Assembly (NCBI RefSeq): GCF_004364865.1
Contig: NZ_SOAU01000001.1
Span: 186,001 to 250,000 of the forward strand
DNA from: Ilumatobacter fluminis
GTDB taxonomy: Bacteria; Actinomycetota; Acidimicrobiia; Acidimicrobiales; Ilumatobacteraceae
Direction of reading: 5' to 3'
DNA length: 64,000 nucleotides
Of this stretch, positions 1-64,000 are shown one piece after another. A program made the position numbers and the translations under genes. Each line of letters opens with the position of its first letter. Position 1 is the stretch's first letter. The notes under the pieces were generated by a model that ran no database searches, was not told the DNA's origin, and saw only the letters and a program-made list of their open reading frames with translations.

Positions 1-418
1 CCAAGGCGGGGAGGAAGGCGAACGCGTCGTCGGTGATCTCGACGGGGCGATCATCCGAGTCGAACGGGACGAACGAGAACTCGACGACCTCTCCTCCGCC
101 ATCGCGCTCGAGAAGGTACACGGTGTCATCGTTCGGGCCGACGTATTCGTCAGACCCACCGCCGACGATCAGGACTGCTGCGATGGCAGCGCCGGCGACG
201 ACCAGCAGGGCGATGATGCCGACGAGTGCCTTCCGCCACTTCCGACCGGTCTTGGGACCTTCGGTCTCGGTGGGGTGCACATCGATCTCGACGGTTTCGG
301 CGGCTCCGTGCCCGCCGGCGGTGGAGTGATCCGACCCGTCCGCAACCGGTGTTCCACAAGCGGTGCAGAACCGGTCGCCCGCGATCAGGGTCTCACCGCA
401 CGAACGGCACGTCTGCAT
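1..418 (-). CDS. Zinc-ribbon membrane protein, partial (3' end outside window)
   Basis: The left window edge cuts this minus-strand gene; 139 codons are visible. The N-terminus is a zinc ribbon with Cys4, Cys7, Cys18 and Cys21. A charged linker leads to one membrane helix at about residues 64-85, followed by an extracellular part rich in Asp, Glu and Gly. This is the common plan of zinc-ribbon plus single-helix membrane proteins in actinobacteria, whose function is usually unknown. It lies 98 bp downstream of a second zinc-ribbon membrane protein on the same strand, so the two may be co-transcribed. The visible part does not allow a function to be named. Confidence 0.75.
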   Translation of the reverse strand, partial: MQTCRSCGETLIAGDRFCTACGTPVADGSDHSTAGGHGAAETVEIDVHPTETEGPKTGRKWRKALVGIIALLVVAGAAIAAVLIVGGGSDEYVGPNDDTVYLLERDGGGEVVEFSFVPFDSDDRPVEITDDAFAFLPAL

Positions 419-516
419 CTCTTACCTCACAGTTCCTGGGGCCCGACGGGCCAGTAGGGATGGTGCGTGCAACCGGCGGACCGGGCAGTCGCACATGGTT
501 CGGGCCGGCAACGTCG

Positions 517-1791
517 TCACCAATCGCCGCCGTACTCGGTCGCGCCCGTGGCGCTGCCGATCTCACGCGGCGTAGAGACGCCGTCGCCGTCGAAGTCGGG
601 GAAGTACGGCCCACCGGGCGGGTGCATGCTCGTCCACGTCTGGTCATCGACGAGTCCATCGATCGGCAGACCACGGGACGCCTGGTACTGCAGTACGGCA
701 AGTTGGGTGCCCGGCCCGTAGAAGCCGTCCGGGTCGACGTCGAACCCGCTTGCGAGCAGAGCCTCCTGCACCATCGAGACGGGCCAGCCCTCGGTGCACA
801 CGAAGAGCGGGAGATCGAGTCGATTCTCGTAGTCGGGGCAGGTCGGTACCCCACCCATGGCCTCGGCCAGGAGGATCTCGTGCGCAGCGATCCACCGCAG
901 GCTCACCGACTCCCGAACGGAGCAGCCGCCGGAGAAGCCGCTCCCGAACACTCCGCGTGGTGGATCGAGCGCAAGGCTCTCGTAGAGCTGATGGCTTCCA
1001 CAGCTGTCGACCGTCGGGATCCATCGCCACGAGCAGTCACCGTTGCCTGCGAACAGCACTCCGCCGAATGGTCTCATTGCGCCGTCGGCGTAGAACTGGA
1101 CGAGCACCTCGGGCTGGCCGTCTCCGGTCACATCCCACACCCATCGGTCCGTGATCTCGAGCGCGGCGGCTTCGGCAGCCATGGTCGACGTGACGACTTC
1201 CTCCCACTCCGACCCGGTCCACGCCAACAGGTGCGGTGGCCCGTTCCCACTCACGAACACGACGGATCCGCACGAGTGCTCCGCAATCGGGGTCTCGACC
1301 TGAAGACCCCGCTCCGCCGCCAACTGATTCAAGGAGTCGCCAGGGCCGAGTGTCGTCGGCGGAACGGTCTCGGTCGTTGCGGCGACGGTGGTTGGCGGGG
1401 CGACACCCGTCGTCGGTGAAGCCACATCAACGACGGCGATCTCGGTGGTCGGGGGTGGTGTCGTGGCGACCGGAACCGAGGTGCTTCCGAGTGGCACCTC
1501 CTCCTCATCGGCGGCGTCCGGTGGAGCTGCCGATCGCTCCTGGGTCGTCAACCGCACCGCATCCGTCGGATCGTCGCTCGTGTTCGACAGCGCCCACCAC
1601 GTGCCCGCACCGGCGACAACGAGAGCAACGGCGGCGCCCGCCATCCACCACTTCGAATGGGAGTCCGGTGGGGCCGCTACGAGTGCATCGGCATCGAGAT
1701 CGCGCCCGCACTTCCCGCAGAAGCGACCACTCGTGGGTCCGGCTCCGCAGGACGAACACCAGACGCCTGGATCGCCATCACCGTGCGACAC
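517..1791 (-). CDS. Zinc-ribbon membrane protein with C-terminal peptidoglycan-binding-like domain
   Basis: The 424-residue protein begins at GTG. A zinc ribbon (Cys12, Cys15, Cys25, Cys28) is followed by a membrane helix at about residues 48-66 and a Thr/Pro-rich linker to about 150. The middle has a short region that looks like an FG-GAP/VCBS fragment (DVTGDGQPEVLVQF). The C-terminal 90 residues resemble PG_binding_1: VQEALLASGFDVDPDGFYGP followed by AVLQYQASRGLPIDGLVDDQTW. Inference: a membrane-anchored protein whose external part contacts peptidoglycan. It ends with DFDGDG, a calcium-loop-like segment. The start is the only reasonable one that keeps the zinc ribbon, but no clear promoter box or ribosome site precedes it. 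Confidence 0.85.
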   Translation of the reverse strand: MSHGDGDPGVWCSSCGAGPTSGRFCGKCGRDLDADALVAAPPDSHSKWWMAGAAVALVVAGAGTWWALSNTSDDPTDAVRLTTQERSAAPPDAADEEEVPLGSTSVPVATTPPPTTEIAVVDVASPTTGVAPPTTVAATTETVPPTTLGPGDSLNQLAAERGLQVETPIAEHSCGSVVFVSGNGPPHLLAWTGSEWEEVVTSTMAAEAAALEITDRWVWDVTGDGQPEVLVQFYADGAMRPFGGVLFAGNGDCSWRWIPTVDSCGSHQLYESLALDPPRGVFGSGFSGGCSVRESVSLRWIAAHEILLAEAMGGVPTCPDYENRLDLPLFVCTEGWPVSMVQEALLASGFDVDPDGFYGPGTQLAVLQYQASRGLPIDGLVDDQTWTSMHPPGGPYFPDFDGDGVSTPREIGSATGATEYGGDW

Positions 1792-2227
1792 GGCAAGCCC
1801 CCGCTCTCATGAATCGCAGAGGGGCAGGCGCGTCGAACGAGCGGCATCTCGCCGTGCCGTTCTGCCGTCGACAGACGAACGATGAACTCCCGCAATGGGT
1901 TCCCGCGCCCACGAGGGGCGATGGTACGCGCACCAGATATCCGCGTCGTGGACCGAGACCCATTCCACGCTCGGCCCTGAAGCCCGATGGGGTTGCGCAG
2001 CTCGGCCGACTTCGTGACTCTCTGCAAGGTGTGCGTGCACGGCGCAGAGCATGGCGTGATGATCGTGCGCGGGTAATGCCGGAGGGTGCACCCCGGACGG
2101 TCGTCACGACATCTCTGAAACGGCACCTTCGATCAGCCCGAGCAGCGTGTGCGCCTTCGTGCTGTTCTCCATGAGTGCCAGGCAGTACGTTTCGCACAAC
2201 ACAATCGAGAGACCAGCGGGAGGTCTG
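1792..2227. other. 436-bp gap without a convincing gene
   Basis: This region separates the divergent genes at 1791 (minus) and 2228 (plus). Reading frames cross it on both strands, but none has a good start signal or a recognisable domain. A 94-codon minus-strand frame at 1807-2091 is the most protein-like part and might be a decayed or unrecognised small gene. The last 30 bp are AT-richer and end in the ribosome site of the next gene. I see no clear hairpin or repeat. Confidence 0.4.
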
Positions 2228-3445
2228 ATGAAGCTGATGCCGTTGCGGTATCCGGGGAACTGCGTGTCGTGTGGGGTGCGCATCGAGCAGCGAACGACGG
2301 CGTGGTACGACCCATCGATCAAGAAGGTGACCTGCACGACCTGCAAGCCGGTCGACGCGCAGCTGTCGGTCGACACGGCCGCCGACACCGAGCCTGCACC
2401 AGCGGAGAAACCGAGGCCGTCGCTCCGGCCGTTGCGCACCGATCAGCAGAAAGGCGCCGAACTCGAGAAGCAGGTCGCTGACGTCTTCGCTGCCGCCGGC
2501 TACCGGGTGCAGCAGAACGTCGTGCGAGAAGGGCGTGGTGGCGGTCGCTACGAGATCGACGTGCTGGCCGAGAAGACCGACGAGTTCCTCACGCTGTCGG
2601 TTGCGATCGAGTGCAAGGCCTGGGCCAGCCCGATCGACCGCGACATCGTCGCCAAGCTGAATGAAGCACGTCGCGACCTCGGGCTCGGGCATGCGCTGAT
2701 CGTCTCGCTCAACGGCGCCAAGCCGGGAGCGACGCAGCTCGCTGCCGACACGGGCGTGACGATCTGGGGGACCGACGAACTGAAGGCCAAGGTCGGCTCC
2801 GCCGCCATCACCGGACTGCAGCACCGACCGATGATCCAGGAAGTGGGTTTCTCACGACGTCTGTCGCAGACCGTCGCGGAACAGATGATCGACAAGGCAG
2901 CCTCCGGCACGTTCGGCATCGGGCGCGAGGAGATCGTGTGGCAAGGGGCGGTGTGGTTGCCGGCGTCGGTGGTGCAGCTCGACCTCAAGAAGATGAAGGT
3001 GCTCGGCAAGACGTCGATGTCGCAGGCGTGGACGGTCTATGACCTCGTCGGCGGCACGTACATCACCCGCTTCGACCAAGAACCGCAACGGCTCGCCGTC
3101 GACATGGACGGACCGAAGATCGCCGAACGACTCAAGTGGACCGATCCGGCGAAGGACCTGACGAGGATCATCGACAAGTTCAACTCCGTGAAGTCCGATG
3201 ACGCGATCGCGAGGTACCGCGGCCAGATGAAGGCGTTCGGCGTGCCCGACTTCCACACGGCGACCGTCGGTGAGGCGACACCGTTCCTGTACCCGGCGTA
3301 CCTCGCGATCGCCCGTTCGAGAAACGGCAGTGAACGCCTCGTCGTCCTCGACGCCTACAACAACCGCCAGGACGACGATCTCTGCACCGGCCTCTCGCGT
3401 GTCATCTCGCACGTGAAGGCGTCGCTGCCCACCGCCCGCCACTGA
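2228..3445 (+). CDS. Zinc-ribbon Mrr-like restriction endonuclease-fold protein
   Basis: The protein has 405 residues. The ATG at 2228 is preceded by GGGAGG, 4 nt away, and starts just before a Cys4 zinc ribbon (Cys12, Cys15, Cys36, Cys39). After a linker, residues about 73-185 form an Mrr_cat-type PD-(D/E)XK nuclease core: Glu80 in the first helix, Asp111 in YEIDVLAE, and Glu128-x-Lys130 in AIECKAW. About 200 further residues match nothing I recognise. Mrr-like enzymes cut modified DNA or act in DNA repair. No methylase or partner lies nearby, so a stand-alone type IV restriction role is possible but unproven. A frame extending upstream lacks a start signal. Confidence 0.8.
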   Translation: MKLMPLRYPGNCVSCGVRIEQRTTAWYDPSIKKVTCTTCKPVDAQLSVDTAADTEPAPAEKPRPSLRPLRTDQQKGAELEKQVADVFAAAGYRVQQNVVREGRGGGRYEIDVLAEKTDEFLTLSVAIECKAWASPIDRDIVAKLNEARRDLGLGHALIVSLNGAKPGATQLAADTGVTIWGTDELKAKVGSAAITGLQHRPMIQEVGFSRRLSQTVAEQMIDKAASGTFGIGREEIVWQGAVWLPASVVQLDLKKMKVLGKTSMSQAWTVYDLVGGTYITRFDQEPQRLAVDMDGPKIAERLKWTDPAKDLTRIIDKFNSVKSDDAIARYRGQMKAFGVPDFHTATVGEATPFLYPAYLAIARSRNGSERLVVLDAYNNRQDDDLCTGLSRVISHVKASLPTARH

Positions 3446-3582
3446 GGGCGTCCGCGCCGCTCCCACCGCTCGCACTCCGCCGGCAACCGCCTACGGCCCT
3501 GTTGAGCGGCTGTTGAGTGGTCGACGCGACGCTCGTTCGCAGCCGCCCGGCGAGGCGGATCTGCGAATCGACGGGAGCGACC

Positions 3583-6500
3583 ATGGATCAGGCGAAGCGA
3601 ATCGACGGGCTCCGGCTCGTGGTGGTCATGGCGCTGCTCGTGCCGCTGTTCGCCGTCGCCGATGTCGCCTCCGACAACGGCCCGGCTCCCGTCGAGGCGG
3701 CGGTGGAGGGCGATGTGGTGCCGTTGGTGCCTGAGCGTCTGCTCGACACGCGCCCCGGCCATGCCACTGCGGACGGCCGGTCCGAGGGGCAGGGTGCGGT
3801 GGCGTCCGGCGAGCGGTACGAGTTGGTGGTGGCCGGCCGTGGCCAGGTGCCGAACGACGCTGATGCTGCGCTGTTGAACGTCACGGCAGTGTTGGCCGAC
3901 GCGGCGGGTCACCTGACGGTGTGGCCCTGTGGTGAGGAGCGGCCCGATCCGGCGTCGAACGTCAACTACACGCCGGGTGGTGCGTTCCCGAATGCGGTCC
4001 TGGCGAAGATCGGAGCCGGAGGCAAGGTGTGCATCTACACCCACGCTGCCACCCACCTCGTCGTCGACGTCAACGGCTACGTGCCGGCGGGCGGAGGGCT
4101 GGTGCCCTCCAATCCTGCTCGGCTCGCGGACACACGACCGGGCCACGCCACGATCGACGGCCGGCTCGCGGGCGGAGGGGCCATCGGCGCCGGCCGGACC
4201 CTCGCGGTCGAGGTTGCCGACCGCGGCGGCGTACCAGCCGACGCGGTCGCCGTGTGGTTGAACGTCACGGCGGTGTTGGCCGACGCGGCGGGTCACCTGA
4301 CGGTGTGGCCCTGTGGTGAGGAGCGGCCCGATCCGGCGTCGAACGTCAACTACACGCCGGGTGGTGCGTTCCCGAATGCGGTCCTGGCGAAGATCGGAGC
4401 CGGAGGCAAGGTGTGCATCTACACCCACGCTGCCACCCACCTCGTCGTCGACGTCAACGGCCACGTCGATCCGGGTGCCGACCTGTCGATGAGCGCTCCC
4501 GTGCGCATGCTCGAGACCCGAACCGGCAACGCCACCTTCGACGGGAACTCGCAGCACACCGAACCGGTCGGGGCCGGCAAGGTGATCGAGTTCCGTGTAG
4601 CCGGACGCGGCCCGGTTCCGGTCGACGCCACGGCGGCGTTCATGAACATCACGGCGGTGCGGGCGGCCGACGCAGGCCACCTCACCGTGTTTCCGTGCGA
4701 CGAACCTCGGCCTGACGCTGCATCCAACGTCAACTACACGGCGGGCGGTGCGTTCCCGAACGCGGTCTTCGCCAAGCTCAGCGCTGACGGGCGGGTGTGC
4801 ATCTACACCCACGCCACCACCCACGTGATCGCCGACGTCGTCGGGAGTACGACGCGCACGTCGGCTTCGTTGGCGGGTGTCACGCTCGCTACCGACCCCG
4901 TCGAGCCGTTCGACCGCATCGACATCGCCGGGCTCGACCTCGGCGCCGACCTCTCCGAGTTCGGCGTCGTCATCGACCTGCCCGAAGGCCAACGTGACCT
5001 TCCCGTCTTCACCGATGACGCCGGCCCGTACATCGTCGCTCCGCTCGTCCCCGACGACCCCACCAAGGCCGGCACGGTCCGCCTGCGCCTCGTGCTCGGC
5101 AGCGAGCGCAGCGCGGCGTTCGCCGTGCCGATCCTGGCGCTGCCCGCCGCGCCGGGCACCTGGGACGAGATCGTCACCTCGCTCCTTGCGCTTGCCGATG
5201 CCCGCGCGGTCGACGCCGGACTCACCCGCGACGAGTTGCGGGCGATCGCCGTCGAAGACGTACCTGCCCACCTGCTCGCCGCTCGCATGCTCATCGGCTT
5301 TTTCGACCACCCCAGCGGTGACGACCTGAGCGACCTCCTCACCGGATCGGTCGTCGACGCCTCGCCCGCAGAGCTGGCCCTCGCCGAATCGATCATCGCC
5401 GACCTCGGCCTCCACGATGCGGCCGCAGCGTTGGCCGACGGCGCGGCGCCTGCCGCCGACCGATCGGCCCCCGAGTCGTTCTCTCCGGACGAGCCCGCCG
5501 CCGCGGCGTCAGAGCGGGTCGGGCGACTGACGGAGAGCGTCGCGCAGTGCCGGACGACCAACCGCGTCATCCCCGACGCCGAGCAACTGAGCGACCTGAT
5601 GGAAGATGGCGTCGACGGCATCATCCGCTCCGATGGAGCAGAACGCCAGGTGCTCGACGCGATCGCCACGATCACCGAGTACGGCGGGATGTTGCCGGGG
5701 GTCTACGGCGAGCTGATCGGCCTGGTCGGCACCGTGTTCGCGACCATCGAGCTGACGAAGTACATCGACTCGATCACACTCCCGACGAGGTTCGACGCGT
5801 TGAACGTCGATGGCACGGTCACGACCTTCAACGAGGACTTCACGACTCCCGGACACGTGGTCGGCATCGAACTCGTCGCGGCCTCGACCGGCGGCGACGT
5901 CGGAGCGTGGGTCCACAAGCTGTTCGGATCGGTCTTCGGCGTGTTGCGTGGCAAGTTGTTGGGCTACGCGTTCGAGGGCACGAAGTGGAGCAACCTCGAA
6001 CAGCACCTCATCGTCCAGCTGCACGGTGTGCTCGAGGGAACAGCGTTCGGCGCCGCACTGAACCAACTCGGCCCGGGTCTGCGGCCGTACTGCGCCGAGC
6101 CGTTCCGGGTCTCTGTCCTCCCGTCGGTCTTCGCCGCGGAGCACTACGTCACGATGGACTCCGTGAACGGCAACTTCGCCGCCGACGTGTCCAGCCTCGA
6201 CTATCGCCCGACGAAGCTCGGCGCCGATCGCATCCGCGTCCGAGCGATCGCCGAGGTGTTCGCCGGTCGGTCGGTCGAGGGTTCGCTCCCCGTCGAGACG
6301 AAGCCGATCATCATCGATGTGAACCCGGACGACGTCGTGCTCGACAACCCCGACGAGTGGTTCACGCTCGACATCACGGTCCACAACGCGAGCAACCCGA
6401 TCGTCGAGGTGATCACGCCCACCGAGACATTGGTGACATCACCCGGGCTGGAAGTGTTCAACTACGAGGCGCCGTCGTACCCACACGTGATCGTCGTCCG

Positions 6501-7302
6501 GTCGGCGAGCATCTCCGGTCTTCGCGGCGCCGGCGCCCCTGAGCGGCTCGACACCGTCGACGTCCGCCTCGACGACATCCGTCTACTCCCGGAGAACGAG
6601 ACGCTGGAGATCGGCGAGACGCAACAGATGATCGTCCGCGACGTCAGCGACAACGTGGTCGATGCCGCCGACATCTCGTGGTCGGCGACGGGCGGACCGA
6701 TCACCGACGCCGGTCTGTACACCGCCGGCGACACGCCCGGTACGTACGAGATCACCGCGACGCTCAAGGTCGACCCCACCAAGGTCGCCACGACGACGGT
6801 GACCATCAGCGGCGACAGCTGCATCTACGGTGCGTGGGACCTCCAGGTGCCGCGCTACCTCGCCGATTTGACGGCCGCCTATCCGAACACAGGAATGACC
6901 CGTCGCTACGACGGCGGGCACGAACGGATCACGTTCGTGGCCAAAGAGGACGGAGACCTGTACGCGACCTACTCCATGGACGTCGACCTGGTGATCAGCT
7001 CGATCACGGACGACTCCACGAGCACGCTCGAGCGTCGGGGCTGGGAGTCGGGCGACTTCTTCATCGACGATGCGGGTGAACTCCAACACATCATCGACGA
7101 AGGCGCATACGAGGGGAGGCTGACCGTCACCGACCAGTGGGGCACGTCGGTCAGCCCGTGGATGGAGGGGCTGGGTGGCCCGCTCTCGCAAGCGGGCAGT
7201 CTGTTCTCGCACGGGTTCCACTGCAACGGCGACAACGAACTCGCCCTCCACCCTGACGGCTATCACGCCGACCTCACGACGTACTGGACCCGCATCGGTT
7301 GA
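3583..7302 (+). CDS. Secreted repeat protein with three tandem 128-residue domains and a bacterial Ig-like domain
   Basis: The protein has 1239 residues. The ATG at 3583 follows GGGAG at 6-8 nt. A signal peptide occupies about residues 10-45. Three tandem domains of about 128 residues follow (about 50-430), each running from LLDTRPGHAT-like to VVDVNG-like and containing SNVNYT and VCIYTHA. I have seen this domain only as an uncharacterised extracellular repeat of actinobacteria. Copies 1 and 2 share a 204-bp DNA block with one mismatch. A helical region follows at about 450-900, then a Big_2-like Ig domain near 1000-1080. No catalytic motif, sorting signal or anchor is visible, so it is probably secreted into the medium or envelope. 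Confidence 0.85.
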   Translation: MDQAKRIDGLRLVVVMALLVPLFAVADVASDNGPAPVEAAVEGDVVPLVPERLLDTRPGHATADGRSEGQGAVASGERYELVVAGRGQVPNDADAALLNVTAVLADAAGHLTVWPCGEERPDPASNVNYTPGGAFPNAVLAKIGAGGKVCIYTHAATHLVVDVNGYVPAGGGLVPSNPARLADTRPGHATIDGRLAGGGAIGAGRTLAVEVADRGGVPADAVAVWLNVTAVLADAAGHLTVWPCGEERPDPASNVNYTPGGAFPNAVLAKIGAGGKVCIYTHAATHLVVDVNGHVDPGADLSMSAPVRMLETRTGNATFDGNSQHTEPVGAGKVIEFRVAGRGPVPVDATAAFMNITAVRAADAGHLTVFPCDEPRPDAASNVNYTAGGAFPNAVFAKLSADGRVCIYTHATTHVIADVVGSTTRTSASLAGVTLATDPVEPFDRIDIAGLDLGADLSEFGVVIDLPEGQRDLPVFTDDAGPYIVAPLVPDDPTKAGTVRLRLVLGSERSAAFAVPILALPAAPGTWDEIVTSLLALADARAVDAGLTRDELRAIAVEDVPAHLLAARMLIGFFDHPSGDDLSDLLTGSVVDASPAELALAESIIADLGLHDAAAALADGAAPAADRSAPESFSPDEPAAAASERVGRLTESVAQCRTTNRVIPDAEQLSDLMEDGVDGIIRSDGAERQVLDAIATITEYGGMLPGVYGELIGLVGTVFATIELTKYIDSITLPTRFDALNVDGTVTTFNEDFTTPGHVVGIELVAASTGGDVGAWVHKLFGSVFGVLRGKLLGYAFEGTKWSNLEQHLIVQLHGVLEGTAFGAALNQLGPGLRPYCAEPFRVSVLPSVFAAEHYVTMDSVNGNFAADVSSLDYRPTKLGADRIRVRAIAEVFAGRSVEGSLPVETKPIIIDVNPDDVVLDNPDEWFTLDITVHNASNPIVEVITPTETLVTSPGLEVFNYEAPSYPHVIVVRSASISGLRGAGAPERLDTVDVRLDDIRLLPENETLEIGETQQMIVRDVSDNVVDAADISWSATGGPITDAGLYTAGDTPGTYEITATLKVDPTKVATTTVTISGDSCIYGAWDLQVPRYLADLTAAYPNTGMTRRYDGGHERITFVAKEDGDLYATYSMDVDLVISSITDDSTSTLERRGWESGDFFIDDAGELQHIIDEGAYEGRLTVTDQWGTSVSPWMEGLGGPLSQAGSLFSHGFHCNGDNELALHPDGYHADLTTYWTRIG
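3874..4077 (+). repeat. First copy of a 204-bp near-identical intragenic repeat
   Basis: This segment recurs 384 bp (exactly 128 codons) downstream at 4258-4461 with a single silent A/G difference. It codes for the central and C-terminal part of the repeated extracellular domain. The third domain copy (about 4640-4845) is clearly diverged in DNA. Confidence 0.9.
4258..4461 (+). repeat. Second copy of the 204-bp near-identical intragenic repeat
   Basis: Matches 3874-4077 except for one synonymous base. The flanking halves of the same domains are much less alike, so the identity is confined to this block, as expected after gene conversion or a very recent partial duplication. Confidence 0.9.
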
Positions 7303-7349
7303 TGCCGCCGATCAGCCGATCGGACTGCGAGCCGAACGATCGGTTGCGG

Positions 7350-10300
7350 TCAGGCGGAGCGGCGATGCCGTTCGACTGCCAGCTGACGGTCGAACTCGAA
7401 CGCCGCTTCACGTGCGACTGCTTGCCAAGCGAGGTCGGCGCCGCCGATCATCGAGGCGACCTCTGCCTCGGCCATCAGGGCGTAGACGGCGGGCCGTTCG
7501 ATCGCCCGGGTGCCCTCGGCACGCGGCGGGTGGTCACGCATGATCGACCGGATGCGGTCGAGCGTCTCGACCGCTGCGTCACGGTGACCGGCATCGACCT
7601 CGGCACGCACGACAGCGGCCAGTACCCCGACCAACTCGCTGCGTTGGGTCGGCGAGATCTCGTACGACTCGAACCGGCGCAGCACGTCGTACGCGCCGGC
7701 CAGGTCGCCCCGGTCGGCGGCCACATCGGCGGCGATCGTGTGCAACGTCGACGCCATCCGCTCGTGGCAGCCGGTCAGCAGCGGCTCGACGTCGGCCCAC
7801 ACGCCGTCGGCGTCGCCGTCGAACCGGCGCAACAACAGCCCGGTGACGGTGAACAACCCCGTCGCCTGAGTCGGCGAGCGTTGCTGACGTTCGACCTGGG
7901 CGACCATCCGCCGCGCCAGCGCCGTCTCGCCGAGCTCGAGCGCCATCATGATGAGCAGGCTGGCGTCCTCGTCGACGAGCGCTTCAGCGAAGTCGAAACG
8001 CGAGAACAGGTCGTCGAGCAGCGCCCGCCGAAGATCGCGATCGGTCGGCGCGCACAGCCGACAGACGTGACCGGCGATCGTCAATGACTCCAACACGGTC
8101 GTGTGGTCTCCGAGGTCGATCGCTCGCCGACGGATGTCGTCGATCAGCGGCAACGCCTCGGCCGACTCACCGACGAACGCCAACGAGGCCGCCAGGTAGA
8201 TCTCGGTCCGGAGCAGGAACGCCGGGTCGCCGAGTCGCCGGGCCATCTCGACACCGGCCCGGTTCACCTCGACGGCGTCGCCAGCGTCGATGGCGAGCCG
8301 GTTCAACCGGATGTTGGCGTACCGACACAGCGCAGCTGCACTCGCCGTCGAATCGGGGAGCCGGTCCGCCGCGTCGCGGCTCGCCTGGGCCACCACCCAC
8401 GCTTCCTCGGATCGACCGACCGCCCACAACTCGCGGCTGAGTAGGCTGAGCCGTTCGTTCTCCAGCGCGTCGTCGAGACCGCCTTCGGCTGCGGTGAGAT
8501 AGTGCGCCGCCTGCGGATGCTTGAAGTCGCGTCGGAACCAGCGGCCCAGGTGGAGCGCGATCCGAGCGGTGTCCGGCCGCTGCCGGGCGGATGTGTCGTC
8601 GACCAGGGCGACGAGGTCGTCGATCATCCCCCTCGACGACTCGATCGCCTCGTGCATCCCGGTCGACAGCCACGCCGGCTCGAGCGCGACGCACGTGCCG
8701 ACGCGCAGCGCCAGGTGGCGCGCCTCGATCAGGTCGTGTGCACCGGCTCGGTCGAGTTCGATCGCGGCGAAGGCCCGCACGGTTTCGAGCAGCCGGTAGC
8801 TGCCGGTGGGGCGCTCGAACACGACGAGCGAATCGTCGACCAACGCGCCCAGCGCGTCGGCCGTCGCGGCCTCGTCGAGTTCGACGACGGTGGCTGCAGA
8901 CGGGAGGTCGAACGTGCCGCGGAACACACTGATCGCCCGCAACACGGTCGCCTGCGCCGGCGACAGCAGGTCGTAGCTCCACCCGACGACCGACGCGAGC
9001 GCGCCGTGCCGATCGTCGTCACCGTCGCTCGTGGTGAGCAGTGTGAACCGCTCGTCGAGCCGACGGTCGATCGTGTCGAGCGTCATGTGGCGTGTGCGTG
9101 CTGCCGCCAACTCGATGGCGAGCGGCAGACCGTCGAGCCGCCGGCAGATCGCGGCGATCGAGCGTGCGACGTCGGGCGTCATCCCGTCGAGACCGCCCAC
9201 GAGCCGCGCCCGGTCGACGAACAGCCGAACGGCGTCGTTGCCGGTCAGCTCGCCGACCGGACCGCCCGGATCGACGACCGGGATCGGTGGCAGTGCCACG
9301 ACGCGTTCACCCGGCACGCCGAGCAGCCGACGGCTCGTCGCGAGCACGGTGATCCGGGCCCCGTGGTCGAGGAGGAATCGGGTCACCCGCCCCGCGTCGG
9401 ACGCGACGTGCTCGCAGTTGTCGAGCACGACCAGCGCCTTGGTGTTCGGGGCCCAGGCCTGCAGCGCAGCGTCGACGGTCGGTGCCTCCGACAGGATGCC
9501 GATCGCAGCGACCACCGCTGAGGCCACGTCGGACGCCTCGTCGAGCACCGACAGGTCGACGAACCACGCAGCGCCGCCCGCGTCGACGTGACGACGTGCG
9601 ACCTCGCGTGCGACGCGGGTCTTGCCGACACCGCCGACACCGTGCAGGGTCACCAGGCGATGCTCGGCGACGTCGGTCGCCACGTCGTCGACCAACTCGT
9701 CACGGCCGATGAACGTCGTCAGCGGATCGACGAGGTTGGTGCGCGGCCGTTCCACCGCCGGCTGGTCCTCGTCGAGGAACAGGTCGGCCTCCAAGCGGAC
9801 GAGCTCGGTCCCGATCGTCAGGCCCGCCTCCGCCATCGCCGCCCGGGCGTCCTGCACGGCGCGCAACGCCTCGGCGGTCCGGCCGCTCGCCGATCGCGCC
9901 CGCACGAGCAGCCGCCATCCGCGCTCGCGGAGCGGGTACTCGGCCGTGAGCCGTTCCAGGCCCGCAAGCGCCGCACCCGCCTGACCGATCTCGAGCTGCG
10001 CCTCCAATCGGAACTCGGTCAGCGTCGCGACCACCTCGGTAAGACGGGTTCGTTCGCCGATCGCGAAGTCGTCGTCGACGAGATCGTGGAACGGTTCGCC
10101 GCGGACCCGTGCGAGGGCTTCGGCCGCCGTGGTTCCCGCGGTGTGCCAGTCGCCCGCGTCGGCGAGGTCGGTCGTCTCGGTGAGTTCGGTGTCGAGCAGG
10201 GTCGTGTCGAGGGTGAGCACGGCGGTGTCGATCACATAGCCGCCGTGCTCGGTGCGGATCGCCCCCTCGGGTAGCAGTCGCCGAAGGGCCGAGATGTGGG

Positions 10301-10511
10301 TCTGCAATGCGGTTTTCGCCGTCGCCGGCGGCTCGCCCGACCACATCCGATCGATGAGCACCTCGGCGTCGACCGGACGCCCACCGGCCAGCGCGAGGAT
10401 CGCCAGCACCCGGCGCTGGGCGGCGCGCGTGACCCCGACGTCGACACCATCGGCCACCACTCGCAATGGCCCGAGCACCTCGACGAGCGCCCCGCGCCCG
10501 ATGTCCGCCAT
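7350..10511 (-). CDS. SARP-family transcriptional regulator with BTAD, NB-ARC ATPase and TPR-like domains
   Basis: The protein has 1053 residues. Residues about 5-95 are an OmpR-type winged helix (AAQRRVLAILALAGGRPV then LIDRMW). Residues about 100-250 are a bacterial transcriptional activation (BTAD) helical domain. An ATPase follows with Walker A GVGGVGKTR near residue 290 and Walker B ALVVLDNCEH near 360, and then a long helical TPR-like C-terminus. This is the AfsR/SARP plan: DNA-binding activators, often of secondary metabolism, gated by ATP. The start at 10511 is 6 nt after a CAGACT box and matches the usual N-terminus; the frame stays open for another 142 codons upstream but overlaps the divergent gene. 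No biosynthetic cluster is adjacent, so its target is unknown. Confidence 0.9.
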   Translation of the reverse strand: MADIGRGALVEVLGPLRVVADGVDVGVTRAAQRRVLAILALAGGRPVDAEVLIDRMWSGEPPATAKTALQTHISALRRLLPEGAIRTEHGGYVIDTAVLTLDTTLLDTELTETTDLADAGDWHTAGTTAAEALARVRGEPFHDLVDDDFAIGERTRLTEVVATLTEFRLEAQLEIGQAGAALAGLERLTAEYPLRERGWRLLVRARSASGRTAEALRAVQDARAAMAEAGLTIGTELVRLEADLFLDEDQPAVERPRTNLVDPLTTFIGRDELVDDVATDVAEHRLVTLHGVGGVGKTRVAREVARRHVDAGGAAWFVDLSVLDEASDVASAVVAAIGILSEAPTVDAALQAWAPNTKALVVLDNCEHVASDAGRVTRFLLDHGARITVLATSRRLLGVPGERVVALPPIPVVDPGGPVGELTGNDAVRLFVDRARLVGGLDGMTPDVARSIAAICRRLDGLPLAIELAAARTRHMTLDTIDRRLDERFTLLTTSDGDDDRHGALASVVGWSYDLLSPAQATVLRAISVFRGTFDLPSAATVVELDEAATADALGALVDDSLVVFERPTGSYRLLETVRAFAAIELDRAGAHDLIEARHLALRVGTCVALEPAWLSTGMHEAIESSRGMIDDLVALVDDTSARQRPDTARIALHLGRWFRRDFKHPQAAHYLTAAEGGLDDALENERLSLLSRELWAVGRSEEAWVVAQASRDAADRLPDSTASAAALCRYANIRLNRLAIDAGDAVEVNRAGVEMARRLGDPAFLLRTEIYLAASLAFVGESAEALPLIDDIRRRAIDLGDHTTVLESLTIAGHVCRLCAPTDRDLRRALLDDLFSRFDFAEALVDEDASLLIMMALELGETALARRMVAQVERQQRSPTQATGLFTVTGLLLRRFDGDADGVWADVEPLLTGCHERMASTLHTIAADVAADRGDLAGAYDVLRRFESYEISPTQRSELVGVLAAVVRAEVDAGHRDAAVETLDRIRSIMRDHPPRAEGTRAIERPAVYALMAEAEVASMIGGADLAWQAVAREAAFEFDRQLAVERHRRSA

Positions 10512-10618
10512 GGCCGCAGTCTGCCATTCCCGCTGGTGGCGGTGACGAGGGAAGGAGCGTTGCGCACGTGTCGAGCTCCGCGGACGCGTCGGTCTCGTAC
10601 AAGTCGATTCGACCGCCC

Positions 10619-10624
10619 TACGGT
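10619..10624 (+). promoter_or_regulatory. TACGGT -10 box of a probable leaderless gene
   Basis: The box ends 7 nt before the ATG at 10632. Confidence 0.45.
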
Positions 10625-10631
10625 CACGTCG

Positions 10632-10925
10632 ATGGTCGACCACACGCCTCCTCCGCGGATCGTCTACCGACGTGAGGTGGACGAGCACGGGATCGACGTC
10701 AGTTGGTACGTGAAGGTCGACGCCGCTCTGCAGGTGGTGGTGTGGGGCTTCCATCCGCACCTGCCGGAGGGCATGCACTGGAAGAAGGGCGACGAGTCCG
10801 GGCTCGGGTCCGACCACAACACCGACGGGCGGCAGTCGTTCGACGAGTTCCTCCGCTCGCCACTCCACGAGATCGACGACGCATCGCGCGCGGAGGTCAC
10901 CGCCGCCATCGACGTAGCCCGCTGA
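10632..10925 (+). CDS. Small hypothetical protein divergent from the SARP regulator
   Basis: A 97-residue acidic soluble protein with no recognised domain. The composition is protein-like, with conserved-looking aromatic stretches (VSWYVKVDAALQVVVWGFHP). The ATG at 10632 has a TACGGT box 7 nt upstream and no ribosome site, which fits a leaderless start. It is transcribed divergently from the regulator at 10511 across a 120-bp gap, so it may be a target of that regulator; this is position-based inference only. Confidence 0.6.
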   Translation: MVDHTPPPRIVYRREVDEHGIDVSWYVKVDAALQVVVWGFHPHLPEGMHWKKGDESGLGSDHNTDGRQSFDEFLRSPLHEIDDASRAEVTAAIDVAR

Positions 10926-11029
10926 CCGGACGCGCACCCGCTTGGTACTGTTCTCCGCAGGCAGTCGTGAGGCTGCCCGATCGGTGGACCACCACCCGGA
11001 ACCTGGAAACCGGAGGGAGTCGACCGACC

Positions 11030-11336
11030 ATGTCGATCAGCGAGGCCGAACGGCACGAGAGTCCATGAACTCATCAAGGCAGCAACGAGCGACCGGGTGG
11101 CGAACAACGGCATGAGCATGTTGCCACCCGTCGGCTGGGCCGACGTCGCCACCAAGTCCGATCTGGACTCGGTCCGGACCGAGATGCGGTCGGAGTTCAG
11201 CGCAGTACGCTCCGACATGCGCGCACTCGAGGCGAATCTGCGAACCGAGATGCACCAGTCGATCCGGGCGCAGACCTGGGCGCTGGTCGGTTGGACGACC
11301 GGCCTCGCCGGCCTGATCGTCGCCCTCACCCGCTGA
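11030..11336 (+). pseudogene. DUF1640-like coiled-coil membrane protein interrupted by a one-base frameshift
   Basis: The ATG at 11030 follows a GGGAG site and reads MSISEAERHE, then stops at 11068. Removing the A at 11060 joins this to the downstream frame, giving ERHEVHELIKAATSDRV and then PPVGWADVATKSDL. That is the usual N-terminus of this family: a short helix, then PPxGWxDVATKxDL, then a coiled coil (about codons 50-80) and a C-terminal membrane helix (WALVGWTTGLAGLIVAL). As written, only the GTG at 11097 could start a 79-residue product without the N-terminus. The break is either a real inactivating insertion in GAGAG or a sequencing error. Confidence 0.65.
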
Positions 11337-11357
11337 GTTGCGATGGTCAGGGTCGTC

Positions 11358-11441
11358 GTCGATTGAGGTCAGACCCCATCCGACGAGGTCATGCGGGCTG
11401 AGCGGTGATGGGTGGTCGGATGGGGTCTGACCTCAATCGAC
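11358..11441. repeat. Inverted pair of 27-nt palindromic elements at the end of the M20 peptidase gene
   Basis: The left arm is 11358-11384 and the right arm 11415-11441, with perfect complementarity over 27 bp and a 30-nt loop. Each arm is itself an imperfect palindrome around TCAGA/TCTGA. The right arm contains the TGA stop of the minus-strand peptidase gene (11433-11435). There is no U-tract. It could act as a terminator or an mRNA 3' end stabiliser. Confidence 0.85.
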
Positions 11442-12809
11442 TTGGTGGCCGGTGTCCCAGAAGATGCCGGTCATGATGGCGAGGCCGTCACGCATCAACG
11501 GCAGCAGGACGTGTTCGTTCGGGGCGTGTTGGTTGCAACCGGGGTAGCTGTGCGGCACCCAGACGGTGGGCAGGCCGAGCACGTCGGTGAACACGTCGTT
11601 GGGGAGTGAGCCGCCGGCGTTCGGGAGCAGGTCGGCGGGTGTGCCGACCGTTTCCTCGATCGAGGCGGCGGCGAGTTGCGCCCACGGGTCGGTCGGGTCG
11701 AGGCGGGTGGCGCCCATCAACACGTCGGCCTGCGTCACCTCGACCTCCGGGAAGCCCTCCCGCTCCAGATGTCGCCGCAGCGCGGGGATGATGTCGTCGC
11801 CGTCGGTGCCCACCACGAACCGCAACTGGCAGTGCGCGCTCGCCCGCGGCGGGATCGCGTTCACCGGTGCCTTCGGGTTGCCCGTCTCGAACGCCAACAC
11901 CTCGAACGCGTTCCAGCCGTACACGCGCTCGTTCGGGGTCAGGCCCGGCTCGCCCCACGTCGGGTCGATCTCGGGTGCGTCGTCGCCCTGCTCGATCTCG
12001 ATGTCGGCCAGCGCCGCACGCACCTCGTCGGTCAACGAGTCGGGCCGCCACTCGGGTACCCGAATCGCACCGTCGCGGTCGATGATCGAGGCGATCGCGT
12101 TCGCCAGCACCGCACCCGGGTTGCGCAACAGGCCGCCCCAGTTGCCCGAGTGGTGGCCGCCAGGACGCAGATCGACCGTCAGGTCGAAGTTGATGACGCC
12201 GCGCGTGCCGCCCATCACCAACGGACGGTCGCGGTGCAGGCGCGGACCGTCGGAACCGATCAGGACGTCGGCCTGCAGCTCGGCGGTGTGCTGCTCGCAG
12301 AACTCGCGCAGTCCGGGCGAGCCGACCTCCTCGCCGGTCTCGAGCAGGATCGTCGAGTTGAAGCCGAGTCGGCCACGGGTGGCGAGCACGATGCCGAGCG
12401 CCGAGATGTTGATCGAGTGCTGCGCCTTGTTGTCGGCGGTGCCGCGGCCGTACCAGCGGTCGCCCTCGTCACGCAGCTCCCACGGCGAGCGGCCCTCGGC
12501 CCAACGATCGGCCTGGCCGCGCACCACGTCGGCGTGGCCGTAGGTGAGCACGGTCGGCAGCGACTCGTCCTCCACTCGGGTGGCGATGAGGAACGGGAAG
12601 CCGTCGGGCGCCGGGTTGGCGTACACCTCGACCGTGTAGCCGAGCGCCTCGAGGTCGGGCGTGATCTGGGCGTCGAAGTATTCGTGCATGACGTCGGCCG
12701 TCGCCTCGCTGCTCGCCGTCGGCACGGCGATCCGCCGCGCCAACGTCTCGAAGAACGCTCCCGAATCGACCTGCTCGTATGCCGCGGCGACCGCCGCTTC
12801 CCGTGTCAT
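11433..12809 (-). CDS. M20-family metallopeptidase (dipeptidase-like)
   Basis: The 458-residue protein has the M20/M28 zinc-peptidase signature: the metal His in TYGHADVVRGQ, the bridging Asp in YGRGTADNKAQ, and the catalytic Glu pair in LETGEEVGSPGL. The dimerisation domain sits between about residues 190 and 330, and the C-terminal metal His is probably in SYPGCNQHAPNEH. Enzymes of this type cleave dipeptides or deacylate N-acyl amino acids in the cytosol; the exact substrate cannot be read. The ATG at 12809 has a TAGCGT box 7 nt upstream, which decides against a longer frame of 491 codons. The stop codon lies inside a palindromic element. Confidence 0.9.
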   Translation of the reverse strand: MTREAAVAAAYEQVDSGAFFETLARRIAVPTASSEATADVMHEYFDAQITPDLEALGYTVEVYANPAPDGFPFLIATRVEDESLPTVLTYGHADVVRGQADRWAEGRSPWELRDEGDRWYGRGTADNKAQHSINISALGIVLATRGRLGFNSTILLETGEEVGSPGLREFCEQHTAELQADVLIGSDGPRLHRDRPLVMGGTRGVINFDLTVDLRPGGHHSGNWGGLLRNPGAVLANAIASIIDRDGAIRVPEWRPDSLTDEVRAALADIEIEQGDDAPEIDPTWGEPGLTPNERVYGWNAFEVLAFETGNPKAPVNAIPPRASAHCQLRFVVGTDGDDIIPALRRHLEREGFPEVEVTQADVLMGATRLDPTDPWAQLAAASIEETVGTPADLLPNAGGSLPNDVFTDVLGLPTVWVPHSYPGCNQHAPNEHVLLPLMRDGLAIMTGIFWDTGHQVD

Positions 12810-12816
12810 GGCGCGG

Positions 12817-12822
12817 ACGCTA
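12817..12822 (-). promoter_or_regulatory. TAGCGT -10 box of the M20 peptidase gene
   Basis: Read on the minus strand, the box ends 7 nt before the start codon at 12809. Confidence 0.5.
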
Positions 12823-12885
12823 CCCGGCGCGACCGTCGCACCTGCCAGCCACCGGTGAGCCCGAGACCCTGCGACACCCCCGTCG

Positions 12886-12891
12886 TACCGT
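12886..12891 (+). promoter_or_regulatory. TACCGT -10 box before the gene at 12899
   Basis: The box ends 7 nt before the ATG. A TGCGACACCCC string lies 10 nt upstream of it; the same string precedes the box of the RecQ gene. Confidence 0.5.
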
Positions 12892-12898
12892 CCTCGAC

Positions 12899-13303
12899 AT
12901 GGAAGCACCAGCCATCGAACTGATCGGCGGCGAGTCGCCGTGGGAGATCGTGCGTGCCTACTCGTACATCACGGTGAGGCCAGTGGATGACGGGGCCCGT
13001 TTCGAGATCCGATGTCGAACGCCGGACGGAAGTGGCCGGCCCTTCGTGCACGCGCTCGAGGTGATGACCGCCGAGGAGGAGCGACGGTTCGTTGATGATG
13101 TCGCCAACGGCCGCGAGCCGGCTGGCCCCGAGGAACAGTGCATAGGTCGAGCAGTGGCTCGCCTTGTGCGGCTGGTCGAGGAGGCGACCGGCGCGGTACC
13201 TCCTGCATGGCCGATGTTCTACGATGAAGCACATGGACGAGGTCGGCATCCGAGCGCTCAAGCAGAACGCGTCGGCCGTCGTCGCCCGCGCCGCAGGCGG
13301 TGA
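12899..13303 (+). CDS. Hypothetical protein overlapping the VapB-like antitoxin gene
   Basis: A 134-residue protein of unknown family. Residues 1-105 look like a folded alpha/beta protein. The last 25 residues are Arg-rich because they read through the start of the antitoxin gene in another frame (71-bp overlap). The leaderless-type box 7 nt before the ATG supports a real start. Either the overlap is genuine, making this an upstream member of the toxin-antitoxin operon, or a lost stop or frameshift has lengthened an older, shorter gene. Confidence 0.5.
   Translation: MEAPAIELIGGESPWEIVRAYSYITVRPVDDGARFEIRCRTPDGSGRPFVHALEVMTAEEERRFVDDVANGREPAGPEEQCIGRAVARLVRLVEEATGAVPPAWPMFYDEAHGRGRHPSAQAERVGRRRPRRRR
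13220..13225 (+). promoter_or_regulatory. TACGAT -10 box of the antitoxin gene
   Basis: The box ends 7 nt before the ATG at 13233 and lies inside the upstream gene, so the pair can be transcribed on its own. Confidence 0.45.
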
Positions 13304-13499
13304 GGTCATCGTGGTGACCGATCGAGGCCGACCCGTGGCACAGCTCTCGCCACTGCCGTCGTCGACGCTCGACGGCCTCGTCGAAGCCGGACTCGCCAGG
13401 CTGCCCAAGCGGGCTCTCGGAGACCTGCCGGCACCGGTCGACATCGGCCGCTCCCTGAGTGACGAGATCGTCGCCGCACGCGACGACGAGCGCTACTGA
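13233..13499 (+). CDS. Type II antitoxin, Phd/YefM (VapB)-like
   Basis: The 88-residue product starts MDEVGIRALKQNASAVV and continues VIVVTDRGRPVAQLSPL. This is the N-terminal DNA-binding fold of Phd/YefM antitoxins, in which the residue after IVVTDRGRPVA sets the dimer strand. The C-terminus is acidic and would wrap the toxin. The stop overlaps the toxin start by one base (TGATG), a typical translational coupling. An ATG three codons upstream (13224) is possible, but the promoter box favours 13233. It should repress its own operon together with the toxin. Confidence 0.85.
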   Translation: MDEVGIRALKQNASAVVARAAGGEVIVVTDRGRPVAQLSPLPSSTLDGLVEAGLARLPKRALGDLPAPVDIGRSLSDEIVAARDDERY

Positions 13500-13897
13500 T
13501 GTTCGACTACCTCGACACCTCGGCGGCCGTCAAGCTCATGGTCGCCGATCCCGAGTCCGACGAGTTGCGGCACTACGTCACGGAGCCGAGCCGCCGGCTC
13601 GTCACGAGTGACCTGACGAGGACCGAGTTGGTACGTGCGGTCCGGCGTATCGACCCGGGCCTCGCCGTGGCGGCGCGTGAGCTGCTCGACAGCCTGACGA
13701 TCATGACGCTGACGACCGACGTCTTCGAACGCGCGACCCTGCTCGAACCCCCGACCATGCGCAGCCTCGACGCGCTCCATCTCGCGGCGGCCCTGACGCT
13801 CGGCGACGAACTCGACGCCGTCATCACGTACGACGACCGACTTGCCGACGCTGTGCGCGCCGCTGCGATGACGACGGTCGCGCCCGGCCGCACGTAG
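13499..13897 (+). CDS. PIN-domain toxin, VapC-like
   Basis: The 132-residue protein has the four acidic residues of a PIN ribonuclease: Asp6 in YLDTSAAVK, Glu43 in TRTELVRA, Asp91 in SLDALHLAAA, and Asp112/Asp113 in ITYDDRLADA. VapC toxins cut tRNA or rRNA in the presence of magnesium and are held inactive by the antitoxin encoded immediately upstream. Length and layout are normal for the family. The RNA target cannot be predicted from sequence. Confidence 0.88.
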   Translation: MFDYLDTSAAVKLMVADPESDELRHYVTEPSRRLVTSDLTRTELVRAVRRIDPGLAVAARELLDSLTIMTLTTDVFERATLLEPPTMRSLDALHLAAALTLGDELDAVITYDDRLADAVRAAAMTTVAPGRT

Positions 13898-14078
13898 CGG
13901 TCGAGCGCGGCCCGACGACCGCGCGCAGCGCACACAGTCGCTCGACGACAGCGTGGCGAGATCTGGTTCGACGAGACAACGCTGCGACATCTAGATCGGC
14001 GGCTGCGTCGCGGTCAGCAAGGCTGTCGTCGCCAGGTCGGTCCGACACCTTTCGTCGTCGGCGCCGCCGGCGGGGTGG

Positions 14079-14237
14079 TCAGACGGTGCTGGGGCGCTGG
14101 ATGTCGTTGCGGTCGGCGATGAACTCCCACCGTCCGCGAAGCAGCAAGGCCATCAGCGTGTCGGCCTCGTTCGGGCCGAGGACCTCGACCAGCTTGCGGT
14201 GAAGCTCGACGATCTGCTCGTCGTCGACGACCTCCAC
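14079..14237 (-). CDS. Small protein of the DUF1640-like family, lacking the coiled coil
   Basis: A 52-residue protein starting at GTG 14237, one base after the stop of the upstream coiled-coil gene. It reads LHRKLVEVLGPNEADTLMAL and then RGRWEFIADRNDI. This parallels the N-terminus of its neighbours (short helix, G-x-x-x-A-x-x-x-M, then a W/D-x-A-x-x-x-D-I segment) but ends where they begin their coiled coil. It could be a companion subunit or a truncated paralogue. Co-transcription with the gene at 14239-14577 is very likely. Confidence 0.6.
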   Translation of the reverse strand: MEVVDDEQIVELHRKLVEVLGPNEADTLMALLLRGRWEFIADRNDIQRPSTV

Positions 14238-14238
14238 G

Positions 14239-14577
14239 TCAGAGCACCGCCGGGAGGTAGAACGACAACCAGATCGAAGCCGCTGCCGCGATGATCGTGA
14301 CCAAGGTGTGCCGCGACGACGCACGGAACTCACCGCGCAGGGCCGCCATCTCCCCCTTGAGCTCGCCGCGAAGCTCGGACATCTCGCCCTTGAGCTCGCC
14401 GCGAAGCTCGGACATCTCGCCGCGCAACTGGACGGCGAGGTGCTCGATGTCCTGTTTGGTGGCGTAGTCGTCGGGTGCCATCGGTGGGATCGCCTGCATC
14501 ATGGCGGAGGCAAGTGGTTCGCCCCACGCCGCTCTCATCATCTCATAGAGCGCGAATCGGTCGCTACGGGTCGACAT
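14239..14577 (-). CDS. DUF1640-like coiled-coil membrane protein
   Basis: The protein has 112 residues. The N-terminal helix and the motif IPPMAPDDYATKQDIEHL are followed by a coiled coil made of 11-residue repeats (GEMSELRGELK, repeated two to three times and also visible as DNA repeats at 14337-14415). A membrane helix ends the protein at about 90-110 (VTIIAAAASIWLSFYLPAVL). Members are usually single-pass membrane proteins of unknown role; the eukaryotic relatives CCDC90/MCUR1 are mitochondrial coiled-coil proteins. The ATG at 14577 follows an AAGGCGGG-like site; a longer frame upstream has no support. Confidence 0.7.
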   Translation of the reverse strand: MSTRSDRFALYEMMRAAWGEPLASAMMQAIPPMAPDDYATKQDIEHLAVQLRGEMSELRGELKGEMSELRGELKGEMAALRGEFRASSRHTLVTIIAAAASIWLSFYLPAVL

Positions 14578-14704
14578 GGTGTCCCGCCTTCTTGCTGGAA
14601 CCTGCTGGGAGGGCGAACCTCCGATACGCATCAACCTACGACGAGGGTGTGACGTAGTTCGTTCGTCGACGACGGCCGGCCGGGCAAGCCGCATCAGACG
14701 ACAT

Positions 14705-14775
14705 GGGGTCGGATACGTTTCGTCGGCCACTCGGTCGAGACGAGAGCGGCCGACCGACGAAACGTATCCGACCCC
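14705..14775. repeat. 22-bp inverted repeat at the end of the ArsA-like gene
   Basis: Arms 14705-14726 and 14754-14775 are perfectly complementary (GGGGTCGGATACGTTTCGTC plus GG) with a 27-nt loop. The right arm ends one base before the TGA of the minus-strand gene at 14777. The sequence is related to, but distinct from, the 27-nt element family. Confidence 0.85.
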
Positions 14776-14776
14776 G

Positions 14777-15874
14777 TCAGGTGAGGAGGTCGGCGAGGAC
14801 GATCAGGCCGTCGACGTCGTGGATGTCGATGTCGAGCAGCGGCAGCTCGAGCATCGGGACGTTCGCGCCCGCCGTGCCGATCGTGGCGAGCTGTTCCCGT
14901 TCCGACTCCGCCAGCTCGGTCAGCTCGCGGTGCCAGGCGACGTGGTCGGCGAGCGGGCCCGGCTCCAACGTCTCGAGTGCGGCTCGCTCCTTCGCCGACA
15001 ACACATCGAACGACTCCGGCATCGGATGCACCAGGTTGGCGATCACCCCGCCGAACGGGAAACCACGGTGCTCCAGCGCGTCGATCAGATGATTCGCCTC
15101 ACCGACCGACTCCGACCGAGGGCTCGTCACGACGACGAAGCTGGTCGACTCCGCCCGCAGCAGCGCCGACACTTCCTCGGCCCGTTTCCGCAACCCCGGC
15201 TCGACGTAGGCCAGCGATCGGAAGAACTCCAACACGTCCTGCACCAGCTTCGGGCCGGCCAACCGCTTCACCGCCCACAGGAACACCGACGACGCTGCGT
15301 CGGTCACGCGGGCGAACGTGCGCTGCCCCGCCGTGAGCGCCCGATAGACGGGATGACCGAGGAAACGGGTCAGCCGATCCGGCGCCTCCAGCAGGTCGAT
15401 CGCGTGGCGCGACGGCGGCGTGTCGACGATGACGAGATCCCACTCACCGCTCGTGTACAGCTGATGCAGCCGCTCGACCGCCATGTACTCCTGCGCCCCG
15501 GCGAGCGACCCCGACAGCGCCTTGTACACCGCGTTGCCGAGCACCGCGTCGGCTTGCTGCTCACTCGGCGACTGCTCGCGCACGAGCCGGTCGAAGGTCT
15601 TCTGTGCGTCGAGCATGACCGCCCACAACTCGCCGCCCTTCGGGGCGCCGGCCAGCTCCACCTGATGCGGCAGGTCGGCACCTTCACCTTCGGCCAACCC
15701 GAGTGCGTCGGCCAACCGGCGCGCCGGGTCGACCGTCAGCACCACCACACGACGTCCCGCCCGAGCCGCGGCCACGCCGAGCGCGGCGGCGGTCGACGTC
15801 TTGCCGACCCCGCCCGGTCCGGCCGTCACCAACAAATCGGTCTGCTCGACGACGTCACGCAACGAACCGGTCAC
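14777..15874 (-). CDS. ArsA/GET3-family ATPase, second subunit of a pair (Rv3680-like)
   Basis: The protein has 365 residues. The P-loop is GPGGVGKTS (residues 19-27): the P-loop Lys25 is present, but the family's signature Lys is Pro20. A DPARRLADALG switch-like segment and DLVIVDTPPSRHAIDLL (Walker B/switch II) follow. The length and plan match the actinobacterial Rv3680 type of soluble ArsA-like ATPase, which pairs with a Rv3679-type partner; such pairs were linked to stress or glycerol metabolism in mycobacteria, not to arsenic. The start overlaps the stop of the partner gene by 4 nt, so they are translationally coupled. Confidence 0.88.
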   Translation of the reverse strand: MTGSLRDVVEQTDLLVTAGPGGVGKTSTAAALGVAAARAGRRVVVLTVDPARRLADALGLAEGEGADLPHQVELAGAPKGGELWAVMLDAQKTFDRLVREQSPSEQQADAVLGNAVYKALSGSLAGAQEYMAVERLHQLYTSGEWDLVIVDTPPSRHAIDLLEAPDRLTRFLGHPVYRALTAGQRTFARVTDAASSVFLWAVKRLAGPKLVQDVLEFFRSLAYVEPGLRKRAEEVSALLRAESTSFVVVTSPRSESVGEANHLIDALEHRGFPFGGVIANLVHPMPESFDVLSAKERAALETLEPGPLADHVAWHRELTELAESEREQLATIGTAGANVPMLELPLLDIDIHDVDGLIVLADLLT

Positions 15875-16818
15875 GACGCACCGCCCTCGTCGCCGGTGAG
15901 GGCGTCGGCCAGCACCGGCAGATCGCTCGGTCCGAGCCGGGCCGTCGTGAGCCGCGGGAGTCGGATGATCGGTTGCTCCACGGCCGCCGTCAGTCGATCG
16001 ATCTGTTCTTCCTGCTGCATCTGGCGGGCGCGCCCGAACCCGGACGCCGACTCCAACACCCGTTTCGCGTCGGCCGACAACTTCAGCTGGTGCGACCGCG
16101 ACGCCATCCCCGGCGACTTCGCCAGGCCCGGCAGCTCCGGCCAGCAGCCGTTCACGACGAGCGGCAGGTGACCGATCGACAACCGGTCGACCTCGGCGGT
16201 CAACTCGATCGCCTCGGTCACCGGCGTCTCCTCCGGCAGGGTCACCGCCATGACCCGGCTCCGTGCCGGGTCGTGCAGCATCTCGATCACCTCGTCGGCC
16301 TGTTCACGAACCGGACCGGTCGTGACGAGATCGGACACCGCCAGCGCCGACTGCAGGAACGCCGTCGCCCGACCGGCCGGGGGAGCGTCGACCACGATCA
16401 GGTCGGCGTGACCGTCGCGCTCGAACTCCTTCACCCGGGCGAGGATCATCAGGTGCTCTAACCCGGGCGTGGCGGCGGCGATCATCGGGAGGGACGCCGC
16501 AGCGGCGGCACGGCGGACGACCGCCCCGATCCCCTTGATCTCCAAGTAGTCGGTGAACGCCTGATGCGCCGGGATCGTGCGACCCCGGAGACGGCCCGAC
16601 CCGTCGACCTTGCCGAGCTCACGCTCGCGGTCGTCGAGTTCACGACCGCCGAGCAAGGTGCCCATACCTGGTCGACCGTCGACCGACACGAACAACACGT
16701 CGAGCCCGTCACGGGCAGCACCGAGCGCCATCGCCGCGGCCACCGTGCTCGACCCGACCCCACCCTTGCCGGCCACGATCGCCACCCGGGCACCCACCCA
16801 AGGACCACCGACCGACAT
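15871..16818 (-). CDS. ArsA/GET3-family ATPase, first subunit of a pair (Rv3679-like)
   Basis: The protein has 315 residues. The P-loop reads GKGGVGSST (residues 17-25): the signature Lys18 is kept, but the P-loop Lys that binds phosphate is Ser23. Walker B/switch II is DLIVVDAPPAGRA. The Rv3679-type partner normally has both lysines, as far as I recall. Together with the neighbour, which lacks the other lysine, this suggests a heterodimer with one composite ATP site. The ATG at 16818 has an ACGGTA/TACCGT box 6 nt upstream; an upstream in-frame ATG lies inside a palindromic element and is unlikely. Confidence 0.85.
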   Translation of the reverse strand: MSVGGPWVGARVAIVAGKGGVGSSTVAAAMALGAARDGLDVLFVSVDGRPGMGTLLGGRELDDRERELGKVDGSGRLRGRTIPAHQAFTDYLEIKGIGAVVRRAAAAASLPMIAAATPGLEHLMILARVKEFERDGHADLIVVDAPPAGRATAFLQSALAVSDLVTTGPVREQADEVIEMLHDPARSRVMAVTLPEETPVTEAIELTAEVDRLSIGHLPLVVNGCWPELPGLAKSPGMASRSHQLKLSADAKRVLESASGFGRARQMQQEEQIDRLTAAVEQPIIRLPRLTTARLGPSDLPVLADALTGDEGGAS

Positions 16819-16824
16819 GAACCC

Positions 16825-16830
16825 ACGGTA
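16825..16830 (-). promoter_or_regulatory. TACCGT -10 box of the ArsA-like operon
   Basis: Ends 6 nt before the start at 16818 and lies between the gene and the palindromic pair at 16842-16925. Confidence 0.5.
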
Positions 16831-16841
16831 CCCAGTCGACG

Positions 16842-16925
16842 GTCGGATGATGTCAGACATCATCCGACCGGCCGGCGGCCCCCACCCTCAGCGGGCTCGT
16901 CGGATGATGTCTGACATCATCCGAC
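16842..16925. repeat. Inverted pair of fully palindromic 27-nt elements
   Basis: Copies 16842-16868 and 16899-16925. Each is a perfect palindrome of 13-nt arms (GTCGGATGATGTC and its complement) around one central base, and the two copies are also exact complements of each other. The loop is 30 nt. The pair lies 13 nt past the stop of the minus-strand lipoprotein gene and just upstream of the ArsA-like promoter. Confidence 0.9.
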
Positions 16926-16937
16926 GCTGGTGTCCTT

Positions 16938-18491
16938 TCAGGGCATGTCGACGATCTGGTAGCCGGCGGGGCCCTCGTAGATGACACCCTCTTCGGCCGT
17001 GATGGGGAATGGGTCGGGAACGAACAGGGCCATGATCGCCCCGGGCGTCGACCAGAACTGGTCGTACCGCTCGATCAGGGTCAGCTCGTCAGCCGGGCGC
17101 GTGTCCTCGATCGCGACGATCAGCCCGTGCTTCACGTCCCCATAGCTCGTGAGCCCGACATCGGCGACGTACGCGTCGTCGGCCCACTTCATCGGGGCGA
17201 GGTCGACCAGTTGGGCATCGGGGCCGAAGTCGCCCGTGTACGCAGCGGCGTACAGCGACACGTCCTCGTACATCTCGACCTCGTCGACCTCGAGTCGGAA
17301 GTACGACGGGTACGAGAACAGTGGGTTGTGGATGACCTCGAACCGCAACCCCGCCTTCGCGGCCAGGTCCTCGGCGACCTGACGCAACCGTTCGCTCTCG
17401 GCGCCGTCGTCCTCGTAGAGCGAGGCGATGTACAGGTTGACCGTGATCGCCAGGTCGTCGGGCACGTCGCCCGGGTCCCCGAACAGCGGGCTGCCGGGCA
17501 CGTCGGTCGACGACGACGTAATCACCTCGACCGCCTCGACGGTCGGCGCCTCGGCCGGGTCAGGCGATGTGAAGAACGGTTCGGTCATCGTCGCGGCGAA
17601 CACGGGACCCGGATCGAGCGGGGCGTCGGTCAGTGACGTGACGGTCGGGGTGAGCCCGTCCAGCGGGAACTGGCCGGCCGGGACGCCGCGCACCTCCAAC
17701 GGTTGCACGACACCGCCCTGCTGGTCGGGGAACACGCCGCGCACGTTGCGCAGCGCATCCGCGACGCTCTCCGCCGGAATCGCCTCGACCGCATCCACGC
17801 TGATCGGAACGTCCACCACCGAGACGGCCGCAGCGAGGTTGATCGTGCCGAGCGGGCTGAAGTGGGTGGTCGTGCCGGAGGCGAACAGATCGTCGCCGAC
17901 ACGGGAGACCGTGAGGTCGTCGAGCGGGGCGAACTGGCCGTCGTCGTTCTGGGTGAACGGCACGACGAGCGGGACGCTGCCGAGGTCGACGGTGTCGCCA
18001 AAGGCGCTCATGTCGAGGCGGCGTGACACGACGACCGGTTCGTCGAACTCGGCGCCGTCGGGTTCCATCTCGTAGATCGTCACGCCGGGAAGCTGGTCCG
18101 CGTCGCCCAACTCGGGCGGCCACTCCGACGGATCGAGTACCCGCACGGTCGGGTTCACCCGTTCGGCGTCGGCCGCGCTCACGGTGAGGGCGACGGCGCC
18201 GTCCTCGCTGTAGACGGTGACCGGTCCGGCGGGCTCCGCCGGCTCGGTCGTGTCGGGCGTGGCCGGTTCGGTCGAGGCCGGGACCGTCGTGGCGGATGCG
18301 GTCGTCACCGGCGCCGCCGTGGTCGAGGGAGGTTCGGGCTCGGTCGTCTCCGCCGGCGCTGGCTCCGTCGCCGGTGTCGTGTCGGCCGAGTCGTCGTCAC
18401 CGCCTCCGCACGCGGCGAGTGCCATCGCCGCCGTCAGACCGGCCGCGACCAGTCGCCTTCCGCTGCCCGACATGGTCCGCTGGGTGGACAT
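16938..18491 (-). CDS. Secreted lipoprotein of unknown function
   Basis: The 517-residue protein has a lipoprotein signal peptide ending in the lipobox LAAC (Cys28). A low-complexity Thr/Pro/Glu linker spans about 30-90. The mature part has a beta-rich domain (about 95-240) and then a region with VFPDQQGGVVQPLEVRGVP and DGLTPTVTSLTD. I recognise no family. The ATG at 18491 follows GGAGG by 5 nt, which rules out the seven-codon-longer frame. Expected to be anchored to the outer face of the membrane. Confidence 0.8.
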   Translation of the reverse strand: MSTQRTMSGSGRRLVAAGLTAAMALAACGGGDDDSADTTPATEPAPAETTEPEPPSTTAAPVTTASATTVPASTEPATPDTTEPAEPAGPVTVYSEDGAVALTVSAADAERVNPTVRVLDPSEWPPELGDADQLPGVTIYEMEPDGAEFDEPVVVSRRLDMSAFGDTVDLGSVPLVVPFTQNDDGQFAPLDDLTVSRVGDDLFASGTTTHFSPLGTINLAAAVSVVDVPISVDAVEAIPAESVADALRNVRGVFPDQQGGVVQPLEVRGVPAGQFPLDGLTPTVTSLTDAPLDPGPVFAATMTEPFFTSPDPAEAPTVEAVEVITSSSTDVPGSPLFGDPGDVPDDLAITVNLYIASLYEDDGAESERLRQVAEDLAAKAGLRFEVIHNPLFSYPSYFRLEVDEVEMYEDVSLYAAAYTGDFGPDAQLVDLAPMKWADDAYVADVGLTSYGDVKHGLIVAIEDTRPADELTLIERYDQFWSTPGAIMALFVPDPFPITAEEGVIYEGPAGYQIVDMP

Positions 18492-18621
18492 GTCCGCCTC
18501 CTTTGCCGGCAACGCCGCCCGCCACCGTTGCCGACCATCCCACCACGGACGTCAACCCCGGCGGCCCGCGAACCCCGTCGTGACCTCAACCGACCGGTGC
18601 AACCTTGCGACACCCCTCTGG

Positions 18622-18627
18622 CATGCT
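18622..18627 (+). promoter_or_regulatory. CATGCT -10 box of the RecQ-like gene
   Basis: Ends 7 nt before the ATG at 18635 and is preceded by TTGCGACACCCC. Confidence 0.45.
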
Positions 18628-18634
18628 CGGGTTC

Positions 18635-20710
18635 ATGGCGGCTGACGATCTCTTGCTCGATGCGCTCCGGAAGCTGACCGGCCGCGCCGACGCATCGTTC
18701 CGCGACGGGCAGCGGGAGGCGATCAGTGCGCTGGTCGACAGCCGCTCCCGCGTCCTCGTCGTCCAGCGCACCGGCTGGGGCAAGAGCGCGGTCTACTTCC
18801 TCACCACCCACCTGCTGCGCGAGCAGGGGTTCGGGCCGACCCTGCTCATCTCGCCGTTGCTCGCCCTGATGCGCAACCAGATCGACGCCGCGACCCGACT
18901 CGGCTTGCGCTGCGAGACCATCAACAGCGCGTCCGCCACCACCGTCCACGAGCTCGAGGGCCAGCTGCGCGCCGACGAGGTCGACCTGATCCTCATCTCT
19001 CCCGAACGGCTCGCCAACCCACAGTTCGCCGAGAAGATCATGCCGCTCGTCGGAGAGCGGCCCGGCCTGATCGTGATCGACGAGGTGCATTGCATCTCCG
19101 ACTGGGGGCACGACTTCCGCCCCGACTACCGCCGCATCGGTCGCCTGCTCGACGAGCTGGCCGGCACGTCGGTGCCGATCCTCGGGTGCACCGCCACCGC
19201 CAACGATCGCGTCGTCGCCGACGTCGCCGTGCAGCTCGGCGCCGAACTCACCACGTTCCGAGGCCCGCTCCGCAGAGACGGCCTCGCCCTCAGCGCTCAC
19301 GCGCTCGACCGCCCGGCCGAACGGTTGGCGTGGCTCGCCGAAACGGTGCCGACGCTCGATGGCTCCGGCATCGTCTACTGCCTGACCGTCCGCGACGTCG
19401 ACAACGTCACCGACTGGCTCCGGTCGAAGGGGGTGAACGTCGAGGCGTACCACGGTGGCCTCCCGAACGAGGAGCGGCTCGCCGCCGAGGCGAAGCTGCA
19501 GCGCAACGAGATCAAGGCGCTCGTCGCGACGACCGCACTCGGCATGGGCTACGACAAACCCGACCTCGGATTCGTCGTCCACTTCCAGTCGCCCGGCTCA
19601 CCCGTCGCCTACTACCAACAGGTCGGCCGTGCCGGCCGTGCGCTCGACCGCAGCGAGGGCATCCTGCTGCGCGGTCTCGAAGACGCGGCGATCCAGGACT
19701 ACTTCATCGAGAACGCGTTCGCCGCCGAACACCTCGTCAACGATCTCGTCGAGGCCTACGACCGATTCGACGAACCGGCATCGCTCATCCGAGCCCAGGA
19801 GTACGTCAACGTCAGCATCGGCCGGCTCGAGATGGTCGCCAAGCAACTCGACGTCGACGGCGTGCTCGAACGCGTCGAGGGATCGAAGTACGCCCGCACC
19901 GATGTGCCGTGGGAGTACCCGGCCGAGCGCATCAACGCCGTCACCGCCGCCCGCCGGCGCGAGCAGCAGTCGATGCTCGACTACTTCCACACCGACGGCT
20001 GCCGCATGCGCCACATCGCCGACCTGCTCGACGACCCCGACGCATCCGACTGCGGCATCTGCGACAACTGCACGGGCAGCACCGCCACCATCGACCTGCC
20101 GACCGAACTCGTCGCCGAAGCCGAACGGTTCCTCCGCAAGCGCCCGATCGAACTCACCACCAAGAAGCAGGTGTACGACCCCGAGCGGGGCAGTCGCCGC
20201 AACTTCCCGAAGGAAGAGCGGGCCGAGGACGGTCGCGTGCTCGGCATCTGGGGCGACGCCGGCTGGGGGCAGCTCGTCCGGCGGGGCAAGCTCGACGACG
20301 GGGTGTTCGACGACCAACTCGTCGATGCGTTCGTCGAGATGGTGGAGGAGTGGGGTCCCGACCCCGCACCTACGTGGGTCACCTGCGTGCCGTCGCTGCG
20401 CTACCCGCGCCTCGTGCCCGACTTCGCTATAGCTGTCGCCGCTCGACTGGGCCTGCCGTTCGAACCGGTCGTCGTCAAGGTCGACGAGCGGCCACCCCAG
20501 GTCGAGCAGCAGAACAGCGTCCACCAGCAGATCAACATCGAGGGAGCGTTCGCCGTCGACGGCACCGTGTCGGGCGGGCCCGTCCTGCTGATCGACGACA
20601 TCGTCGACTCCAGCTGGACCATGACCGACGTCGCCCGCCGCCTCCGCCGTGCCGGCGCCGGCCCCGTCTGGCCCGCCGCCCTCGCCTCCAGCTCCAAGCG
20701 CGAGTCGTAG
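18635..20710 (+). CDS. RecQ-family DNA helicase with C-terminal phosphoribosyltransferase-like domain
   Basis: The protein has 691 residues. Helicase domain 1 carries motif I QRTGWGKSAVYF and the DEVH box in VIDEVHCISDWGHDFR. Domain 2 carries ATTALGMGYDKPDLGFVVH and QQVGRAGR. A zinc-binding Cys cluster follows near 460-490 (CRMRHIADLL then CGICDNC). The C-terminal 180 residues resemble a ComF-type phosphoribosyltransferase, with a PRPP-loop-like VLLIDDIVDSSWTMT. RecQ enzymes unwind 3'-5' at forks and recombination intermediates; the role of the fused domain is unknown. The start at 18635 is chosen from the promoter box; ATGs at 18605 and 18623 are alternatives. Confidence 0.9.
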   Translation: MAADDLLLDALRKLTGRADASFRDGQREAISALVDSRSRVLVVQRTGWGKSAVYFLTTHLLREQGFGPTLLISPLLALMRNQIDAATRLGLRCETINSASATTVHELEGQLRADEVDLILISPERLANPQFAEKIMPLVGERPGLIVIDEVHCISDWGHDFRPDYRRIGRLLDELAGTSVPILGCTATANDRVVADVAVQLGAELTTFRGPLRRDGLALSAHALDRPAERLAWLAETVPTLDGSGIVYCLTVRDVDNVTDWLRSKGVNVEAYHGGLPNEERLAAEAKLQRNEIKALVATTALGMGYDKPDLGFVVHFQSPGSPVAYYQQVGRAGRALDRSEGILLRGLEDAAIQDYFIENAFAAEHLVNDLVEAYDRFDEPASLIRAQEYVNVSIGRLEMVAKQLDVDGVLERVEGSKYARTDVPWEYPAERINAVTAARRREQQSMLDYFHTDGCRMRHIADLLDDPDASDCGICDNCTGSTATIDLPTELVAEAERFLRKRPIELTTKKQVYDPERGSRRNFPKEERAEDGRVLGIWGDAGWGQLVRRGKLDDGVFDDQLVDAFVEMVEEWGPDPAPTWVTCVPSLRYPRLVPDFAIAVAARLGLPFEPVVVKVDERPPQVEQQNSVHQQINIEGAFAVDGTVSGGPVLLIDDIVDSSWTMTDVARRLRRAGAGPVWPAALASSSKRES

Positions 20711-20712
20711 CG

Positions 20713-20795
20713 GTCGGATGAGGTCAGACCCCAACCGACGACCTGACTCGTATCACCGTGCTCGGCGGGTCGGTTGGGGTCTGACCTCATCCGAC
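20713..20795. repeat. Inverted pair of 27-nt elements after the RecQ-like gene
   Basis: Arms 20713-20739 and 20769-20795 are perfectly complementary over 27 bp, with a 29-nt loop. The left arm starts 2 nt after the TAG stop. The arm halves are GTCGGATGAGGTC and GACCCCAACCGAC around a central A. Confidence 0.9.
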
Positions 20796-20796
20796 T

Positions 20797-20827
20797 GGTA
20801 TCTGATCGGATACCACGTTGGTACAGT
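20797..20827 (+). promoter_or_regulatory. Promoter with two overlapping palindromes before the XRE gene
   Basis: GGTATC-N6-GATACC (20797-20814) is followed by TACCA-CGT-TGGTA (20811-20823). The -10 box TACAGT (20822-20827) overlaps the second palindrome and ends 6 nt before the GTG start. The layout fits autorepression by the encoded HTH protein. Confidence 0.55.
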
Positions 20828-20833
20828 GGTCTC

Positions 20834-21145
20834 GTGGAGGCTGCGGTGACGATCAGGACGGTTCGGGAGCGGGCGGGGCTGTCGATGCGGGAGCTCGCTC
20901 GTCGGGCCGGCACCTCGCACGCGACCCTGTCCGCCTACGAACACGGCGCGAAGTCGCCGACTGCGGCGACACTCCAGCGCATCGTCCGAGCTGCGGGAGT
21001 CCAACCCGTGATCGCCTTCACCAAGCGCGCCGCCCCGGCGAGCCGACGCGGCGACGAGCTCGAGGCGGTCCTCCGGCTCGCAGGCCAGTTCCCGGCACGA
21101 CATCGTCGCCGACTCGACCTCCCCGTCTTCGGGCGAGCCTCGTGA
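20834..21145 (+). CDS. XRE-type HTH protein, probable antitoxin
   Basis: The 103-residue protein has a helix-turn-helix at about 8-62 (MRELARRAGTSHATLSAYEH, then SPTAATLQRIVRAAG). The C-terminus is basic. The GTG at 20834 is taken as the start: the frame continues 20 codons upstream, but that part is inside the palindromic element and the promoter. It overlaps the nucleotidyltransferase-like gene by 4 nt (GTGA). This pairing is typical of toxin-antitoxin modules in which the HTH protein represses the operon. Confidence 0.8.
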   Translation: MEAAVTIRTVRERAGLSMRELARRAGTSHATLSAYEHGAKSPTAATLQRIVRAAGVQPVIAFTKRAAPASRRGDELEAVLRLAGQFPARHRRRLDLPVFGRAS

Positions 21146-21690
21146 TCGACCTCGTCGGACGCATCGTCGAGCTCGACGAACGGCTCACCGACGCCGACAT
21201 CCCACACGCGTTCGGCGGAGCACTCGCGCTCGCGTGGTGCACGCAGCAGGCGCGCGGCACGATCGACATCGACGTCAACCTGTTCCTGCCCACCGACGAC
21301 CTCGATCGCGTCGAGGCGGCGCTCCCCGACGAGATCGAGATCGCCCCGGCGCAACGCCGGGAGATCCACGCCGACGGCCAGACCCGCCTGTGGTGGGGCG
21401 AGGTTCCGGTCGATGTCTTCTTCAACACGACGGAGTTCCACGAACGAGCGGCGTCCCGAGCCCGAGTCGAACCGTTCGCCGGCCGTGACGTGCCGTTCCT
21501 CGACTGTTCCGACCTGGCCGTCTTCAAGGCGTTCTTCGACCGTCCGAGGGACCGGGCCGACCTCGCCGAGATGCACGAGGCCGGCAGCCTCGACGTCGAG
21601 CGGGTGATCGGCGTGCTCGCCACCTACCTCGGCGGCGCCGACCACCGCATCGAACGACTCGTGGCGCTGAGCCGCAGCAACGACACGTGA
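21142..21690 (+). CDS. AbiEii-like nucleotidyltransferase-fold protein, probable toxin
   Basis: The 182-residue protein begins with a GTG overlapping the antitoxin stop. Residues 24-45 (FGGALALAW then ARGTIDIDVNLFL) fit the nucleotidyltransferase core: Gly25-Gly26 and the metal pair Asp42/Asp44. AbiEii/MenT-type toxins transfer nucleotides to tRNA or other acceptors and can give phage defence. Here the protein is shorter than classical AbiEii (about 300 residues), so it may be a compact relative or a plain nucleotidyltransferase. The AbiEii link is a fold-level guess supported by the HTH partner. Confidence 0.7.
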   Translation: MIDLVGRIVELDERLTDADIPHAFGGALALAWCTQQARGTIDIDVNLFLPTDDLDRVEAALPDEIEIAPAQRREIHADGQTRLWWGEVPVDVFFNTTEFHERAASRARVEPFAGRDVPFLDCSDLAVFKAFFDRPRDRADLAEMHEAGSLDVERVIGVLATYLGGADHRIERLVALSRSNDT

Positions 21691-21702
21691 CCCCACCCGC
21701 TC

Positions 21703-22107
21703 CTACGGGTCGGGTGGGCGGTCGAGGAGGGCGATCAGCTTCTTCGGGGCTCTCGTGCAGTAGCTCTCGGTGACGAGTTCGGCGACCTCGTCCCAGTCGG
21801 TGTCGTCGTCGATCACCATCCCCATCGCGTCCCGCCCCCAGCCGAGCAGGAAGAACGGATGGCCGGCGTTCTTCAACACCTCCAGCTCCTCGCCCTGCGA
21901 CCGGAACGTCAGCACCACCCGACGAGGCTCTCCCTCGTCGTCGATCGCCAACAGCTGCGCGAAGGTCTGTTTGCGGACACGCCACCGCACCCCCACCCAC
22001 GCCCGTTCCTCGTACGCCTCGGGCAGCGACTCGCCGATCGCACGGAGCCGGTCCTCGTACTCCTCGGGGACGTCGTCCACATACGCACGACCCTTCGGCT
22101 TCGCCAT
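21703..22107 (-). CDS. MmcQ/YjbR-family protein
   Basis: A 134-residue protein with the MmcQ/YjbR (CyaY-like fold) pattern: ESLPEAYEERAWVGVRWRVRKQTFAQL, here interrupted only for brevity of the motif, then DDTDWDEVAELVTESYCTRAPKK, again with DW and the terminal APKKL typical of the family. Members are small, sometimes described as DNA-binding, with no fixed function. The ATG at 22107 has a TACGAT box 7 nt upstream. It is convergent with the toxin gene, 12 bp apart. Confidence 0.8.
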   Translation of the reverse strand: MAKPKGRAYVDDVPEEYEDRLRAIGESLPEAYEERAWVGVRWRVRKQTFAQLLAIDDEGEPRRVVLTFRSQGEELEVLKNAGHPFFLLGWGRDAMGMVIDDDTDWDEVAELVTESYCTRAPKKLIALLDRPPDP

Positions 22108-22114
22108 GCGAGCG

Positions 22115-22120
22115 ATCGTA
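22115..22120 (-). promoter_or_regulatory. TACGAT -10 box of the MmcQ/YjbR gene
   Basis: Minus-strand box ending 7 nt before the start at 22107, preceded by TGCGTCGCCC. Confidence 0.5.
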
Positions 22121-22138
22121 CGCCGGGCGACGCAGGCG

Positions 22139-23923
22139 TCAGGGCAGGAGCCCGCCGAGCAACGGCAGGTCGATGTCGATCGAGATCAGCGGCGGCACCG
22201 TCGTCGTGCTGGTCGGCGGCGCGACGATCGGTGGCACCGTGATCGGGGGCGTCGTCACCACCGGTGTCGTCACCGACGGGACGGTGACGACCGGGGTCGT
22301 GACCGCCGGGGTGCTCACCGACGGCAGTTCGATCGACGGCAGGAGAACGGGAGCCGTCGTCGACGGCGTAACGACCGTCGGAGCACCCGGCGCCCCAGGC
22401 GCCGCAATGGTCGTCGGGCTCGTCGTCGGGCCGGTCGGCGAACCGGCCGGCTGCTCGAACGGTGCGAGCGTGGTCGACGGCGCAGCACCGTCGGAGTTCG
22501 GCTTCTGCGTCGACGGTGACGTCGAGGTCGTCACCGGTGCCAACGGGATCGTCGCAGCCGGTGTCGTCGTTAATGGGGTGAGAGTCGTGTCGGGGCTGCT
22601 CGTGTCGACGAAGGCGCCGGTCGACGCCTCGCCCACGACCGGAACGACCGTCGCCGCGACGTCGGGCGCCGGTTCCGGAGCGGCACGCCGGTCGTCACCC
22701 GTGGATGCAGGTTCGGGCGCCGCAGGTTCTTCGGCTGTCTGGTCGAGTGGCGTCGCGCCAACCGCAGTGGGGACGTCGGTCGTCGCCGTGGCCGTGAGCT
22801 GTTCCAGCTCCGCGGCGAACGCCGTGCGCCGTTCGGCGGAGTCGTCGGCCAATCCGAGTACGGCCGCCGTCGTGAACGCCGCTGCGCCCACCGCCGGCGA
22901 CGTCGCGACCGACACGCCCGCCCGCACGATCGGGATCTCGGTCAACCACGCCAACCACCCGGCCGATCGTGATCGACCGACCGATGCGTTGAGCATCGCC
23001 CGCACCACCGCCGGATCGAACTGTCCGCCCGAACACCGCACGAGCTCCTCGCGAGCTGCGGCGTTCGACATCGGTTCCTTGTACGACCGCTTCGACGTGA
23101 TCACGTCGTATGCGTCGGCCACCGCCGTGATGCGACCGGCGAGCGAGATGTCGGTGCCGGCCAACCCGGTCGGGTAGCCCTTCCCGTCCCATCGTTCGTG
23201 GTGCTCGCCGGCGGCGCCGACCCACTCGCCCAGCCACGGCGCCAGCGGGCGCAACATCTCGGCGCCGATCGCCGGGTGTCGCTTGAGCTGCTGCCACTCG
23301 TCGTCGGTCAGCTTCTCTTTCTTGTTGAGCACCGCCGCCGGCACCTCGATCTTGCCGACGTCGTGGAGCAGTACGCCCCACGCCAACCCGTTGCGGTCGT
23401 CGTCGGACAGGCCCATCTCCTCCGCGATCAGGTCGGCGTACGCACGCACCCGTTCGGTGTGGCCACGCGTGAGTCGATCGTGACGGCCCAGCCCGTTCAC
23501 GAGCACGATCGCGTTCTCCGCCGCCTCGGCCGGCGACGAGCCCAATCCGTCCCGGTGGTACACCTGCGCCCGTTCCCGCATCTGCTTCACGGTGCCCGAG
23601 CGCAGCGCCACGCCGAAGCGCGACGGCGCCCGGTCGGGGAACACGAGCGTGAGCTGCATGAGGGCTGCGAGCGGCAGCAGCCGGCGCGTCAGGCGACCGA
23701 CAGCATGGGACACCAGCGCACCGACTGCTGCCGCTTGCAGGATCCACACCACGAGCCCGACCGTTCCGGTCGGACGTATGAGGTGCGTCCCCACGAGCCG
23801 GATCGCCACGTAGGCCGCGACGATCGGCGTGAGGAAGGCGGCGGACCGGATCGCGAACGATCCCGCACGTGAGGCGCGCCACGTCGCGGACGACTCCGTT
23901 GCGCCTCGAGTGGGTCCCGCCAT
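22139..23923 (-). CDS. Membrane HD-GYP phosphodiesterase with long extracellular Thr/Pro tail
   Basis: The protein has 594 residues. Two or three membrane helices lie within residues 25-90. An HD-GYP domain (about 125-330) has the HD pair in LLHDVGKIEVP, and HHERWDGKGYPTGL carries the GYP motif. A further hydrophobic stretch near 340-360 (GVSVATSPAVGAAAFTTAAV) is followed by about 200 residues dominated by Thr, Pro and Val, with repeats such as TTPVVTVPSV. HD-GYP enzymes hydrolyse cyclic-di-GMP in the cytosol; the tail must lie outside if the topology holds. The start has a CATACT box 6 nt upstream. Confidence 0.85.
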   Translation of the reverse strand: MAGPTRGATESSATWRASRAGSFAIRSAAFLTPIVAAYVAIRLVGTHLIRPTGTVGLVVWILQAAAVGALVSHAVGRLTRRLLPLAALMQLTLVFPDRAPSRFGVALRSGTVKQMRERAQVYHRDGLGSSPAEAAENAIVLVNGLGRHDRLTRGHTERVRAYADLIAEEMGLSDDDRNGLAWGVLLHDVGKIEVPAAVLNKKEKLTDDEWQQLKRHPAIGAEMLRPLAPWLGEWVGAAGEHHERWDGKGYPTGLAGTDISLAGRITAVADAYDVITSKRSYKEPMSNAAAREELVRCSGGQFDPAVVRAMLNASVGRSRSAGWLAWLTEIPIVRAGVSVATSPAVGAAAFTTAAVLGLADDSAERRTAFAAELEQLTATATTDVPTAVGATPLDQTAEEPAAPEPASTGDDRRAAPEPAPDVAATVVPVVGEASTGAFVDTSSPDTTLTPLTTTPAATIPLAPVTTSTSPSTQKPNSDGAAPSTTLAPFEQPAGSPTGPTTSPTTIAAPGAPGAPTVVTPSTTAPVLLPSIELPSVSTPAVTTPVVTVPSVTTPVVTTPPITVPPIVAPPTSTTTVPPLISIDIDLPLLGGLLP

Positions 23924-23929
23924 AACAGC

Positions 23930-23935
23930 AGTATG
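23930..23935 (-). promoter_or_regulatory. CATACT -10 box of the HD-GYP gene
   Basis: Minus-strand box ending 6 nt before the start codon at 23923. Confidence 0.45.
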
Positions 23936-24084
23936 GAGAGTGTGCGTACGCCTGTCGTCGCGCCCTGGGGGTTCTTGTCGCAGGCTTGAATGCGCGGTTC
24001 GACGCCGTCTCTCTTCGTGAGGATCGGGTTCGGTTGGCCGTTTCCCGTGGTGGGAAACGCTGCAACCGGAGATGCTCGACGGGA

Positions 24085-24090
24085 TACGTT
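24085..24090 (+). promoter_or_regulatory. TACGTT -10 box upstream of the LPETG protein gene
   Basis: Lies about 47 nt before the ATG, leaving a short leader that contains the GGAAGGA ribosome site. Confidence 0.35.
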
Positions 24091-24136
24091 GGGGAGGTGC
24101 GCACCGGTCGATCGGTGCGTGAGGCGGAAGGACGAC

Positions 24137-24826
24137 ATGGGTCGAGGACGGACGGGAGCGGCGCTGATCGGTGCTGCGGTGGCGCTGATGGTCGGTGGCT
24201 CCGTCGCGTCCGCCGGCCCCGACCCGTCGGTGCCCGAGCCCTCGGTTCCGGAGACGTCCGCGCCGGAGACGTCAGCGCCCGAGCCGACGATTCCCGTCGA
24301 GACGAGCGTCCCGCCGACCGAACCGTCAGTACCTGCCGAGTCGGAGACGTACACGATCTCGGTCTCGATCGACGCAGACGAAGACTTCCTGATCGCCCGA
24401 GAGGCTCGCGTCGCTCTGCACAACCCGGAAGTGGCGGACCCATTGAGCGAGGCGATGCCCTGTACCTCGGTGCCCGTCTGCCAGCGGTTCGAGGTACAAC
24501 CCGGCGAGTATCGACTCACGTTCGCGATCGAGAACAGCGACGAGGCTGCCTATTTCCTGACGCTCGAGGATGGCTCACCTGGCATGTCGTTCGGCCTCTC
24601 CGTTACCGACAGCGATGTCGAGCTGCTGTTCGGAGTCGGTGCCGTCGGCACCCCGCCGCTGCCGCCGTCGACCTCGTCGACCACATCGACGGTCGCTGCT
24701 GCGGGGCCGGTGCCGGTCGCCGAATTGCCCGAGACGGGCAGCAACGGGCGACTCGGAGTGGCGTCGCTCCTCTTGATCACCGTCGGCTTCGGTTGCGTCG
24801 TGGCCGCCCGCCGTCGCCCCGCCTGA
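24137..24826 (+). CDS. Sortase-type (LPETG) cell-surface protein
   Basis: The 229-residue protein has a signal peptide (about 1-32), then a Ser/Pro/Glu repeat region (PEPSVPETSAPETSAPEPT), a beta-rich domain of about 120 residues, a Thr/Ser linker, and the C-terminal sorting signal LPETG followed by a membrane stretch and a tail ending in RRRPA. A sortase would cut between Thr and Gly and attach it to the cell wall. No sortase gene is in the window. The frame is open further upstream, but the ATG at 24137 has the ribosome site and begins the signal peptide. Confidence 0.85.
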   Translation: MGRGRTGAALIGAAVALMVGGSVASAGPDPSVPEPSVPETSAPETSAPEPTIPVETSVPPTEPSVPAESETYTISVSIDADEDFLIAREARVALHNPEVADPLSEAMPCTSVPVCQRFEVQPGEYRLTFAIENSDEAAYFLTLEDGSPGMSFGLSVTDSDVELLFGVGAVGTPPLPPSTSSTTSTVAAAGPVPVAELPETGSNGRLGVASLLLITVGFGCVVAARRRPA

Positions 24827-24851
24827 CTCCGGCCGACCCCCGCCAGCGCGG

Positions 24852-24857
24852 CATCAT
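24852..24857 (+). promoter_or_regulatory. CATCAT -10 box of the luciferase-like gene
   Basis: Ends 6 nt before the ATG at 24864. Confidence 0.4.
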
Positions 24858-24863
24858 CGGGAG

Positions 24864-25832
24864 ATGCCCGCCCCGTTGGTCTCCGCCGTGCTCGGCCTGT
24901 GGCAGGACCGGCCGCCGGAGGAGAACGTCGCCGTCGCCCGTCTCGCCGACGAACTCGGCTACCCCGAACTGTGGATCGGTGAGATGGCGACGTACGATGC
25001 CTTCGCACTCGCCACGGCGATCGCCGGCGTGACCGACCGGATCGACTTCACGATCGGACCGCTCTCGGTACATGCGCGCACCCCGATGACCGTCGCCGTC
25101 GGCGCTGCCTCGGTCGCGAACCTGACGGGCCGCCACGTCGACGTCGCGCTCGGCACGTCGAGCGACGTCGTGGTCGAACGCTGGCACGGACTCGAACGTG
25201 GTCGCCCGGCACGGACGCTCGAGGACCATGTGGTCGCCACCGCCGAATTGCTCAGCGGCCGCAAGGCCGACCTCCGAACGGAGACCGTCTCGACGACCGG
25301 CTATCGCCTCCGACTGCCGTCGCCCGAGAGCAGCCTCACCGTCGCGGCCTTTGGGGTGCGTGCGATCGGCGTGGCCGCACGGGTCGCCGACCGGCTCGTG
25401 CTCAACATGGTCACGCCGGCAGCGGCTCGACGCCTCGTCGACGAACTCGCAACGGCGGCAGAAGCGGCCGGCCGCCCCTGCCCCACGGTCGCAGCGTGGC
25501 TCCCGGCTGCGATCGACCCGACCGACGAGACGCTGCACCAGATCACGATGGGACTCGTCGCCTACCTCGCCGCCCCCGGCTACGGCGAGATGTTCGCCGA
25601 GGCCGGCTTCGGAGACCTGGTCGAGTTCGCCCGCTCCAGTCCGCACCCCAAGGAACTGTTCGCCGCTGTGCCGCCGGAACTCATCGACGCGATCGGCCTG
25701 ATCGGCACTGCCGACGACGTCGACGACCGCATCGCCGACTACACCGCCGCCGGCGTCGACGAGATCTGCCTCGTTCCCGCCACGGCCGGCCACGCAGCGG
25801 AGCGCACACTCGGCACGCTCGCTCCCGGCTGA
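24864..25832 (+). CDS. LLM-class (luciferase-like) flavin-dependent oxidoreductase
   Basis: The 322-residue protein has a bacterial-luciferase TIM-barrel layout: ELGYPELWIGEM near the start, the IGPLSVHARTPMTVA strand, and a GRHVDVALGTSSD phosphate-binding segment. The C-terminal part has ELIDAIGLIGTADDVDDRI, typical of F420- or FMN-dependent LLM oxidoreductases of actinobacteria. The substrate is unknown. It ends 9 bp from the convergent crotonase gene. Confidence 0.85.
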   Translation: MPAPLVSAVLGLWQDRPPEENVAVARLADELGYPELWIGEMATYDAFALATAIAGVTDRIDFTIGPLSVHARTPMTVAVGAASVANLTGRHVDVALGTSSDVVVERWHGLERGRPARTLEDHVVATAELLSGRKADLRTETVSTTGYRLRLPSPESSLTVAAFGVRAIGVAARVADRLVLNMVTPAAARRLVDELATAAEAAGRPCPTVAAWLPAAIDPTDETLHQITMGLVAYLAAPGYGEMFAEAGFGDLVEFARSSPHPKELFAAVPPELIDAIGLIGTADDVDDRIADYTAAGVDEICLVPATAGHAAERTLGTLAPG

Positions 25833-25841
25833 CCGGGTTCG

Positions 25842-26633
25842 TCAGCGGCCCTTGAACTCGGGGGTGCGCTTCTCGACGAACGCACGCACCGCTTCGGCCG
25901 TGTCGGACGTGGCGAAGTTGACCGTCTGGGCCGAGCCCTCGTTCTCGAGTGAGCGCTGCAGCGTCGACTCGAACGACTCGTTCAGCAAGCGCTTCGTCTG
26001 CGCCAGCGCGATCGGCGGGCCGGCCGCCAGGCGCGCCGCCCAGTCGGCGACGAACGTGTCGAGCTGGTCGTTGTCGACCACACGGTTGACGAGACCGATC
26101 CGGTCGGCCTCGTCGGCGTCGATCAGGTCGGCGAACAGGGCGAGCTCCTTGGCACGATGAAGGCCGATGCGGCGGGGGAGGAACCACGACCCGCCGAAGT
26201 CGATACTGAGTCCGCGCTTGGCGAAGATCTCGGCGAAGCGAGCGGTGCGGTCGGCGACGACGAGGTCGCACGCCAACGCCATGTTCAAGCCGGCGCCGAC
26301 GGCGACGCCCGACACCTTGGCGATGGTCGGCTTCGGCATCTCCGCCAGTGCGACACACGCGGCGCCCACCCGCCGCATCGCCGACAGCTGGTGCTGGTCG
26401 AGGTGTTCGGGCGGTTCGTTCCCGTCACCGGCCAGGTCGGCGCCCGAGCAGAAGTCGCCCTCGGCGCCGGTCACGATCACCGCTCGGTCGTCACGTCGCA
26501 CGGCGATCTCGCGGAACGTCTCGGCGAGCTCGTCCCACATGTCGGACGGCACGGCATTCTTGCGTCGTGGCCGGTTCAGGGTGACGGTCACGATCCCGTC
26601 GGCACGCTCGACCAGCAATCTCTCCGAGGACAT
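25842..26633 (-). CDS. Enoyl-CoA hydratase/isomerase (crotonase) family protein
   Basis: A 263-residue crotonase: oxyanion-hole segments AEGDFCSGADLAG and GVAVGAGLNMALACDLV, and FAEIFAKRGLSIDFGGSWFL, which is close to the PaaG-type active-site pattern with Asp in the second acidic position. Such enzymes hydrate or isomerise enoyl-CoA in fatty acid or aromatic acid breakdown. The exact reaction cannot be fixed. The start at 26633 has a TACCGT box 6 nt upstream; the gene diverges from the Fic gene. Confidence 0.88.
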   Translation of the reverse strand: MSSERLLVERADGIVTVTLNRPRRKNAVPSDMWDELAETFREIAVRRDDRAVIVTGAEGDFCSGADLAGDGNEPPEHLDQHQLSAMRRVGAACVALAEMPKPTIAKVSGVAVGAGLNMALACDLVVADRTARFAEIFAKRGLSIDFGGSWFLPRRIGLHRAKELALFADLIDADEADRIGLVNRVVDNDQLDTFVADWAARLAAGPPIALAQTKRLLNESFESTLQRSLENEGSAQTVNFATSDTAEAVRAFVEKRTPEFKGR

Positions 26634-26639
26634 GGAGCG

Positions 26640-26645
26640 ACGGTA
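26640..26645 (-). promoter_or_regulatory. TACCGT -10 box of the crotonase gene
   Basis: Minus-strand box ending 6 nt before the start at 26633. Confidence 0.5.
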
Positions 26646-26698
26646 CCGACCGACCCCGAGGCTGGACGAGTCGGGCGCCAGCCGGGAAACTCAGGATC

Positions 26699-26733
26699 CA
26701 TAGTATGAGTTATGGCAAAACTCATACTATGAT
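26699..26733 (+). promoter_or_regulatory. 13-bp inverted repeat operator over the fic promoter
   Basis: CATAGTATGAGTT (26699-26711) and AACTCATACTATG (26719-26731) are perfect complements with a 7-nt spacer, in an AT-rich island unlike the surroundings. The -10 box TATGAT (26728-26733) overlaps the right arm and ends 6 nt before the ATG. Binding would block transcription. Confidence 0.65.
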
Positions 26734-26739
26734 CGATTC

Positions 26740-27927
26740 ATGGCGCCCGACCCCGATTGGCCCAGCGTGGCGTACGAGGAACGGTCGTGGACGCCGACGA
26801 CCGAGATCCCTCGACGCTGGCGAACGACGTATGCCGGCCCGTACCTCGCCGCGGTCGTCCCCACGATCGAGTCGGTCGTCGTCGACACGCCGTCGGCAGT
26901 GGCAGCGCTCGCCGACGAAGCGGCCACGATGCTTGCCGCCTTCGATGCCGAACTGGGCGTCGAGCTCGTGCCGTACGGTGCGATCCTCTTGCGGAGCGAG
27001 TCGGCCTCGTCGTCGAGAATCGAACGGTTGACCGCATCGGCCCGATCGGTCGCGCTCGCCGAGCTGGGCGACCGGAGCCGACGCAACGCCACCGAGATCG
27101 CCGCCAACACCGCTGCGATGCGGGCGGCGCTCCGCCTCGCCGACCGGGTCGACGAGGCCGCCATCCTCGAGACCCAACGAACGCTGCTCGACGACGTCCA
27201 ACCGGACGCCGTCGGATGGCGCGATCAACAGGTCTGGATCGGCGCGAGCAGCTACGGCCCGCACACGGCGGCGTTCGTCCCACCGCATCACGAGCGGGTC
27301 CGTCCGGCGGTCGCCGACCTCGTCGCCTTCGTCGAGCGAGACGACCTCCCTGTCGTGGTCCAGGCCGCGATCGCCCACGCACAGTTCGAGACCATCCACC
27401 CGTTCACCGACGGCAACGGTCGCACCGGCCGTGCGCTACTCCACGCGATCTTCCGGGCGAAGGGCCTGACACGTCACGTCGCCGTGCCCGTCTCCTCCGG
27501 ACTGCTCGTCGACGTCGACCGCTACTTCGACGCTCTCGACGCGTACCGCAACGGCGAACCCGTTCCGATCATCGAACGTGTCTCGGAGGCGATCCACGCG
27601 GCCGTCGTGAACGGACGTGCCCTCGTCGAGAGCGTCCGATCGATCCGGCAGCGCTGGAGCGACGGACTCGTCGCCCGACCGCAGGCCACCGTCTGGCGTG
27701 CGCTCGACGTCATCGTCCGCCAACCCGTGCTCGACTCGGCGTTGCTGCAGCGAGCGATCGACGTGCGGGCCCAGGCGGCCGATGACGCCATCGGGCGCCT
27801 CGTCGACATCGGCGCACTCGAACAGGTCACCGTCGGCCGCCGCAACCGGAAGTACGCCGCTCCGGAGATCCTCGCCGCACTCGACGACTTCGCCGACCGG
27901 GGCGGACGCCGAACGCCGCCCGCGTAA
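26740..27927 (+). CDS. Fic-family AMP-transferase with C-terminal winged helix
   Basis: The protein has 395 residues. The Fic core has HPFTDGNGRTGR with catalytic His at about residue 220. The N-terminal inhibitory helix has SSSRIE at about 90-95, matching the [ST]xxxE motif that blocks ATP binding in class II Fic proteins. The C-terminal about 80 residues look like a winged helix (DVRAQAADDAIGRLVDIGAL). Fic enzymes transfer AMP or other groups from nucleotides to Tyr, Thr or Ser of target proteins. The strong operator immediately upstream suggests autoregulation through its own winged helix; the targets are unknown. Confidence 0.9.
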   Translation: MAPDPDWPSVAYEERSWTPTTEIPRRWRTTYAGPYLAAVVPTIESVVVDTPSAVAALADEAATMLAAFDAELGVELVPYGAILLRSESASSSRIERLTASARSVALAELGDRSRRNATEIAANTAAMRAALRLADRVDEAAILETQRTLLDDVQPDAVGWRDQQVWIGASSYGPHTAAFVPPHHERVRPAVADLVAFVERDDLPVVVQAAIAHAQFETIHPFTDGNGRTGRALLHAIFRAKGLTRHVAVPVSSGLLVDVDRYFDALDAYRNGEPVPIIERVSEAIHAAVVNGRALVESVRSIRQRWSDGLVARPQATVWRALDVIVRQPVLDSALLQRAIDVRAQAADDAIGRLVDIGALEQVTVGRRNRKYAAPEILAALDDFADRGGRRTPPA

Positions 27928-28008
27928 CCACATCGTCGACGCGGCGACGCTCCGACTGCGGTCGCACGAGAGGCCGTCGTTACGTTCGGAGACACGGTCA
28001 CGACCCAC

Positions 28009-28013
28009 GGAGG
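28009..28013 (+). promoter_or_regulatory. GGAGG ribosome site deciding the GTG start at 28020
   Basis: The site ends 6 nt before GTG; a TACGTT box at 27981-27986 gives a plausible promoter for the three-gene operon. Confidence 0.5.
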
Positions 28014-28019
28014 CAACAC

Positions 28020-29288
28020 GTGAACTTCGATCTGCCCGACGACCTGGCGGCCTATCTCGACGAGCTCGACGACTTCATCGAGCAGGTCATCAAGCCGATG
28101 GAGGAGCGCGACGACAACATCCGCTTCTTCGACCACCGCCGCGAAGACGCCCGTACCGACTGGGAACGCGGTGGCCTCCCCAACGACGAGTGGTACGCGC
28201 TCCTGCGCGAAGCGAAGCTCGCCGCCGACGACGCCGGCCACTTCCGGTACGCGCTCCCGAGCGAATTCGGCGGCAAGGACGGCACGAACCTCGGCATGGC
28301 CGTGATCCGTGAGCACCTCGCCCGCAAGGGCCTCGGCCTCCACAACGACCTGCAGAACGAACACAGCATCGTCGGCAACAACGTCGGCCTGCTCCTGATG
28401 ATGCACTACGGCACCGACGAGCAGAAGGCCGAGTGGATGGAGCCGCTCGCCCGACTCGAGACCGGCTTCGCGTTCGGCATCACCGAACTCGACCACGGCT
28501 CCGACGCCACCCACATGGACACCCGCGCCGTCCGCGACGGCGACGACTGGATCATCAACGGCAACAAGACGTGGAACACCGGCATCGACACGGCGCCCTA
28601 CGACCTGATCTTCGCCCGCACCAGCGGCGAGGACGGCGACGGCACCGGCATCACCGCCTTCCTCGTCCCGACCGACTCGCCGGGGTTCGAGATCGAGGAG
28701 TTCCTGTGGACGTTCAACATGCCGACCGACCACGCCACGATCTCGCTCACCGACGTGCGCGTGCCGAACTCGGCGATCTTCGGCGGTGAGGGCAAGGGCC
28801 TGCAGGTCGTGCAGCACTTCTTCAACGAGAACCGCATCCGCCAAGCCGCCTCCAGCCTCGGCGCAGCGGAGTTCTGCATCGACCAGTCGATCGAGTACGC
28901 CAAGGAACGCAAGCCGTTCGGCAAGCCGCTGTCGCAGAACCAGGCGATCCAGTTCCCCCTCGTCGAACTACAGACCCAGTGCGAGATGCTGCGGGCCCTC
29001 ATCCAGAAGACGGCGTGGCAGATGGACACCTACGGCGTGTGGTCGGTGTCGGACAAGGTCTCGATGTGCAACTACTGGTCGAACCGGTTGTGCTGTGAAG
29101 CGGCCGACCGGGCGATGCAGGTGCACGGCGGCCTCGGCTACTCCCGCCACAAGCCGTTCGAGCACATCTACCGACACCACCGCCGCTACCGGATCACCGA
29201 AGGCACCGAGGAGATCCAGATGCGACGCGTCGCCGGCTACATGTTCGGCTACATGGGCCAGCGCGCCCCGAAGGGCGTCAAGGAGTAG
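28020..29288 (+). CDS. Acyl-CoA dehydrogenase
   Basis: The 422-residue flavoprotein has FGITELDHGSDATHM (flavin-binding loop), a central beta domain, and a C-terminal helical domain with RKPFGKPLSQNQAIQFPL and YRITEGTEEIQMRRV. The Glu in TEGT matches the catalytic base of medium-chain-type enzymes. It oxidises an acyl-CoA to the enoyl-CoA using FAD and passes electrons to ETF. It is first in an operon with a DmdA-like protein and a MetF-like protein. It is too short (422 residues) to be a DmdC-type dehydrogenase of the usual about 600 residues. Confidence 0.9.
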   Translation: MNFDLPDDLAAYLDELDDFIEQVIKPMEERDDNIRFFDHRREDARTDWERGGLPNDEWYALLREAKLAADDAGHFRYALPSEFGGKDGTNLGMAVIREHLARKGLGLHNDLQNEHSIVGNNVGLLLMMHYGTDEQKAEWMEPLARLETGFAFGITELDHGSDATHMDTRAVRDGDDWIINGNKTWNTGIDTAPYDLIFARTSGEDGDGTGITAFLVPTDSPGFEIEEFLWTFNMPTDHATISLTDVRVPNSAIFGGEGKGLQVVQHFFNENRIRQAASSLGAAEFCIDQSIEYAKERKPFGKPLSQNQAIQFPLVELQTQCEMLRALIQKTAWQMDTYGVWSVSDKVSMCNYWSNRLCCEAADRAMQVHGGLGYSRHKPFEHIYRHHRRYRITEGTEEIQMRRVAGYMFGYMGQRAPKGVKE

Positions 29289-29321
29289 CGCAACGCCGAG
29301 GCTGCCGTTTGAGCAGGGCGG

Positions 29322-30488
29322 GTGACGGGCACACCGGAACGTGTGACCACGTCCGTTCCCGATCTCGTCGCCGCCATCGGACCCCGAGTCCGCACCTCTC
29401 CGTTCTTCCCGGCCACCGTACGCGCCGGCGTCACGGCCGTGTCGACGTACAACCACATGTGGCTCCCGATGAGCTACGGCGACCCGGAGCGTGAGTACGA
29501 GCGCCTCACCACCGGCGTGTCGATGTGGGACGTCGCTGCTCAGCGCCACACCGAGGTGAGCGGACCCGACGCCGACGCCGTCGTCGAACTCGTCACGGCC
29601 GTCGACACGAGCGACACCGACCGGTGCCGTGCGATCTACGCACCGATGTGCGACCACGACGGTCGCCTCATCAACGACCCGGTCCTGTTCCACTGGCACG
29701 ACGGAACGTGGCGCTTCTCGATCTCCGACTCCGACGTGCGCCTCTGGCTCCAGGCGATCATCCGCGCCCACGAGTTCCGCGCTCAGGTCGCCGAGCTCGA
29801 CACCGCCACACTCGCCATCCAAGGACCGAAGGCGGGCGACGTGATCGACGCACTCGGCTTCGGATGGTTCGACGAACTCGACCAGTTCGAGCAGCGGCCC
29901 ACCCCGATGCGGCTCGACGACGGGCCCGCCGTCGAGGTGGTCGTCAGCAAGTCGGGCTGGAGCACCCAAGGCGGCTGCGAGATCTTCCTCGACGACGCGA
30001 CGCGGGCGGTCGACCTGTGGAACACCGTCTCCGCCGCCGGCGAACCGTTCGACATCGGACCGGGCGCACCGAACGCGACCGAGCGGATCGAGAACGTGCT
30101 CCTGTCGTACGGGACCGACACCGGCTACGACGCCGACCCGATCGAACTCGGCCTCACCGACCACCTCGATCTCGACCGCCCCGACTTCATCGGACAGGCG
30201 GCCCTGCGTCGCATCCGCGACGACGGACCGAAGCGACGTCTGCGAGGTGTCGTGATCGACGGCGACGACATCGGCGTGCTGCAGCAACCCGTGCCGTTCA
30301 CGATCGGCGGCGACCGCGTCGGGCTGCTCCGTGCGGCGACCCACTCGCCCCGGTTCGAGAGCAACATCGGACTCGCTCTGCTCGACGCCTCCTGCACACC
30401 CGGCGACGTCGGATCGGTCGAGCTCGACGACGGGCAGCGCACCGCACGGCTGGTCGAGCTGCCGTTCGCCGACTCGCTCGAAGACTGA
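29322..30488 (+). CDS. GcvT-fold methyltransferase, DmdA-like
   Basis: The 388-residue protein belongs to the tetrahydrofolate-dependent aminomethyltransferase fold. By eye it follows dimethylsulfoniopropionate demethylase DmdA: TSPFFPATVRAGV, YNHMWLPMSYG, MWDVAAQRH, YAPMCDHDGRLINDPVL, ISDSDVRLW and LAIQGPKAGD. DmdA moves a methyl group from DMSP to tetrahydrofolate, giving 3-methylmercaptopropionate. Many DmdA-like proteins act on other methylated compounds, so the substrate is open. The GTG at 29322 lies 33 nt after the dehydrogenase; a GTG seven codons in is an alternative. A MetF-like gene follows by 7 nt. Confidence 0.7.
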   Translation: MTGTPERVTTSVPDLVAAIGPRVRTSPFFPATVRAGVTAVSTYNHMWLPMSYGDPEREYERLTTGVSMWDVAAQRHTEVSGPDADAVVELVTAVDTSDTDRCRAIYAPMCDHDGRLINDPVLFHWHDGTWRFSISDSDVRLWLQAIIRAHEFRAQVAELDTATLAIQGPKAGDVIDALGFGWFDELDQFEQRPTPMRLDDGPAVEVVVSKSGWSTQGGCEIFLDDATRAVDLWNTVSAAGEPFDIGPGAPNATERIENVLLSYGTDTGYDADPIELGLTDHLDLDRPDFIGQAALRRIRDDGPKRRLRGVVIDGDDIGVLQQPVPFTIGGDRVGLLRAATHSPRFESNIGLALLDASCTPGDVGSVELDDGQRTARLVELPFADSLED

Positions 30489-30495
30489 GCCCGAC

Positions 30496-31467
30496 GTGAC
30501 GGCGGCACCGTGCCCGAAACACATGGTCCACGGACCGTGCGGTGGGGTCACACCCGACCTCGGGTGCGAAGTCGACGGCCGCCCGTGCCCGTTCGTCGAT
30601 GCCGTGGTGACCGAGGCCGCCGTCGAGGTCATACACCGGGCGCGCCCGGTCGACCTCGGACGCTTCGTGATCGATCTGCGTCTCCCGACCGACGACGCGG
30701 TCTTGGCCGAGGTCGCCGCCATCTACCGAGACGTGGGTGCGATCGTGCTGGTGGGCGAACACGTCGACGACCCCGACGACGCGGCACCCCATCATCACGC
30801 CGACCGGCTCGCCGAGATGGGCCTGCCGTGCGTGGTCACCGTCACCGGACGTCGCCGCTCACCCGACCAGCACCGTGCCGAGATCGAGCGACTCGTCGCC
30901 GCCGGGGTGCGTGCCGTGCACTGCATCACCGGCGACCACCCGGCCGCGCGTTTCGGACCGGACGCGACGGCCACGTTCACCCTCGACGGGGCCCAGCTCG
31001 CCGGGATCGCACGATCCGCGGGCGCTCACGTCTCCGTCGCCGAGAGCCCGATCGCCCCACCCGGCGATCGGCGCGCCGAACGCGTGGCGATGAAGGAGCG
31101 CGCCGGCGCCGACGTCGTCATCCTCAACCACGCCGGTGCGCCGCAGGCGGTCGCCGAGTTCGCAGACGGGTGCGGTGCGGCCGGTGCCTCGCTCGCCGTC
31201 GTCGCCCCGGTCCCGGTGATGACCGATGTGTCGTCGGCGCGAGCACTGTCGCAGTTCCCCGGCGTCGCGCTGCCCGACGGCCTGGCCGACCGGATCTTGG
31301 CCAGCGACGATCCCGTCGAGACAGGCGTCGCCGCCGCCGTCGAGCTCGGCGACGAACTGCTCTCCGATGACCGGTTCGCGGCGATCAACCTGTCGGGCTC
31401 CGCAACAGCGGCCGGCCCGGTCGAGCGCGCCCGCCTCATGGCGTCGGTCGCCGAGCGCCTCCGCTGA
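30496..31467 (+). CDS. MetF-like methylenetetrahydrofolate reductase with N-terminal Cys-rich segment
   Basis: The protein has 323 residues. It starts with CPKHMVHGPCGG and two more Cys (Cys6, Cys15, Cys24, Cys31), the signature of the PF12225 (MetV-like) segment that usually sits in a separate protein or at the other end of MetF. The rest has the MTHFR barrel pattern: VHCITGDHPAARFG, a KERAGADVVILNHA strand and FPGVALPDGLADRI. Role inferred: interconversion of methyl- and methylene-tetrahydrofolate. Placed 7 nt after the DmdA-like gene, it would regenerate the cofactor. The GTG at 30496 is the only start that keeps the Cys motif. Confidence 0.75.
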   Translation: MTAAPCPKHMVHGPCGGVTPDLGCEVDGRPCPFVDAVVTEAAVEVIHRARPVDLGRFVIDLRLPTDDAVLAEVAAIYRDVGAIVLVGEHVDDPDDAAPHHHADRLAEMGLPCVVTVTGRRRSPDQHRAEIERLVAAGVRAVHCITGDHPAARFGPDATATFTLDGAQLAGIARSAGAHVSVAESPIAPPGDRRAERVAMKERAGADVVILNHAGAPQAVAEFADGCGAAGASLAVVAPVPVMTDVSSARALSQFPGVALPDGLADRILASDDPVETGVAAAVELGDELLSDDRFAAINLSGSATAAGPVERARLMASVAERLR

Positions 31468-31503
31468 ATCGGATTCGCCTCGTGTGGCCCGAGCGGGTGA
31501 CAC

Positions 31504-31519
31504 GTGTACCTCGGTACAC
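31504..31519 (+). promoter_or_regulatory. Perfect palindrome GTGTACC-TC-GGTACAC
   Basis: A 7-2-7 palindrome in the 154-bp gap between the MetF-like gene and the small membrane protein gene; probably a regulator-binding site. Confidence 0.45.
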
Positions 31520-31538
31520 ATCAGCGTTATCACACCTT

Positions 31539-31554
31539 GTGGTCGGTTGACCAC
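31539..31554 (+). promoter_or_regulatory. Palindrome GTGGTC-GGTT-GACCAC
   Basis: A 6-4-6 palindrome 20 bp after the previous one and about 68 nt before the ATG at 31622. It overlaps possible -35 sequences (TTGTGG, TTGACC). Confidence 0.45.
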
Positions 31555-31621
31555 TCTGGTACAACTGCATGAGGCGGAAGCGTGCCGAGACCACGGCACG
31601 CCGACGGGACGGGAGAACACA

Positions 31622-31885
31622 ATGGCAGGGATTCGCCGCGGCATCGCCGTGGCAACACTGATGGCCGGATGCCTGGTGGGGGCATCCACGGCCGACGCGG
31701 CTGACGACGAGTCGGCCGCAGGCGTCGACGCCGGCCGAGCCGGCGCATCGAGCGCCATCGCCGACGGCGAGGTCGAACTCGGCGCCTCGCTCGCAGCAGC
31801 AACCGCGTTGGCACTCGGTCTCGCCTGCGTCGCCGCGACGCGACGCACCCAGGACGAACCCCGCCGCGAACGCATCAACTGGTGA
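31622..31885 (+). CDS. Small secreted/membrane protein
   Basis: An 87-residue protein with an N-terminal signal-like helix (VATLMAGCLVGASTADA), a short Ala/Gly/Asp-rich middle and a second hydrophobic helix near 60-75 (LAAATALALGLACVAATR), followed by a charged tail ending RRERINW. The ATG follows GGGAG by 6 nt. The plan resembles a tiny sortase substrate without the LPxTG. No family recognised. Two palindromes upstream suggest tight regulation. Confidence 0.6.
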   Translation: MAGIRRGIAVATLMAGCLVGASTADAADDESAAGVDAGRAGASSAIADGEVELGASLAAATALALGLACVAATRRTQDEPRRERINW

Positions 31886-31945
31886 CCGGACGGACCGTGG
31901 CGTGTCCGAACGACGGGCACGCCACGGTCCGGCCGGCCACCACCA

Positions 31946-34900
31946 CTACTTCTTCTTCCCCTTGCCGTTGCCGTTGCCCGGCTCGCCGTCGGTGCCGGCG
32001 CTCTGGTGGGGAACCTGGATGTTGCCGCCCTCGAGGTCGGGGGCGTTCGGGTGTGCGGCCCGGTCGAGCGTCATCTCCGGCACCAGCGAGCGGTCCTTGT
32101 TCCGCAGCTCGACCCACAGGTTGTCGTCTTCGGGTTCGCCTCGATCCTCGACGTAGAGCACGATCTGGTGGTTGCCCTCGGGCTCCGCGGCGTCGGCCGC
32201 TTGGTACGTCGCCTTCGCCGTGATCGACGCCCAACCGAACGGGGTGCCGTCGGCGTCGGCGAACGAGCCGATCGCCAGCGCCTCGATCGAGTTCGACTTG
32301 ATGCGCATGATCGAACCGTCCTCGAGGTGACGGATCATCAGCACGGTGCCCTGTGCGTTCGTGGCCTTGCGGTTGTACTTGAGCGTGAAACCGAAGTTGG
32401 TCCGGTCGCCGGCGTACCCCGTTGCCTCGTCGGACGTCCCGGGCCAGTAGAACCAGCCACCTCCGGTCGCGAAGCCGAGGCTCGGGTCGGACACGGTCAC
32501 CACGTCCTCACCGAAGCCGGTCCAGTATTCGCCGTACACCGTGACCTGAGCGTGGTACGTGTTGACCTCGACATCGTCGAAGTCGCACGTCACGATCAGG
32601 TGCTGGTCGTAGCCGTCGCCGACCGGATCGACCGACTCGTGTCGGCACTCGACCTCCGGTGACGCCGTCCCCGGACCCACCGCCGACAGCTTCATCCTCA
32701 CGATCGCCCGCTCGATGTCACCGGGGTGCGCTCCGAACTCGGCCAAGTCGGGGACGAGTTCGGAGATGTCGGCGCGCAGCGTGAACGCCGGGCTGTCGCC
32801 GCCCGGTGCGTCGACGCGGACGTCGATCGGGTTCGAGGTCGGGAAGTCGACCACGGCGTCCTCAGGGATCACGACCAGTTCGGTCGTCACCGACGTGGCG
32901 AGGGTGTCGTCGTCGACGACGGTCACCTCGATCTGGTACCTGCCGGCACCGAGGTCGACGATGCCGTTGACCTCCCACGTGCACTCCTGCCGGTCGCCAG
33001 CGACCGGAGCGCATCCGACGGTGTCGAGCCGGAGCCCGCCGAACGGCAGCGTCGCGGCGCTGTCGCCGTCCGGGGTGATCGTCGCCGAAGCCTGCAGTAC
33101 GTCGAGCGAGACGTCCGACGCCGTCACGGTCACGGTGCCGAGCTCGTCGCTGTACTGCACCGTCTGCGTGGCTCGGTCCCGATCGACGACCGGCGCCACG
33201 TCGTTCACCGTCTCGGCGGTGCCGCCGACTCCGACGTCGCCATCGGGGATGTCGGTGATCGTGACGGCGATGTCGTACACGTCGGCCGGGGTGCTCGTCG
33301 GATCGTCGTCGCGATAGGTGTGCGGCACGACGATCGCTCGGGTCGGGACCCCCGGCGTCACCGGGAGCTCGGCGTCGATGGTGAGATCGGCGTCGTCGAC
33401 CCCCAGGCCGTCGTCGGCACGATCGACCAGGATGCCGAGCCCGGTCACCGTCCAGATCTCGTCGATCGCCGTGTTGCCGTTGCGTGCGTCCCACGTGATC
33501 GCGAGCTGGTGGCTGTCGAGCGTGCCGGGGTCGTTCCACGAGAAGGTGTAGAGCTGCTCGACGCCCTCGTCGATCACGCCGCCCGGCACGATGCCGGTGA
33601 TCGTCGGGGCGACGTTGACGACCGGCAGGTCGTACGTTCCCGAACCCGTGCCGCCGTCCTTGTCGACGACCGTCACCTCGATGTCGGCCACCTCGTCGAG
33701 CGGATTCTGCAGGTACTGATGGGTGAACGTCGTCGAGGTGACGCCGGCGGCGAGGGAGTTGGTGTCGCTCGACCCGTCACCCCATTCGATCGTCACGTCG
33801 TGGGTGTCGAGCACGCCCGGATCGGTGAACGACACCTCGACCGACACCGAGTCGTTCTCGGCGATCGACGCCGGAGTCGGTACGACGGTGACACCGCTCG
33901 GATCGACGTTGAGCGCCGTCACGGCGACCGACAGGGTCTGACCGACGAACGGGTCGGTCATCGACACGGTCTTCGTCTCCGCCGCGCTCGGCGACGGGCC
34001 GTCGTCGGCGTAGGTGTGGCTCGTCGACGCCGACGTCGCGCCGATCGGCACGGTCAGTGAACCGGACGTGCCGTCACCCCACGTCACCGACACGGTGCGG
34101 GCCTCGGCGACGGGACGGTCGTAGGTCAGTGTGGCCGTGGCGACGTTGCCCTCGTGCACCACGTTCGGGCTGCCGCCCGGCTCGACCACCGTCAGGGCCG
34201 CCATCCGGGCCGGGACGGTCACGCCCGGACGGACGATCTCGTTCCCGAAGAAGGCAGCGAGTTGTCCGGCCGACCAGCAGGTCGACGGCGTGGTGCCGCC
34301 GAGTGCGTCGATCACCGACGTTGCGAGGTTGGAGGCGTTCTTGGCGAACACGTCACCGTTGACGCCGAAGTCCCACTGCACGCTGGCGCCGACGTCCTGG
34401 CTGAACAGTACGACGAACAGGCCGAGTTGTATCTCGTTCGTGTAGCCCGAACCGAGGTCGCCGAGTGTGCCGGCGCGCCAGTCGAACGAGGCGCACTCGA
34501 GTCTGAACAGGTCACCGCTCAGCACGAGCGACGAGAGGTCGTTCGCGAGTTCGGTCGCGTCGATCGCGAGGTCGATGCCGGCGATCACCGAGTCGATGAT
34601 CGGATCGATGATGTAGCGGTCGAGGATTTGATCGAGTGTGCAGGTGCTGCCGAGCCCGAGGGTGCTGCACAGACCCGGGATGTAGAAGGGCTCGTGCAGG
34701 AAGCAGAAGCCGTTCGGATAGCCCGATGCACTCGTCTTCGTCTTGCCGCTCGGGCCGTAGCCCCATTGCGGCCATCCACAGACCCAGTCGCCGTCGATGT
34801 TCTTCGTCTCGATCCCCGGCAACCCGAAGTACGTACCGTTCAGCAGGAAGCTCAGCCGGGCGTTGACCTCGGAGTCGCTGGCGCCGTCGAGCATGTCGTC

Positions 34901-37900
34901 GATGACGTCGATGATCGTGTCGATGTTCGAGTCGGCGTCGTACTCCCTGAGGAGCCGCTTCGCCTTCGAGAACTGGTTGTTCCGCAGCGCCGATGCGATG
35001 TTCTGGATGTCGCGCAGCCCATCGGTGAGCTCGGCCAGATCGGAGCTGACGGTCGACTGCAGGTCGGAGGCGAAGTCGAGTTCGGGAGCGACCTCACTGT
35101 TCGCCAACTCGACATGCAGTGCGAAGTTGTTGTCCGGGATCGTGCCGTCACCGAACAGGTCGGTCAAGCCGGCGGTGTTCGCGGTGAACTGGCCGGCGAC
35201 GAGCATCTTGTAGTTCATGGCCGGGAGCGCGGACGTGACCTGTCCGTACAGCTTCACGTCGGCGCCCGACAGCGTCGCCGTCAGCTTGGCGTTGAAGTCG
35301 CCGTTGGCCCACGCGTCGCAGTAGGCGCCGAGCGAACAACCGCTGCTCGACTCGGTTCCGCCGAGCGCCGCGCCGCCGTAGAAGTGGATGAACGCGCCGC
35401 CGGTGGTGACCTCGAACCGGAGCGAAACGCCGCGTCCGTCCTCGCCGGTCTCGCCGACGGCGGGAGCCAGCACGTGGACCGGGCCGGCGTCGAACGCAGC
35501 GATGAACGCGTCGCCGACGAGGCCTCGATCGTTGACCGCCAGCCGGATGCCGGCGACACAGCCGGCTTCGATGTCGTCCTGGTCGCATGCAGCCGTCGGC
35601 GCGGGTGACAGTTGACCGAACGTGGCCGACGTCGGGTTGGCGTCACAGCTGAACAGCGGCAGATCCGACGGCCCAGGGTCGTCGCTGATGTAGAGGTCGC
35701 CGCTCAGGACGAAGCCCGCCTGGATGCAGAGCGGTTGGATGTCGTCGGTGCCGATGTTGATCGCGGCGTTCCGCAACGACACGCCGGGCAGTTCGATGCC
35801 GTCGGGGACGTCCTGGCCGGACACCCACTCGTAGATCTCGACCATGTTGTCGAGCGACACCTGTGCGACGTTCAGCCGCATGCCGTTGAACTCGACGAGG
35901 TTGGGCAGGAAGCCGAGTTCGAGCGCAGCGCTGAACGGGATGTTCGGCGTCGTCTCGATCGATCCGCTGAAGGCGCCTCCCAGGGTCACCGAGGTGCCGG
36001 ACGAGCCGGACTCGATGCCGAGGGTCGCGGTGACCTGGCCGATCGCGAACTTGTCGAAGCCCATCGGGCGCCAGCCGTCCGGGTTCGGGTCACCCGACTC
36101 CAGGATCGACTGCGCATCGCCGATCAGGTCGACGGCGACGCCGTCCGGCCCTGCCTCGATCGATGCGCTCACCAGCAGACGCAACAGGTCGTTGCAGTAC
36201 GTCTCGCCGGCGGTGAAGCCGCCCGTGCCGTCGCGTTCCACCTTCTTCACGCCGCCGCGGGCGCAGTCGGCGGCGCCGGCGGGAGCGAGCGTGTTGGCGG
36301 CGATCGCGCCACTGTTCCCGGCGAACATCGCTGCGGCCTGATCGCCCGACAGGCCCTGCTTCACGGCCACGTCCATCGTGCCGAGCATGCCGAGTTGGAA
36401 GCCGGACAGGCCGCTCGTCATCGACAGGCCGAGCGAAGCATCGTGCAGCCATGTGGGGCGGTCGGCGACCGACGCATCGAGGAGGCTCACCCCGAGGGTG
36501 AGGCCGACATCGGTCATCGACGAGCCGGGGATCGGGATCGTGCCGGTGATCGTGACCCTCGAATCGAAGCCGATCGCGCCGAGCAACCCCAGCGCGTCGG
36601 CACACGCCTGGGAGCCCGGATCGCTCGTGCAGGCCGACGTGTCGGACTGCGCGCCGATCGGGTGCGGCATGACGAAGGAGCCGGCCGTCGTCAGCCCCTG
36701 CGGCACGATGAACGAGGTCGCCGGCTGATAGTCGGTCCGGAACGAGCAGATCGTGCACGAACCGGTGAGCGAGGTGCTGTCGGTCAGCGCCTCGTTGCTG
36801 CCGTCGTACCCCCACAGCGGCATGAGCCACTGGGCGACGTTCGTCGTGACCGTCTGCCGGGTGTTGAGTGTCGGGCACGGGTCGGCCGACACGCTGCAGG
36901 GGTCGCCACCGATCCGTGCGCGATCGGTCGAGAAGACGACGCCGAACCCGACGGTGGGATCGTCGGCGTCGTACACCGCCACGTCGAAGGCGGCGTCGAG
37001 ACCGGGAACGATGTCGGACAGCATGATGTCGTCGCCCGCGGCACCGTCGCCGCCGATCGGGCGCTCGGACGGGCTCACACCGACCATCGCCGAGGGCGTC
37101 GTGCCGAGGTCGGCGAACACCATGAGGCTCGCCAGCACCGTCGCGTCGCCGTCGAACACGGAGGTTTCGAGCTTGCCGGTCGCGCCGACTCGGAACACGT
37201 CGGCGGCGATCGAGATCGAGACGACCGGGTTCGAGATCGACGTCGTTCGGAACGAGGGTGGGATGTCGCCGGAGTTCAACAGCGAGCTGCCGAACATGGT
37301 CTCCAGCCCGGCGACGTCGAGGTCGGGGAACGTCGCCGTCAACCCCACTGCCGGGGCGCCGTCGCTGAGCGACGGCGTGATCGCGAACGTGACACTGTCC
37401 CCGTCGACGGTCGCGGTGCCGGTCAGTGCAGCACTGAAGTTGGTGCCGTTCTTCGTGAACTGTGCGGCGACGTCGATGTCGATCGACGTGTTCGGCACGG
37501 TGAAGGTGTCGATCGTGCCGCCGACCCGGATGATCGACGGCGTCACCGTCTCACCGAGGTTCTGCGACACGTACAGGTCGGGGCCGAACCCGACCGGTGT
37601 CTCGAACACGTGCGGCACGGTCGCGTCCCAGCTCGAGCCGGCTCCGCTCACCTGCACGTTCTCGGACGCCTGGTTGTAGTTGACGTCGAACGTCCAGTCG
37701 GCGCTGCCGCTCGACAGCGCGAGCGTGACCGGGTCGGACGTCCACGACGGCCCGGTCGCCGTGGCGGTCACGTCGAGGTCGAGCGCGGCGAGCACGGCAC
37801 GCCCGACCGACCCGGCGTGCTGGCCAGTCAGGTCGCTGACCGACGCAGCGACCACGCCTCGCACGGCCATGCCGGTCTGGCCGTCGGCGCCGACGATGTC

Positions 37901-38596
37901 GACGATCTCGTCCCATCCTGCTCCGGCGTCGAAGTCGCCCGCGATCGACACGGCGCCGCCACTCGTATCGGCCAGCGGCGCCGGAACGGTCGCCTCGCCG
38001 AGTGCCTCCGCGACGAAGTCGGCTGACTCGCCCGGGAGGGCGTCGATGTCGCCGGCGCCGTCGAACGCGACGACGCCGATCGTGTCGGCGACCAGATCGG
38101 CGACGCCGGCCTTGCCGTCGACGAGCGGCAGCAGTTCGCCGAGCGTGGCTCGGTCGGCGGGGTCACTCACGTGCATGGCGACCACCAGTGCCGCTGCGTC
38201 ACCGGGCGTCGCCGCCTCGGCGTGCACCACGATGTCGACGGCGAGCCCGGACGTGCCGGGCAGGGTCGCGTTGGCGGCGACCGTGAAGGCGTCGTCGGTC
38301 ACGAGCACGGCCGACCCGACGGCCTCGAGGCTGATGCCGGTGAACGCACTCGAGTCGAACGCGTCGACGAAGTCGGTGCCGGTTCCGTAGCTGTTGCCGT
38401 CGACGTCGATCTCGTCGAGCAACGCCTCCACCGAGGTGTCGGCGGCGAGCGGCACCTGGCCGGTGCCCAACGTCGGGAGCGCGGCGCTCCGCCCGCCCGA
38501 GGTGAGTACCGCGACCAAGATCGCCGCCAACGGCAGCACGAACAGCCCCGTCCGCCACCACTGCCCCGAACGTCGTCCGCTCCGTCCGTCTCCCAT
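31946..38596 (-). CDS. Giant secreted protein with PKD-like domains and a C-terminal post-COAP-type domain
   Basis: The protein has 2216 residues. A signal anchor lies at about 14-32. The first about 1450 residues are beta-rich and contain repeated motifs of the type VTATGPSW; I recognise no catalytic site. From about 1470 to 2000 come PKD/Ig-like domains (VTWGDGTSGSL, IEWGDGSSDT, both with WGDG). The C-terminus at about 2035-2150 has FATGGGWFYWPGTSD and NFGFTLKYNRKATNAQGTV, a domain I have seen at the ends of actinobacterial surface proteins. It ends GNGNGKGKKK. AAAGGGG lies 6 nt before the ATG. It is probably secreted and not anchored. Confidence 0.85.
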   Translation of the reverse strand: MGDGRSGRRSGQWWRTGLFVLPLAAILVAVLTSGGRSAALPTLGTGQVPLAADTSVEALLDEIDVDGNSYGTGTDFVDAFDSSAFTGISLEAVGSAVLVTDDAFTVAANATLPGTSGLAVDIVVHAEAATPGDAAALVVAMHVSDPADRATLGELLPLVDGKAGVADLVADTIGVVAFDGAGDIDALPGESADFVAEALGEATVPAPLADTSGGAVSIAGDFDAGAGWDEIVDIVGADGQTGMAVRGVVAASVSDLTGQHAGSVGRAVLAALDLDVTATATGPSWTSDPVTLALSSGSADWTFDVNYNQASENVQVSGAGSSWDATVPHVFETPVGFGPDLYVSQNLGETVTPSIIRVGGTIDTFTVPNTSIDIDVAAQFTKNGTNFSAALTGTATVDGDSVTFAITPSLSDGAPAVGLTATFPDLDVAGLETMFGSSLLNSGDIPPSFRTTSISNPVVSISIAADVFRVGATGKLETSVFDGDATVLASLMVFADLGTTPSAMVGVSPSERPIGGDGAAGDDIMLSDIVPGLDAAFDVAVYDADDPTVGFGVVFSTDRARIGGDPCSVSADPCPTLNTRQTVTTNVAQWLMPLWGYDGSNEALTDSTSLTGSCTICSFRTDYQPATSFIVPQGLTTAGSFVMPHPIGAQSDTSACTSDPGSQACADALGLLGAIGFDSRVTITGTIPIPGSSMTDVGLTLGVSLLDASVADRPTWLHDASLGLSMTSGLSGFQLGMLGTMDVAVKQGLSGDQAAAMFAGNSGAIAANTLAPAGAADCARGGVKKVERDGTGGFTAGETYCNDLLRLLVSASIEAGPDGVAVDLIGDAQSILESGDPNPDGWRPMGFDKFAIGQVTATLGIESGSSGTSVTLGGAFSGSIETTPNIPFSAALELGFLPNLVEFNGMRLNVAQVSLDNMVEIYEWVSGQDVPDGIELPGVSLRNAAINIGTDDIQPLCIQAGFVLSGDLYISDDPGPSDLPLFSCDANPTSATFGQLSPAPTAACDQDDIEAGCVAGIRLAVNDRGLVGDAFIAAFDAGPVHVLAPAVGETGEDGRGVSLRFEVTTGGAFIHFYGGAALGGTESSSGCSLGAYCDAWANGDFNAKLTATLSGADVKLYGQVTSALPAMNYKMLVAGQFTANTAGLTDLFGDGTIPDNNFALHVELANSEVAPELDFASDLQSTVSSDLAELTDGLRDIQNIASALRNNQFSKAKRLLREYDADSNIDTIIDVIDDMLDGASDSEVNARLSFLLNGTYFGLPGIETKNIDGDWVCGWPQWGYGPSGKTKTSASGYPNGFCFLHEPFYIPGLCSTLGLGSTCTLDQILDRYIIDPIIDSVIAGIDLAIDATELANDLSSLVLSGDLFRLECASFDWRAGTLGDLGSGYTNEIQLGLFVVLFSQDVGASVQWDFGVNGDVFAKNASNLATSVIDALGGTTPSTCWSAGQLAAFFGNEIVRPGVTVPARMAALTVVEPGGSPNVVHEGNVATATLTYDRPVAEARTVSVTWGDGTSGSLTVPIGATSASTSHTYADDGPSPSAAETKTVSMTDPFVGQTLSVAVTALNVDPSGVTVVPTPASIAENDSVSVEVSFTDPGVLDTHDVTIEWGDGSSDTNSLAAGVTSTTFTHQYLQNPLDEVADIEVTVVDKDGGTGSGTYDLPVVNVAPTITGIVPGGVIDEGVEQLYTFSWNDPGTLDSHQLAITWDARNGNTAIDEIWTVTGLGILVDRADDGLGVDDADLTIDAELPVTPGVPTRAIVVPHTYRDDDPTSTPADVYDIAVTITDIPDGDVGVGGTAETVNDVAPVVDRDRATQTVQYSDELGTVTVTASDVSLDVLQASATITPDGDSAATLPFGGLRLDTVGCAPVAGDRQECTWEVNGIVDLGAGRYQIEVTVVDDDTLATSVTTELVVIPEDAVVDFPTSNPIDVRVDAPGGDSPAFTLRADISELVPDLAEFGAHPGDIERAIVRMKLSAVGPGTASPEVECRHESVDPVGDGYDQHLIVTCDFDDVEVNTYHAQVTVYGEYWTGFGEDVVTVSDPSLGFATGGGWFYWPGTSDEATGYAGDRTNFGFTLKYNRKATNAQGTVLMIRHLEDGSIMRIKSNSIEALAIGSFADADGTPFGWASITAKATYQAADAAEPEGNHQIVLYVEDRGEPEDDNLWVELRNKDRSLVPEMTLDRAAHPNAPDLEGGNIQVPHQSAGTDGEPGNGNGKGKKK

Positions 38597-38638
38597 TGCG
38601 CGCCCCTTTCGGCCCGTGTCCGCCTGTCCCTGGCGAGC

Positions 38639-38644
38639 ACAGTA
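38639..38644 (-). promoter_or_regulatory. TACTGT -10 box of the giant secreted protein gene
   Basis: Minus-strand box about 43 nt before the start, leaving room for the ribosome site. Confidence 0.4.
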
Positions 38645-38668
38645 CGAACGCCGCTGCGTACGGTCATC

Positions 38669-38682
38669 CGTAACGAGTTACG
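38669..38682. promoter_or_regulatory. CGTAAC-GA-GTTACG palindrome between divergent genes
   Basis: A 6-2-6 palindrome placed just upstream of the expected -35 of the giant secreted gene and about 55 bp before the -10 of the LAL regulator gene; a candidate site for that regulator. Confidence 0.45.
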
Positions 38683-38735
38683 TAGACGCGAGCGTCACGA
38701 TTCCCGTCGACGACGAGGTGCTCGACCGAGATCAC

Positions 38736-38741
38736 TAGATT
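38736..38741 (+). promoter_or_regulatory. TAGATT -10 box of the LAL regulator gene
   Basis: Ends 6 nt before the GTG at 38748. Confidence 0.45.
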
Positions 38742-38747
38742 TGTCCT

Positions 38748-41333
38748 GTGCTTGTGGGGAGGTCCGAGGCGGTCGGGATGGCGCACGTCGTCGTCGACGA
38801 CCCCGATCGGTCGGGCGTGCTCATCACCGGTGGCGCCGGTGTCGGCAAGAGCTACCTCGCCCGCCACCTCGTCGACGAACACGAACGCGCCGGTGGAGCC
38901 GCACGCCGCGTCTACGCCTCGACCTTCAGTGGAGAGTTACCACTCGGGGCCGTTGCCGCCGGGTTCTCACCGTCCGACGCCTACACCGGTGTCGCCCCGA
39001 CGCTCACCATCAAGCGTGCGCTCGAAGCCGAGGCCGGGCCGACCATGATCCTCGTCGACGACATCGACCAGCTCGACGACGCCAGTGCCGCAGTGCTCGT
39101 CGAGGTCGCCGACGCCGGGCTCGCCAGCCTCGTCCTGACCGCCCGATCCGGCGCGCGTGTGCCGCCACCGATCGAACGAGCACTCGTCGCGGAATCCATC
39201 GTGGCGATCGAGTGCCCCGATCTCGACGAGGCGGCCACCGCCGAACTCGTCAGGGTCCGACTCGGCGCCGAGGTGGCACCGGCCACGGCCCGGACGGTCT
39301 ACGAGGTGACCTGCGGCAATCCGCTGTACGTGCGTGAGCTGCTCGAAGCGGCTCGCAGCGACGGGATGCTCCGTGCCGGCCCGACCGGAACCGAGCTGAC
39401 GGGGATCCCCGGGGCGTCGACGCGGCTGGTCGACCTGCTCGAGCGGCGACTGCGGTCGTTGTCGCCCCCGGAGCGCGACGCACTCCGCTACATCGCCGTC
39501 GTCGGCCCGATCAGTCACGGCGTCCTGCTCAGCTTCGTCGAGCCCGAGCTGCTCGAGTCGCTCGAAGAACGCGGGTTGGTCTCGACCGTGCTCGACGGCC
39601 GCCGGCTGATGATCGGCACCGCCCACCCACTCCACGGGGAGATCCTGCGAGCGATCGAATCGCCGTTGGGTGTGCGCACGATCCGGTCCCGAGTCGCTGA
39701 GCGAGTCGTCGCTCTCGGCATGCGACGAGGCGACGATCGGTTCCGGCTCGCCACGTGGTCGCTCGACGGCATCGTCGCCGTCGCCCCCGAGGTGCTGACC
39801 GAAGCGACCCTCATGGCGAAGACGGCCAACGACTTCGAACTCGGGCCCCGCCTCGCGAGCGCCGCCGTTGACGCCGAGCCCAACGTCGCGAACATCCGGA
39901 ACCTCGCCCACCTCCAGTACCACGCCGGTCGATGGGACGAGCTGCGAGCCACGCTCGACGACTGGCACGCGGTCGTGGACAGCGACCGCGATCGCGCCGA
40001 GTTCGAGGAGCTGCGCGTGACCGGCTGGTACTGGCACGGCGCCGACGACGCACCACTGCTCGAGCTGGCGGCGACCCTCGACTCGTGGCCGGAAGGCGAG
40101 GTGCGCGACGAACTCGGTGCATCGGTTGCGTCACTGCTCATCACCCACGGCCGGATCACCGACGCCGTCGATCTCGCCGAGCGGTTGCGTGACCTCCCGC
40201 CCGGCGTCGCCGCCGTTCGCGTCGCGATGACGCTCGGGCACGGGTGGCGGTCACAAGGGAAGCCGCTCGCCGCCGCCCGCCTCGTCGCGGACGCACTCGA
40301 CTTCTACCGATCGTTCGGGCCCGACGTGTTCGCTCTGTCCGACTCCGTGATGGCCGGCGTCCGGATCCAAGCGCTCGCCGACGCCGGAGAGTTCGCCGAA
40401 GTCGACCGCATCGTGGCCGAGTCGGCCGACCGCTGGAGCGACTCGGGCGATGCCTCCAACGTCGCACTCGCAAAGTTGGCGCACGGGTGGTCCTGGTATC
40501 TGCGCGGCGAGTACGACCGTGCCGAACAACTCGCCGCCGAGGCCGAGACGGCGTTCGCCACGGTCCACCACAGCGGCATGATCCGCTGGGCGATCATCCT
40601 GCAGGCCCTCGCGGCGTCACAGCGGCACGACCCGAACGACGCCGCGAAGTTGCTGTCGCTGATCGACAGTCGCCCGGACCATCCGGCGCGGATCTTCGAC
40701 CCGTACCTGGCGCGAGCACGCGGCTGGGTCGCACACCGCAAGGGATTCCCCGACGACGCGCGTGCGGCGTTCGTCGCCGGGTTCGACGCGGCGACCGACG
40801 GCGGCAGCGTGATCGCAGCTCTCGGATGTGCGCACGACCTGTGCCGGATCGGTCGCGCCGACACCGCAGCCGAGCTGCTCGCCCAGCTCGACCTGACCGA
40901 GCTCGAGGGGCGCTATCCGCAGTGCCAGCAGCGCCACATCGGGGCAGCCGTCGACGGTGACGTCGATGCCCTCACCGACGTCGTCGACCAGTTCGTGTCA
41001 CTCGGCGCGCCTCACCTCGCCGCGGAGGCGGCGACCGATGCGGCACGGTCGCCGGCCGCGACGGCGCGCGACCGACGACGGTTGCTGCAACGCGCGGCCG
41101 AGGTGTCGACCGGCGACAGTGGTGGGGTCGACCAACTGGCAGCACAGGTCGGACTGACCCGCCGCGAGCACGACGTCGTGGCCCTCGCCGCCCTGGGTCT
41201 CACGAGCCGTGAGGCGGCCGACCGGCTCAGCATCTCGCGCCGAACCGTCGAGACGCATCTCGGCAACGCCTACCAGAAGCTCGGCGTCAACGACCGACTC
41301 GGTCTGCTCGAGCGTCTCCGGCCGAGCACCTGA
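38748..41333 (+). CDS. LuxR-family LAL (MalT-like) transcriptional regulator
   Basis: The protein has 861 residues. An AAA/STAND ATPase at the N-terminus has Walker A TGGAGVGKSYLA (about 27-38) and Walker B MILVDDIDQLDD (about 98-110). A long helical TPR-like middle follows. The C-terminal LuxR helix-turn-helix is LTRREHDVVALAALGLTSRE followed by AADRLSISRRTVETHLGNAY. LAL regulators are ATP-gated activators. The gene diverges from the giant secreted protein, which is the most likely target. The GTG at 38748 is leaderless; a GTG two codons later is possible. Confidence 0.92.
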   Translation: MLVGRSEAVGMAHVVVDDPDRSGVLITGGAGVGKSYLARHLVDEHERAGGAARRVYASTFSGELPLGAVAAGFSPSDAYTGVAPTLTIKRALEAEAGPTMILVDDIDQLDDASAAVLVEVADAGLASLVLTARSGARVPPPIERALVAESIVAIECPDLDEAATAELVRVRLGAEVAPATARTVYEVTCGNPLYVRELLEAARSDGMLRAGPTGTELTGIPGASTRLVDLLERRLRSLSPPERDALRYIAVVGPISHGVLLSFVEPELLESLEERGLVSTVLDGRRLMIGTAHPLHGEILRAIESPLGVRTIRSRVAERVVALGMRRGDDRFRLATWSLDGIVAVAPEVLTEATLMAKTANDFELGPRLASAAVDAEPNVANIRNLAHLQYHAGRWDELRATLDDWHAVVDSDRDRAEFEELRVTGWYWHGADDAPLLELAATLDSWPEGEVRDELGASVASLLITHGRITDAVDLAERLRDLPPGVAAVRVAMTLGHGWRSQGKPLAAARLVADALDFYRSFGPDVFALSDSVMAGVRIQALADAGEFAEVDRIVAESADRWSDSGDASNVALAKLAHGWSWYLRGEYDRAEQLAAEAETAFATVHHSGMIRWAIILQALAASQRHDPNDAAKLLSLIDSRPDHPARIFDPYLARARGWVAHRKGFPDDARAAFVAGFDAATDGGSVIAALGCAHDLCRIGRADTAAELLAQLDLTELEGRYPQCQQRHIGAAVDGDVDALTDVVDQFVSLGAPHLAAEAATDAARSPAATARDRRRLLQRAAEVSTGDSGGVDQLAAQVGLTRREHDVVALAALGLTSREAADRLSISRRTVETHLGNAYQKLGVNDRLGLLERLRPST

Positions 41334-41365
41334 CCCGTCAGCATCGCCCATCGTCGGTCGGTCAT

Positions 41366-41407
41366 CTGCCGGAGGTGGTCGGCGCACTGCCGGCGGTGGT
41401 CGGCGCA
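41366..41407 (+). repeat. Two tandem 21-nt repeats
   Basis: Units 41366-41386 and 41387-41407 read CTGCCGG-A/C-GGTGGTCGGCGCA with one mismatch, in the gap after the LAL gene. A third, weaker copy (GGCCGGTTGGTGGCAGG) follows. Function unknown. Confidence 0.6.
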
Positions 41408-41470
41408 ACGGCATGGCCGGTTGGTGGCAGGCCGGCGTCACGGCGCAACGACGGTGTCACACCCCCGTCG

Positions 41471-41476
41471 TACGCT
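41471..41476 (+). promoter_or_regulatory. TACGCT -10 box of the gene at 41524
   Basis: Lies 47 nt before the ATG; the leader carries the GGAGGG ribosome site. Preceded by CACACCCCCGTCG, like the box at 12886. Confidence 0.4.
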
Positions 41477-41523
41477 CGCGATCACCGACTTCCCCACTCC
41501 GACCGTCCCGGGGAGGGAACAAC

Positions 41524-42120
41524 ATGATCCGAGAACGACCACCGGCCCCGATGGCCGGACGCGTCGACGCACGCCTGCCGATCACGCCGGCGCTGGTCGC
41601 CGCTGCGGCCGGCGTCACCCTCGAGGTGGCGACGCGCCACCTCGCCGCCTGGTGCGACGCCGTCACGAATCGATGTGCGAACGGTGACGTGCTGATCTTC
41701 GATCAGGTCGTCGTCGGGCCGAACGCTCCGATCCTGCTCGAGGGGTGGCATGCCGTCCGCTCGGCGGCACGAGCCGAGGCGAGCGGGCTGTTCGACGAAC
41801 TCGAAGAGCGGTGGTACGACGTCCATGCCGAGCGGTGTGGCGACGACTGCGAGCACTCGTTCGAGCAACTCGACGTCACCGACTGGGCGCTGTGGTTGCT
41901 GCGATCCGGGTGGTGCGGTGAACGCTTCACCGACGGCCGACGCGTCGTGGCCCGAGCCGTCGTCGTCGACGCCGACAACGTGATGGACGTCGTGCGAGTC
42001 GAGCTGGCGATCGAGCGTCTGATGGCCGAGTTGGCCGACGCGATCACGGTCGGCGGCTGTCCCGTGGTCGACGCCCGCCTGCCGATCGTGCGCAGCGATG
42101 GCCTCCGATGGGCGGCGTGA
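41524..42120 (+). CDS. Hypothetical protein of 198 residues
   Basis: No family recognised. The protein is soluble and mixed alpha/beta, with two Trp-rich stretches (ERWYDVHAERCGDDCEHSFE and DWALWLLRSGWCGERFTDG) and several Cys (for example Cys in CGDDC) that could bind a metal. The ATG follows GGAGGG by 6 nt. It stands alone between the LAL regulator and the MazEF-like pair, same strand as both. Confidence 0.65.
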   Translation: MIRERPPAPMAGRVDARLPITPALVAAAAGVTLEVATRHLAAWCDAVTNRCANGDVLIFDQVVVGPNAPILLEGWHAVRSAARAEASGLFDELEERWYDVHAERCGDDCEHSFEQLDVTDWALWLLRSGWCGERFTDGRRVVARAVVVDADNVMDVVRVELAIERLMAELADAITVGGCPVVDARLPIVRSDGLRWAA

Positions 42121-42152
42121 TGCTGTCCGTCACCTGCGTGGTCATACCGAGT

Positions 42153-42158
42153 TATACT
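42153..42158 (+). promoter_or_regulatory. TATACT -10 box of the MazEF-like module
   Basis: Ends 6 nt before the GTG at 42165 and sits in GAGTTATACTC, a near-palindrome that could be the operator. Confidence 0.55.
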
Positions 42159-42164
42159 CGAACC

Positions 42165-42398
42165 GTGAAAACGGCGGTGTCGATTCCCGATGCACTGTTC
42201 GAGGCGGCCGACGCCTTGGCGCGCGAGCGCCGCGTCAGCCGATCAGCGCTCTACGCCGAGGCGCTGGCGATGCTCCTGGCGTCGGCCGGTGACGACGACG
42301 TCACGCGACAACTCGATGCGCTGTATGCCGATTCGTCGGTGCCGGTCGATCCGATCGTGGCGGTCGCCAACTCGACGCTCGCAGCCGAGCCGTGGTGA
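42165..42398 (+). CDS. Ribbon-helix-helix antitoxin of a MazEF-like module
   Basis: The 77-residue protein has the ribbon-helix-helix start KTAVSIPDALFEAADALARE, then RRVSRSALYAEALAMLL, which folds into a DNA-binding dimer. The C-terminus is acidic and hydrophobic for toxin contact. The GTG at 42165 is chosen from the promoter box; 19 more codons upstream are open but overlap the promoter. Its stop overlaps the start of the toxin gene. Confidence 0.85.
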   Translation: MKTAVSIPDALFEAADALARERRVSRSALYAEALAMLLASAGDDDVTRQLDALYADSSVPVDPIVAVANSTLAAEPW

Positions 42399-42739
42399 TT
42401 CGACGGGGCGATGTCTGGTGGGCCGACCTCGGCGAACCCGCCGGATCCGGCCCGGGGCGTCGGCGACCCGTGGTCGTCGTGTCGTCCGACTCGTTCAACC
42501 GGAGCCGGATCGGCACGGTGCTCGTCGCCGTGATCACCTCGAACACGGCCCTCGCCGCTGCACCCGGGAACGTCGAACTCGACCGAGGTGACGTCGGGCT
42601 CGACAACGACTCCGTCGTCAACGTGAGTCAGCTCACGACACTCGACAAGCGAACGCTCACCGATCGCTCGGGCGAGTTGTCGCTCGCGAAGCTCGACGAA
42701 CTCGACGCTGGCCTCCGCCTCGCACTCGCTCTCGACTGA
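42392..42739 (+). CDS. MazF/PemK-family toxin endoribonuclease
   Basis: The 115-residue protein follows the MazF pattern: IRRGDVWWADLGEP at the start, RRPVVVVSSDSFNRSRIGTV with the catalytic-type RPVVVVSSD segment, and LDNDSVVNVSQLTTLDK. MazF toxins cut mRNA or rRNA at short motifs. Two overlapping GTG codons (42392, 42395) are possible starts; both overlap the antitoxin stop, so the pair is translationally coupled. Cleavage specificity is unknown. Confidence 0.88.
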   Translation: MVIRRGDVWWADLGEPAGSGPGRRRPVVVVSSDSFNRSRIGTVLVAVITSNTALAAAPGNVELDRGDVGLDNDSVVNVSQLTTLDKRTLTDRSGELSLAKLDELDAGLRLALALD

Positions 42740-42759
42740 AACGCGAGTGGTGCGATCGA

Positions 42760-43416
42760 TCAGCGGCGGCGGATCATCGTGACGCCGTCGCCGATCGGCA
42801 GCATCACGGCGACCACGTCGTCGCGCTCGGCGACGCCGTCGTTGAAGGCGCGCAGCGCGACCGTCGACTCGTCCTGTGCTTCGTCGCCCACCACGGCGCC
42901 GCTCCACAGCACGTTGTCGACCACGATCACGCCACGGTCGGACAGGCGGGGGAGGAGCAGGTCGAGGTACGACTGGTAGCCCGGCTTGTCGGCGTCGACG
43001 AAGGCGAGGTCGATCGGTCGGTCGAAGTCGTACTCGGCGATGCGGTCGGCCGCCGGGCCGATCACCATCTCGATGCGATCGGTGACCCCGGCCGCGTCCC
43101 ACGCCTCGGTGGCGATGTCGAGGTACTGGTCGGTGATGTCGAAGCAGACCATCCGTCCGTGCTCGGGGAGCGCTCGTGCCATCCACAGCGCCGACATGCC
43201 GGTGAAGGTGCCCACCTCGACCACCAGCTCGGCGCCGGTGATCGCGACCATCATCTCCAGGAAGTGACCCTGATCGGGGCCGATGTTCATCCCGGCGCGG
43301 TCGGCCCAGCGCTCCTGGGTCGTGGCGGCGAGCTGCTCGCTCACCGGGTCGTGCGACGGGTTCGCGTGCCGCTGCACGTACTCGAAGACCGAATCGTCCA
43401 TCTGGATCCAACGCAT
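42760..43416 (-). CDS. Class I O-methyltransferase (CCoAMT/COMT-like)
   Basis: The 218-residue protein has SAM motif I VVEVGTFTGMSALWMARALP, a MVCFDIT acidic loop, IDLAFVDADKPGYQSYLDLL with the metal-binding-type Asp pair, and DNVLWSGAVV. This is the catechol/caffeoyl-CoA O-methyltransferase family, Mg-dependent. In bacteria substrates vary widely. Start at 43416 with an imperfect TAGCCA box 6 nt upstream. Convergent with the toxin gene, 20 bp apart. Confidence 0.85.
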   Translation of the reverse strand: MRWIQMDDSVFEYVQRHANPSHDPVSEQLAATTQERWADRAGMNIGPDQGHFLEMMVAITGAELVVEVGTFTGMSALWMARALPEHGRMVCFDITDQYLDIATEAWDAAGVTDRIEMVIGPAADRIAEYDFDRPIDLAFVDADKPGYQSYLDLLLPRLSDRGVIVVDNVLWSGAVVGDEAQDESTVALRAFNDGVAERDDVVAVMLPIGDGVTMIRRR

Positions 43417-43472
43417 GCCGACTGGCTACCACAGACAGGGCCCGGTGCCACCGGTGCGTCGAGGTCGACGCG

Positions 43473-45281
43473 TCAGGAGTTCGAGAACGTGATGCTGTCG
43501 ATCTCGATCGTGCGACCGGCCGACTCGACCGGGTCGAGGCGCAGCGCTCGGATCGTGCCCTGCCAGGTCGGGATGCCGCCGAGATCGACGACGATGTCGC
43601 GGAAGTCGTCGACGTCACGCAGTTCGAACACCGTCGACTGCGCCTCGGTCGTCTCGCCGACGCCTGCCTCGGTCCAGAACAGCTGGGCGTACTCGCCGTC
43701 GGCACCGGGCGCCTTCATGCGGATCGTCATGCGGTCGTAGACGGCGGGGAGCACGATCTCGCTCGACAGGAACCAGGGGTCGTCGCCGGTCGACTCCATC
43801 CGCAGCACACCGTCGACCGCCTCGAACGCGTCGAGGTCGTTGTCGGCGAACCAGCCTTCGGTGTCGCCATCGGTGTCGAACGTCCACGCCGGGGCGGGGA
43901 TCTCCTCCTCCACGACGGCGATCGGATAGCGCACCAGGTCGCGGTCGAGGCTGTTGCCGCCGAAGTTGAACCGCGAGATGTAGAGGTACATCTCGCCGTC
44001 GCTCGTGCCGAAGCTCGGGCTGGCGCTGTCGGGGTCGATGATCGACGGGTAGGCGTACACCAGCTCGTTCGCCGGGTCGGCGACCGCCAGACCGGACGGC
44101 AGCTCGATCAGCAACTCACGCAGCGTCCAGTCGACGAGGTTCTCGCTGGTGGCGTAGTAGACGCCCCACTCGTCGTCGTACGTGACAGTGTTCGCGCTGA
44201 TGCCGACCATCACGTAGCCGCCCAGCGCCTCGTCGTAGACGACGCTCTCCTGCACCGACCCGCCGAGTTCGGCGTCGGCCAGCGGCGCGCACTTGTCGCC
44301 GGCGGTCGCGGTCTCGGTGTACGGGTCGAGCCACTCACCCGTGAAGCCGGAGCCGTCCCAGTAGCGCCACGCCGACGGGTTGGCCAGATCGTCGGTCCGC
44401 ATGGCGCACACCCACTGGCGCTCGTCGGGCTGGTCGCTGACGTTTCCGAACAGGTAGTAGAAGCCGTCGCTGTGACGCACGACGTTGCTCGGCTGGCGGA
44501 TGCCCGACGGCACCGTGTCGTCGCGGTACGTGTAGGGGAGCGTGGCGATCATGTGGCCGGGCGGATCGGCGACCGGCGCGAAGGTGCGGCCGCCGTCGGT
44601 CGACACGACCATCACGAACGAGGTGTCGAGGCAGGGGAGTCGCTCGCCCGACGGGCACTGGTCGGGCCGGGTCGCCGGATGGGTGTCGCCGCGGTACTCG
44701 TTGTGCACGACGGCGTACACGGTGGTGCCGTCGTCGGTGTACGGCGAGCCGATCCACCACGAATCGGTGAACGTTGCCGGGTCGGGGCCGTACGGCGACG
44801 AGAGGATCGGCGCCGAACAATCGCTGACGACCTCACCGAGCGACGGGCCGACCATGGCGTACGTGTCCCAGTGGCCGATCGTGAGGTTCACCCGACCGTC
44901 GGCCGAGCGGAACGCACGCGCCGCGATGTCGGGGATGTTGGCATCCTCGCAGCGGTCGTCGGTCCAGTCGAACACGATCTCCTCCGGCCCGGTCACGACG
45001 ACGCGAGTGCGGCTCGGCGGCACGAACGGTTCGGGTTCGCTCGTCGACGGGGGCGTGGTGGCAACGGTCGATCGCACCGTGGTCGTCGGCGGCGCCGTGG
45101 TGGGCGCGGCGGTGGTCGGAGTCGTGGCGGGCTCCGTGCCGCTCGGTGACGTGGCTGGCGCCGTGGTCGCGTCGACGGTGCCCGTGGGGCCGCCGGTCTC
45201 GGCCGAGTCGTCGCCACCGGAACAGGCGGCGAGGGCGAGCGCGGACGCGACCATCAGCCCTGTCATCCGTCCGCCACGCAT
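43473..45281 (-). CDS. Secreted lipoprotein with beta-propeller-like repeats
   Basis: The protein has 602 residues. Lipobox LAAC with Cys20, then a Thr/Pro-rich linker to about 80. The mature part contains repeats resembling a five-bladed propeller of GH43/sialidase type (VQESVVYDEALGGYVMVGIS, GVYYATSENLVDWTL). The C-terminal about 150 residues look like a carbohydrate-binding jelly roll (YDRMTIRMKAPGAD, VVDLGGIPTWQGTIRALRLD). Function as a glycan-acting or glycan-binding surface protein is inferred; no catalytic residues were assigned. The start at 45281 has a TACCTT box 7 nt upstream. Confidence 0.75.
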   Translation of the reverse strand: MRGGRMTGLMVASALALAACSGGDDSAETGGPTGTVDATTAPATSPSGTEPATTPTTAAPTTAPPTTTVRSTVATTPPSTSEPEPFVPPSRTRVVVTGPEEIVFDWTDDRCEDANIPDIAARAFRSADGRVNLTIGHWDTYAMVGPSLGEVVSDCSAPILSSPYGPDPATFTDSWWIGSPYTDDGTTVYAVVHNEYRGDTHPATRPDQCPSGERLPCLDTSFVMVVSTDGGRTFAPVADPPGHMIATLPYTYRDDTVPSGIRQPSNVVRHSDGFYYLFGNVSDQPDERQWVCAMRTDDLANPSAWRYWDGSGFTGEWLDPYTETATAGDKCAPLADAELGGSVQESVVYDEALGGYVMVGISANTVTYDDEWGVYYATSENLVDWTLRELLIELPSGLAVADPANELVYAYPSIIDPDSASPSFGTSDGEMYLYISRFNFGGNSLDRDLVRYPIAVVEEEIPAPAWTFDTDGDTEGWFADNDLDAFEAVDGVLRMESTGDDPWFLSSEIVLPAVYDRMTIRMKAPGADGEYAQLFWTEAGVGETTEAQSTVFELRDVDDFRDIVVDLGGIPTWQGTIRALRLDPVESAGRTIEIDSITFSNS

Positions 45282-45288
45282 GGAGAAG

Positions 45289-45294
45289 AAGGTA
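45289..45294 (-). promoter_or_regulatory. TACCTT -10 box of the lipoprotein gene
   Basis: Minus-strand box ending 7 nt before the start at 45281. Confidence 0.4.
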
Positions 45295-45354
45295 GCGCGC
45301 TCGGCCCGACGGCTTTCCCGAAATGCGGCCGGGCTCATCCGTCGTGGCCGCCAT

Positions 45355-45360
45355 TACACT
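45355..45360 (+). promoter_or_regulatory. TACACT -10 box of the ABC importer operon
   Basis: About 37 nt before the ATG at 45398, leaving a leader with GGGAGG. Confidence 0.45.
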
Positions 45361-45397
45361 CCGGCACTTCACGATTGGGCCGATTTAGGGAGGAACC

Positions 45398-46363
45398 ATG
45401 AAGGCACGATCATTGGCAGCAGGCGTGTTGGCGCTGTCGCTCGTGGCCGCAGCATGCGGTGACGACGACGACACGACCGCCGACGACACCGTCGACACGG
45501 CGGCACCGGAACCCGCCGAGGAGCCGAGCGAAGAACCCGCCGAGGAACCCGCCGAGGAGCCGTCCACCGAGACGACCACGGCCACCACCGAGGCAGCCGG
45601 CGAGTGCAACCCGCTTCCGCTCGTGCAGGAAGGCATGCTCACCGTCGCGACCGGCGAGACCGTGTTCCCGCCGTGGATGGGCGCCGGCGAGGACGACTTC
45701 GACGACCCGAGCACCGGCACCGGCTACGAGGGTGCCCTCGTGTTCGCGCTCGCCGAGGAGATGGGCTTCACCGCCGACCAGGTCACCTTCGTGCGCACCG
45801 GCTTCGACGAGGTCATCGCCCCGGGTTCGAAGGACTGGGACTTCAACATCCAGCAGTACTCGATCACCCCCGAGCGTGACGAGGTCGTCGACTTCTCCGA
45901 TGGCTACTACACCGTCGACCAGGCCATCATCGGCGCCGCCGACTCGCCGGCAGCGTCGGCGACGAGCATCGCCGACCTGAAGCCGCTGCGCATCGGCGCC
46001 GCGATCGGCACGACCAGCCTCGACTACGCCGAGGCGATCATCGATCCCGACGGCGAGGTCCAGGTGTACGACGACAACTCGGCCGCAAAGGCCGCGTTCG
46101 ACGCCGGCCAGGTCGACGCGATCGTGTTCGACCTGCCGACCGCTTACTACATCACCGCCGTCGAGATCACCGACGCTTCGATCATCGGCATCCTGCCCGA
46201 GGGCGACGCGCCCGACGAACTGGGCATGTTGTTCGAAGACGGCAACCCGCTCGTGCCGTGCGTGAACGCGGCACTGCAGACGCTGAGCGACAACGGCACC
46301 CTCGAGGCGCTCGAGCAGGAATGGCTCGCCGCCGGCGGCGACATCCCGGTCTTCGACAGCTGA
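45398..46363 (+). CDS. ABC transporter substrate-binding lipoprotein, polar amino acid type
   Basis: The protein has 321 residues. Lipobox AAAC (Cys20), an acidic Glu/Pro repeat linker (EEPSEEPAEEPAEEPS), then a two-lobe binding fold of family 3: LTVATGETVFPPWMG, GYEGALVFALAEEMGF, DWDFNIQQYSITPERDEVVD and LRIGAAIGTTSLDYAE. It captures a polar amino acid outside the cell and passes it to the permease. The ligand cannot be read. First gene of a three-gene operon; GGGAGG precedes the ATG. Confidence 0.9.
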   Translation: MKARSLAAGVLALSLVAAACGDDDDTTADDTVDTAAPEPAEEPSEEPAEEPAEEPSTETTTATTEAAGECNPLPLVQEGMLTVATGETVFPPWMGAGEDDFDDPSTGTGYEGALVFALAEEMGFTADQVTFVRTGFDEVIAPGSKDWDFNIQQYSITPERDEVVDFSDGYYTVDQAIIGAADSPAASATSIADLKPLRIGAAIGTTSLDYAEAIIDPDGEVQVYDDNSAAKAAFDAGQVDAIVFDLPTAYYITAVEITDASIIGILPEGDAPDELGMLFEDGNPLVPCVNAALQTLSDNGTLEALEQEWLAAGGDIPVFDS

Positions 46364-46404
46364 TCGACCGGTAACCCAGATACACCGAACATGAGGACGA
46401 CGCG

Positions 46405-47289
46405 GTGAGCGCACCCGAACCGCAGCCCGGCGGGCTGCCGGGTGGGCTCCCGCGTCGTCGCTCGTTCTTCGAGAACACCGCCGACATGCTGCGCCAGGAA
46501 GGCGCGCGCGCCGGCATCGTTGCCGTCATCTCGACGGTCGTCTTCTTCGGCGGCGGCTTCCTGCTCGTCGTCAACAGCCCGAACTGGCCGCGTGTCCGCG
46601 ACCAGTTCTTCAACCCGGACGACTTCCGGGAGAGCTGGCCGCTCGTCCTCGACGGCTTCTGGCTCAACATCGAGCTGTTCATCTACTCGATGCTCACGAT
46701 CCCGTTCGTGGCCCTGCTCATCGCCGTGATGCGCAGCCTCCGCGGACCTGCCTTCTTCCCGATCCGGCTCCTGGCCGTGATCTTCACCGACGTCTTCCGC
46801 GGCATCCCCCTCATCCTGCTGATCCTGCTGCTCGGCTTCGGCGTGCCGGCGCTCGACATCGACGGGCTGCCGAACAGCTCCACCTTCTGGGGCATGGTCG
46901 CCCTCGTGCTCAGCTACTCGGCGTACACCGCCGAGATCTATCGCTCCGGCATCGACGCCGTGCCCGAGAGCCAGCGTTCGTCGGCCCGCGCGCTCGGCCT
47001 CACCCAGTGGCAGTCGCTGCGCCATGCGATCCTGCCGCAGGCGATCCGCAACGTGGTGCCCGCCCTGATGAACACCGTCGTCTCGCTCCAGAAAGACGTC
47101 GCCCTGATCGCCGTGCTGGGTGTCCGCGACGCCGTGCGCGAGGCGCAGATCTACACGACCCGCACGTTCAACTACACGTCGTACGTCGTGGCGGCCGTGC
47201 TGTTCCTCGCGATCAGCATCCCGCTCACCCGCTTCGTCGACTGGTATGTCGCCCGAGACCGAGCCCGCCGTTCCCAGACCCTGGTGTGA
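46405..47289 (+). CDS. ABC transporter permease, polar amino acid type (HisM/GlnP family)
   Basis: The 294-residue membrane protein has about six helices. The EAA loop that contacts the ATPase is SSARALGLTQWQSLRHAILP. The family-specific segment DVFRGIPLILLILLLGFGVP lies in the middle. Only one permease gene is present, so it should work as a homodimer. GTG start with GAGG upstream; 41 bp after the binding protein gene. Confidence 0.9.
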   Translation: MSAPEPQPGGLPGGLPRRRSFFENTADMLRQEGARAGIVAVISTVVFFGGGFLLVVNSPNWPRVRDQFFNPDDFRESWPLVLDGFWLNIELFIYSMLTIPFVALLIAVMRSLRGPAFFPIRLLAVIFTDVFRGIPLILLILLLGFGVPALDIDGLPNSSTFWGMVALVLSYSAYTAEIYRSGIDAVPESQRSSARALGLTQWQSLRHAILPQAIRNVVPALMNTVVSLQKDVALIAVLGVRDAVREAQIYTTRTFNYTSYVVAAVLFLAISIPLTRFVDWYVARDRARRSQTLV

Positions 47290-47313
47290 TGAGCTCGACG
47301 TGATGGAGGAACG

Positions 47314-48060
47314 ATGACGGCCAAGCTCGAGATCCGAGACGTGCACAAGTCGTACGGCGACAAGGTCGTGCTGGCCGGCATGTCGTTCGACGTCGAGGAG
47401 CACGAGGTCGTCTGCCTGATCGGCCCGTCCGGATCCGGCAAGTCGACCCTCCTGCGCTGCATCGACCTGCTCGACCCGCTCGACTCCGGCTCGATCCATC
47501 TCGACGGCGTCGACATCACCGCCAAGAACACCGACGCCAACGCGGTGCGCCGTCGCGTCGGCATCGTGTTCCAGTCGTACAACCTGTTCCCGCACATGTC
47601 GGTGCTCGACAACTGCACCCTCGGCCCGCGCCGTGCGCTCGGCGTCGACCGCAAGACCGCCGAGGCCAAGGCGCGGGAGTTGCTCGAACGGTTCGGGCTC
47701 GGGGAGAAGGTCGAGGAATACCCGAACCGCATCTCCGGCGGACAGAACCAGCGTGCCGCCATCGTGCGTGCCCTGATGGCCGACCCCGAGATCCTGCTGC
47801 TCGACGAGGTCACCTCGGCGCTCGACCCCGAACTGGTCGGTGAGGTGCTCGGCGTCATCCGCGAGCTGGCCGGCCGCGGCATGACGATGCTGCTCGCCAC
47901 CCACGAGATGGGCTTCGCCCGCGACGTCGCCGACCGGGTCTGCTTCCTCCACGAAGGTCGCGTCCTCGAAGACGCCGCACCGAACGATCTGTTCGGCTCG
48001 CCCGAACACGAACGCACCGCCCAGTTCCTCCGCCGAGTGAGAGAAGCCGGCCGCATCTGA
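47314..48060 (+). CDS. ABC transporter ATP-binding protein, polar amino acid type (GlnQ family)
   Basis: The 248-residue ATPase has Walker A GPSGSGKSTLLR, the Q-loop in VFQSYNLFPHMSV, the signature ISGGQNQRAAIVRAL, Walker B EILLLDEVTSALDPE and the H-loop in LLATHEMGFA. It powers import by the preceding permease. Gene spacing is 24 bp with GGAGG before the ATG. A hairpin begins at its stop codon. Confidence 0.92.
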   Translation: MTAKLEIRDVHKSYGDKVVLAGMSFDVEEHEVVCLIGPSGSGKSTLLRCIDLLDPLDSGSIHLDGVDITAKNTDANAVRRRVGIVFQSYNLFPHMSVLDNCTLGPRRALGVDRKTAEAKARELLERFGLGEKVEEYPNRISGGQNQRAAIVRALMADPEILLLDEVTSALDPELVGEVLGVIRELAGRGMTMLLATHEMGFARDVADRVCFLHEGRVLEDAAPNDLFGSPEHERTAQFLRRVREAGRI

Positions 48061-48127
48061 ACAGAAGGGGTCATGACCAGATGGGGTCAGGGCGTGGAAG
48101 GTCAGAAGGTGCCTGACCCCTTCTGTT
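48060..48127. repeat. Inverted repeat at the end of the ABC importer operon
   Basis: Arms 48060-48073 (AACAGAAGGGGTCA) and 48114-48127 are perfectly complementary. Inside, GGGGTCAGG (48083-48091) can alternatively pair with CCTGACCCC (48112-48120). The right side shares AAGGTGCCTGACCCC with the element at 58475-58548. The left arm starts on the last base of the stop codon. A terminator or 3'-end stabiliser is likely. Confidence 0.75.
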
Positions 48128-48139
48128 CCCGCTGTCGCT

Positions 48140-48145
48140 TACAGT
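48140..48145 (+). promoter_or_regulatory. TACAGT -10 box of the glgM gene
   Basis: Ends 7 nt before the GTG at 48153. Confidence 0.5.
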
Positions 48146-48152
48146 TCAGGAC

Positions 48153-49307
48153 GTGCGCGTTGGGATCTTGACTCGGGAGTATCCGCCGGACGTCTACGGG
48201 GGAGCGGGTGTTCACGTCGACTTCCTCGTCCGTGAGCTGACCAAGCTCGTCGACGTCGACGTCCACTGCATGGGCGAGCCGCGCGACGGTGCCACCGCCC
48301 ACTCCGAGCACGAACCCTTCCTCGCCGACGCCAACGCCGCGCTGCGCACCCTGGCCGCCGACCTCGGCATGGCCGACCGGACCGCCGGCTGCGATCTCGT
48401 CCACTCCCACACCTGGTACGCCAACATGGGCGGCCACTGGTCGAAGCTGCTGCACGACATCCCGCACGTCGTCACCTCACACTCGCTCGAACCGCAGCGA
48501 CCGTGGAAGGCCGAGCAACTGGGCGGCGGTTACGCCGTCAGCTCGTGGGCCGAGCAGACCGCCTACGAGGCGGCCGATGCGGTGATCGCCGTCAGCCACG
48601 GATCGAAGCGCGACGTCATGGCGTCGTACCCGCAGCTCGACGAGGCGAAGGTGCACGTGGTGCACAACGGCATCGACACCGAGTTCTACCGACCCGACCC
48701 CGACACCGCCGTGCTCGAACGACTGGGCGTCGACCTCGACCGACCGTCGGTCGTGTTCGTCGGTCGCATCACCCGCCAGAAGGGTGTGCCGCACCTGCTG
48801 CGCGCTGCGCTCCAACTCGACGAGTCGGCGCAGCTGGTGCTCCTCGCCGGCGCCGCCGACACGCCGGAGCTGAAGGCGGAGACCGACGCGGCGATCGCCG
48901 ACCTGAGAGCGGCTCGTGACGGTGTGTTCCTCGTGTCGGAGATGCTGCCGCGCGACGAGGTCCGCCAGGTGCTCACTCACGGCACCGTCTTCGTGTGCCC
49001 GTCGGTGTACGAACCGCTCGGCATCGTGAACCTCGAGGCGATGGCATGCGAGACGGCGGTCGTCGCCAGTGACGTCGGTGGCATTCCCGAGGTGGTGGCC
49101 GACGGCGACACCGGCACCCTCGTCCACTACGACGCCGACGACACCGAGGGCTTCGAGCGCGACCTCGCCGAGGCGATCGACGCCGTGATCCTCGACCCGT
49201 CCCGTGCCGACGCGATGGGCAAGGCCGGCCGCACCCGAGCCGTCGACCAGTTCGGCTGGGACGCCGCCGCCCGCAAGACCGTCGACATCTACCAGTCGCT
49301 CTTGTAG
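48153..49307 (+). CDS. glgM: Alpha-maltose-1-phosphate synthase (GT4 glycosyltransferase), GlgM
   Basis: A 384-residue GT4 enzyme. It begins MRVGILTREYPPDVYGGAGV and has HSHTWY, TSHSLEPQRPWKAEQLGGGY, FVGRITRQKGVPHLLRAAL and VYEPLGIVNLEAMAC, with the catalytic-type Glu pair. The length (384) and the motifs match mycobacterial GlgM (Rv1212c, about 387 residues), which joins ADP-glucose to glucose-1-phosphate to make maltose-1-phosphate for alpha-glucan synthesis. A GlgC partner is not in the window. It was formerly annotated as glycogen synthase. Confidence 0.92.
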   Translation: MRVGILTREYPPDVYGGAGVHVDFLVRELTKLVDVDVHCMGEPRDGATAHSEHEPFLADANAALRTLAADLGMADRTAGCDLVHSHTWYANMGGHWSKLLHDIPHVVTSHSLEPQRPWKAEQLGGGYAVSSWAEQTAYEAADAVIAVSHGSKRDVMASYPQLDEAKVHVVHNGIDTEFYRPDPDTAVLERLGVDLDRPSVVFVGRITRQKGVPHLLRAALQLDESAQLVLLAGAADTPELKAETDAAIADLRAARDGVFLVSEMLPRDEVRQVLTHGTVFVCPSVYEPLGIVNLEAMACETAVVASDVGGIPEVVADGDTGTLVHYDADDTEGFERDLAEAIDAVILDPSRADAMGKAGRTRAVDQFGWDAAARKTVDIYQSLL

Positions 49308-49311
49308 CCAA

Positions 49312-49453
49312 GTCGGTTGATGTCCAACCGTCGGATGAGGTCAGACCCCAACCGACGAACCGCCAACCGTCGGATGAGGTCAGACCCCAACCGACGACGC
49401 AACGGCCGGATCGACCATCATGGTTCGTCGGTTGGGGTCTGACCTCATCCGAC
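49312..49453. repeat. Cluster of 27-nt palindromic elements after glgM
   Basis: A degenerate copy with a central deletion (49312-49329) is followed by two direct copies (49330-49356 and 49369-49395, 39 nt apart) and one inverted copy (49427-49453). The second direct copy and the inverted copy are perfectly complementary. The cluster starts 4 nt after the glgM stop and resembles the cluster at 56657-56783, including a shared spacer of the type GAACCGCCAACC. Confidence 0.9.
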
Positions 49454-49573
49454 CTTCCCCTCGAGACCTTCACGAGACCTGAACGCTGCTGTCGTTGACA
49501 CGGGCGTTATGGGTCTGGAAGGGTGGCCGTTGCGCCCACAGCGGGGGTGCAACAGCGGAATCGAGGTACGGGT

Positions 49574-49879
49574 TTGGACAGCGGGCAGCCGTCCCACGCG
49601 CAGTGGGCGGCAGCGCAGGGTGACGTGTTCACCGCAGCGGACGGGATGGAGGTCACGCTCCGACGCGTCTCCGACCCCACGCCGCAAGGCCCGTTCGAGT
49701 CGTACTCGCTGCTGTTCGACATCGCCGCCACGACCGAGCCGACGCAGGGCAACCTGACCCTCACGCACCCGACGCTCGGCACCGTCGAACTCTTCGTCGT
49801 CGCGATCGGATCCGACGACGGCGGCTCCACCTACGAGGCGATCATCAGCGCTCGCCGCGACGAGACGGCCGACGGATGA
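49574..49879 (+). CDS. DUF6916-like protein, first gene of the tail-collar operon
   Basis: A 101-residue protein beginning at TTG 49574, with GAGG 7 nt upstream. It has the DUF6916 look: QPSHAQWAAAQGDVFTAADG, then LTLTHPTLGTVELFVVAIGS. GTG 49523 would give 17 extra residues. Function unknown; the family often neighbours tail-collar proteins in actinobacteria and other groups. The stop overlaps the next start (ATGA). Confidence 0.65.
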   Translation: MDSGQPSHAQWAAAQGDVFTAADGMEVTLRRVSDPTPQGPFESYSLLFDIAATTEPTQGNLTLTHPTLGTVELFVVAIGSDDGGSTYEAIISARRDETADG

Positions 49880-50385
49880 CCTCGCCGACCGCCACTGCGT
49901 CGGTCTCCGTCCGACCGGCCGAAACGGCCGACGAGGAACTGCGACGGTCGTGGTTCGCCGAGACGAAACGAGCCGAGTTCGCACCGCTCGGGCTGCCCGA
50001 GCCGACCCTGGCCGACCTGTGCGACCAGCAGTACGACGCCCGCGTCGCCGGCTACGGGCACCAGTTCCCCGCGGCGGAACACCTCGTCATCGAACTCGAG
50101 GGTGAACCGGTCGGGGCGCTGATCGTCGACGGCCTGCACGATGCCCCCACCATCGTGGTCGTCGACATCGTGATCGCCGAACAGCATCGCCACCGTGGCA
50201 TCGGTCGCAGAGTACTGGCCGAGGTCGTCGACACAGCCGACCGACGTGGCACCGACGTCGAACTCACCGTCGCGCACGGCAACCCGGCGCGCCGCCTCTA
50301 CGACCGGCTCGGATTCCGGGCCATCGCCACCACCGAACTCCACGAACGTCTGCGTCGCCCACCGGCGAGGAAGGACACCACATGA
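49876..50385 (+). CDS. GNAT-family N-acetyltransferase
   Basis: A 169-residue protein with the acetyl-CoA loop region HRHRGIGRRVLAEVVDTADR and the C-terminal NPARRLYDRLGFRAI. GNAT enzymes acetylate amines of small molecules or proteins. In this operon the acceptor could be one of the neighbouring collar or surface proteins, or an N-terminus; that is only position-based inference. Overlaps both neighbours by 4 nt. Confidence 0.88.
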   Translation: MTSPTATASVSVRPAETADEELRRSWFAETKRAEFAPLGLPEPTLADLCDQQYDARVAGYGHQFPAAEHLVIELEGEPVGALIVDGLHDAPTIVVVDIVIAEQHRHRGIGRRVLAEVVDTADRRGTDVELTVAHGNPARRLYDRLGFRAIATTELHERLRRPPARKDTT

Positions 50386-50831
50386 ACCGCACGATCGCGC
50401 CCGCCGTCGGGCGCCGTGAACTCCTGATCGGGGGCGTCGCCGCTGCTGCCGCTGCGACCGTCGCCGGTCCGGGGCTCGGGTTGATCCCGAATCCGCTGGG
50501 CTCCGGAACGAGCGACGTGTTCGATCGAGCTGCCCTCACGGAGCACATCGGCGAGACCTTCCGCATCACGGCCGGCCCGCTCGCCGGCGCCACTCTGCAG
50601 CTGGTCGAGGTGCTCGATCTTCCGGCCGGCATGGTCGACCCGGCACGACAGTTCGTCGCCCGCTTCTCGAGCGACGCCACCGACCTGCCCGCCGCCACCT
50701 ACGACCTGCGATCCGGGGCGTTCGGGCGGATCCCGCTCTTCGTCACCCCGGCCGGCGGCGCCGTCGGACGGTCGCTGTACGAGGTGATGGTGAACCGATG
50801 GACACCCGTCGATGAAGGGAGCACGCCATGA
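50382..50831 (+). CDS. Tat-exported DUF6916-like protein
   Basis: The 149-residue protein has a twin-arginine-type signal, GRRELLIGGVAAAAAATVAG (Arg11-Arg12), then a domain with FRITAGPLAGATLQLVEVLD and YDLRSGAFGRIPLFVTPAGG that parallels the first gene of the operon. A cytoplasmic copy and an exported copy in one operon is unusual. Export in folded form is predicted. It overlaps the GNAT gene and the first collar gene by 4 nt each. Confidence 0.78.
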   Translation: MNRTIAPAVGRRELLIGGVAAAAAATVAGPGLGLIPNPLGSGTSDVFDRAALTEHIGETFRITAGPLAGATLQLVEVLDLPAGMVDPARQFVARFSSDATDLPAATYDLRSGAFGRIPLFVTPAGGAVGRSLYEVMVNRWTPVDEGSTP

Positions 50832-51352
50832 GCGAACCGTTCGTTGCCGAGATCCGCATGTTCGGCGGCAACTTCGCACCCCGCGGCTGGGCACTGTGTG
50901 ACGGGCAGCTCCTCGCCGTCAGCCAGAACGACGCCCTGTTCTCGTTGATCGGCACCATCTACGGAGGCGACGGCCGAACGACGTTCGGGCTCCCCGACCT
51001 CCGCGGTCGCCTCGCCCTCCACGCCGGGACCGGACCCGGGCTCTCGGAACGGCGGCTGGGCCTCAAAGGTGGCAGCGAGAACGTGACCATCACCTCGAAC
51101 GAGATGCCGAGTCACACTCATCCGGTCAGGGCGTCGAGCCAGGGCGGTACGTCGACCAGCCCGGTCGGTAACTATCCGGCGGCGGTGCCACTCACCGCCC
51201 GCTACCAGAACGTCGATGCCGGCAGCCCCGGCTCCGTGTCGATGGAGACGACCGACAACGTCGGTGGCAGCCAGTCGCACACGAACCTCGCACCGGCGCT
51301 GTGTGTGAACTACATCATCGCTCTGTTCGGCATCTACCCGAGCAGGAACTGA
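50828..51352 (+). CDS. Phage tail-collar-domain (MDP-type) protein, copy 1
   Basis: A 174-residue member of the Tail Collar (PF07484) family. The start MSEPFVAEIRMFGGNFAPRG, the core FSLIGTIYGGDGRTTFGLPD and the end SHTNLAPALCVNYIIALFGI show it. Called microcystin-dependent protein (MDP) in older annotation. No signal peptide. There is no tail sheath, tube or baseplate gene nearby, so this is not a normal phage tail module. The first Met overlaps the preceding stop. Confidence 0.9.
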   Translation: MSEPFVAEIRMFGGNFAPRGWALCDGQLLAVSQNDALFSLIGTIYGGDGRTTFGLPDLRGRLALHAGTGPGLSERRLGLKGGSENVTITSNEMPSHTHPVRASSQGGTSTSPVGNYPAAVPLTARYQNVDAGSPGSVSMETTDNVGGSQSHTNLAPALCVNYIIALFGIYPSRN

Positions 51353-51359
51353 GGTCGCC

Positions 51360-51884
51360 ATGTCCGAACCATTCCTCGCCGAGATCCGCATCTTCTCCGG
51401 CAACTTCGCACCGCGCGGCTGGGCGTTCTGCGACGGCCAGCTCCTCCCGATCGCTCAGAACACGGCCCTGTTCTCGCTGCTCGGCACCACCTATGGCGGT
51501 GACGGCCGCACCACGGTCGCGTTGCCCGACCTCCGGGGACGGGCCGCGATGCACCCGGGCCGCGGACCCGGTCTGACGGTTCGCACACTCGGACAACGCA
51601 CCGGCCTCGAGGCGGTCTCGTTGAGCGAGGCGCAGATCCCCAACCACGCCCACGTCGTGCAGTCGACCGGCGACGACAACAACGCCTCGTCACCGATCGG
51701 CGCCGTACCCGGACTGTCGGAGGAGCCGCAGTACCGCCCGCAGGCGACCATCACCACCGGGCAGCAACTGGCGGCCGACGCGCTCACGCCGGTGGGTGGC
51801 AACCAGCCACACAACAACATGCAGCCGTTCATCGTCGTCAACTTCATCATCGCCCTCGTCGGGCTCTACCCGACGCGCAGCTGA
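51360..51884 (+). CDS. Phage tail-collar-domain (MDP-type) protein, copy 2
   Basis: A 174-residue paralogue of the previous gene: MSEPFLAEIRIFSGNFAPRG, SLLGTTYGGDGRTTVALPDL and NNMQPFIVVNFIIALVGLYP. The variable middle (about 95-150) differs strongly from the other copies, so the three may form a hetero-oligomer with different outer loops. GAGG lies 5 nt before the ATG. Confidence 0.9.
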   Translation: MSEPFLAEIRIFSGNFAPRGWAFCDGQLLPIAQNTALFSLLGTTYGGDGRTTVALPDLRGRAAMHPGRGPGLTVRTLGQRTGLEAVSLSEAQIPNHAHVVQSTGDDNNASSPIGAVPGLSEEPQYRPQATITTGQQLAADALTPVGGNQPHNNMQPFIVVNFIIALVGLYPTRS

Positions 51885-51893
51885 GGAGTCATC

Positions 51894-52406
51894 GTGTCCG
51901 AACCATTCCTCGCCGAGATCCGCATCTTCGCCGCCAACTTCGCTCCACGCGGGTGGGCGTTCTGCGACGGCCAGATCCTGCCGATCAACCAGAACCAGTC
52001 GCTGTATTCACTGCTCGGCACCACCTACGGCGGCGACGGTCGCACGAGTTTCGCCCTCCCGGACATGCGTGGACGCGCACCGATCCACGCCGGAACGGGC
52101 AATGGGCTGACGCCACGAACGCTCGGTGAGAAGTCGGGCGAGGAGACGCACACACTCACCGCTGCCGAGATCCCGAACCACACCCACTTCGCGACGGCCA
52201 CCTCGAGCCAAGCTCAGACCGACACACCGGCCAACGCAGCGTGGGCCGACGACGGGGTGAACGGCTTCGCCGCCACCGCTGACGGTGCGATGCACCCATC
52301 GAGCGTCTCGAGCTTCGGCAACGGCCAGGCGCACCAGAACATGCAGCCGTTCCAGGTCGTCAACTACATCATCGCTCTCCAGGGATTGTTCCCGTCGCGG
52401 GACTGA
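51894..52406 (+). CDS. Phage tail-collar-domain (MDP-type) protein, copy 3
   Basis: A 170-residue paralogue with GTG start and GAGGAG 5 nt upstream. Core: MSEPFLAEIRIFAANFAPRG, YSLLGTTYGGDGRTSFALPD and HQNMQPFQVVNYIIALQGLF. The first about 70 residues are nearly identical to copy 2; the middle differs. Followed by the large surface protein after 11 bp. Confidence 0.9.
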   Translation: MSEPFLAEIRIFAANFAPRGWAFCDGQILPINQNQSLYSLLGTTYGGDGRTSFALPDMRGRAPIHAGTGNGLTPRTLGEKSGEETHTLTAAEIPNHTHFATATSSQAQTDTPANAAWADDGVNGFAATADGAMHPSSVSSFGNGQAHQNMQPFQVVNYIIALQGLFPSRD

Positions 52407-52417
52407 ATCGAGTCACC

Positions 52418-55400
52418 ATGAAACGACGCACACTGCTCCAAACGGTGACAGCGCTCGCGCTGGTCGCCGGCACGACGGTCGCGCTGTCCGGCGCAGCGCC
52501 CACCGGCGCCGCCGAGCTCGGCCCCGACGACTTCCAGATCTCACAGTTCGCCAACGCACCGAGCCGGACCGCGGTCGCCTACAACGAGACCGACGACGAA
52601 TACCTCGTGGTCTGGGCCGAAACCGACGGCTCGCTCGAGCCGCGCATCTTCGGCCGAATCATCGACGGCGCCGGTGCACCGACAGGCGGCGCCTTCACCA
52701 TCGCACAGCTCGGATCGGGCGATCCGACCACTGGTGTGATCGACCCCGACGTGGCCTGGAACTCGACCAACAACGAGTACGTCGTCGTGATGGCCGGTGA
52801 CGACGCACCCGATGGCGGGGGCATCATCACGTCGACGTTCGAGATCTACGCCCAGCGGGTCTCGCCTGCGGGTGGGCTCATCGGCTCGCTCACCGAGATC
52901 AGCGACATGGGGTCGAACGACGCCAGCGGCAGCTACGACGCCGGCGAACCGGCGGTCGCCTACAACGCGGCACGGAACGAGTTCCTCGTGGTGTGGGAGG
53001 GCGACGACGATACGGCACCACTGGTGAACGGTGAGACCGAGATCTTCGGACAGCTGCTGACCAACACGCTCGGCGAACTCGGCACCGACACCCGCATCTC
53101 GAACCTCGGTGTCGACGGCGACGGCGGCACCGATGCCCGTTCGCCGGCGGTCGCTGCGCTGAACGGCGCCTACGCTGTCGTCTGGCACGGCAACGACCTC
53201 TCGTTCAATTTCGAGATCTACGGCCAGCTCGTCGACGCAGTCGATCTGACCGAGATCGGTGGCGACACGCTGATCAGCACCGACGCCGTCAACGACGAGG
53301 CCTACGACCCCGCGATCGCCGGCGACCCGACCGGCTCCAATGCGCTGGTGGTGTGGGAGCACGACAACGGCGCCGGGAACGACTTCGAGGTGGCCGCCGC
53401 GCCCATCACGGCGACCGGCGGCAGCATCAGCGTCGGGTCCAACGCGGTCGACGTCAGCGGTACCGGGGGCGCGCTCAACGTGCCGCAGGCCCCTGCCGTG
53501 GCATACAACGCCGACACCGGGCTCTACTCGGTCGTCTGGGCGGGCGACCACGGCACGCTCACCGGCCCCGGCGACAACGAGGTGATCCACACGGTGCTCG
53601 ACGCCGGTGCTGCCGTGGTCGAAGCGCCGGAGGTCATCAGCGACATGACGGCGCCCAACTCGACCGGTCATCCCGACGTCGCCCCGGCGAGCGGCGCCCA
53701 GTACGCGGCCGTCTGGATCGGCGACGACGCCGGCACCGGCAACACACAAGTCTTCGGACAGTTCGTCGTCCCGGCGACCGATCTCGAGATCACCTCGATG
53801 ACCCTGACCTCGGCCGATCCGGTGTTGGAAGGCGGCGTCGTCACCTACGTGATCGCGTATGCCAACAACGGCCCGATCGCAGCGGACGCGATCATCACCG
53901 ACCTGGCGCCGACCGGTGTCACGTTCGACAGCTTCAGCTCGACCGGCCCGACCCCGACCCAGCGAGCCGGCGACGACTATTCGTGGGACGTCACCATCCC
54001 GGCCGGTGGAAGCGGCACGATCACCATCAACGGCACCGCGGGCACGACCCAGGGAACCGTCACCAACACGGCGACCATCGCGACGGCGCCGGGCTTCGTC
54101 GACGAGGTCCCCGGCAACGACAGTGCTTCCGACACCGTCTACGTCGATGCGATCCCGACCGTGACGGTCGAACAGGCCGCGAGTCAAGACGACCCGACGA
54201 ACGGTTTGCCCGTCGTGTTCGACGTCGTGTTCTCCGAGCCGGTCACCTGGACCGCAGGCGCCGGCCTCACCGTCGGCGGCACGGCCCCGGCGCCGATCGG
54301 CGTGACCCTCGGAGGTGGCCCGACGGCCTACACCATCTCCTTGAGCCCCGCCGGTGACGGCACGGTCATTCCCTCGCTTGCCGCAGCCGCGGCGACCGAC
54401 GCCACCGGCAACAGCAGCCTGGCGTCGACCTCGACCGACAACACCGTCACCTACGACGGCACTGCGCCGACCAGCCAGGTCGAGCAGGCGGCAAGCCAGG
54501 CCGACCCGACCAACGGTTCGTCGGTGGAGTTCACGGTGACGTTCTCGGAGGACGTCACCGGGTTCGATGACGGCGACGTCGACTTCACGGGCAGCACGGC
54601 GCCCGGCACGCTGAGCGCGGTCGTCACCGGCGGCCCCGACGTCTACACGGTGACCGTCTCCGGGTACACCGGCGACGGCGACGTGGTCGTCTCGGTCGCC
54701 GACGGTGCTGCCAGCGACGGCGCCGGCAACACCAGCCTCGAGCAGGCGTCGACCGACGCGACGGTCACGGTCGACCAGACCGCGCCGACCGTGACGATCG
54801 ATCAGGCGACCGGACAAGACGATCCCACCGGCACCTCGCCGATCACCTTGGACGTCGTGTTCTCCGAGCCAGTGACCGGGTTCGACAACGGCGACGTGAC
54901 CGTGGGCGGCAGTGCCGGTCCGACGACGGTGGTCGTCACGCCGGTGAGCACCACCGACTACACGGTCGCCGTGTCGGGGATGACCGGTGACGGCGACGTC
55001 ACCGCCTCGGTCGACGCGGCCGCCGCTTCCGATGCGGCCGGTAACGCCAGCGTCGCGTCGACCTCGACCGACGGCACCGTCACGTACGACGCAACGCTTC
55101 CGACCGTTACCGTCGAGCAAGCTGCGACGCAAGACGACCCGACCAACGGGACGACTGCGATCTTCACGGTCACCTTCTCCGAACCGGTGACCGGATTGAC
55201 CGGTCCGGCGTTCGATGTCGGTGGCACCGCCACCTCGGCCGGCCTCTCGCTCACCGGCAGCGGCACCGACTACGAGGCGACCGTCACCGGTATCTCGACG
55301 AGCGGCACCGTCACACTCGACCTGCCGGCCGGCGCCGCCCAAGACGCCGGTGGCAACACCAACCTCGCCTCGACCTCGGTCGATAACGAGGTGACCGTCG

Positions 55401-56665
55401 ATCAGACGGCGCCGACCAGCCAGATCGTCCAGGCGGCCGGTCAGCCTGACCCGACGAACAGCGACCCGCAGTTCACGGTGACGTTCTCCGAACCGGTGAC
55501 CGGCTTCGACGAGACCGACGTCGATCTGTCGACGAGCACGACCCCCGGCACGCTCACGGCCGTCGTCACCGGCGGTCCGACGGTGTACGACGTGACCGTC
55601 AGCGGCTTCACCGACGAAGGCGACGTCGTCGCCCTGGTCCCGGACGGGGCGGCGAGCGACCTGGCGGGCAACGCGAGCGTCGCGACGCCGTCGCCCGACT
55701 TCGTCGTCACGATCGATCTGACCTCGCCGATGGTCACCATCGACCAGGCCATTGACCAGGCCGACCCGACCAACGAACTGCCGGTGTCGTTCACCGTCGA
55801 GTTCTCGCGGGAAGTCACCGGGTTCACGGCCGACGACGTGATCGTCACCGGCAGTGCCGGAGCGACGGACGTGTCGGTCACCGCAGTCAGCCCGACCGAG
55901 TACACCGTCGAAGTCGGCGGCGCGGTGAACGACGGAGCCATCACGGTCGAGATCGGCGCCGACGCCGTCGTCGACATCGCCGGCAATGGCAACCCGGCGT
56001 CGACCTCGACCGACGACACCGTCACCTACGACACGACGGGTCCCGTCCTGGCGGTGCCCGACGCCACCGTCGTCGCCTCCACCGACCCCGGCCAGCCCGG
56101 GGCCGTCGTCGAGTTCGTCGTCACGTCGAGCGACCCGGCTCCCGCCTCGGCGGGGGACCGCCTCGGTGAAGCGGCGCCCGGCAGCGGGATCATCTGTGAT
56201 CCGGCGTCGGGTTCGTTCTTCCCGATCGGCACGACGACCGTCGTCTGCCAGGCCGCCGACGCCGCCGGCAACGTGAGCACCGACTCGTTCCAGGTCGAGG
56301 TCGTCGACGACGAAGACCCGACGATCTCGTCCGGCACGAACCAGTCCGTCAACCTGTCGTCGGGCACCAGCGGCCCGGTGACGTACACATCGCCCACGGC
56401 GACCGACAACTCCGGAGAGGTGACGGTGACCTGCACCCCGGCGTCGGGATCGACCATGTCGGTCGGTGCCAACAGCGTGACGTGTCAGGCGGTCGACGCA
56501 GCGGGCAACACGGCCTCGACGTCGTTCACGGTGACGGTCGTCGCGCCCGCCGGCGAGATCCCCGCAACCGGCGGTGGCGGTACCGGCCTCGTGCCGATCG
56601 CCCTCGCCATGGTCATCGCCGGCCTCGCCCTCATCACCACCAAACGCCACCGCCCAGTCGGTTGA
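52418..56665 (+). CDS. Large sortase-type surface protein with propeller-like, DUF11 and Ig-like repeats
   Basis: The protein has 1415 residues. The signal (KRRTLLQTVTALALVAGTTV) is followed by about 400 residues of repeats of the type VAYNETDDEYLVVWAETDG, VAYNAARNEFLVVWEGDDD (propeller-like). A DUF11-like domain lies at about 455-575. Six Ig-like repeats of about 105 residues start near 578, 685, 791, 894, 998 and 1106 (each begins with V/I-x-QA-x-x-Q-x-DPTN). HYR-like domains fill 1208-1380. The end, IPATGGGG plus a membrane helix and KRHRPVG, is a sortase signal. Last gene of the operon; probably the wall anchor of whatever the collar proteins build. Confidence 0.88.
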   Translation: MKRRTLLQTVTALALVAGTTVALSGAAPTGAAELGPDDFQISQFANAPSRTAVAYNETDDEYLVVWAETDGSLEPRIFGRIIDGAGAPTGGAFTIAQLGSGDPTTGVIDPDVAWNSTNNEYVVVMAGDDAPDGGGIITSTFEIYAQRVSPAGGLIGSLTEISDMGSNDASGSYDAGEPAVAYNAARNEFLVVWEGDDDTAPLVNGETEIFGQLLTNTLGELGTDTRISNLGVDGDGGTDARSPAVAALNGAYAVVWHGNDLSFNFEIYGQLVDAVDLTEIGGDTLISTDAVNDEAYDPAIAGDPTGSNALVVWEHDNGAGNDFEVAAAPITATGGSISVGSNAVDVSGTGGALNVPQAPAVAYNADTGLYSVVWAGDHGTLTGPGDNEVIHTVLDAGAAVVEAPEVISDMTAPNSTGHPDVAPASGAQYAAVWIGDDAGTGNTQVFGQFVVPATDLEITSMTLTSADPVLEGGVVTYVIAYANNGPIAADAIITDLAPTGVTFDSFSSTGPTPTQRAGDDYSWDVTIPAGGSGTITINGTAGTTQGTVTNTATIATAPGFVDEVPGNDSASDTVYVDAIPTVTVEQAASQDDPTNGLPVVFDVVFSEPVTWTAGAGLTVGGTAPAPIGVTLGGGPTAYTISLSPAGDGTVIPSLAAAAATDATGNSSLASTSTDNTVTYDGTAPTSQVEQAASQADPTNGSSVEFTVTFSEDVTGFDDGDVDFTGSTAPGTLSAVVTGGPDVYTVTVSGYTGDGDVVVSVADGAASDGAGNTSLEQASTDATVTVDQTAPTVTIDQATGQDDPTGTSPITLDVVFSEPVTGFDNGDVTVGGSAGPTTVVVTPVSTTDYTVAVSGMTGDGDVTASVDAAAASDAAGNASVASTSTDGTVTYDATLPTVTVEQAATQDDPTNGTTAIFTVTFSEPVTGLTGPAFDVGGTATSAGLSLTGSGTDYEATVTGISTSGTVTLDLPAGAAQDAGGNTNLASTSVDNEVTVDQTAPTSQIVQAAGQPDPTNSDPQFTVTFSEPVTGFDETDVDLSTSTTPGTLTAVVTGGPTVYDVTVSGFTDEGDVVALVPDGAASDLAGNASVATPSPDFVVTIDLTSPMVTIDQAIDQADPTNELPVSFTVEFSREVTGFTADDVIVTGSAGATDVSVTAVSPTEYTVEVGGAVNDGAITVEIGADAVVDIAGNGNPASTSTDDTVTYDTTGPVLAVPDATVVASTDPGQPGAVVEFVVTSSDPAPASAGDRLGEAAPGSGIICDPASGSFFPIGTTTVVCQAADAAGNVSTDSFQVEVVDDEDPTISSGTNQSVNLSSGTSGPVTYTSPTATDNSGEVTVTCTPASGSTMSVGANSVTCQAVDAAGNTASTSFTVTVVAPAGEIPATGGGGTGLVPIALAMVIAGLALITTKRHRPVG

Positions 56666-56783
56666 TGTCAGACATCAACCGACGAAACCGCCACCCGTCG
56701 GATGAGGTCAGACCCCAACCGACGAAACCATGACGGTCGGTCCGGCCGTTGCGTCCGTCGGTTGGGGTCTGACCTCAACCGAC
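56657..56783. repeat. Cluster of three 27-nt palindromic elements between convergent genes
   Basis: A perfect palindrome (56657-56683, containing the TGA stop of the surface protein gene), a direct element (56697-56723) and an inverted element (56757-56783, one mismatch to the exact complement). The minus-strand gene on the other side ends at 56797, so the cluster can serve both transcripts. Confidence 0.9.
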
Positions 56784-56796
56784 TGACCTCGACGAT

Positions 56797-57705
56797 CTAC
56801 GGACGGCCGCCGACGGTTTGGATCTGGACGACCGGGTAGGTGACGGGTTCACCGGTGATGGAGATCGGCGCCAGGTCGAACGGCCCGGCGGTGACCCAGC
56901 CGAATCCGTCGAGGGCGAGTGAGGCCGTCCAGGTGCCTTCCCAGGTGGCGCCGAGGGTGATCGTGTGATCGCCGGTCTGGGTGGGTGTCCAGGTGGCGGC
57001 GGCGCCCTCGCCGTTGCCGTCGGGATCGGGCTCGGTGCCGCAGGTGGTCGAGGTGCGGGTGGTGTCGCCGCTCGGACCGGTGATGGTCCAGACGAGTTCG
57101 CTGATGCCGACCTGCGCGGCGGCGACGGATCCGGAGGTGCGCGCTTCGACGTCGACGATGCCGGGGTCGTCGCACCAGAACCAGGTGTCGAGCTGAGTCA
57201 GCCCACCGAACCCGTCGACCGGCGGGTTGATCCCGACCTCGAGCGCCAGGATCTCCTGCGTCTCGACGTCGGTCTCACCAGGAGGCTGCGGCAAAGGAGG
57301 AGGCTGAGGAGGATCCTCCCCCGGCCACTCGCAATACGTGTAGATCGCAAGCAGTTCCCCAGAGTCAGTGTTGTACACCGTCACGAGCCAAATGGCTCCA
57401 TACGTGACGACGATCTCGTCCGCAGTCTCCTGGATTCGCTGACACGGTGGCGGATCAACGACTGCGGTCGGCGGGATGTGGTATCGACTCCAAACGACCG
57501 GACTCGCCGGGACCTCGACCGACGTGTTCGATCCGCCAGGTCGCTCCACCACCGTCACAGTCGGCTTCGGCTCCGGGTCGTCGCCAGCGACGCATTCGTA
57601 GCGCTGTCCAACGCGTCGGCAACCTTCGTCCTGAGCGAAGGCGGTTTGAGGGCACCAACAGGCTGCGATAGCCACAATGGTGGTAAGGATCGCCGGCTTA
57701 ATCAT
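56797..57705 (-). CDS. Secreted protein of unknown function with Ig-like C-terminus
   Basis: The 302-residue protein has a signal peptide (about 1-24, cleaved near AFAQD), a Cys-containing N-terminal region (Cys29, Cys37 in CRRVGQRYEC), a Pro-rich stretch (PPQPPPLPQPPGETD), and a C-terminal beta domain with VWTITGPSGDTTRTSTTCG. Four or more Cys could form disulphides. The ATG overlaps the stop of the upstream lipoprotein gene by 4 nt, so the two are coupled and probably act together. Codon usage of the first 100 codons is less GC-biased than that of its neighbours. Confidence 0.75.
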   Translation of the reverse strand: MIKPAILTTIVAIAACWCPQTAFAQDEGCRRVGQRYECVAGDDPEPKPTVTVVERPGGSNTSVEVPASPVVWSRYHIPPTAVVDPPPCQRIQETADEIVVTYGAIWLVTVYNTDSGELLAIYTYCEWPGEDPPQPPPLPQPPGETDVETQEILALEVGINPPVDGFGGLTQLDTWFWCDDPGIVDVEARTSGSVAAAQVGISELVWTITGPSGDTTRTSTTCGTEPDPDGNGEGAAATWTPTQTGDHTITLGATWEGTWTASLALDGFGWVTAGPFDLAPISITGEPVTYPVVQIQTVGGRP

Positions 57706-58403
57706 TCAGCCGTCGAGATCGCAAGGACGCGCCATCCGCCGACGCCTTGGATCAGGTACAGATCCAGCGTCTCCCCTTCGGCGGGTTCATCGCCGGTCAC
57801 GTTGAAGACCACATCGCCGTTCTGATCGACGATTGCCGCGTTGGCCAGGTTCTCGGGTTCAGTTACTGCTCGTACCCACACCCACGTCGCAGCGGCGGGG
57901 AGGCCTTCAGCCGTATCCATCACCACGGCGGACCGAACAACCGGCTCCGGTACGCCCTGCGTTCGCCAGCCATTGTCTACAAAGGTTTGAACGTCCTCTC
58001 CGATGGTCGACTGGCAATCGTTCTCGCCCGCAAGGCAGAACTCGTTGATCCGATCGACGTCCGGCTCTTCGTTGATGTCGTGCAGCGTCTCGAGAAGACC
58101 TTGGATGATGGCGACCCAGTTCGGGTCGCCGGGGTTGGTGGTGGGCGGGGGTTGGGTGGTCGGGGTCGGCTCGGTGGTGGTCGGGGCGGGCTCGGTCGTC
58201 GGGGTGGTGGTCGGCGCTGGGGTGGTCGGCGGCGCCTCGGTGGTGGTCGTCGTCTCCGGCGCCGCCGTGGTCTCCGGGGCGGCGGTCGTGGTCGGTGCGG
58301 CGGTCGTCGTCGAGTCGGCCTCGTCGTCGCCCGACGAGCAGGCGGTCACCAGGAGCGCAGCGCTGATCGTGGTGGCGAGGATGCGTCGAGTGGTCAGCCG
58401 CAT
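57702..58403 (-). CDS. Secreted lipoprotein of unknown function
   Basis: The protein has 233 residues. Lipobox VTAC (Cys22), then about 75 residues almost only Thr, Pro, Ala and Glu, then a compact domain of about 130 residues (NWVAIIQGLLETLHDINEEP, FCLAGENDCQSTIGEDVQTF, then LYLIQGVGGWRVLAIS) with two Cys. It looks like a small secreted SnoaL/NTF2-type or similar alpha/beta fold, but this is a guess. The start at 58403 has a CATGCT box 6 nt upstream. Confidence 0.72.
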   Translation of the reverse strand: MRLTTRRILATTISAALLVTACSSGDDEADSTTTAAPTTTAAPETTAAPETTTTTEAPPTTPAPTTTPTTEPAPTTTEPTPTTQPPPTTNPGDPNWVAIIQGLLETLHDINEEPDVDRINEFCLAGENDCQSTIGEDVQTFVDNGWRTQGVPEPVVRSAVVMDTAEGLPAAATWVWVRAVTEPENLANAAIVDQNGDVVFNVTGDEPAEGETLDLYLIQGVGGWRVLAISTAE

Positions 58404-58409
58404 CCGTAC

Positions 58410-58415
58410 AGCATG
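58410..58415 (-). promoter_or_regulatory. CATGCT -10 box of the lipoprotein/secreted protein pair
   Basis: Minus-strand box ending 6 nt before the start at 58403; the same hexamer serves the RecQ-like gene. Confidence 0.4.
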
Positions 58416-58474
58416 GCCGATCCGCGCCGACCATGCCATGGGGACATGTCCCCGAGACGAACGGAGTCGAACAA

Positions 58475-58548
58475 AGGGGGTCAGGCACCTTCCGTTGCTC
58501 GACCGACCGGGAGTCCCGGCATGCCGAACGGAAGGTGCCTGACCCCCT
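58475..58548. repeat. 22-bp inverted repeat at the end of the malic enzyme gene
   Basis: Arms 58475-58496 and 58527-58548 are perfectly complementary and contain GGGGGTCAGGCACCTTCCG. The 30-nt loop itself holds CCGGGAGTCCCGG. The right arm ends 5 nt from the malic enzyme stop. The GGTGCCTGACCCC core is shared with the element at 48060-48127. Confidence 0.85.
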
Positions 58549-58553
58549 CTGTG

Positions 58554-59957
58554 TCAGGCGCGGGTGACGCCGTCGGCGATGGCGGCTTCGCAGACCGCTT
58601 CGGCGACGCGTTGCGAGACGCTCTTGTCGAACACCGGCGGCATGATGAACTGCTCGTTCAGGTCCTCGTCCGAGATCGACTCGGCGATCGCCTTCGCGGC
58701 GGCGAGCTTCATGTTCTCGGTGATGCTCTTGGCCCGGGCGTCGAGCGCGCCACGGAAGATGCCGGGGAACGCCAACACGTTGTTGATCTGGTTCGGGTAG
58801 TCGCTGCGACCCGTGCCCATCACCCGCACCAGCCCCTCGGCCAGTTCGGGACGGATCTCCGGATCGGGGTTCGCCATCGCGAACACGATCGGGTCGTCGT
58901 TCATCGCCTTGATGTCGTCCTGGGTGAGCACGTCGGGGGCGCTCACGCCGATGAACACGTCGACGCCGGCCATGACGTCGCTCAACGCGCCCTGCTTGCG
59001 GTCGGTGTTCGTGTTCTCGGCGAACCACTGCTTCCACTCGTTGAGCCCGTCGCGGCCGTCGTACACGGCGCCGCGCGAGTCGACGCCGACGATGTTCGTC
59101 GCGCCGGCCCCCATCAGGATCTTGCCGATCGCCACGCCAGCGGCGCCGACACCGGAGATCACGATCGACAGGTCTTCCATCTTCTTGCCGGTGATACGCA
59201 GCGCGTTCCACAGCGCGGCGAGGGTGACGACGGCGGTGCCGTGCTGGTCGTCGTGGAAGACGGGGATGTCGAGTCGTTCCTTCAGCGCTTCTTCCACCTG
59301 GAAGGCGCCGGGGGCGGCGATGTCTTCGAGGTTGATGCCGCCGAACGTCGGCGCCAGGCGCACGACGGTCTCGATGATCTCCTCGGGCGTCGACACGTCG
59401 AGGCAGATCGGGAAGGCGTCGACCTGACCGAACTCCTTGAACAACAGCGCCTTGCCTTCCATCACCGGCATGGCGCCCTTGGGGCCGATGTCGCCGAGGC
59501 CGAGCACCGCGGTGCCGTCGGAGACGATGGCGACGGTGTTCTTGCGGATCGTGTACTCGTCGGCGAGGGTCTCGTCGGCGGCGATCGCGTTGCACACGCG
59601 GGCCACGCCCGGGGTGTACATCATCGACAGGTCGTCCTGGTCGCCGACCGGGTAGAGCGACAGCACCTCGATCTTGCCGCCTTCGTGCTTGCGGAACGTG
59701 CGGTCCCACCAGGCGCGCAGGGTCACGCCGGGCGTGTTCTCGACGGCGGCCACGACCTCGTGCTGGTGCTCGACCGAGCTGCAGTTCACGACCATGTCGC
59801 GGTCGAGCGTGGCGCCCTTTGCGACGAACGCGTCGACGGCAAAGATGTTGCCGCCTGCTGCCCCGATCTCCGTTGCGAGCCGACCGAGTACGCCCGGGAT
59901 GTTCTCGAGCGTGACTTGGAGGTGGATCGAATACTGGGTGGCGGGAGGCCGTGACAT
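58554..59957 (-). CDS. NAD(P)-dependent malic enzyme with N-terminal ACT domain
   Basis: A 467-residue enzyme. Residues about 5-85 form an ACT regulatory domain ([20 protein letters not shown]). The catalytic part has [54 protein letters not shown] and a Rossmann segment [16 protein letters not shown]. It decarboxylates malate to pyruvate in the cytosol; the ACT domain suggests control by an amino acid or similar ligand. The start at 59957 has a TACCGT box 7 nt upstream, choosing it over a frame 23 codons longer. Confidence 0.93.
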
Positions 59958-59964
59958 GCCGGAA

Positions 59965-59970
59965 ACGGTA
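59965..59970 (-). promoter_or_regulatory. TACCGT -10 box of the malic enzyme gene
   Basis: Minus-strand box ending 7 nt before the start at 59957, with CGACACCGGGG upstream. Confidence 0.5.
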
Positions 59971-60062
59971 CTCAGCCCCGGTGTCGGCCCGGAAAAGGGA
60001 TGTGTGTCGGATGCAACAACCCGCACTCGGTCAACCGGCGGCGCGGCTGCGAGCTGCGGTGC

Positions 60063-60857
60063 TCAGGCGGCGACGGTGGGGCGCCAGTTGGCGGGCTTCG
60101 GGAAGAACTGGCTCGTGCCGGGCGGCGCCTGGAACTTCTTCCATTCGCCGGGCTTCTGGGCGAGCCGGTCGGTGATCGCGAAGATCGCGGCCGGGTTGAA
60201 CCCGAGGCCGGAGTGGGAGCCGTACACCTCGATGTTCTCGCGGATCGGGCCCTCGTCGTCGAGACACTGCCACCAGCGCACCACCCCGTCGGAGCGGGTG
60301 TAGATCGACGACGCCGGCACGAGCAGCTCACCCGCGTCGTGGCCGGGGAGCGCCTCCTCCACGAGCGGGATGTGCTGCGGGCTCAGCCGGTCGTAGATGC
60401 GCGACACGGCGCTGCGGTCTTCGGGGTTGATCCGGAACGGACTCCCGAGCGTGATCACCTGCCGCACCAGGTGCGGGAACTTGCGAGCGAGGCGGCGAGC
60501 GTAGATGCCGCCGAGGCTCCAGCCGATCAGGGTGACCGGCGAGTCGTGGCGGTCGTGCATCATCTGCAGCTTGGCGATCAGCCCGTCGACGATGTGCGGG
60601 GTCGGGCCGACGTTGCGGCCGAGGTCCCACCCGTCGACCCAGTAGCCCTGGCCGCGCAGGATGTAGCGCAGCGGGAGGGTGGACGAGTCGTCAGCGAGGA
60701 AGCCGGGGAGGATGAGGACCGGGTGGTTGTCGCCACGGCCGATCATCCGCAGCCACGGCGCGGCCGCGAGCACCGACCCGAGCTCGAACACGGCTCGTGC
60801 TTCCATGAGGCGCAGCCAGTGATTGGGCGGCGCCGCCCCCCGGTCGGTCTCTGCCAT
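60063..60857 (-). CDS. Alpha/beta hydrolase
   Basis: The 264-residue protein has an oxyanion segment VLILPGFLADDSST, the nucleophile elbow GWSLGG and a LGSPFRINPEDRS strand after it. The acid and His are likely in the C-terminal third (YGSHSGLGFNPA). Closest in look to membrane-associated lipases and PGAP1-like acyl hydrolases with a ZG-type elbow. The substrate is unknown. The start at 60857 has a TATGGT box 6 nt upstream; a longer frame reaching 61523 is the shadow of the divergent methyltransferase. Confidence 0.85.
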   Translation of the reverse strand: MAETDRGAAPPNHWLRLMEARAVFELGSVLAAAPWLRMIGRGDNHPVLILPGFLADDSSTLPLRYILRGQGYWVDGWDLGRNVGPTPHIVDGLIAKLQMMHDRHDSPVTLIGWSLGGIYARRLARKFPHLVRQVITLGSPFRINPEDRSAVSRIYDRLSPQHIPLVEEALPGHDAGELLVPASSIYTRSDGVVRWWQCLDDEGPIRENIEVYGSHSGLGFNPAAIFAITDRLAQKPGEWKKFQAPPGTSQFFPKPANWRPTVAA

Positions 60858-60863
60858 GGTCAG

Positions 60864-60869
60864 ACCATA
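60864..60869 (-). promoter_or_regulatory. TATGGT -10 box of the alpha/beta hydrolase gene
   Basis: Minus-strand box ending 6 nt before the start codon. Confidence 0.45.
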
Positions 60870-60918
60870 ACGCCCGCGCCGTCGGTGCGGCGGGTTCGGC
60901 GCCCCAAATATCCGGACA

Positions 60919-60924
60919 TATGCT
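60919..60924 (+). promoter_or_regulatory. TATGCT -10 box of the methyltransferase gene
   Basis: Ends 8 nt before the ATG at 60933, in the 75-bp divergent gap; AT-rich for this genome (AAATATCCGGACATAT). Confidence 0.45.
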
Positions 60925-60932
60925 GGAGTGTC

Positions 60933-61532
60933 ATGGACGCCAGCACCTGGGACGAGCGCTACCGCGACACCGAGCTGATGTGGTCGGCGGGGCCGAACGG
61001 CTTCGTCGAGGAGATCTGTTCCGGCTTCGAACCGGGGCGGTCGATCGACCTCGCCGCGGGTGAAGGACGCAACGCGCTGTGGCTCGCCGAGCAGGGGTGG
61101 GACTCGACCGCAGTCGACTTCTCGGCCGTCGCGATCGACAAGGCGCGAGCGATCGCCGAGCGACGCGGCATCCCCATCACGGCCGAGGTCGCCGACCTCG
61201 CGGCCTACGTGCCGACACCGGGCGGTTACGACCTCGTCGTCATCGCCTACTTGCAGCTGCCGGGCGATCAGCTCGCCCCGATCCTCGAACGTGCTGCCGC
61301 GGCGGTGGCGCCTGGTGGCCACCTCGTGCTGGTGAATCACGACGTCGACAACCTCGAGCACGGCTACGGCGGCCCGCCCAAGGCCGAGGTGCTCACGACC
61401 CCCGACCAGGTCGTCGCCGCGATCGGTGGCACCCTCACCGTCGACCGAGCCGACACCGCCGACCGCCACGTCCAGACCGACGACGGCCCACGAGTCGCCA
61501 AAGACACCCTCGTCGTCGCCCACCGACCCTGA
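60933..61532 (+). CDS. Class I SAM-dependent methyltransferase
   Basis: The 199-residue protein has the TehB/UbiE-like plan: WDERYRDTELMWSAGPNGFV, SAM motif I SIDLAAGEGRNALWLAEQGW, the acidic loop AVDFSAVAIDKARA and the motif VAPGGHLVLVNHD. The substrate is not predictable; small relatives act on thiols, tellurite or metabolites. It starts leaderless and is followed by the hairpin array. Confidence 0.85.
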   Translation: MDASTWDERYRDTELMWSAGPNGFVEEICSGFEPGRSIDLAAGEGRNALWLAEQGWDSTAVDFSAVAIDKARAIAERRGIPITAEVADLAAYVPTPGGYDLVVIAYLQLPGDQLAPILERAAAAVAPGGHLVLVNHDVDNLEHGYGGPPKAEVLTTPDQVVAAIGGTLTVDRADTADRHVQTDDGPRVAKDTLVVAHRP

Positions 61533-62120
61533 CCCCGACCCCGGCAGCCCGGAGCGTTCTCGGCGGCGTGAGTCCGGGTTCTCGGACGAGGTCCGCCGAC
61601 AAGGGTCGAGCGGGCCTGGGTCTCAGTTCTCGGTGAGGTGAGTCCGGCATCGTGGACCAGGTTCACCGAGATCGATGGGGGCGTGGATCTGGGTCCTCGG
61701 TGGCGTGAGTCCGGGATCTCGGACGAGCGCCGCCGAGAAGGGTCGAGCGGGCCTGGGTCTCAGTTCTCGGTGAGGTGAGTCCGGCATCGTGGACCAGGTT
61801 CACCGAGATCGATGGGGGCGTGGATCTGGGTTCTCGGTGGCGTGAGTCCGGGATCTCGGACGAGCGCCGCCGAGAAGGGTCGAGCGGGCCTGGGTCTGAG
61901 TTCTCGGTGAGGTGAGTCCGGCATCGTGAACCAGGTTCACCGAGAAGCGTGGAGCTGGTCCGGGGCCTCGGTTCTCGGTGAGGTGAGTCCAGCACCGTGG
62001 ACCAGGTCCACCGGGATGCGGGCAGCTTCCGAGACGCCGGGAGCCACCGTGGAGGACGAATGCGACGCCGTGGAACGGAATCGTCGGGAACGGTCGGGCT
62101 CGGCCTGCGAACATGGGGGT
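61533..62120. other. 588-bp gap made mainly of a hairpin array
   Basis: Contains the array at 61557-62016 and about 100 bp of other sequence before the cupin gene. Frames that cross it on both strands are made of the repeats and are not genes. Confidence 0.8.
61557..62016. repeat. Array of seven two-tier hairpins with 137-bp period
   Basis: Hairpins at 61557-61602, 61627-61671, 61694-61739, 61764-61808, 61831-61876, 61901-61946 and 61972-62016. Two types alternate (A, B, A, B, A, B, then B-like). Type A has a CTCGG(C/T)GGCG/CGCCGCCGAG outer stem; type B has TCTCGGTGA/TCACCGAGA. Both have an inner GTCC/GGAC stem and share GTGAGTCC. Consecutive same-type copies are exactly 137 bp apart. The spacers GGGTCGAGCGGGCCTGGGTC and GATGGGGGCGTGGATCTGGG also repeat. 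Confidence 0.88.
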
Positions 62121-62546
62121 GTGACGGCGGAGGAGATCATCGAGTTGTTGCGGTTGGAGCCACACCCCGAGGGCGGGCACTACACCGAGACGTGGCGTGG
62201 CCCGGCAGGGGAGGGCGGCCGGGCGACGGCGACCCTCATCTATTTCATGCTCCGCGAGGGAGAACGATCGCACTGGCACCGGGTCGACGCCGCCGAGACG
62301 TGGTGCTGGCACGCCGGCGCCCCGCTCCGGCTCCGAATCGACGACTGGGAGGTGTCCCTCGGCGCCGATCTGCTCGCCGGCGAACGCCCGCACGCGGTCG
62401 TCCCGGCCGACTCGTGGCAGGCCGCCGAGACCACGGGCGAGTGGACGCTCGTCTCCTGTGTCGTCGCCCCCGGGTTCGATTTCGACGGGTTCGAGCTGGC
62501 CCCGCCGGGCTGGGAGTACGGCCAGCCCAACCCGGGTTCGGGCTGA
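62121..62546 (+). CDS. Cupin_5 (DUF985) family protein
   Basis: The 141-residue protein follows DUF985: LLRLEPHPEGGHYTETWRGP, TLIYFMLREGERSHWHRVDA, WCWHAGAPLRLRI and a C-terminal VVAPGFDFDGFELAPPGW. The double-stranded beta-helix fold may bind a sugar or metal (His in SHWHRV). Function unknown. The GTG at 62121 is weakly supported; GGGGG lies close upstream. Confidence 0.88.
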   Translation: MTAEEIIELLRLEPHPEGGHYTETWRGPAGEGGRATATLIYFMLREGERSHWHRVDAAETWCWHAGAPLRLRIDDWEVSLGADLLAGERPHAVVPADSWQAAETTGEWTLVSCVVAPGFDFDGFELAPPGWEYGQPNPGSG

Positions 62547-62564
62547 GCGGAGGAGTAGAACGGC

Positions 62565-64000
62565 ATGGGCATGATCGGCAAGATCTCACCGCTGCGGCAC
62601 CTGTCGGTCGGTGTCGCCGTCGTCGGCACGACCGTCCTGACGGCGACCGGGATCATCGGCGGCGGCGCTCCGGAGAAGTACGACCAGTGGCAGTCGGTCG
62701 TCGAACCGGCCGGCGCCGACGGGGTCCGCCTCACGCACGTGATCGACCAGGACTTCGGTTCGAACGACCGGCGCGGCCACGAGACCTACATCCCGAACGA
62801 CTTCGGCGAACCCGTCGACATCACGGCCGAGTCACCCGACGCACCCGATGCCGTCACCGCGACCGACTTCGGCATCGACACCCGCATCCGCATCGGCGAG
62901 GTCAACACCTTCATCACCGGCCAGCACCGGTACACCCTCGCCTACACGCTGCCCGAGGCGAAGCTCGACACCGGCATCCTGTCGCTCGACGTGCTCGGCG
63001 ACGACGGCGCCGAGATCGACGAGTTCGAACTCGTCGTGACCGGCTGGGTGCTCGGCGATCCGCTCTGCTTCGTCGGCGCCGCCGGCTCGAGCAACCAGTG
63101 CGAGCTCGTCGAGTCGGAGGACGGTTTCTACCGGTGGACCGTCGACGGAGTCGGCGAGAACCAGGGCGTCACCGTCGAAGGTGACATCCTCGGATCGGCG
63201 GATGTCGTGTCGGTCGAGCCGCCGCCGCTGCCGGAACGGCGCACCACCTACACCGGTGTGCTCACGCTCGCCGTGCTCGCGCTCGGCGTCATCGGCGGTG
63301 GCGGCACCTTCCTGTGGGCCCGCCGCAAGGGGCGCAACGAGGTGTTCGCCGGCGGAGCGGCCGAAGCGGCGTACGGGAAGATGCCGCCGCCCGGTTCGGC
63401 AGCGATGGCGGGTGGCACCACCTCGACCGAACTGATCACCGACGCCCGTATGGCCGACCTCGCCACGATCGAGTTCGTCCCACCGAAGGGACTGGCGCCG
63501 TGGCAAGGCCGAGTGCTCCTCGACGAGCACGCCGACTCCGGCACCATCGAGGCGTGGCTCTCCGGACTCGCCGGCATGGAGGCGATCGAGATCGTCGACG
63601 ACGGCAAGAACATGATCATCAAGAGCGGACCGAAACGCGAGCTGTTGAGCCCGGACGACGAACGACTCCTCGACGCCCTCCTCCAGGGCGGCCAGCAGTA
63701 CACGACCGGCAAGTTCAACTCGAAGTTCGCCGCTGCCTGGTCGGCGATCGGAGCGCACCAGAAACAGCAGTTGGCGCAGAGCGGCTGGTGGAAGCACCTG
63801 CCGCCCGGCAGCGGCCTCGGCACCGGCGGCAGCAGCGGCTCGCCGTTCGGTCTGATCATGGTGTTCGTCTTCATCATGATCTGGTCGGGGTCGATCTTCA
63901 CCGCCGTGATCGGCTGGTTCCAGAACCCGGTGATGGCGCTGATCGTCGGGCTCGTGTTCCCGACGATCGTGGCGTACTTCATGTACCGGGTGCTCCTGCC
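62565..64000 (+). CDS. DUF2207-like predicted membrane protein, partial (3' end outside window)
   Basis: The right edge cuts this gene; 478 codons are visible. A signal peptide or helix (about 12-32) leads into an external beta domain with IDQDFGSNDRRGHETYIPND and RIGEVNTFITGQHRYTLAY, typical of DUF2207. A helix at about 226-248 is followed by a cytoplasmic part (LITDARMADLATIEFVPPKG) and two or three hydrophobic helices from about 425. AGGAG lies upstream of the ATG. The function of the family is unknown. Confidence 0.85.
   Translation, partial: MGMIGKISPLRHLSVGVAVVGTTVLTATGIIGGGAPEKYDQWQSVVEPAGADGVRLTHVIDQDFGSNDRRGHETYIPNDFGEPVDITAESPDAPDAVTATDFGIDTRIRIGEVNTFITGQHRYTLAYTLPEAKLDTGILSLDVLGDDGAEIDEFELVVTGWVLGDPLCFVGAAGSSNQCELVESEDGFYRWTVDGVGENQGVTVEGDILGSADVVSVEPPPLPERRTTYTGVLTLAVLALGVIGGGGTFLWARRKGRNEVFAGGAAEAAYGKMPPPGSAAMAGGTTSTELITDARMADLATIEFVPPKGLAPWQGRVLLDEHADSGTIEAWLSGLAGMEAIEIVDDGKNMIIKSGPKRELLSPDDERLLDALLQGGQQYTTGKFNSKFAAAWSAIGAHQKQQLAQSGWWKHLPPGSGLGTGGSSGSPFGLIMVFVFIMIWSGSIFTAVIGWFQNPVMALIVGLVFPTIVAYFMYRVLL

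What the first reader, a model, noticed from the sequence alone, without database searches (positions are those of the whole stretch)
28020..31467. Acyl-CoA dehydrogenase, DmdA-like and MetF-like operon
A DmdA-like methyltransferase is 7 nt from a MetF-like reductase, so a methyl group put on tetrahydrofolate could be oxidised at once. The dehydrogenase upstream could process the acyl-CoA product. A crotonase is nearby on the other strand. The dehydrogenase is too short for DmdC, and DmdB is absent, so this may be a route for another methylated compound.
Basis: partly seen in the sequence, partly recalled or inferred. Interest (0 to 1): 0.55.

Follow-up and report, generated by a model that had tools for sequence, protein, structure and literature searches.

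The report
DmdA-like demethylase paired with MTHFR-like enzyme
Two adjacent genes in an actinobacterium look like a small portable module that takes a methyl group off some methylated compound and oxidises it; a similar gene pair is known in ocean SAR11 bacteria, but this version has changed conserved positions and an unusual second enzyme.

Summary
The three-gene reading fails. The acyl-CoA dehydrogenase (ACAD) is a widespread backbone gene (34 of 61 genomes, own included), far from the pair in the 3 pair genomes checked. A same-genus genome has the same ACAD followed directly by the next gene, with the two other genes missing. A crotonase of the same kind stays near the ACAD in a genome where the pair was not found. 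What is conserved is a two-gene module, DmdA-like plus MTHFR-like: adjacent in 5 of 5 genomes carrying this DmdA-like subfamily, in at least four different surroundings. The DmdA-like protein has the DmdA fold and keeps S122, W197 and E204 (3TFH numbering), but Q65, R83 and W120, invariant in 48 of 48 other family members aligned, are all replaced. Its partner is a very divergent MTHFR barrel with an N-terminal four-cysteine MetV-type motif. Most likely it is a dedicated demethylate-and-oxidise module; the substrate is unproven, and DMSP is possible. A DmdA-like gene beside metF is already published for SAR11 (PMC3160333), so this is a new variant of a known kind.

The parts
29322..30488 (+). 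DmdA-like GcvT-family THF-dependent demethylase, 388 aa, GTG start
   Evidence: PF01571/PF08669; NF009133 DMSP demethylase 284 bits, below its 410 cut-off; PDB 3tfh E 8e-67 by sequence; top fold hit 3tfh_A, TM 0.87/0.92
30496..31467 (+). MTHFR-like protein, 323 aa: N-terminal four-Cys MetV/DUF5981-type motif (C6, C15, C24, C31) followed by an MTHFR-type barrel
   Evidence: PF02219 and PF12225 in 8 of 8 aligned members at E<=0.1; top fold hits E. coli and T. thermophilus MTHFR; invariant columns
28020..29288 (+). acyl-CoA dehydrogenase, 422 aa; upstream neighbour, judged NOT part of the module
   Evidence: homologues (58-97% identical) in 34 of 61 genomes, own included, unlinked to the pair in 3 of 3 pair genomes checked; present in G003 and G004, where no DmdA-like match was found
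25842..26633 (-). crotonase/enoyl-CoA hydratase; judged NOT part of the module
   Evidence: PF00378; 29-32% to DmdD; 90% identical copy near the ACAD in G004, one more crotonase-like match lying between them
29289..31487 (.). approximate extent of the stretch absent at the corresponding place in G003 (empty site)
   Evidence: blastn blocks window 27993-29290 and 31488-31887 lie 43 bases apart in L073; joined-flank alignment

Best explanation
The pair is a self-contained two-gene methyl-oxidation module. The DmdA-like enzyme moves a methyl group from a small methylated compound to tetrahydrofolate (THF), giving 5-methyl-THF. The MTHFR-like enzyme encoded just downstream oxidises this to 5,10-methylene-THF, returning the one-carbon unit to biosynthesis or oxidation and freeing THF. 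The cell has a separate canonical MetF for biosynthesis. The substrate is most likely a methylated osmolyte of the DMSP type, or a related compound to which the subfamily has adapted. Shown: gene identity, predicted fold, adjacency in five genomes, the same pair in different surroundings, and replaced family-invariant residues. Inferred: methyl transfer to THF, the oxidative direction, and the substrate class. The upstream dehydrogenase is at most a provider of readthrough transcription.
For: Adjacent in the same order in 5 of 5 genomes with the >=57% subfamily, with overlapping stop and start in two and gaps of 7, 15 and 2 to 23 nt (start codon unsure) in the others. In the 120 genomes (own included), the MTHFR-like gene is in 5 of 5 carriers of this subfamily and 0 of 11 carriers of other DmdA-family genes (Fisher 2.3e-4; shared ancestry ignored). 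Outside the pair no gene is shared by all five neighbourhoods, and the window shares none with the other four (651 open frames of 80 aa or more, E<=1e-10). DmdA fold; S122, W197, E204 and D108 kept. A canonical MetF is encoded elsewhere at C1:635758-636579(-). Precedents for the logic: ligM-metF-ligH (PMC6888825 passages) and SAR11_1265 beside metF (PMC3160333 passages).
Against: The MTHFR-like barrel matches MTHFR weakly: 33 bits in Pfam, and 15-20% identity in the canonical-enzyme fold hits listed. At the catalytic Glu position it has Asp60 in all 8 members, by a global profile alignment of low confidence there, so MTHFR activity is not assured. Homologues in G074, G639, G191 and G488 have no DmdA-like match at E<=1e-3 in the 16-18 kb around them, so the family is not bound to demethylation. 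No transporter or downstream catabolic gene is shared around the pair, so the substrate is unconstrained by context.
Confidence: 0.55

Rival explanations
1. Ordinary DMSP demethylation: the protein is a divergent DmdA acting on DMSP, with DmdB- and DmdC-type enzymes supplied from elsewhere in the genome and a general hydratase in place of DmdD.
For: DMSP-specific Trp kept (W197 of 3TFH). Its wider 23-row group holds a Marivivens protein encoded directly before an AMP-binding protein, an ACAD and dmdD and a G072 protein beside a 74% DmdD. DmdB-like (38-39%) and DmdC-like (45%) proteins elsewhere in the genome. Grouping with canonical DmdA not rejected (p 0.123).
Against: Q65, R83 and W120, invariant in 48 of 48 others including canonical DmdA, are all replaced in the five. 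NF009133 score 284 is below the 410 cut-off. No match to the Marivivens DmdD at E<=1e-30 in any of the five pair genomes, though SAR11 lacks DmdD too (PMC5069961 passage).
Confidence: 0.3
2. One reading: the ACAD processes the acyl-CoA product of the demethylation.
For: Same strand, 33-nt gap, no terminator-like site found between them.
Against: The ACAD is unlinked to the pair in G009, G021 and G034; G003 and G004 have a 96-97% ACAD and no DmdA-like match at E<=1e-30; G003 shows the site without the pair. 23% identity to DmdC.
Confidence: 0.05
3. The MTHFR-like protein is not a reductase working on free methyl-THF but an electron-transfer or folate-binding partner of another kind, or it runs in the reducing direction.
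For: Asp at the catalytic Glu position, an NH pair where the genome's own MetF has TQ, and an extra four-Cys motif; homologues without a DmdA-like neighbour.
Against: Best fold hits are MTHFRs; the position of Asp120 of E. coli MetF (here D147, my mapping) is invariant. Tight linkage to a DmdA-like gene fits methyl-THF as the shared intermediate.
Confidence: 0.1

Closest known systems
DmdA, DMSP demethylase (Pelagibacter ubique 3TFH; Phaeobacter inhibens DSM 17395 plasmid copy)
   Same: Fold, length, S122, E204, D108; W197 as in 3TFH; 34-35% identity
   Different: Outside the starred canonical clade; Q65H, R83V/I, W120R/H, Y206F; paired with an MTHFR-like gene, with no dmdB, dmdC, dmdD or acuI match at E<=1e-10 near it apart from weak general crotonase and ACAD matches
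SAR11_1265 aminomethyltransferase beside metF SAR11_1264 (PMC3160333, PMC5069961; passages read)
   Same: DmdA-related gene adjacent to an MTHFR gene; the authors speculate on a demethylation step and note methyl-THF oxidation by a MetF elsewhere
   Different: Alphaproteobacterial; its sequence could not be fetched here, so kinship to this subfamily is untested
ligM-metF-ligH operon of Sphingobium SYK-6 (PMC6888825, passages read)
   Same: THF-dependent demethylase encoded with an MTHFR that recycles methyl-THF
   Different: LigM is a far worse fold match (ranks 23 to 38)
MetVF-type (type II) MTHFR of acetogens; Acetohalobium MetF with fused MetV domain (PMC8760232, PMC5039349; passages read)
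   Same: MetV/DUF5981-type Cys motif together with an MTHFR barrel
   Different: Here a short motif N-terminal to the barrel in one 323-aa chain, in an actinobacterial lineage
Flavin-independent mycobacterial Mfr (MSMEG_6649, Rv2172c)
   Same: MTHFR-type barrel in an actinobacterium
   Different: Weaker fold match (7wmz_B, TM 0.60/0.66, 12% identity); catalytic Glu9 in hMfr (PMC11094777 passages), so its barrel starts at the N-terminus, whereas here a Cys motif comes first

Membership tests
DmdA (DMSP demethylase) | GcvT-family fold with DmdA as closest structure | tested here: met
   3tfh top by sequence and by fold
DmdA (DMSP demethylase) | Curated equivalog score (NF009133 >= 410 bits) | tested here: not met
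   284.4 bits
DmdA (DMSP demethylase) | Falls in the clade with verified DmdA | tested here: inconclusive
   Outside the 10-row clade (100/100); AU test does not reject union, p 0.123
DmdA (DMSP demethylase) | DMSP-specific Trp (W171 in PMC7487153; W197 of 3TFH by constant offset, my mapping) | tested here: met
   W in 5 of 5; 3 of 48 others have Y, the Phaeobacter DmdA among them, so the residue is not a sharp test
DmdA (DMSP demethylase) | Other family-invariant positions Q65, R83, W120 | tested here: not met
   Invariant in 48 of 48 others, replaced in 5 of 5
DmdA (DMSP demethylase) | Catalyses DMSP + THF to MMPA + 5-methyl-THF | not testable with these tools
   needs enzyme assay
MTHFR (MetF) | PF02219 above gathering score and MTHFR barrel fold | tested here: met
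   33.1 bits vs cut-off 24; Foldseek E 2.3e-11
MTHFR (MetF) | Catalytic Glu28 (E. coli) | tested here: not met
   Asp60 in 8 of 8, by global hhalign to the genome's own MetF; alignment of the first strand is low-confidence and is missing from the local alignments
MetV-containing (type II) MTHFR | MetV/DUF5981 Cys motif with bound FeS or Zn | tested here: inconclusive
   Motif model matched in 8 of 8 at E<=0.1, window protein 23.1 bits against a 23 cut-off; metal not testable; pLDDT under 50 for residues 1-14
DmdC (for the upstream ACAD) | DmdC-type protein (547 and 586 aa in the two references) | tested here: not met
   422 aa, 23% identity; a 45% DmdC-type protein lies elsewhere, C1:4590031-4591758
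DmdD (for the crotonase) | Close similarity to DmdD | tested here: not met
   29-32%, against 74% for the copy in G072

The most novel reading that the evidence does not exclude
The five proteins are a new demethylase specificity within the DmdA superfamily (Trp to Arg/His two residues before the folate-site Ser, plus Q65 and R83 lost) acting on a methylated compound other than DMSP. The partner is a single-chain MetV-MTHFR that sends the methyl electrons to a carrier other than NAD(P), giving aerobic actinobacteria a portable dissimilatory methyl-oxidation cassette.
Probability: 0.22. Interest if true: 0.6.

Novelty: new variant of a known kind. Interest (0 to 1): 0.38.

Why it matters
DmdA-family genes are used to estimate how much marine DMSP is demethylated. 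A subfamily with altered family-invariant positions, tied to its own MTHFR-like gene, could be miscounted as dmdA, or could reveal another methylated substrate. It also offers a second case in which to test the unproven proposal about the SAR11_1265/metF pair.

Tried and rejected
Three-gene operon with the ACAD: rejected by lack of linkage and by the G003 site. Crotonase as DmdD: 29-32% only. LigM-type demethylase: LigM chains rank 23 to 38 among fold hits. Flavin-free Mfr family: weaker fold match than canonical MTHFR. Recent insertion marks: no tRNA in the window; pair GC 0.709 against 0.683 for flanks; only imperfect GC-rich repeats, the 21-nt 76% pair at 29306 and 31481 being too weak to count. 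My first neighbour comparison used a crude gene caller that missed some of the pair genes themselves and reported no shared neighbours; the fuller check found that G021 and G057, one genus, share a neighbour gene (67%, placed differently beside the pair) and a weaker 34% match, so I dropped the claim of five unrelated sites. Papers: one open-licence paper holds both DmdA and Ilumatobacter; its passages report dddX in an Ilumatobacter MAG. No paper on a DUF5981-plus-MTHFR protein of this layout was found (four phrases, three papers, two of them opened at passages). Neighbours of the MTHFR-like gene in G074, G191, G488 and G639 suggested no second demethylase by eye, and none has a DmdA-like match at E<=1e-3. 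G005 holds only the C-terminal part near a contig end, so whether it has a DmdA-like neighbour is open. Five weak MTHFR-like hits (E 1.7e-12 to 5.1e-11) were not followed.
Full report
Setting. The window is C1:186001-250000 of a 4.78-Mb single-contig genome; its nearest named relatives by the DmdA-like gene are Ilumatobacter records. The genome has two GCV_T proteins at E<=0.001: one at 2234978 with a far better score, taken as the true GcvT, and the DmdA-like protein of the finding. It has two PF02219 proteins: a canonical MetF at 635758 (263 bits) and the one of the finding (33 bits).

Observation. The three frames, the 7-nt gap, the crotonase and the short ACAD are all there. Both domains are detected in 8 of 8 aligned family members at E<=0.1.

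What travels together. Among 120 genomes (own included), 16 have a DmdA-family match at E<=1e-30; 5 of these, window included, are 57-100% identical to the window protein and the other 11 are 45% or less. The MTHFR-like gene is in 7 of 120 at E<=1e-8, including all 5, and lies directly downstream in each. None of the 11 other carriers has it; Fisher p 2.3e-4, hypergeometric 1.1e-7, both rough because the genomes are related. In a class-wide draw of 395 genomes the two searches found 4 carriers of the subfamily, all with the partner, and two more genomes with the partner alone (at most 4 or 5 candidates per genome were scored, so misses are possible). Outside the pair, no gene is shared by all five neighbourhoods, and the window shares none with the other four; G021 and G057, which are one genus, share a neighbour gene at 67% identity, placed differently beside the pair, and a weaker 34% match. 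So there are at least four different surroundings. The identities of the two proteins fall in broadly the same order from genome to genome, as co-inheritance predicts.

The ACAD is not part of it. Its homologues (58-97%) occur in 34 of 61 genomes, own included, and lie far from the pair in G009 (2169959 against 2777000), G021 (3834041 against 694170) and G034 (different contigs). G003 and G004 have it at 96-97% with no DmdA-family match at E<=1e-30. In G003 the blocks matching window 27993-29290 and 31488-31887 are 43 bases apart; the joined-flank alignment shows the same ACAD end followed by the counterpart of the gene at 31623. The pair was therefore gained here or lost there; the differing surroundings favour gain. 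In G004 a 90% crotonase stands near the ACAD, with one more crotonase-like match between them, so the crotonase looks like backbone too. G003 is only 79% and G004 81% complete, but the G003 contig itself shows the site.

The DmdA-like protein. Its top structure match by sequence and fold is P. ubique DmdA, with LigM far behind. In a 45-row tree the five form a clade (100/100) inside a 23-row group (90/94, not starred), next to the 10-row canonical DmdA clade (100/100). That 23-row group contains the Marivivens protein of an apparent dmdABCD run and the G072 protein beside DmdD, so DMSP activity in the group is plausible. Forcing the five with canonical DmdA is not rejected (p 0.123). An alignment of 53 rows (5 + 48; L035, L119 and the five far rows L039b, L041b, own GcvT, 9q59 and 1yx2 left out, 13 of the further loci added) shows S122, E204 and D108 in all, and W197 in 44 of 48 others and 5 of 5. 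Q65, R83 and W120 are invariant in 48 of 48 others and replaced by H, V/V/V/V/I and R/R/R/R/H in the five. These three sit in blocks that align with 3TFH without gaps; the apparent G169 change is in a loop where a one-residue shift is possible. Y206F is not special, since 25 of 48 others have F. PMC7487153 (passages) names a folate-site S, E and Y and a DMSP-specific W; I mapped them to 3TFH by offset. What Q65, R83 and W120 do was not found in the passages read.

The MTHFR-like protein. An AlphaFold model (mean pLDDT 81.7, N-terminus poor) matches canonical MTHFRs best. The Asp of the GD motif (D120 in E. coli numbering, my mapping) is invariant, while the Glu28 position holds Asp60 in all 8. 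The motif recalls MetV, an FeS- and zinc-containing subunit of MTHFRs reported to use ferredoxin (PMC8760232 passages). A MetF with a fused MetV domain is described for Acetohalobium (PMC5039349 passages). Homologues at 38-42% in two order-level relatives and in two same-phylum genomes stand without a DmdA-like match nearby, so the family seems to have been recruited beside the demethylase. That is inference.

Known relatives of the idea. A DmdA-related aminomethyltransferase beside metF is described in SAR11, with the speculation that it removes the second methyl group in DMSP degradation (PMC3160333 passages); both genes appear in a table of genes changed under sulfur limitation (PMC5069961 passages). 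ligM-metF-ligH shows the same logic for methoxy-aromatics (PMC6888825 passages). A Haloarcula plasmid also has a GcvT-like gene with an MTHFR gene nearby on the other strand. Hence a new variant of a known kind rather than a new kind.

Verdict. The pair is real, conserved and portable. Its chemistry up to methyl-THF is likely, its substrate is open, and the ACAD and crotonase should be dropped from the story.

Noticed in passing
L043, L044, L045, L047 (Ilumatobacteraceae): Canonical-clade dmdA genes with DUF2182 and DUF1326 genes and an acuI-like gene close by, as in Marinovum and Antarctobacter plasmids: likely DMSP demethylation loci in actinobacteria.
   Followed up: partly
L055 10434-11987; L038 13998-15485; L041 11394-12866; L050 2747-4153: A trimethylamine-methyltransferase (MttB) family gene lies within a few kb of a DmdA-like gene in Phaeobacter sp. 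G2 and in three acidimicrobial loci (39-49% identity).
   Followed up: no
L061 4923-6299 and 6659-7519: Haloarcula marismortui plasmid pNG700 carries a DmdA/GcvT-like gene with an MTHFR gene nearby on the other strand: perhaps an independent pairing.
   Followed up: no
window 26740-27927: Fic-domain protein gene between crotonase and ACAD; no Fic match at E<=1e-20 in the G004 stretch that keeps crotonase and ACAD.
   Followed up: partly
window 31946-38596 (-): A 2216-aa frame that reads like a very large exported repeat protein, just beyond the module; in the G003 contig the blocks on either side of it lie next to each other.
   Followed up: no
L119 (G650:C12:22881-24023): A DmdA-family homologue with one TAG and one TAA inside, possibly decayed.
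   Followed up: no
L037 5551-6042(-) and L106 7463-7885: A small gene shared at 67% beside the pair in G021 and G057 but on different sides of it.
   Followed up: no
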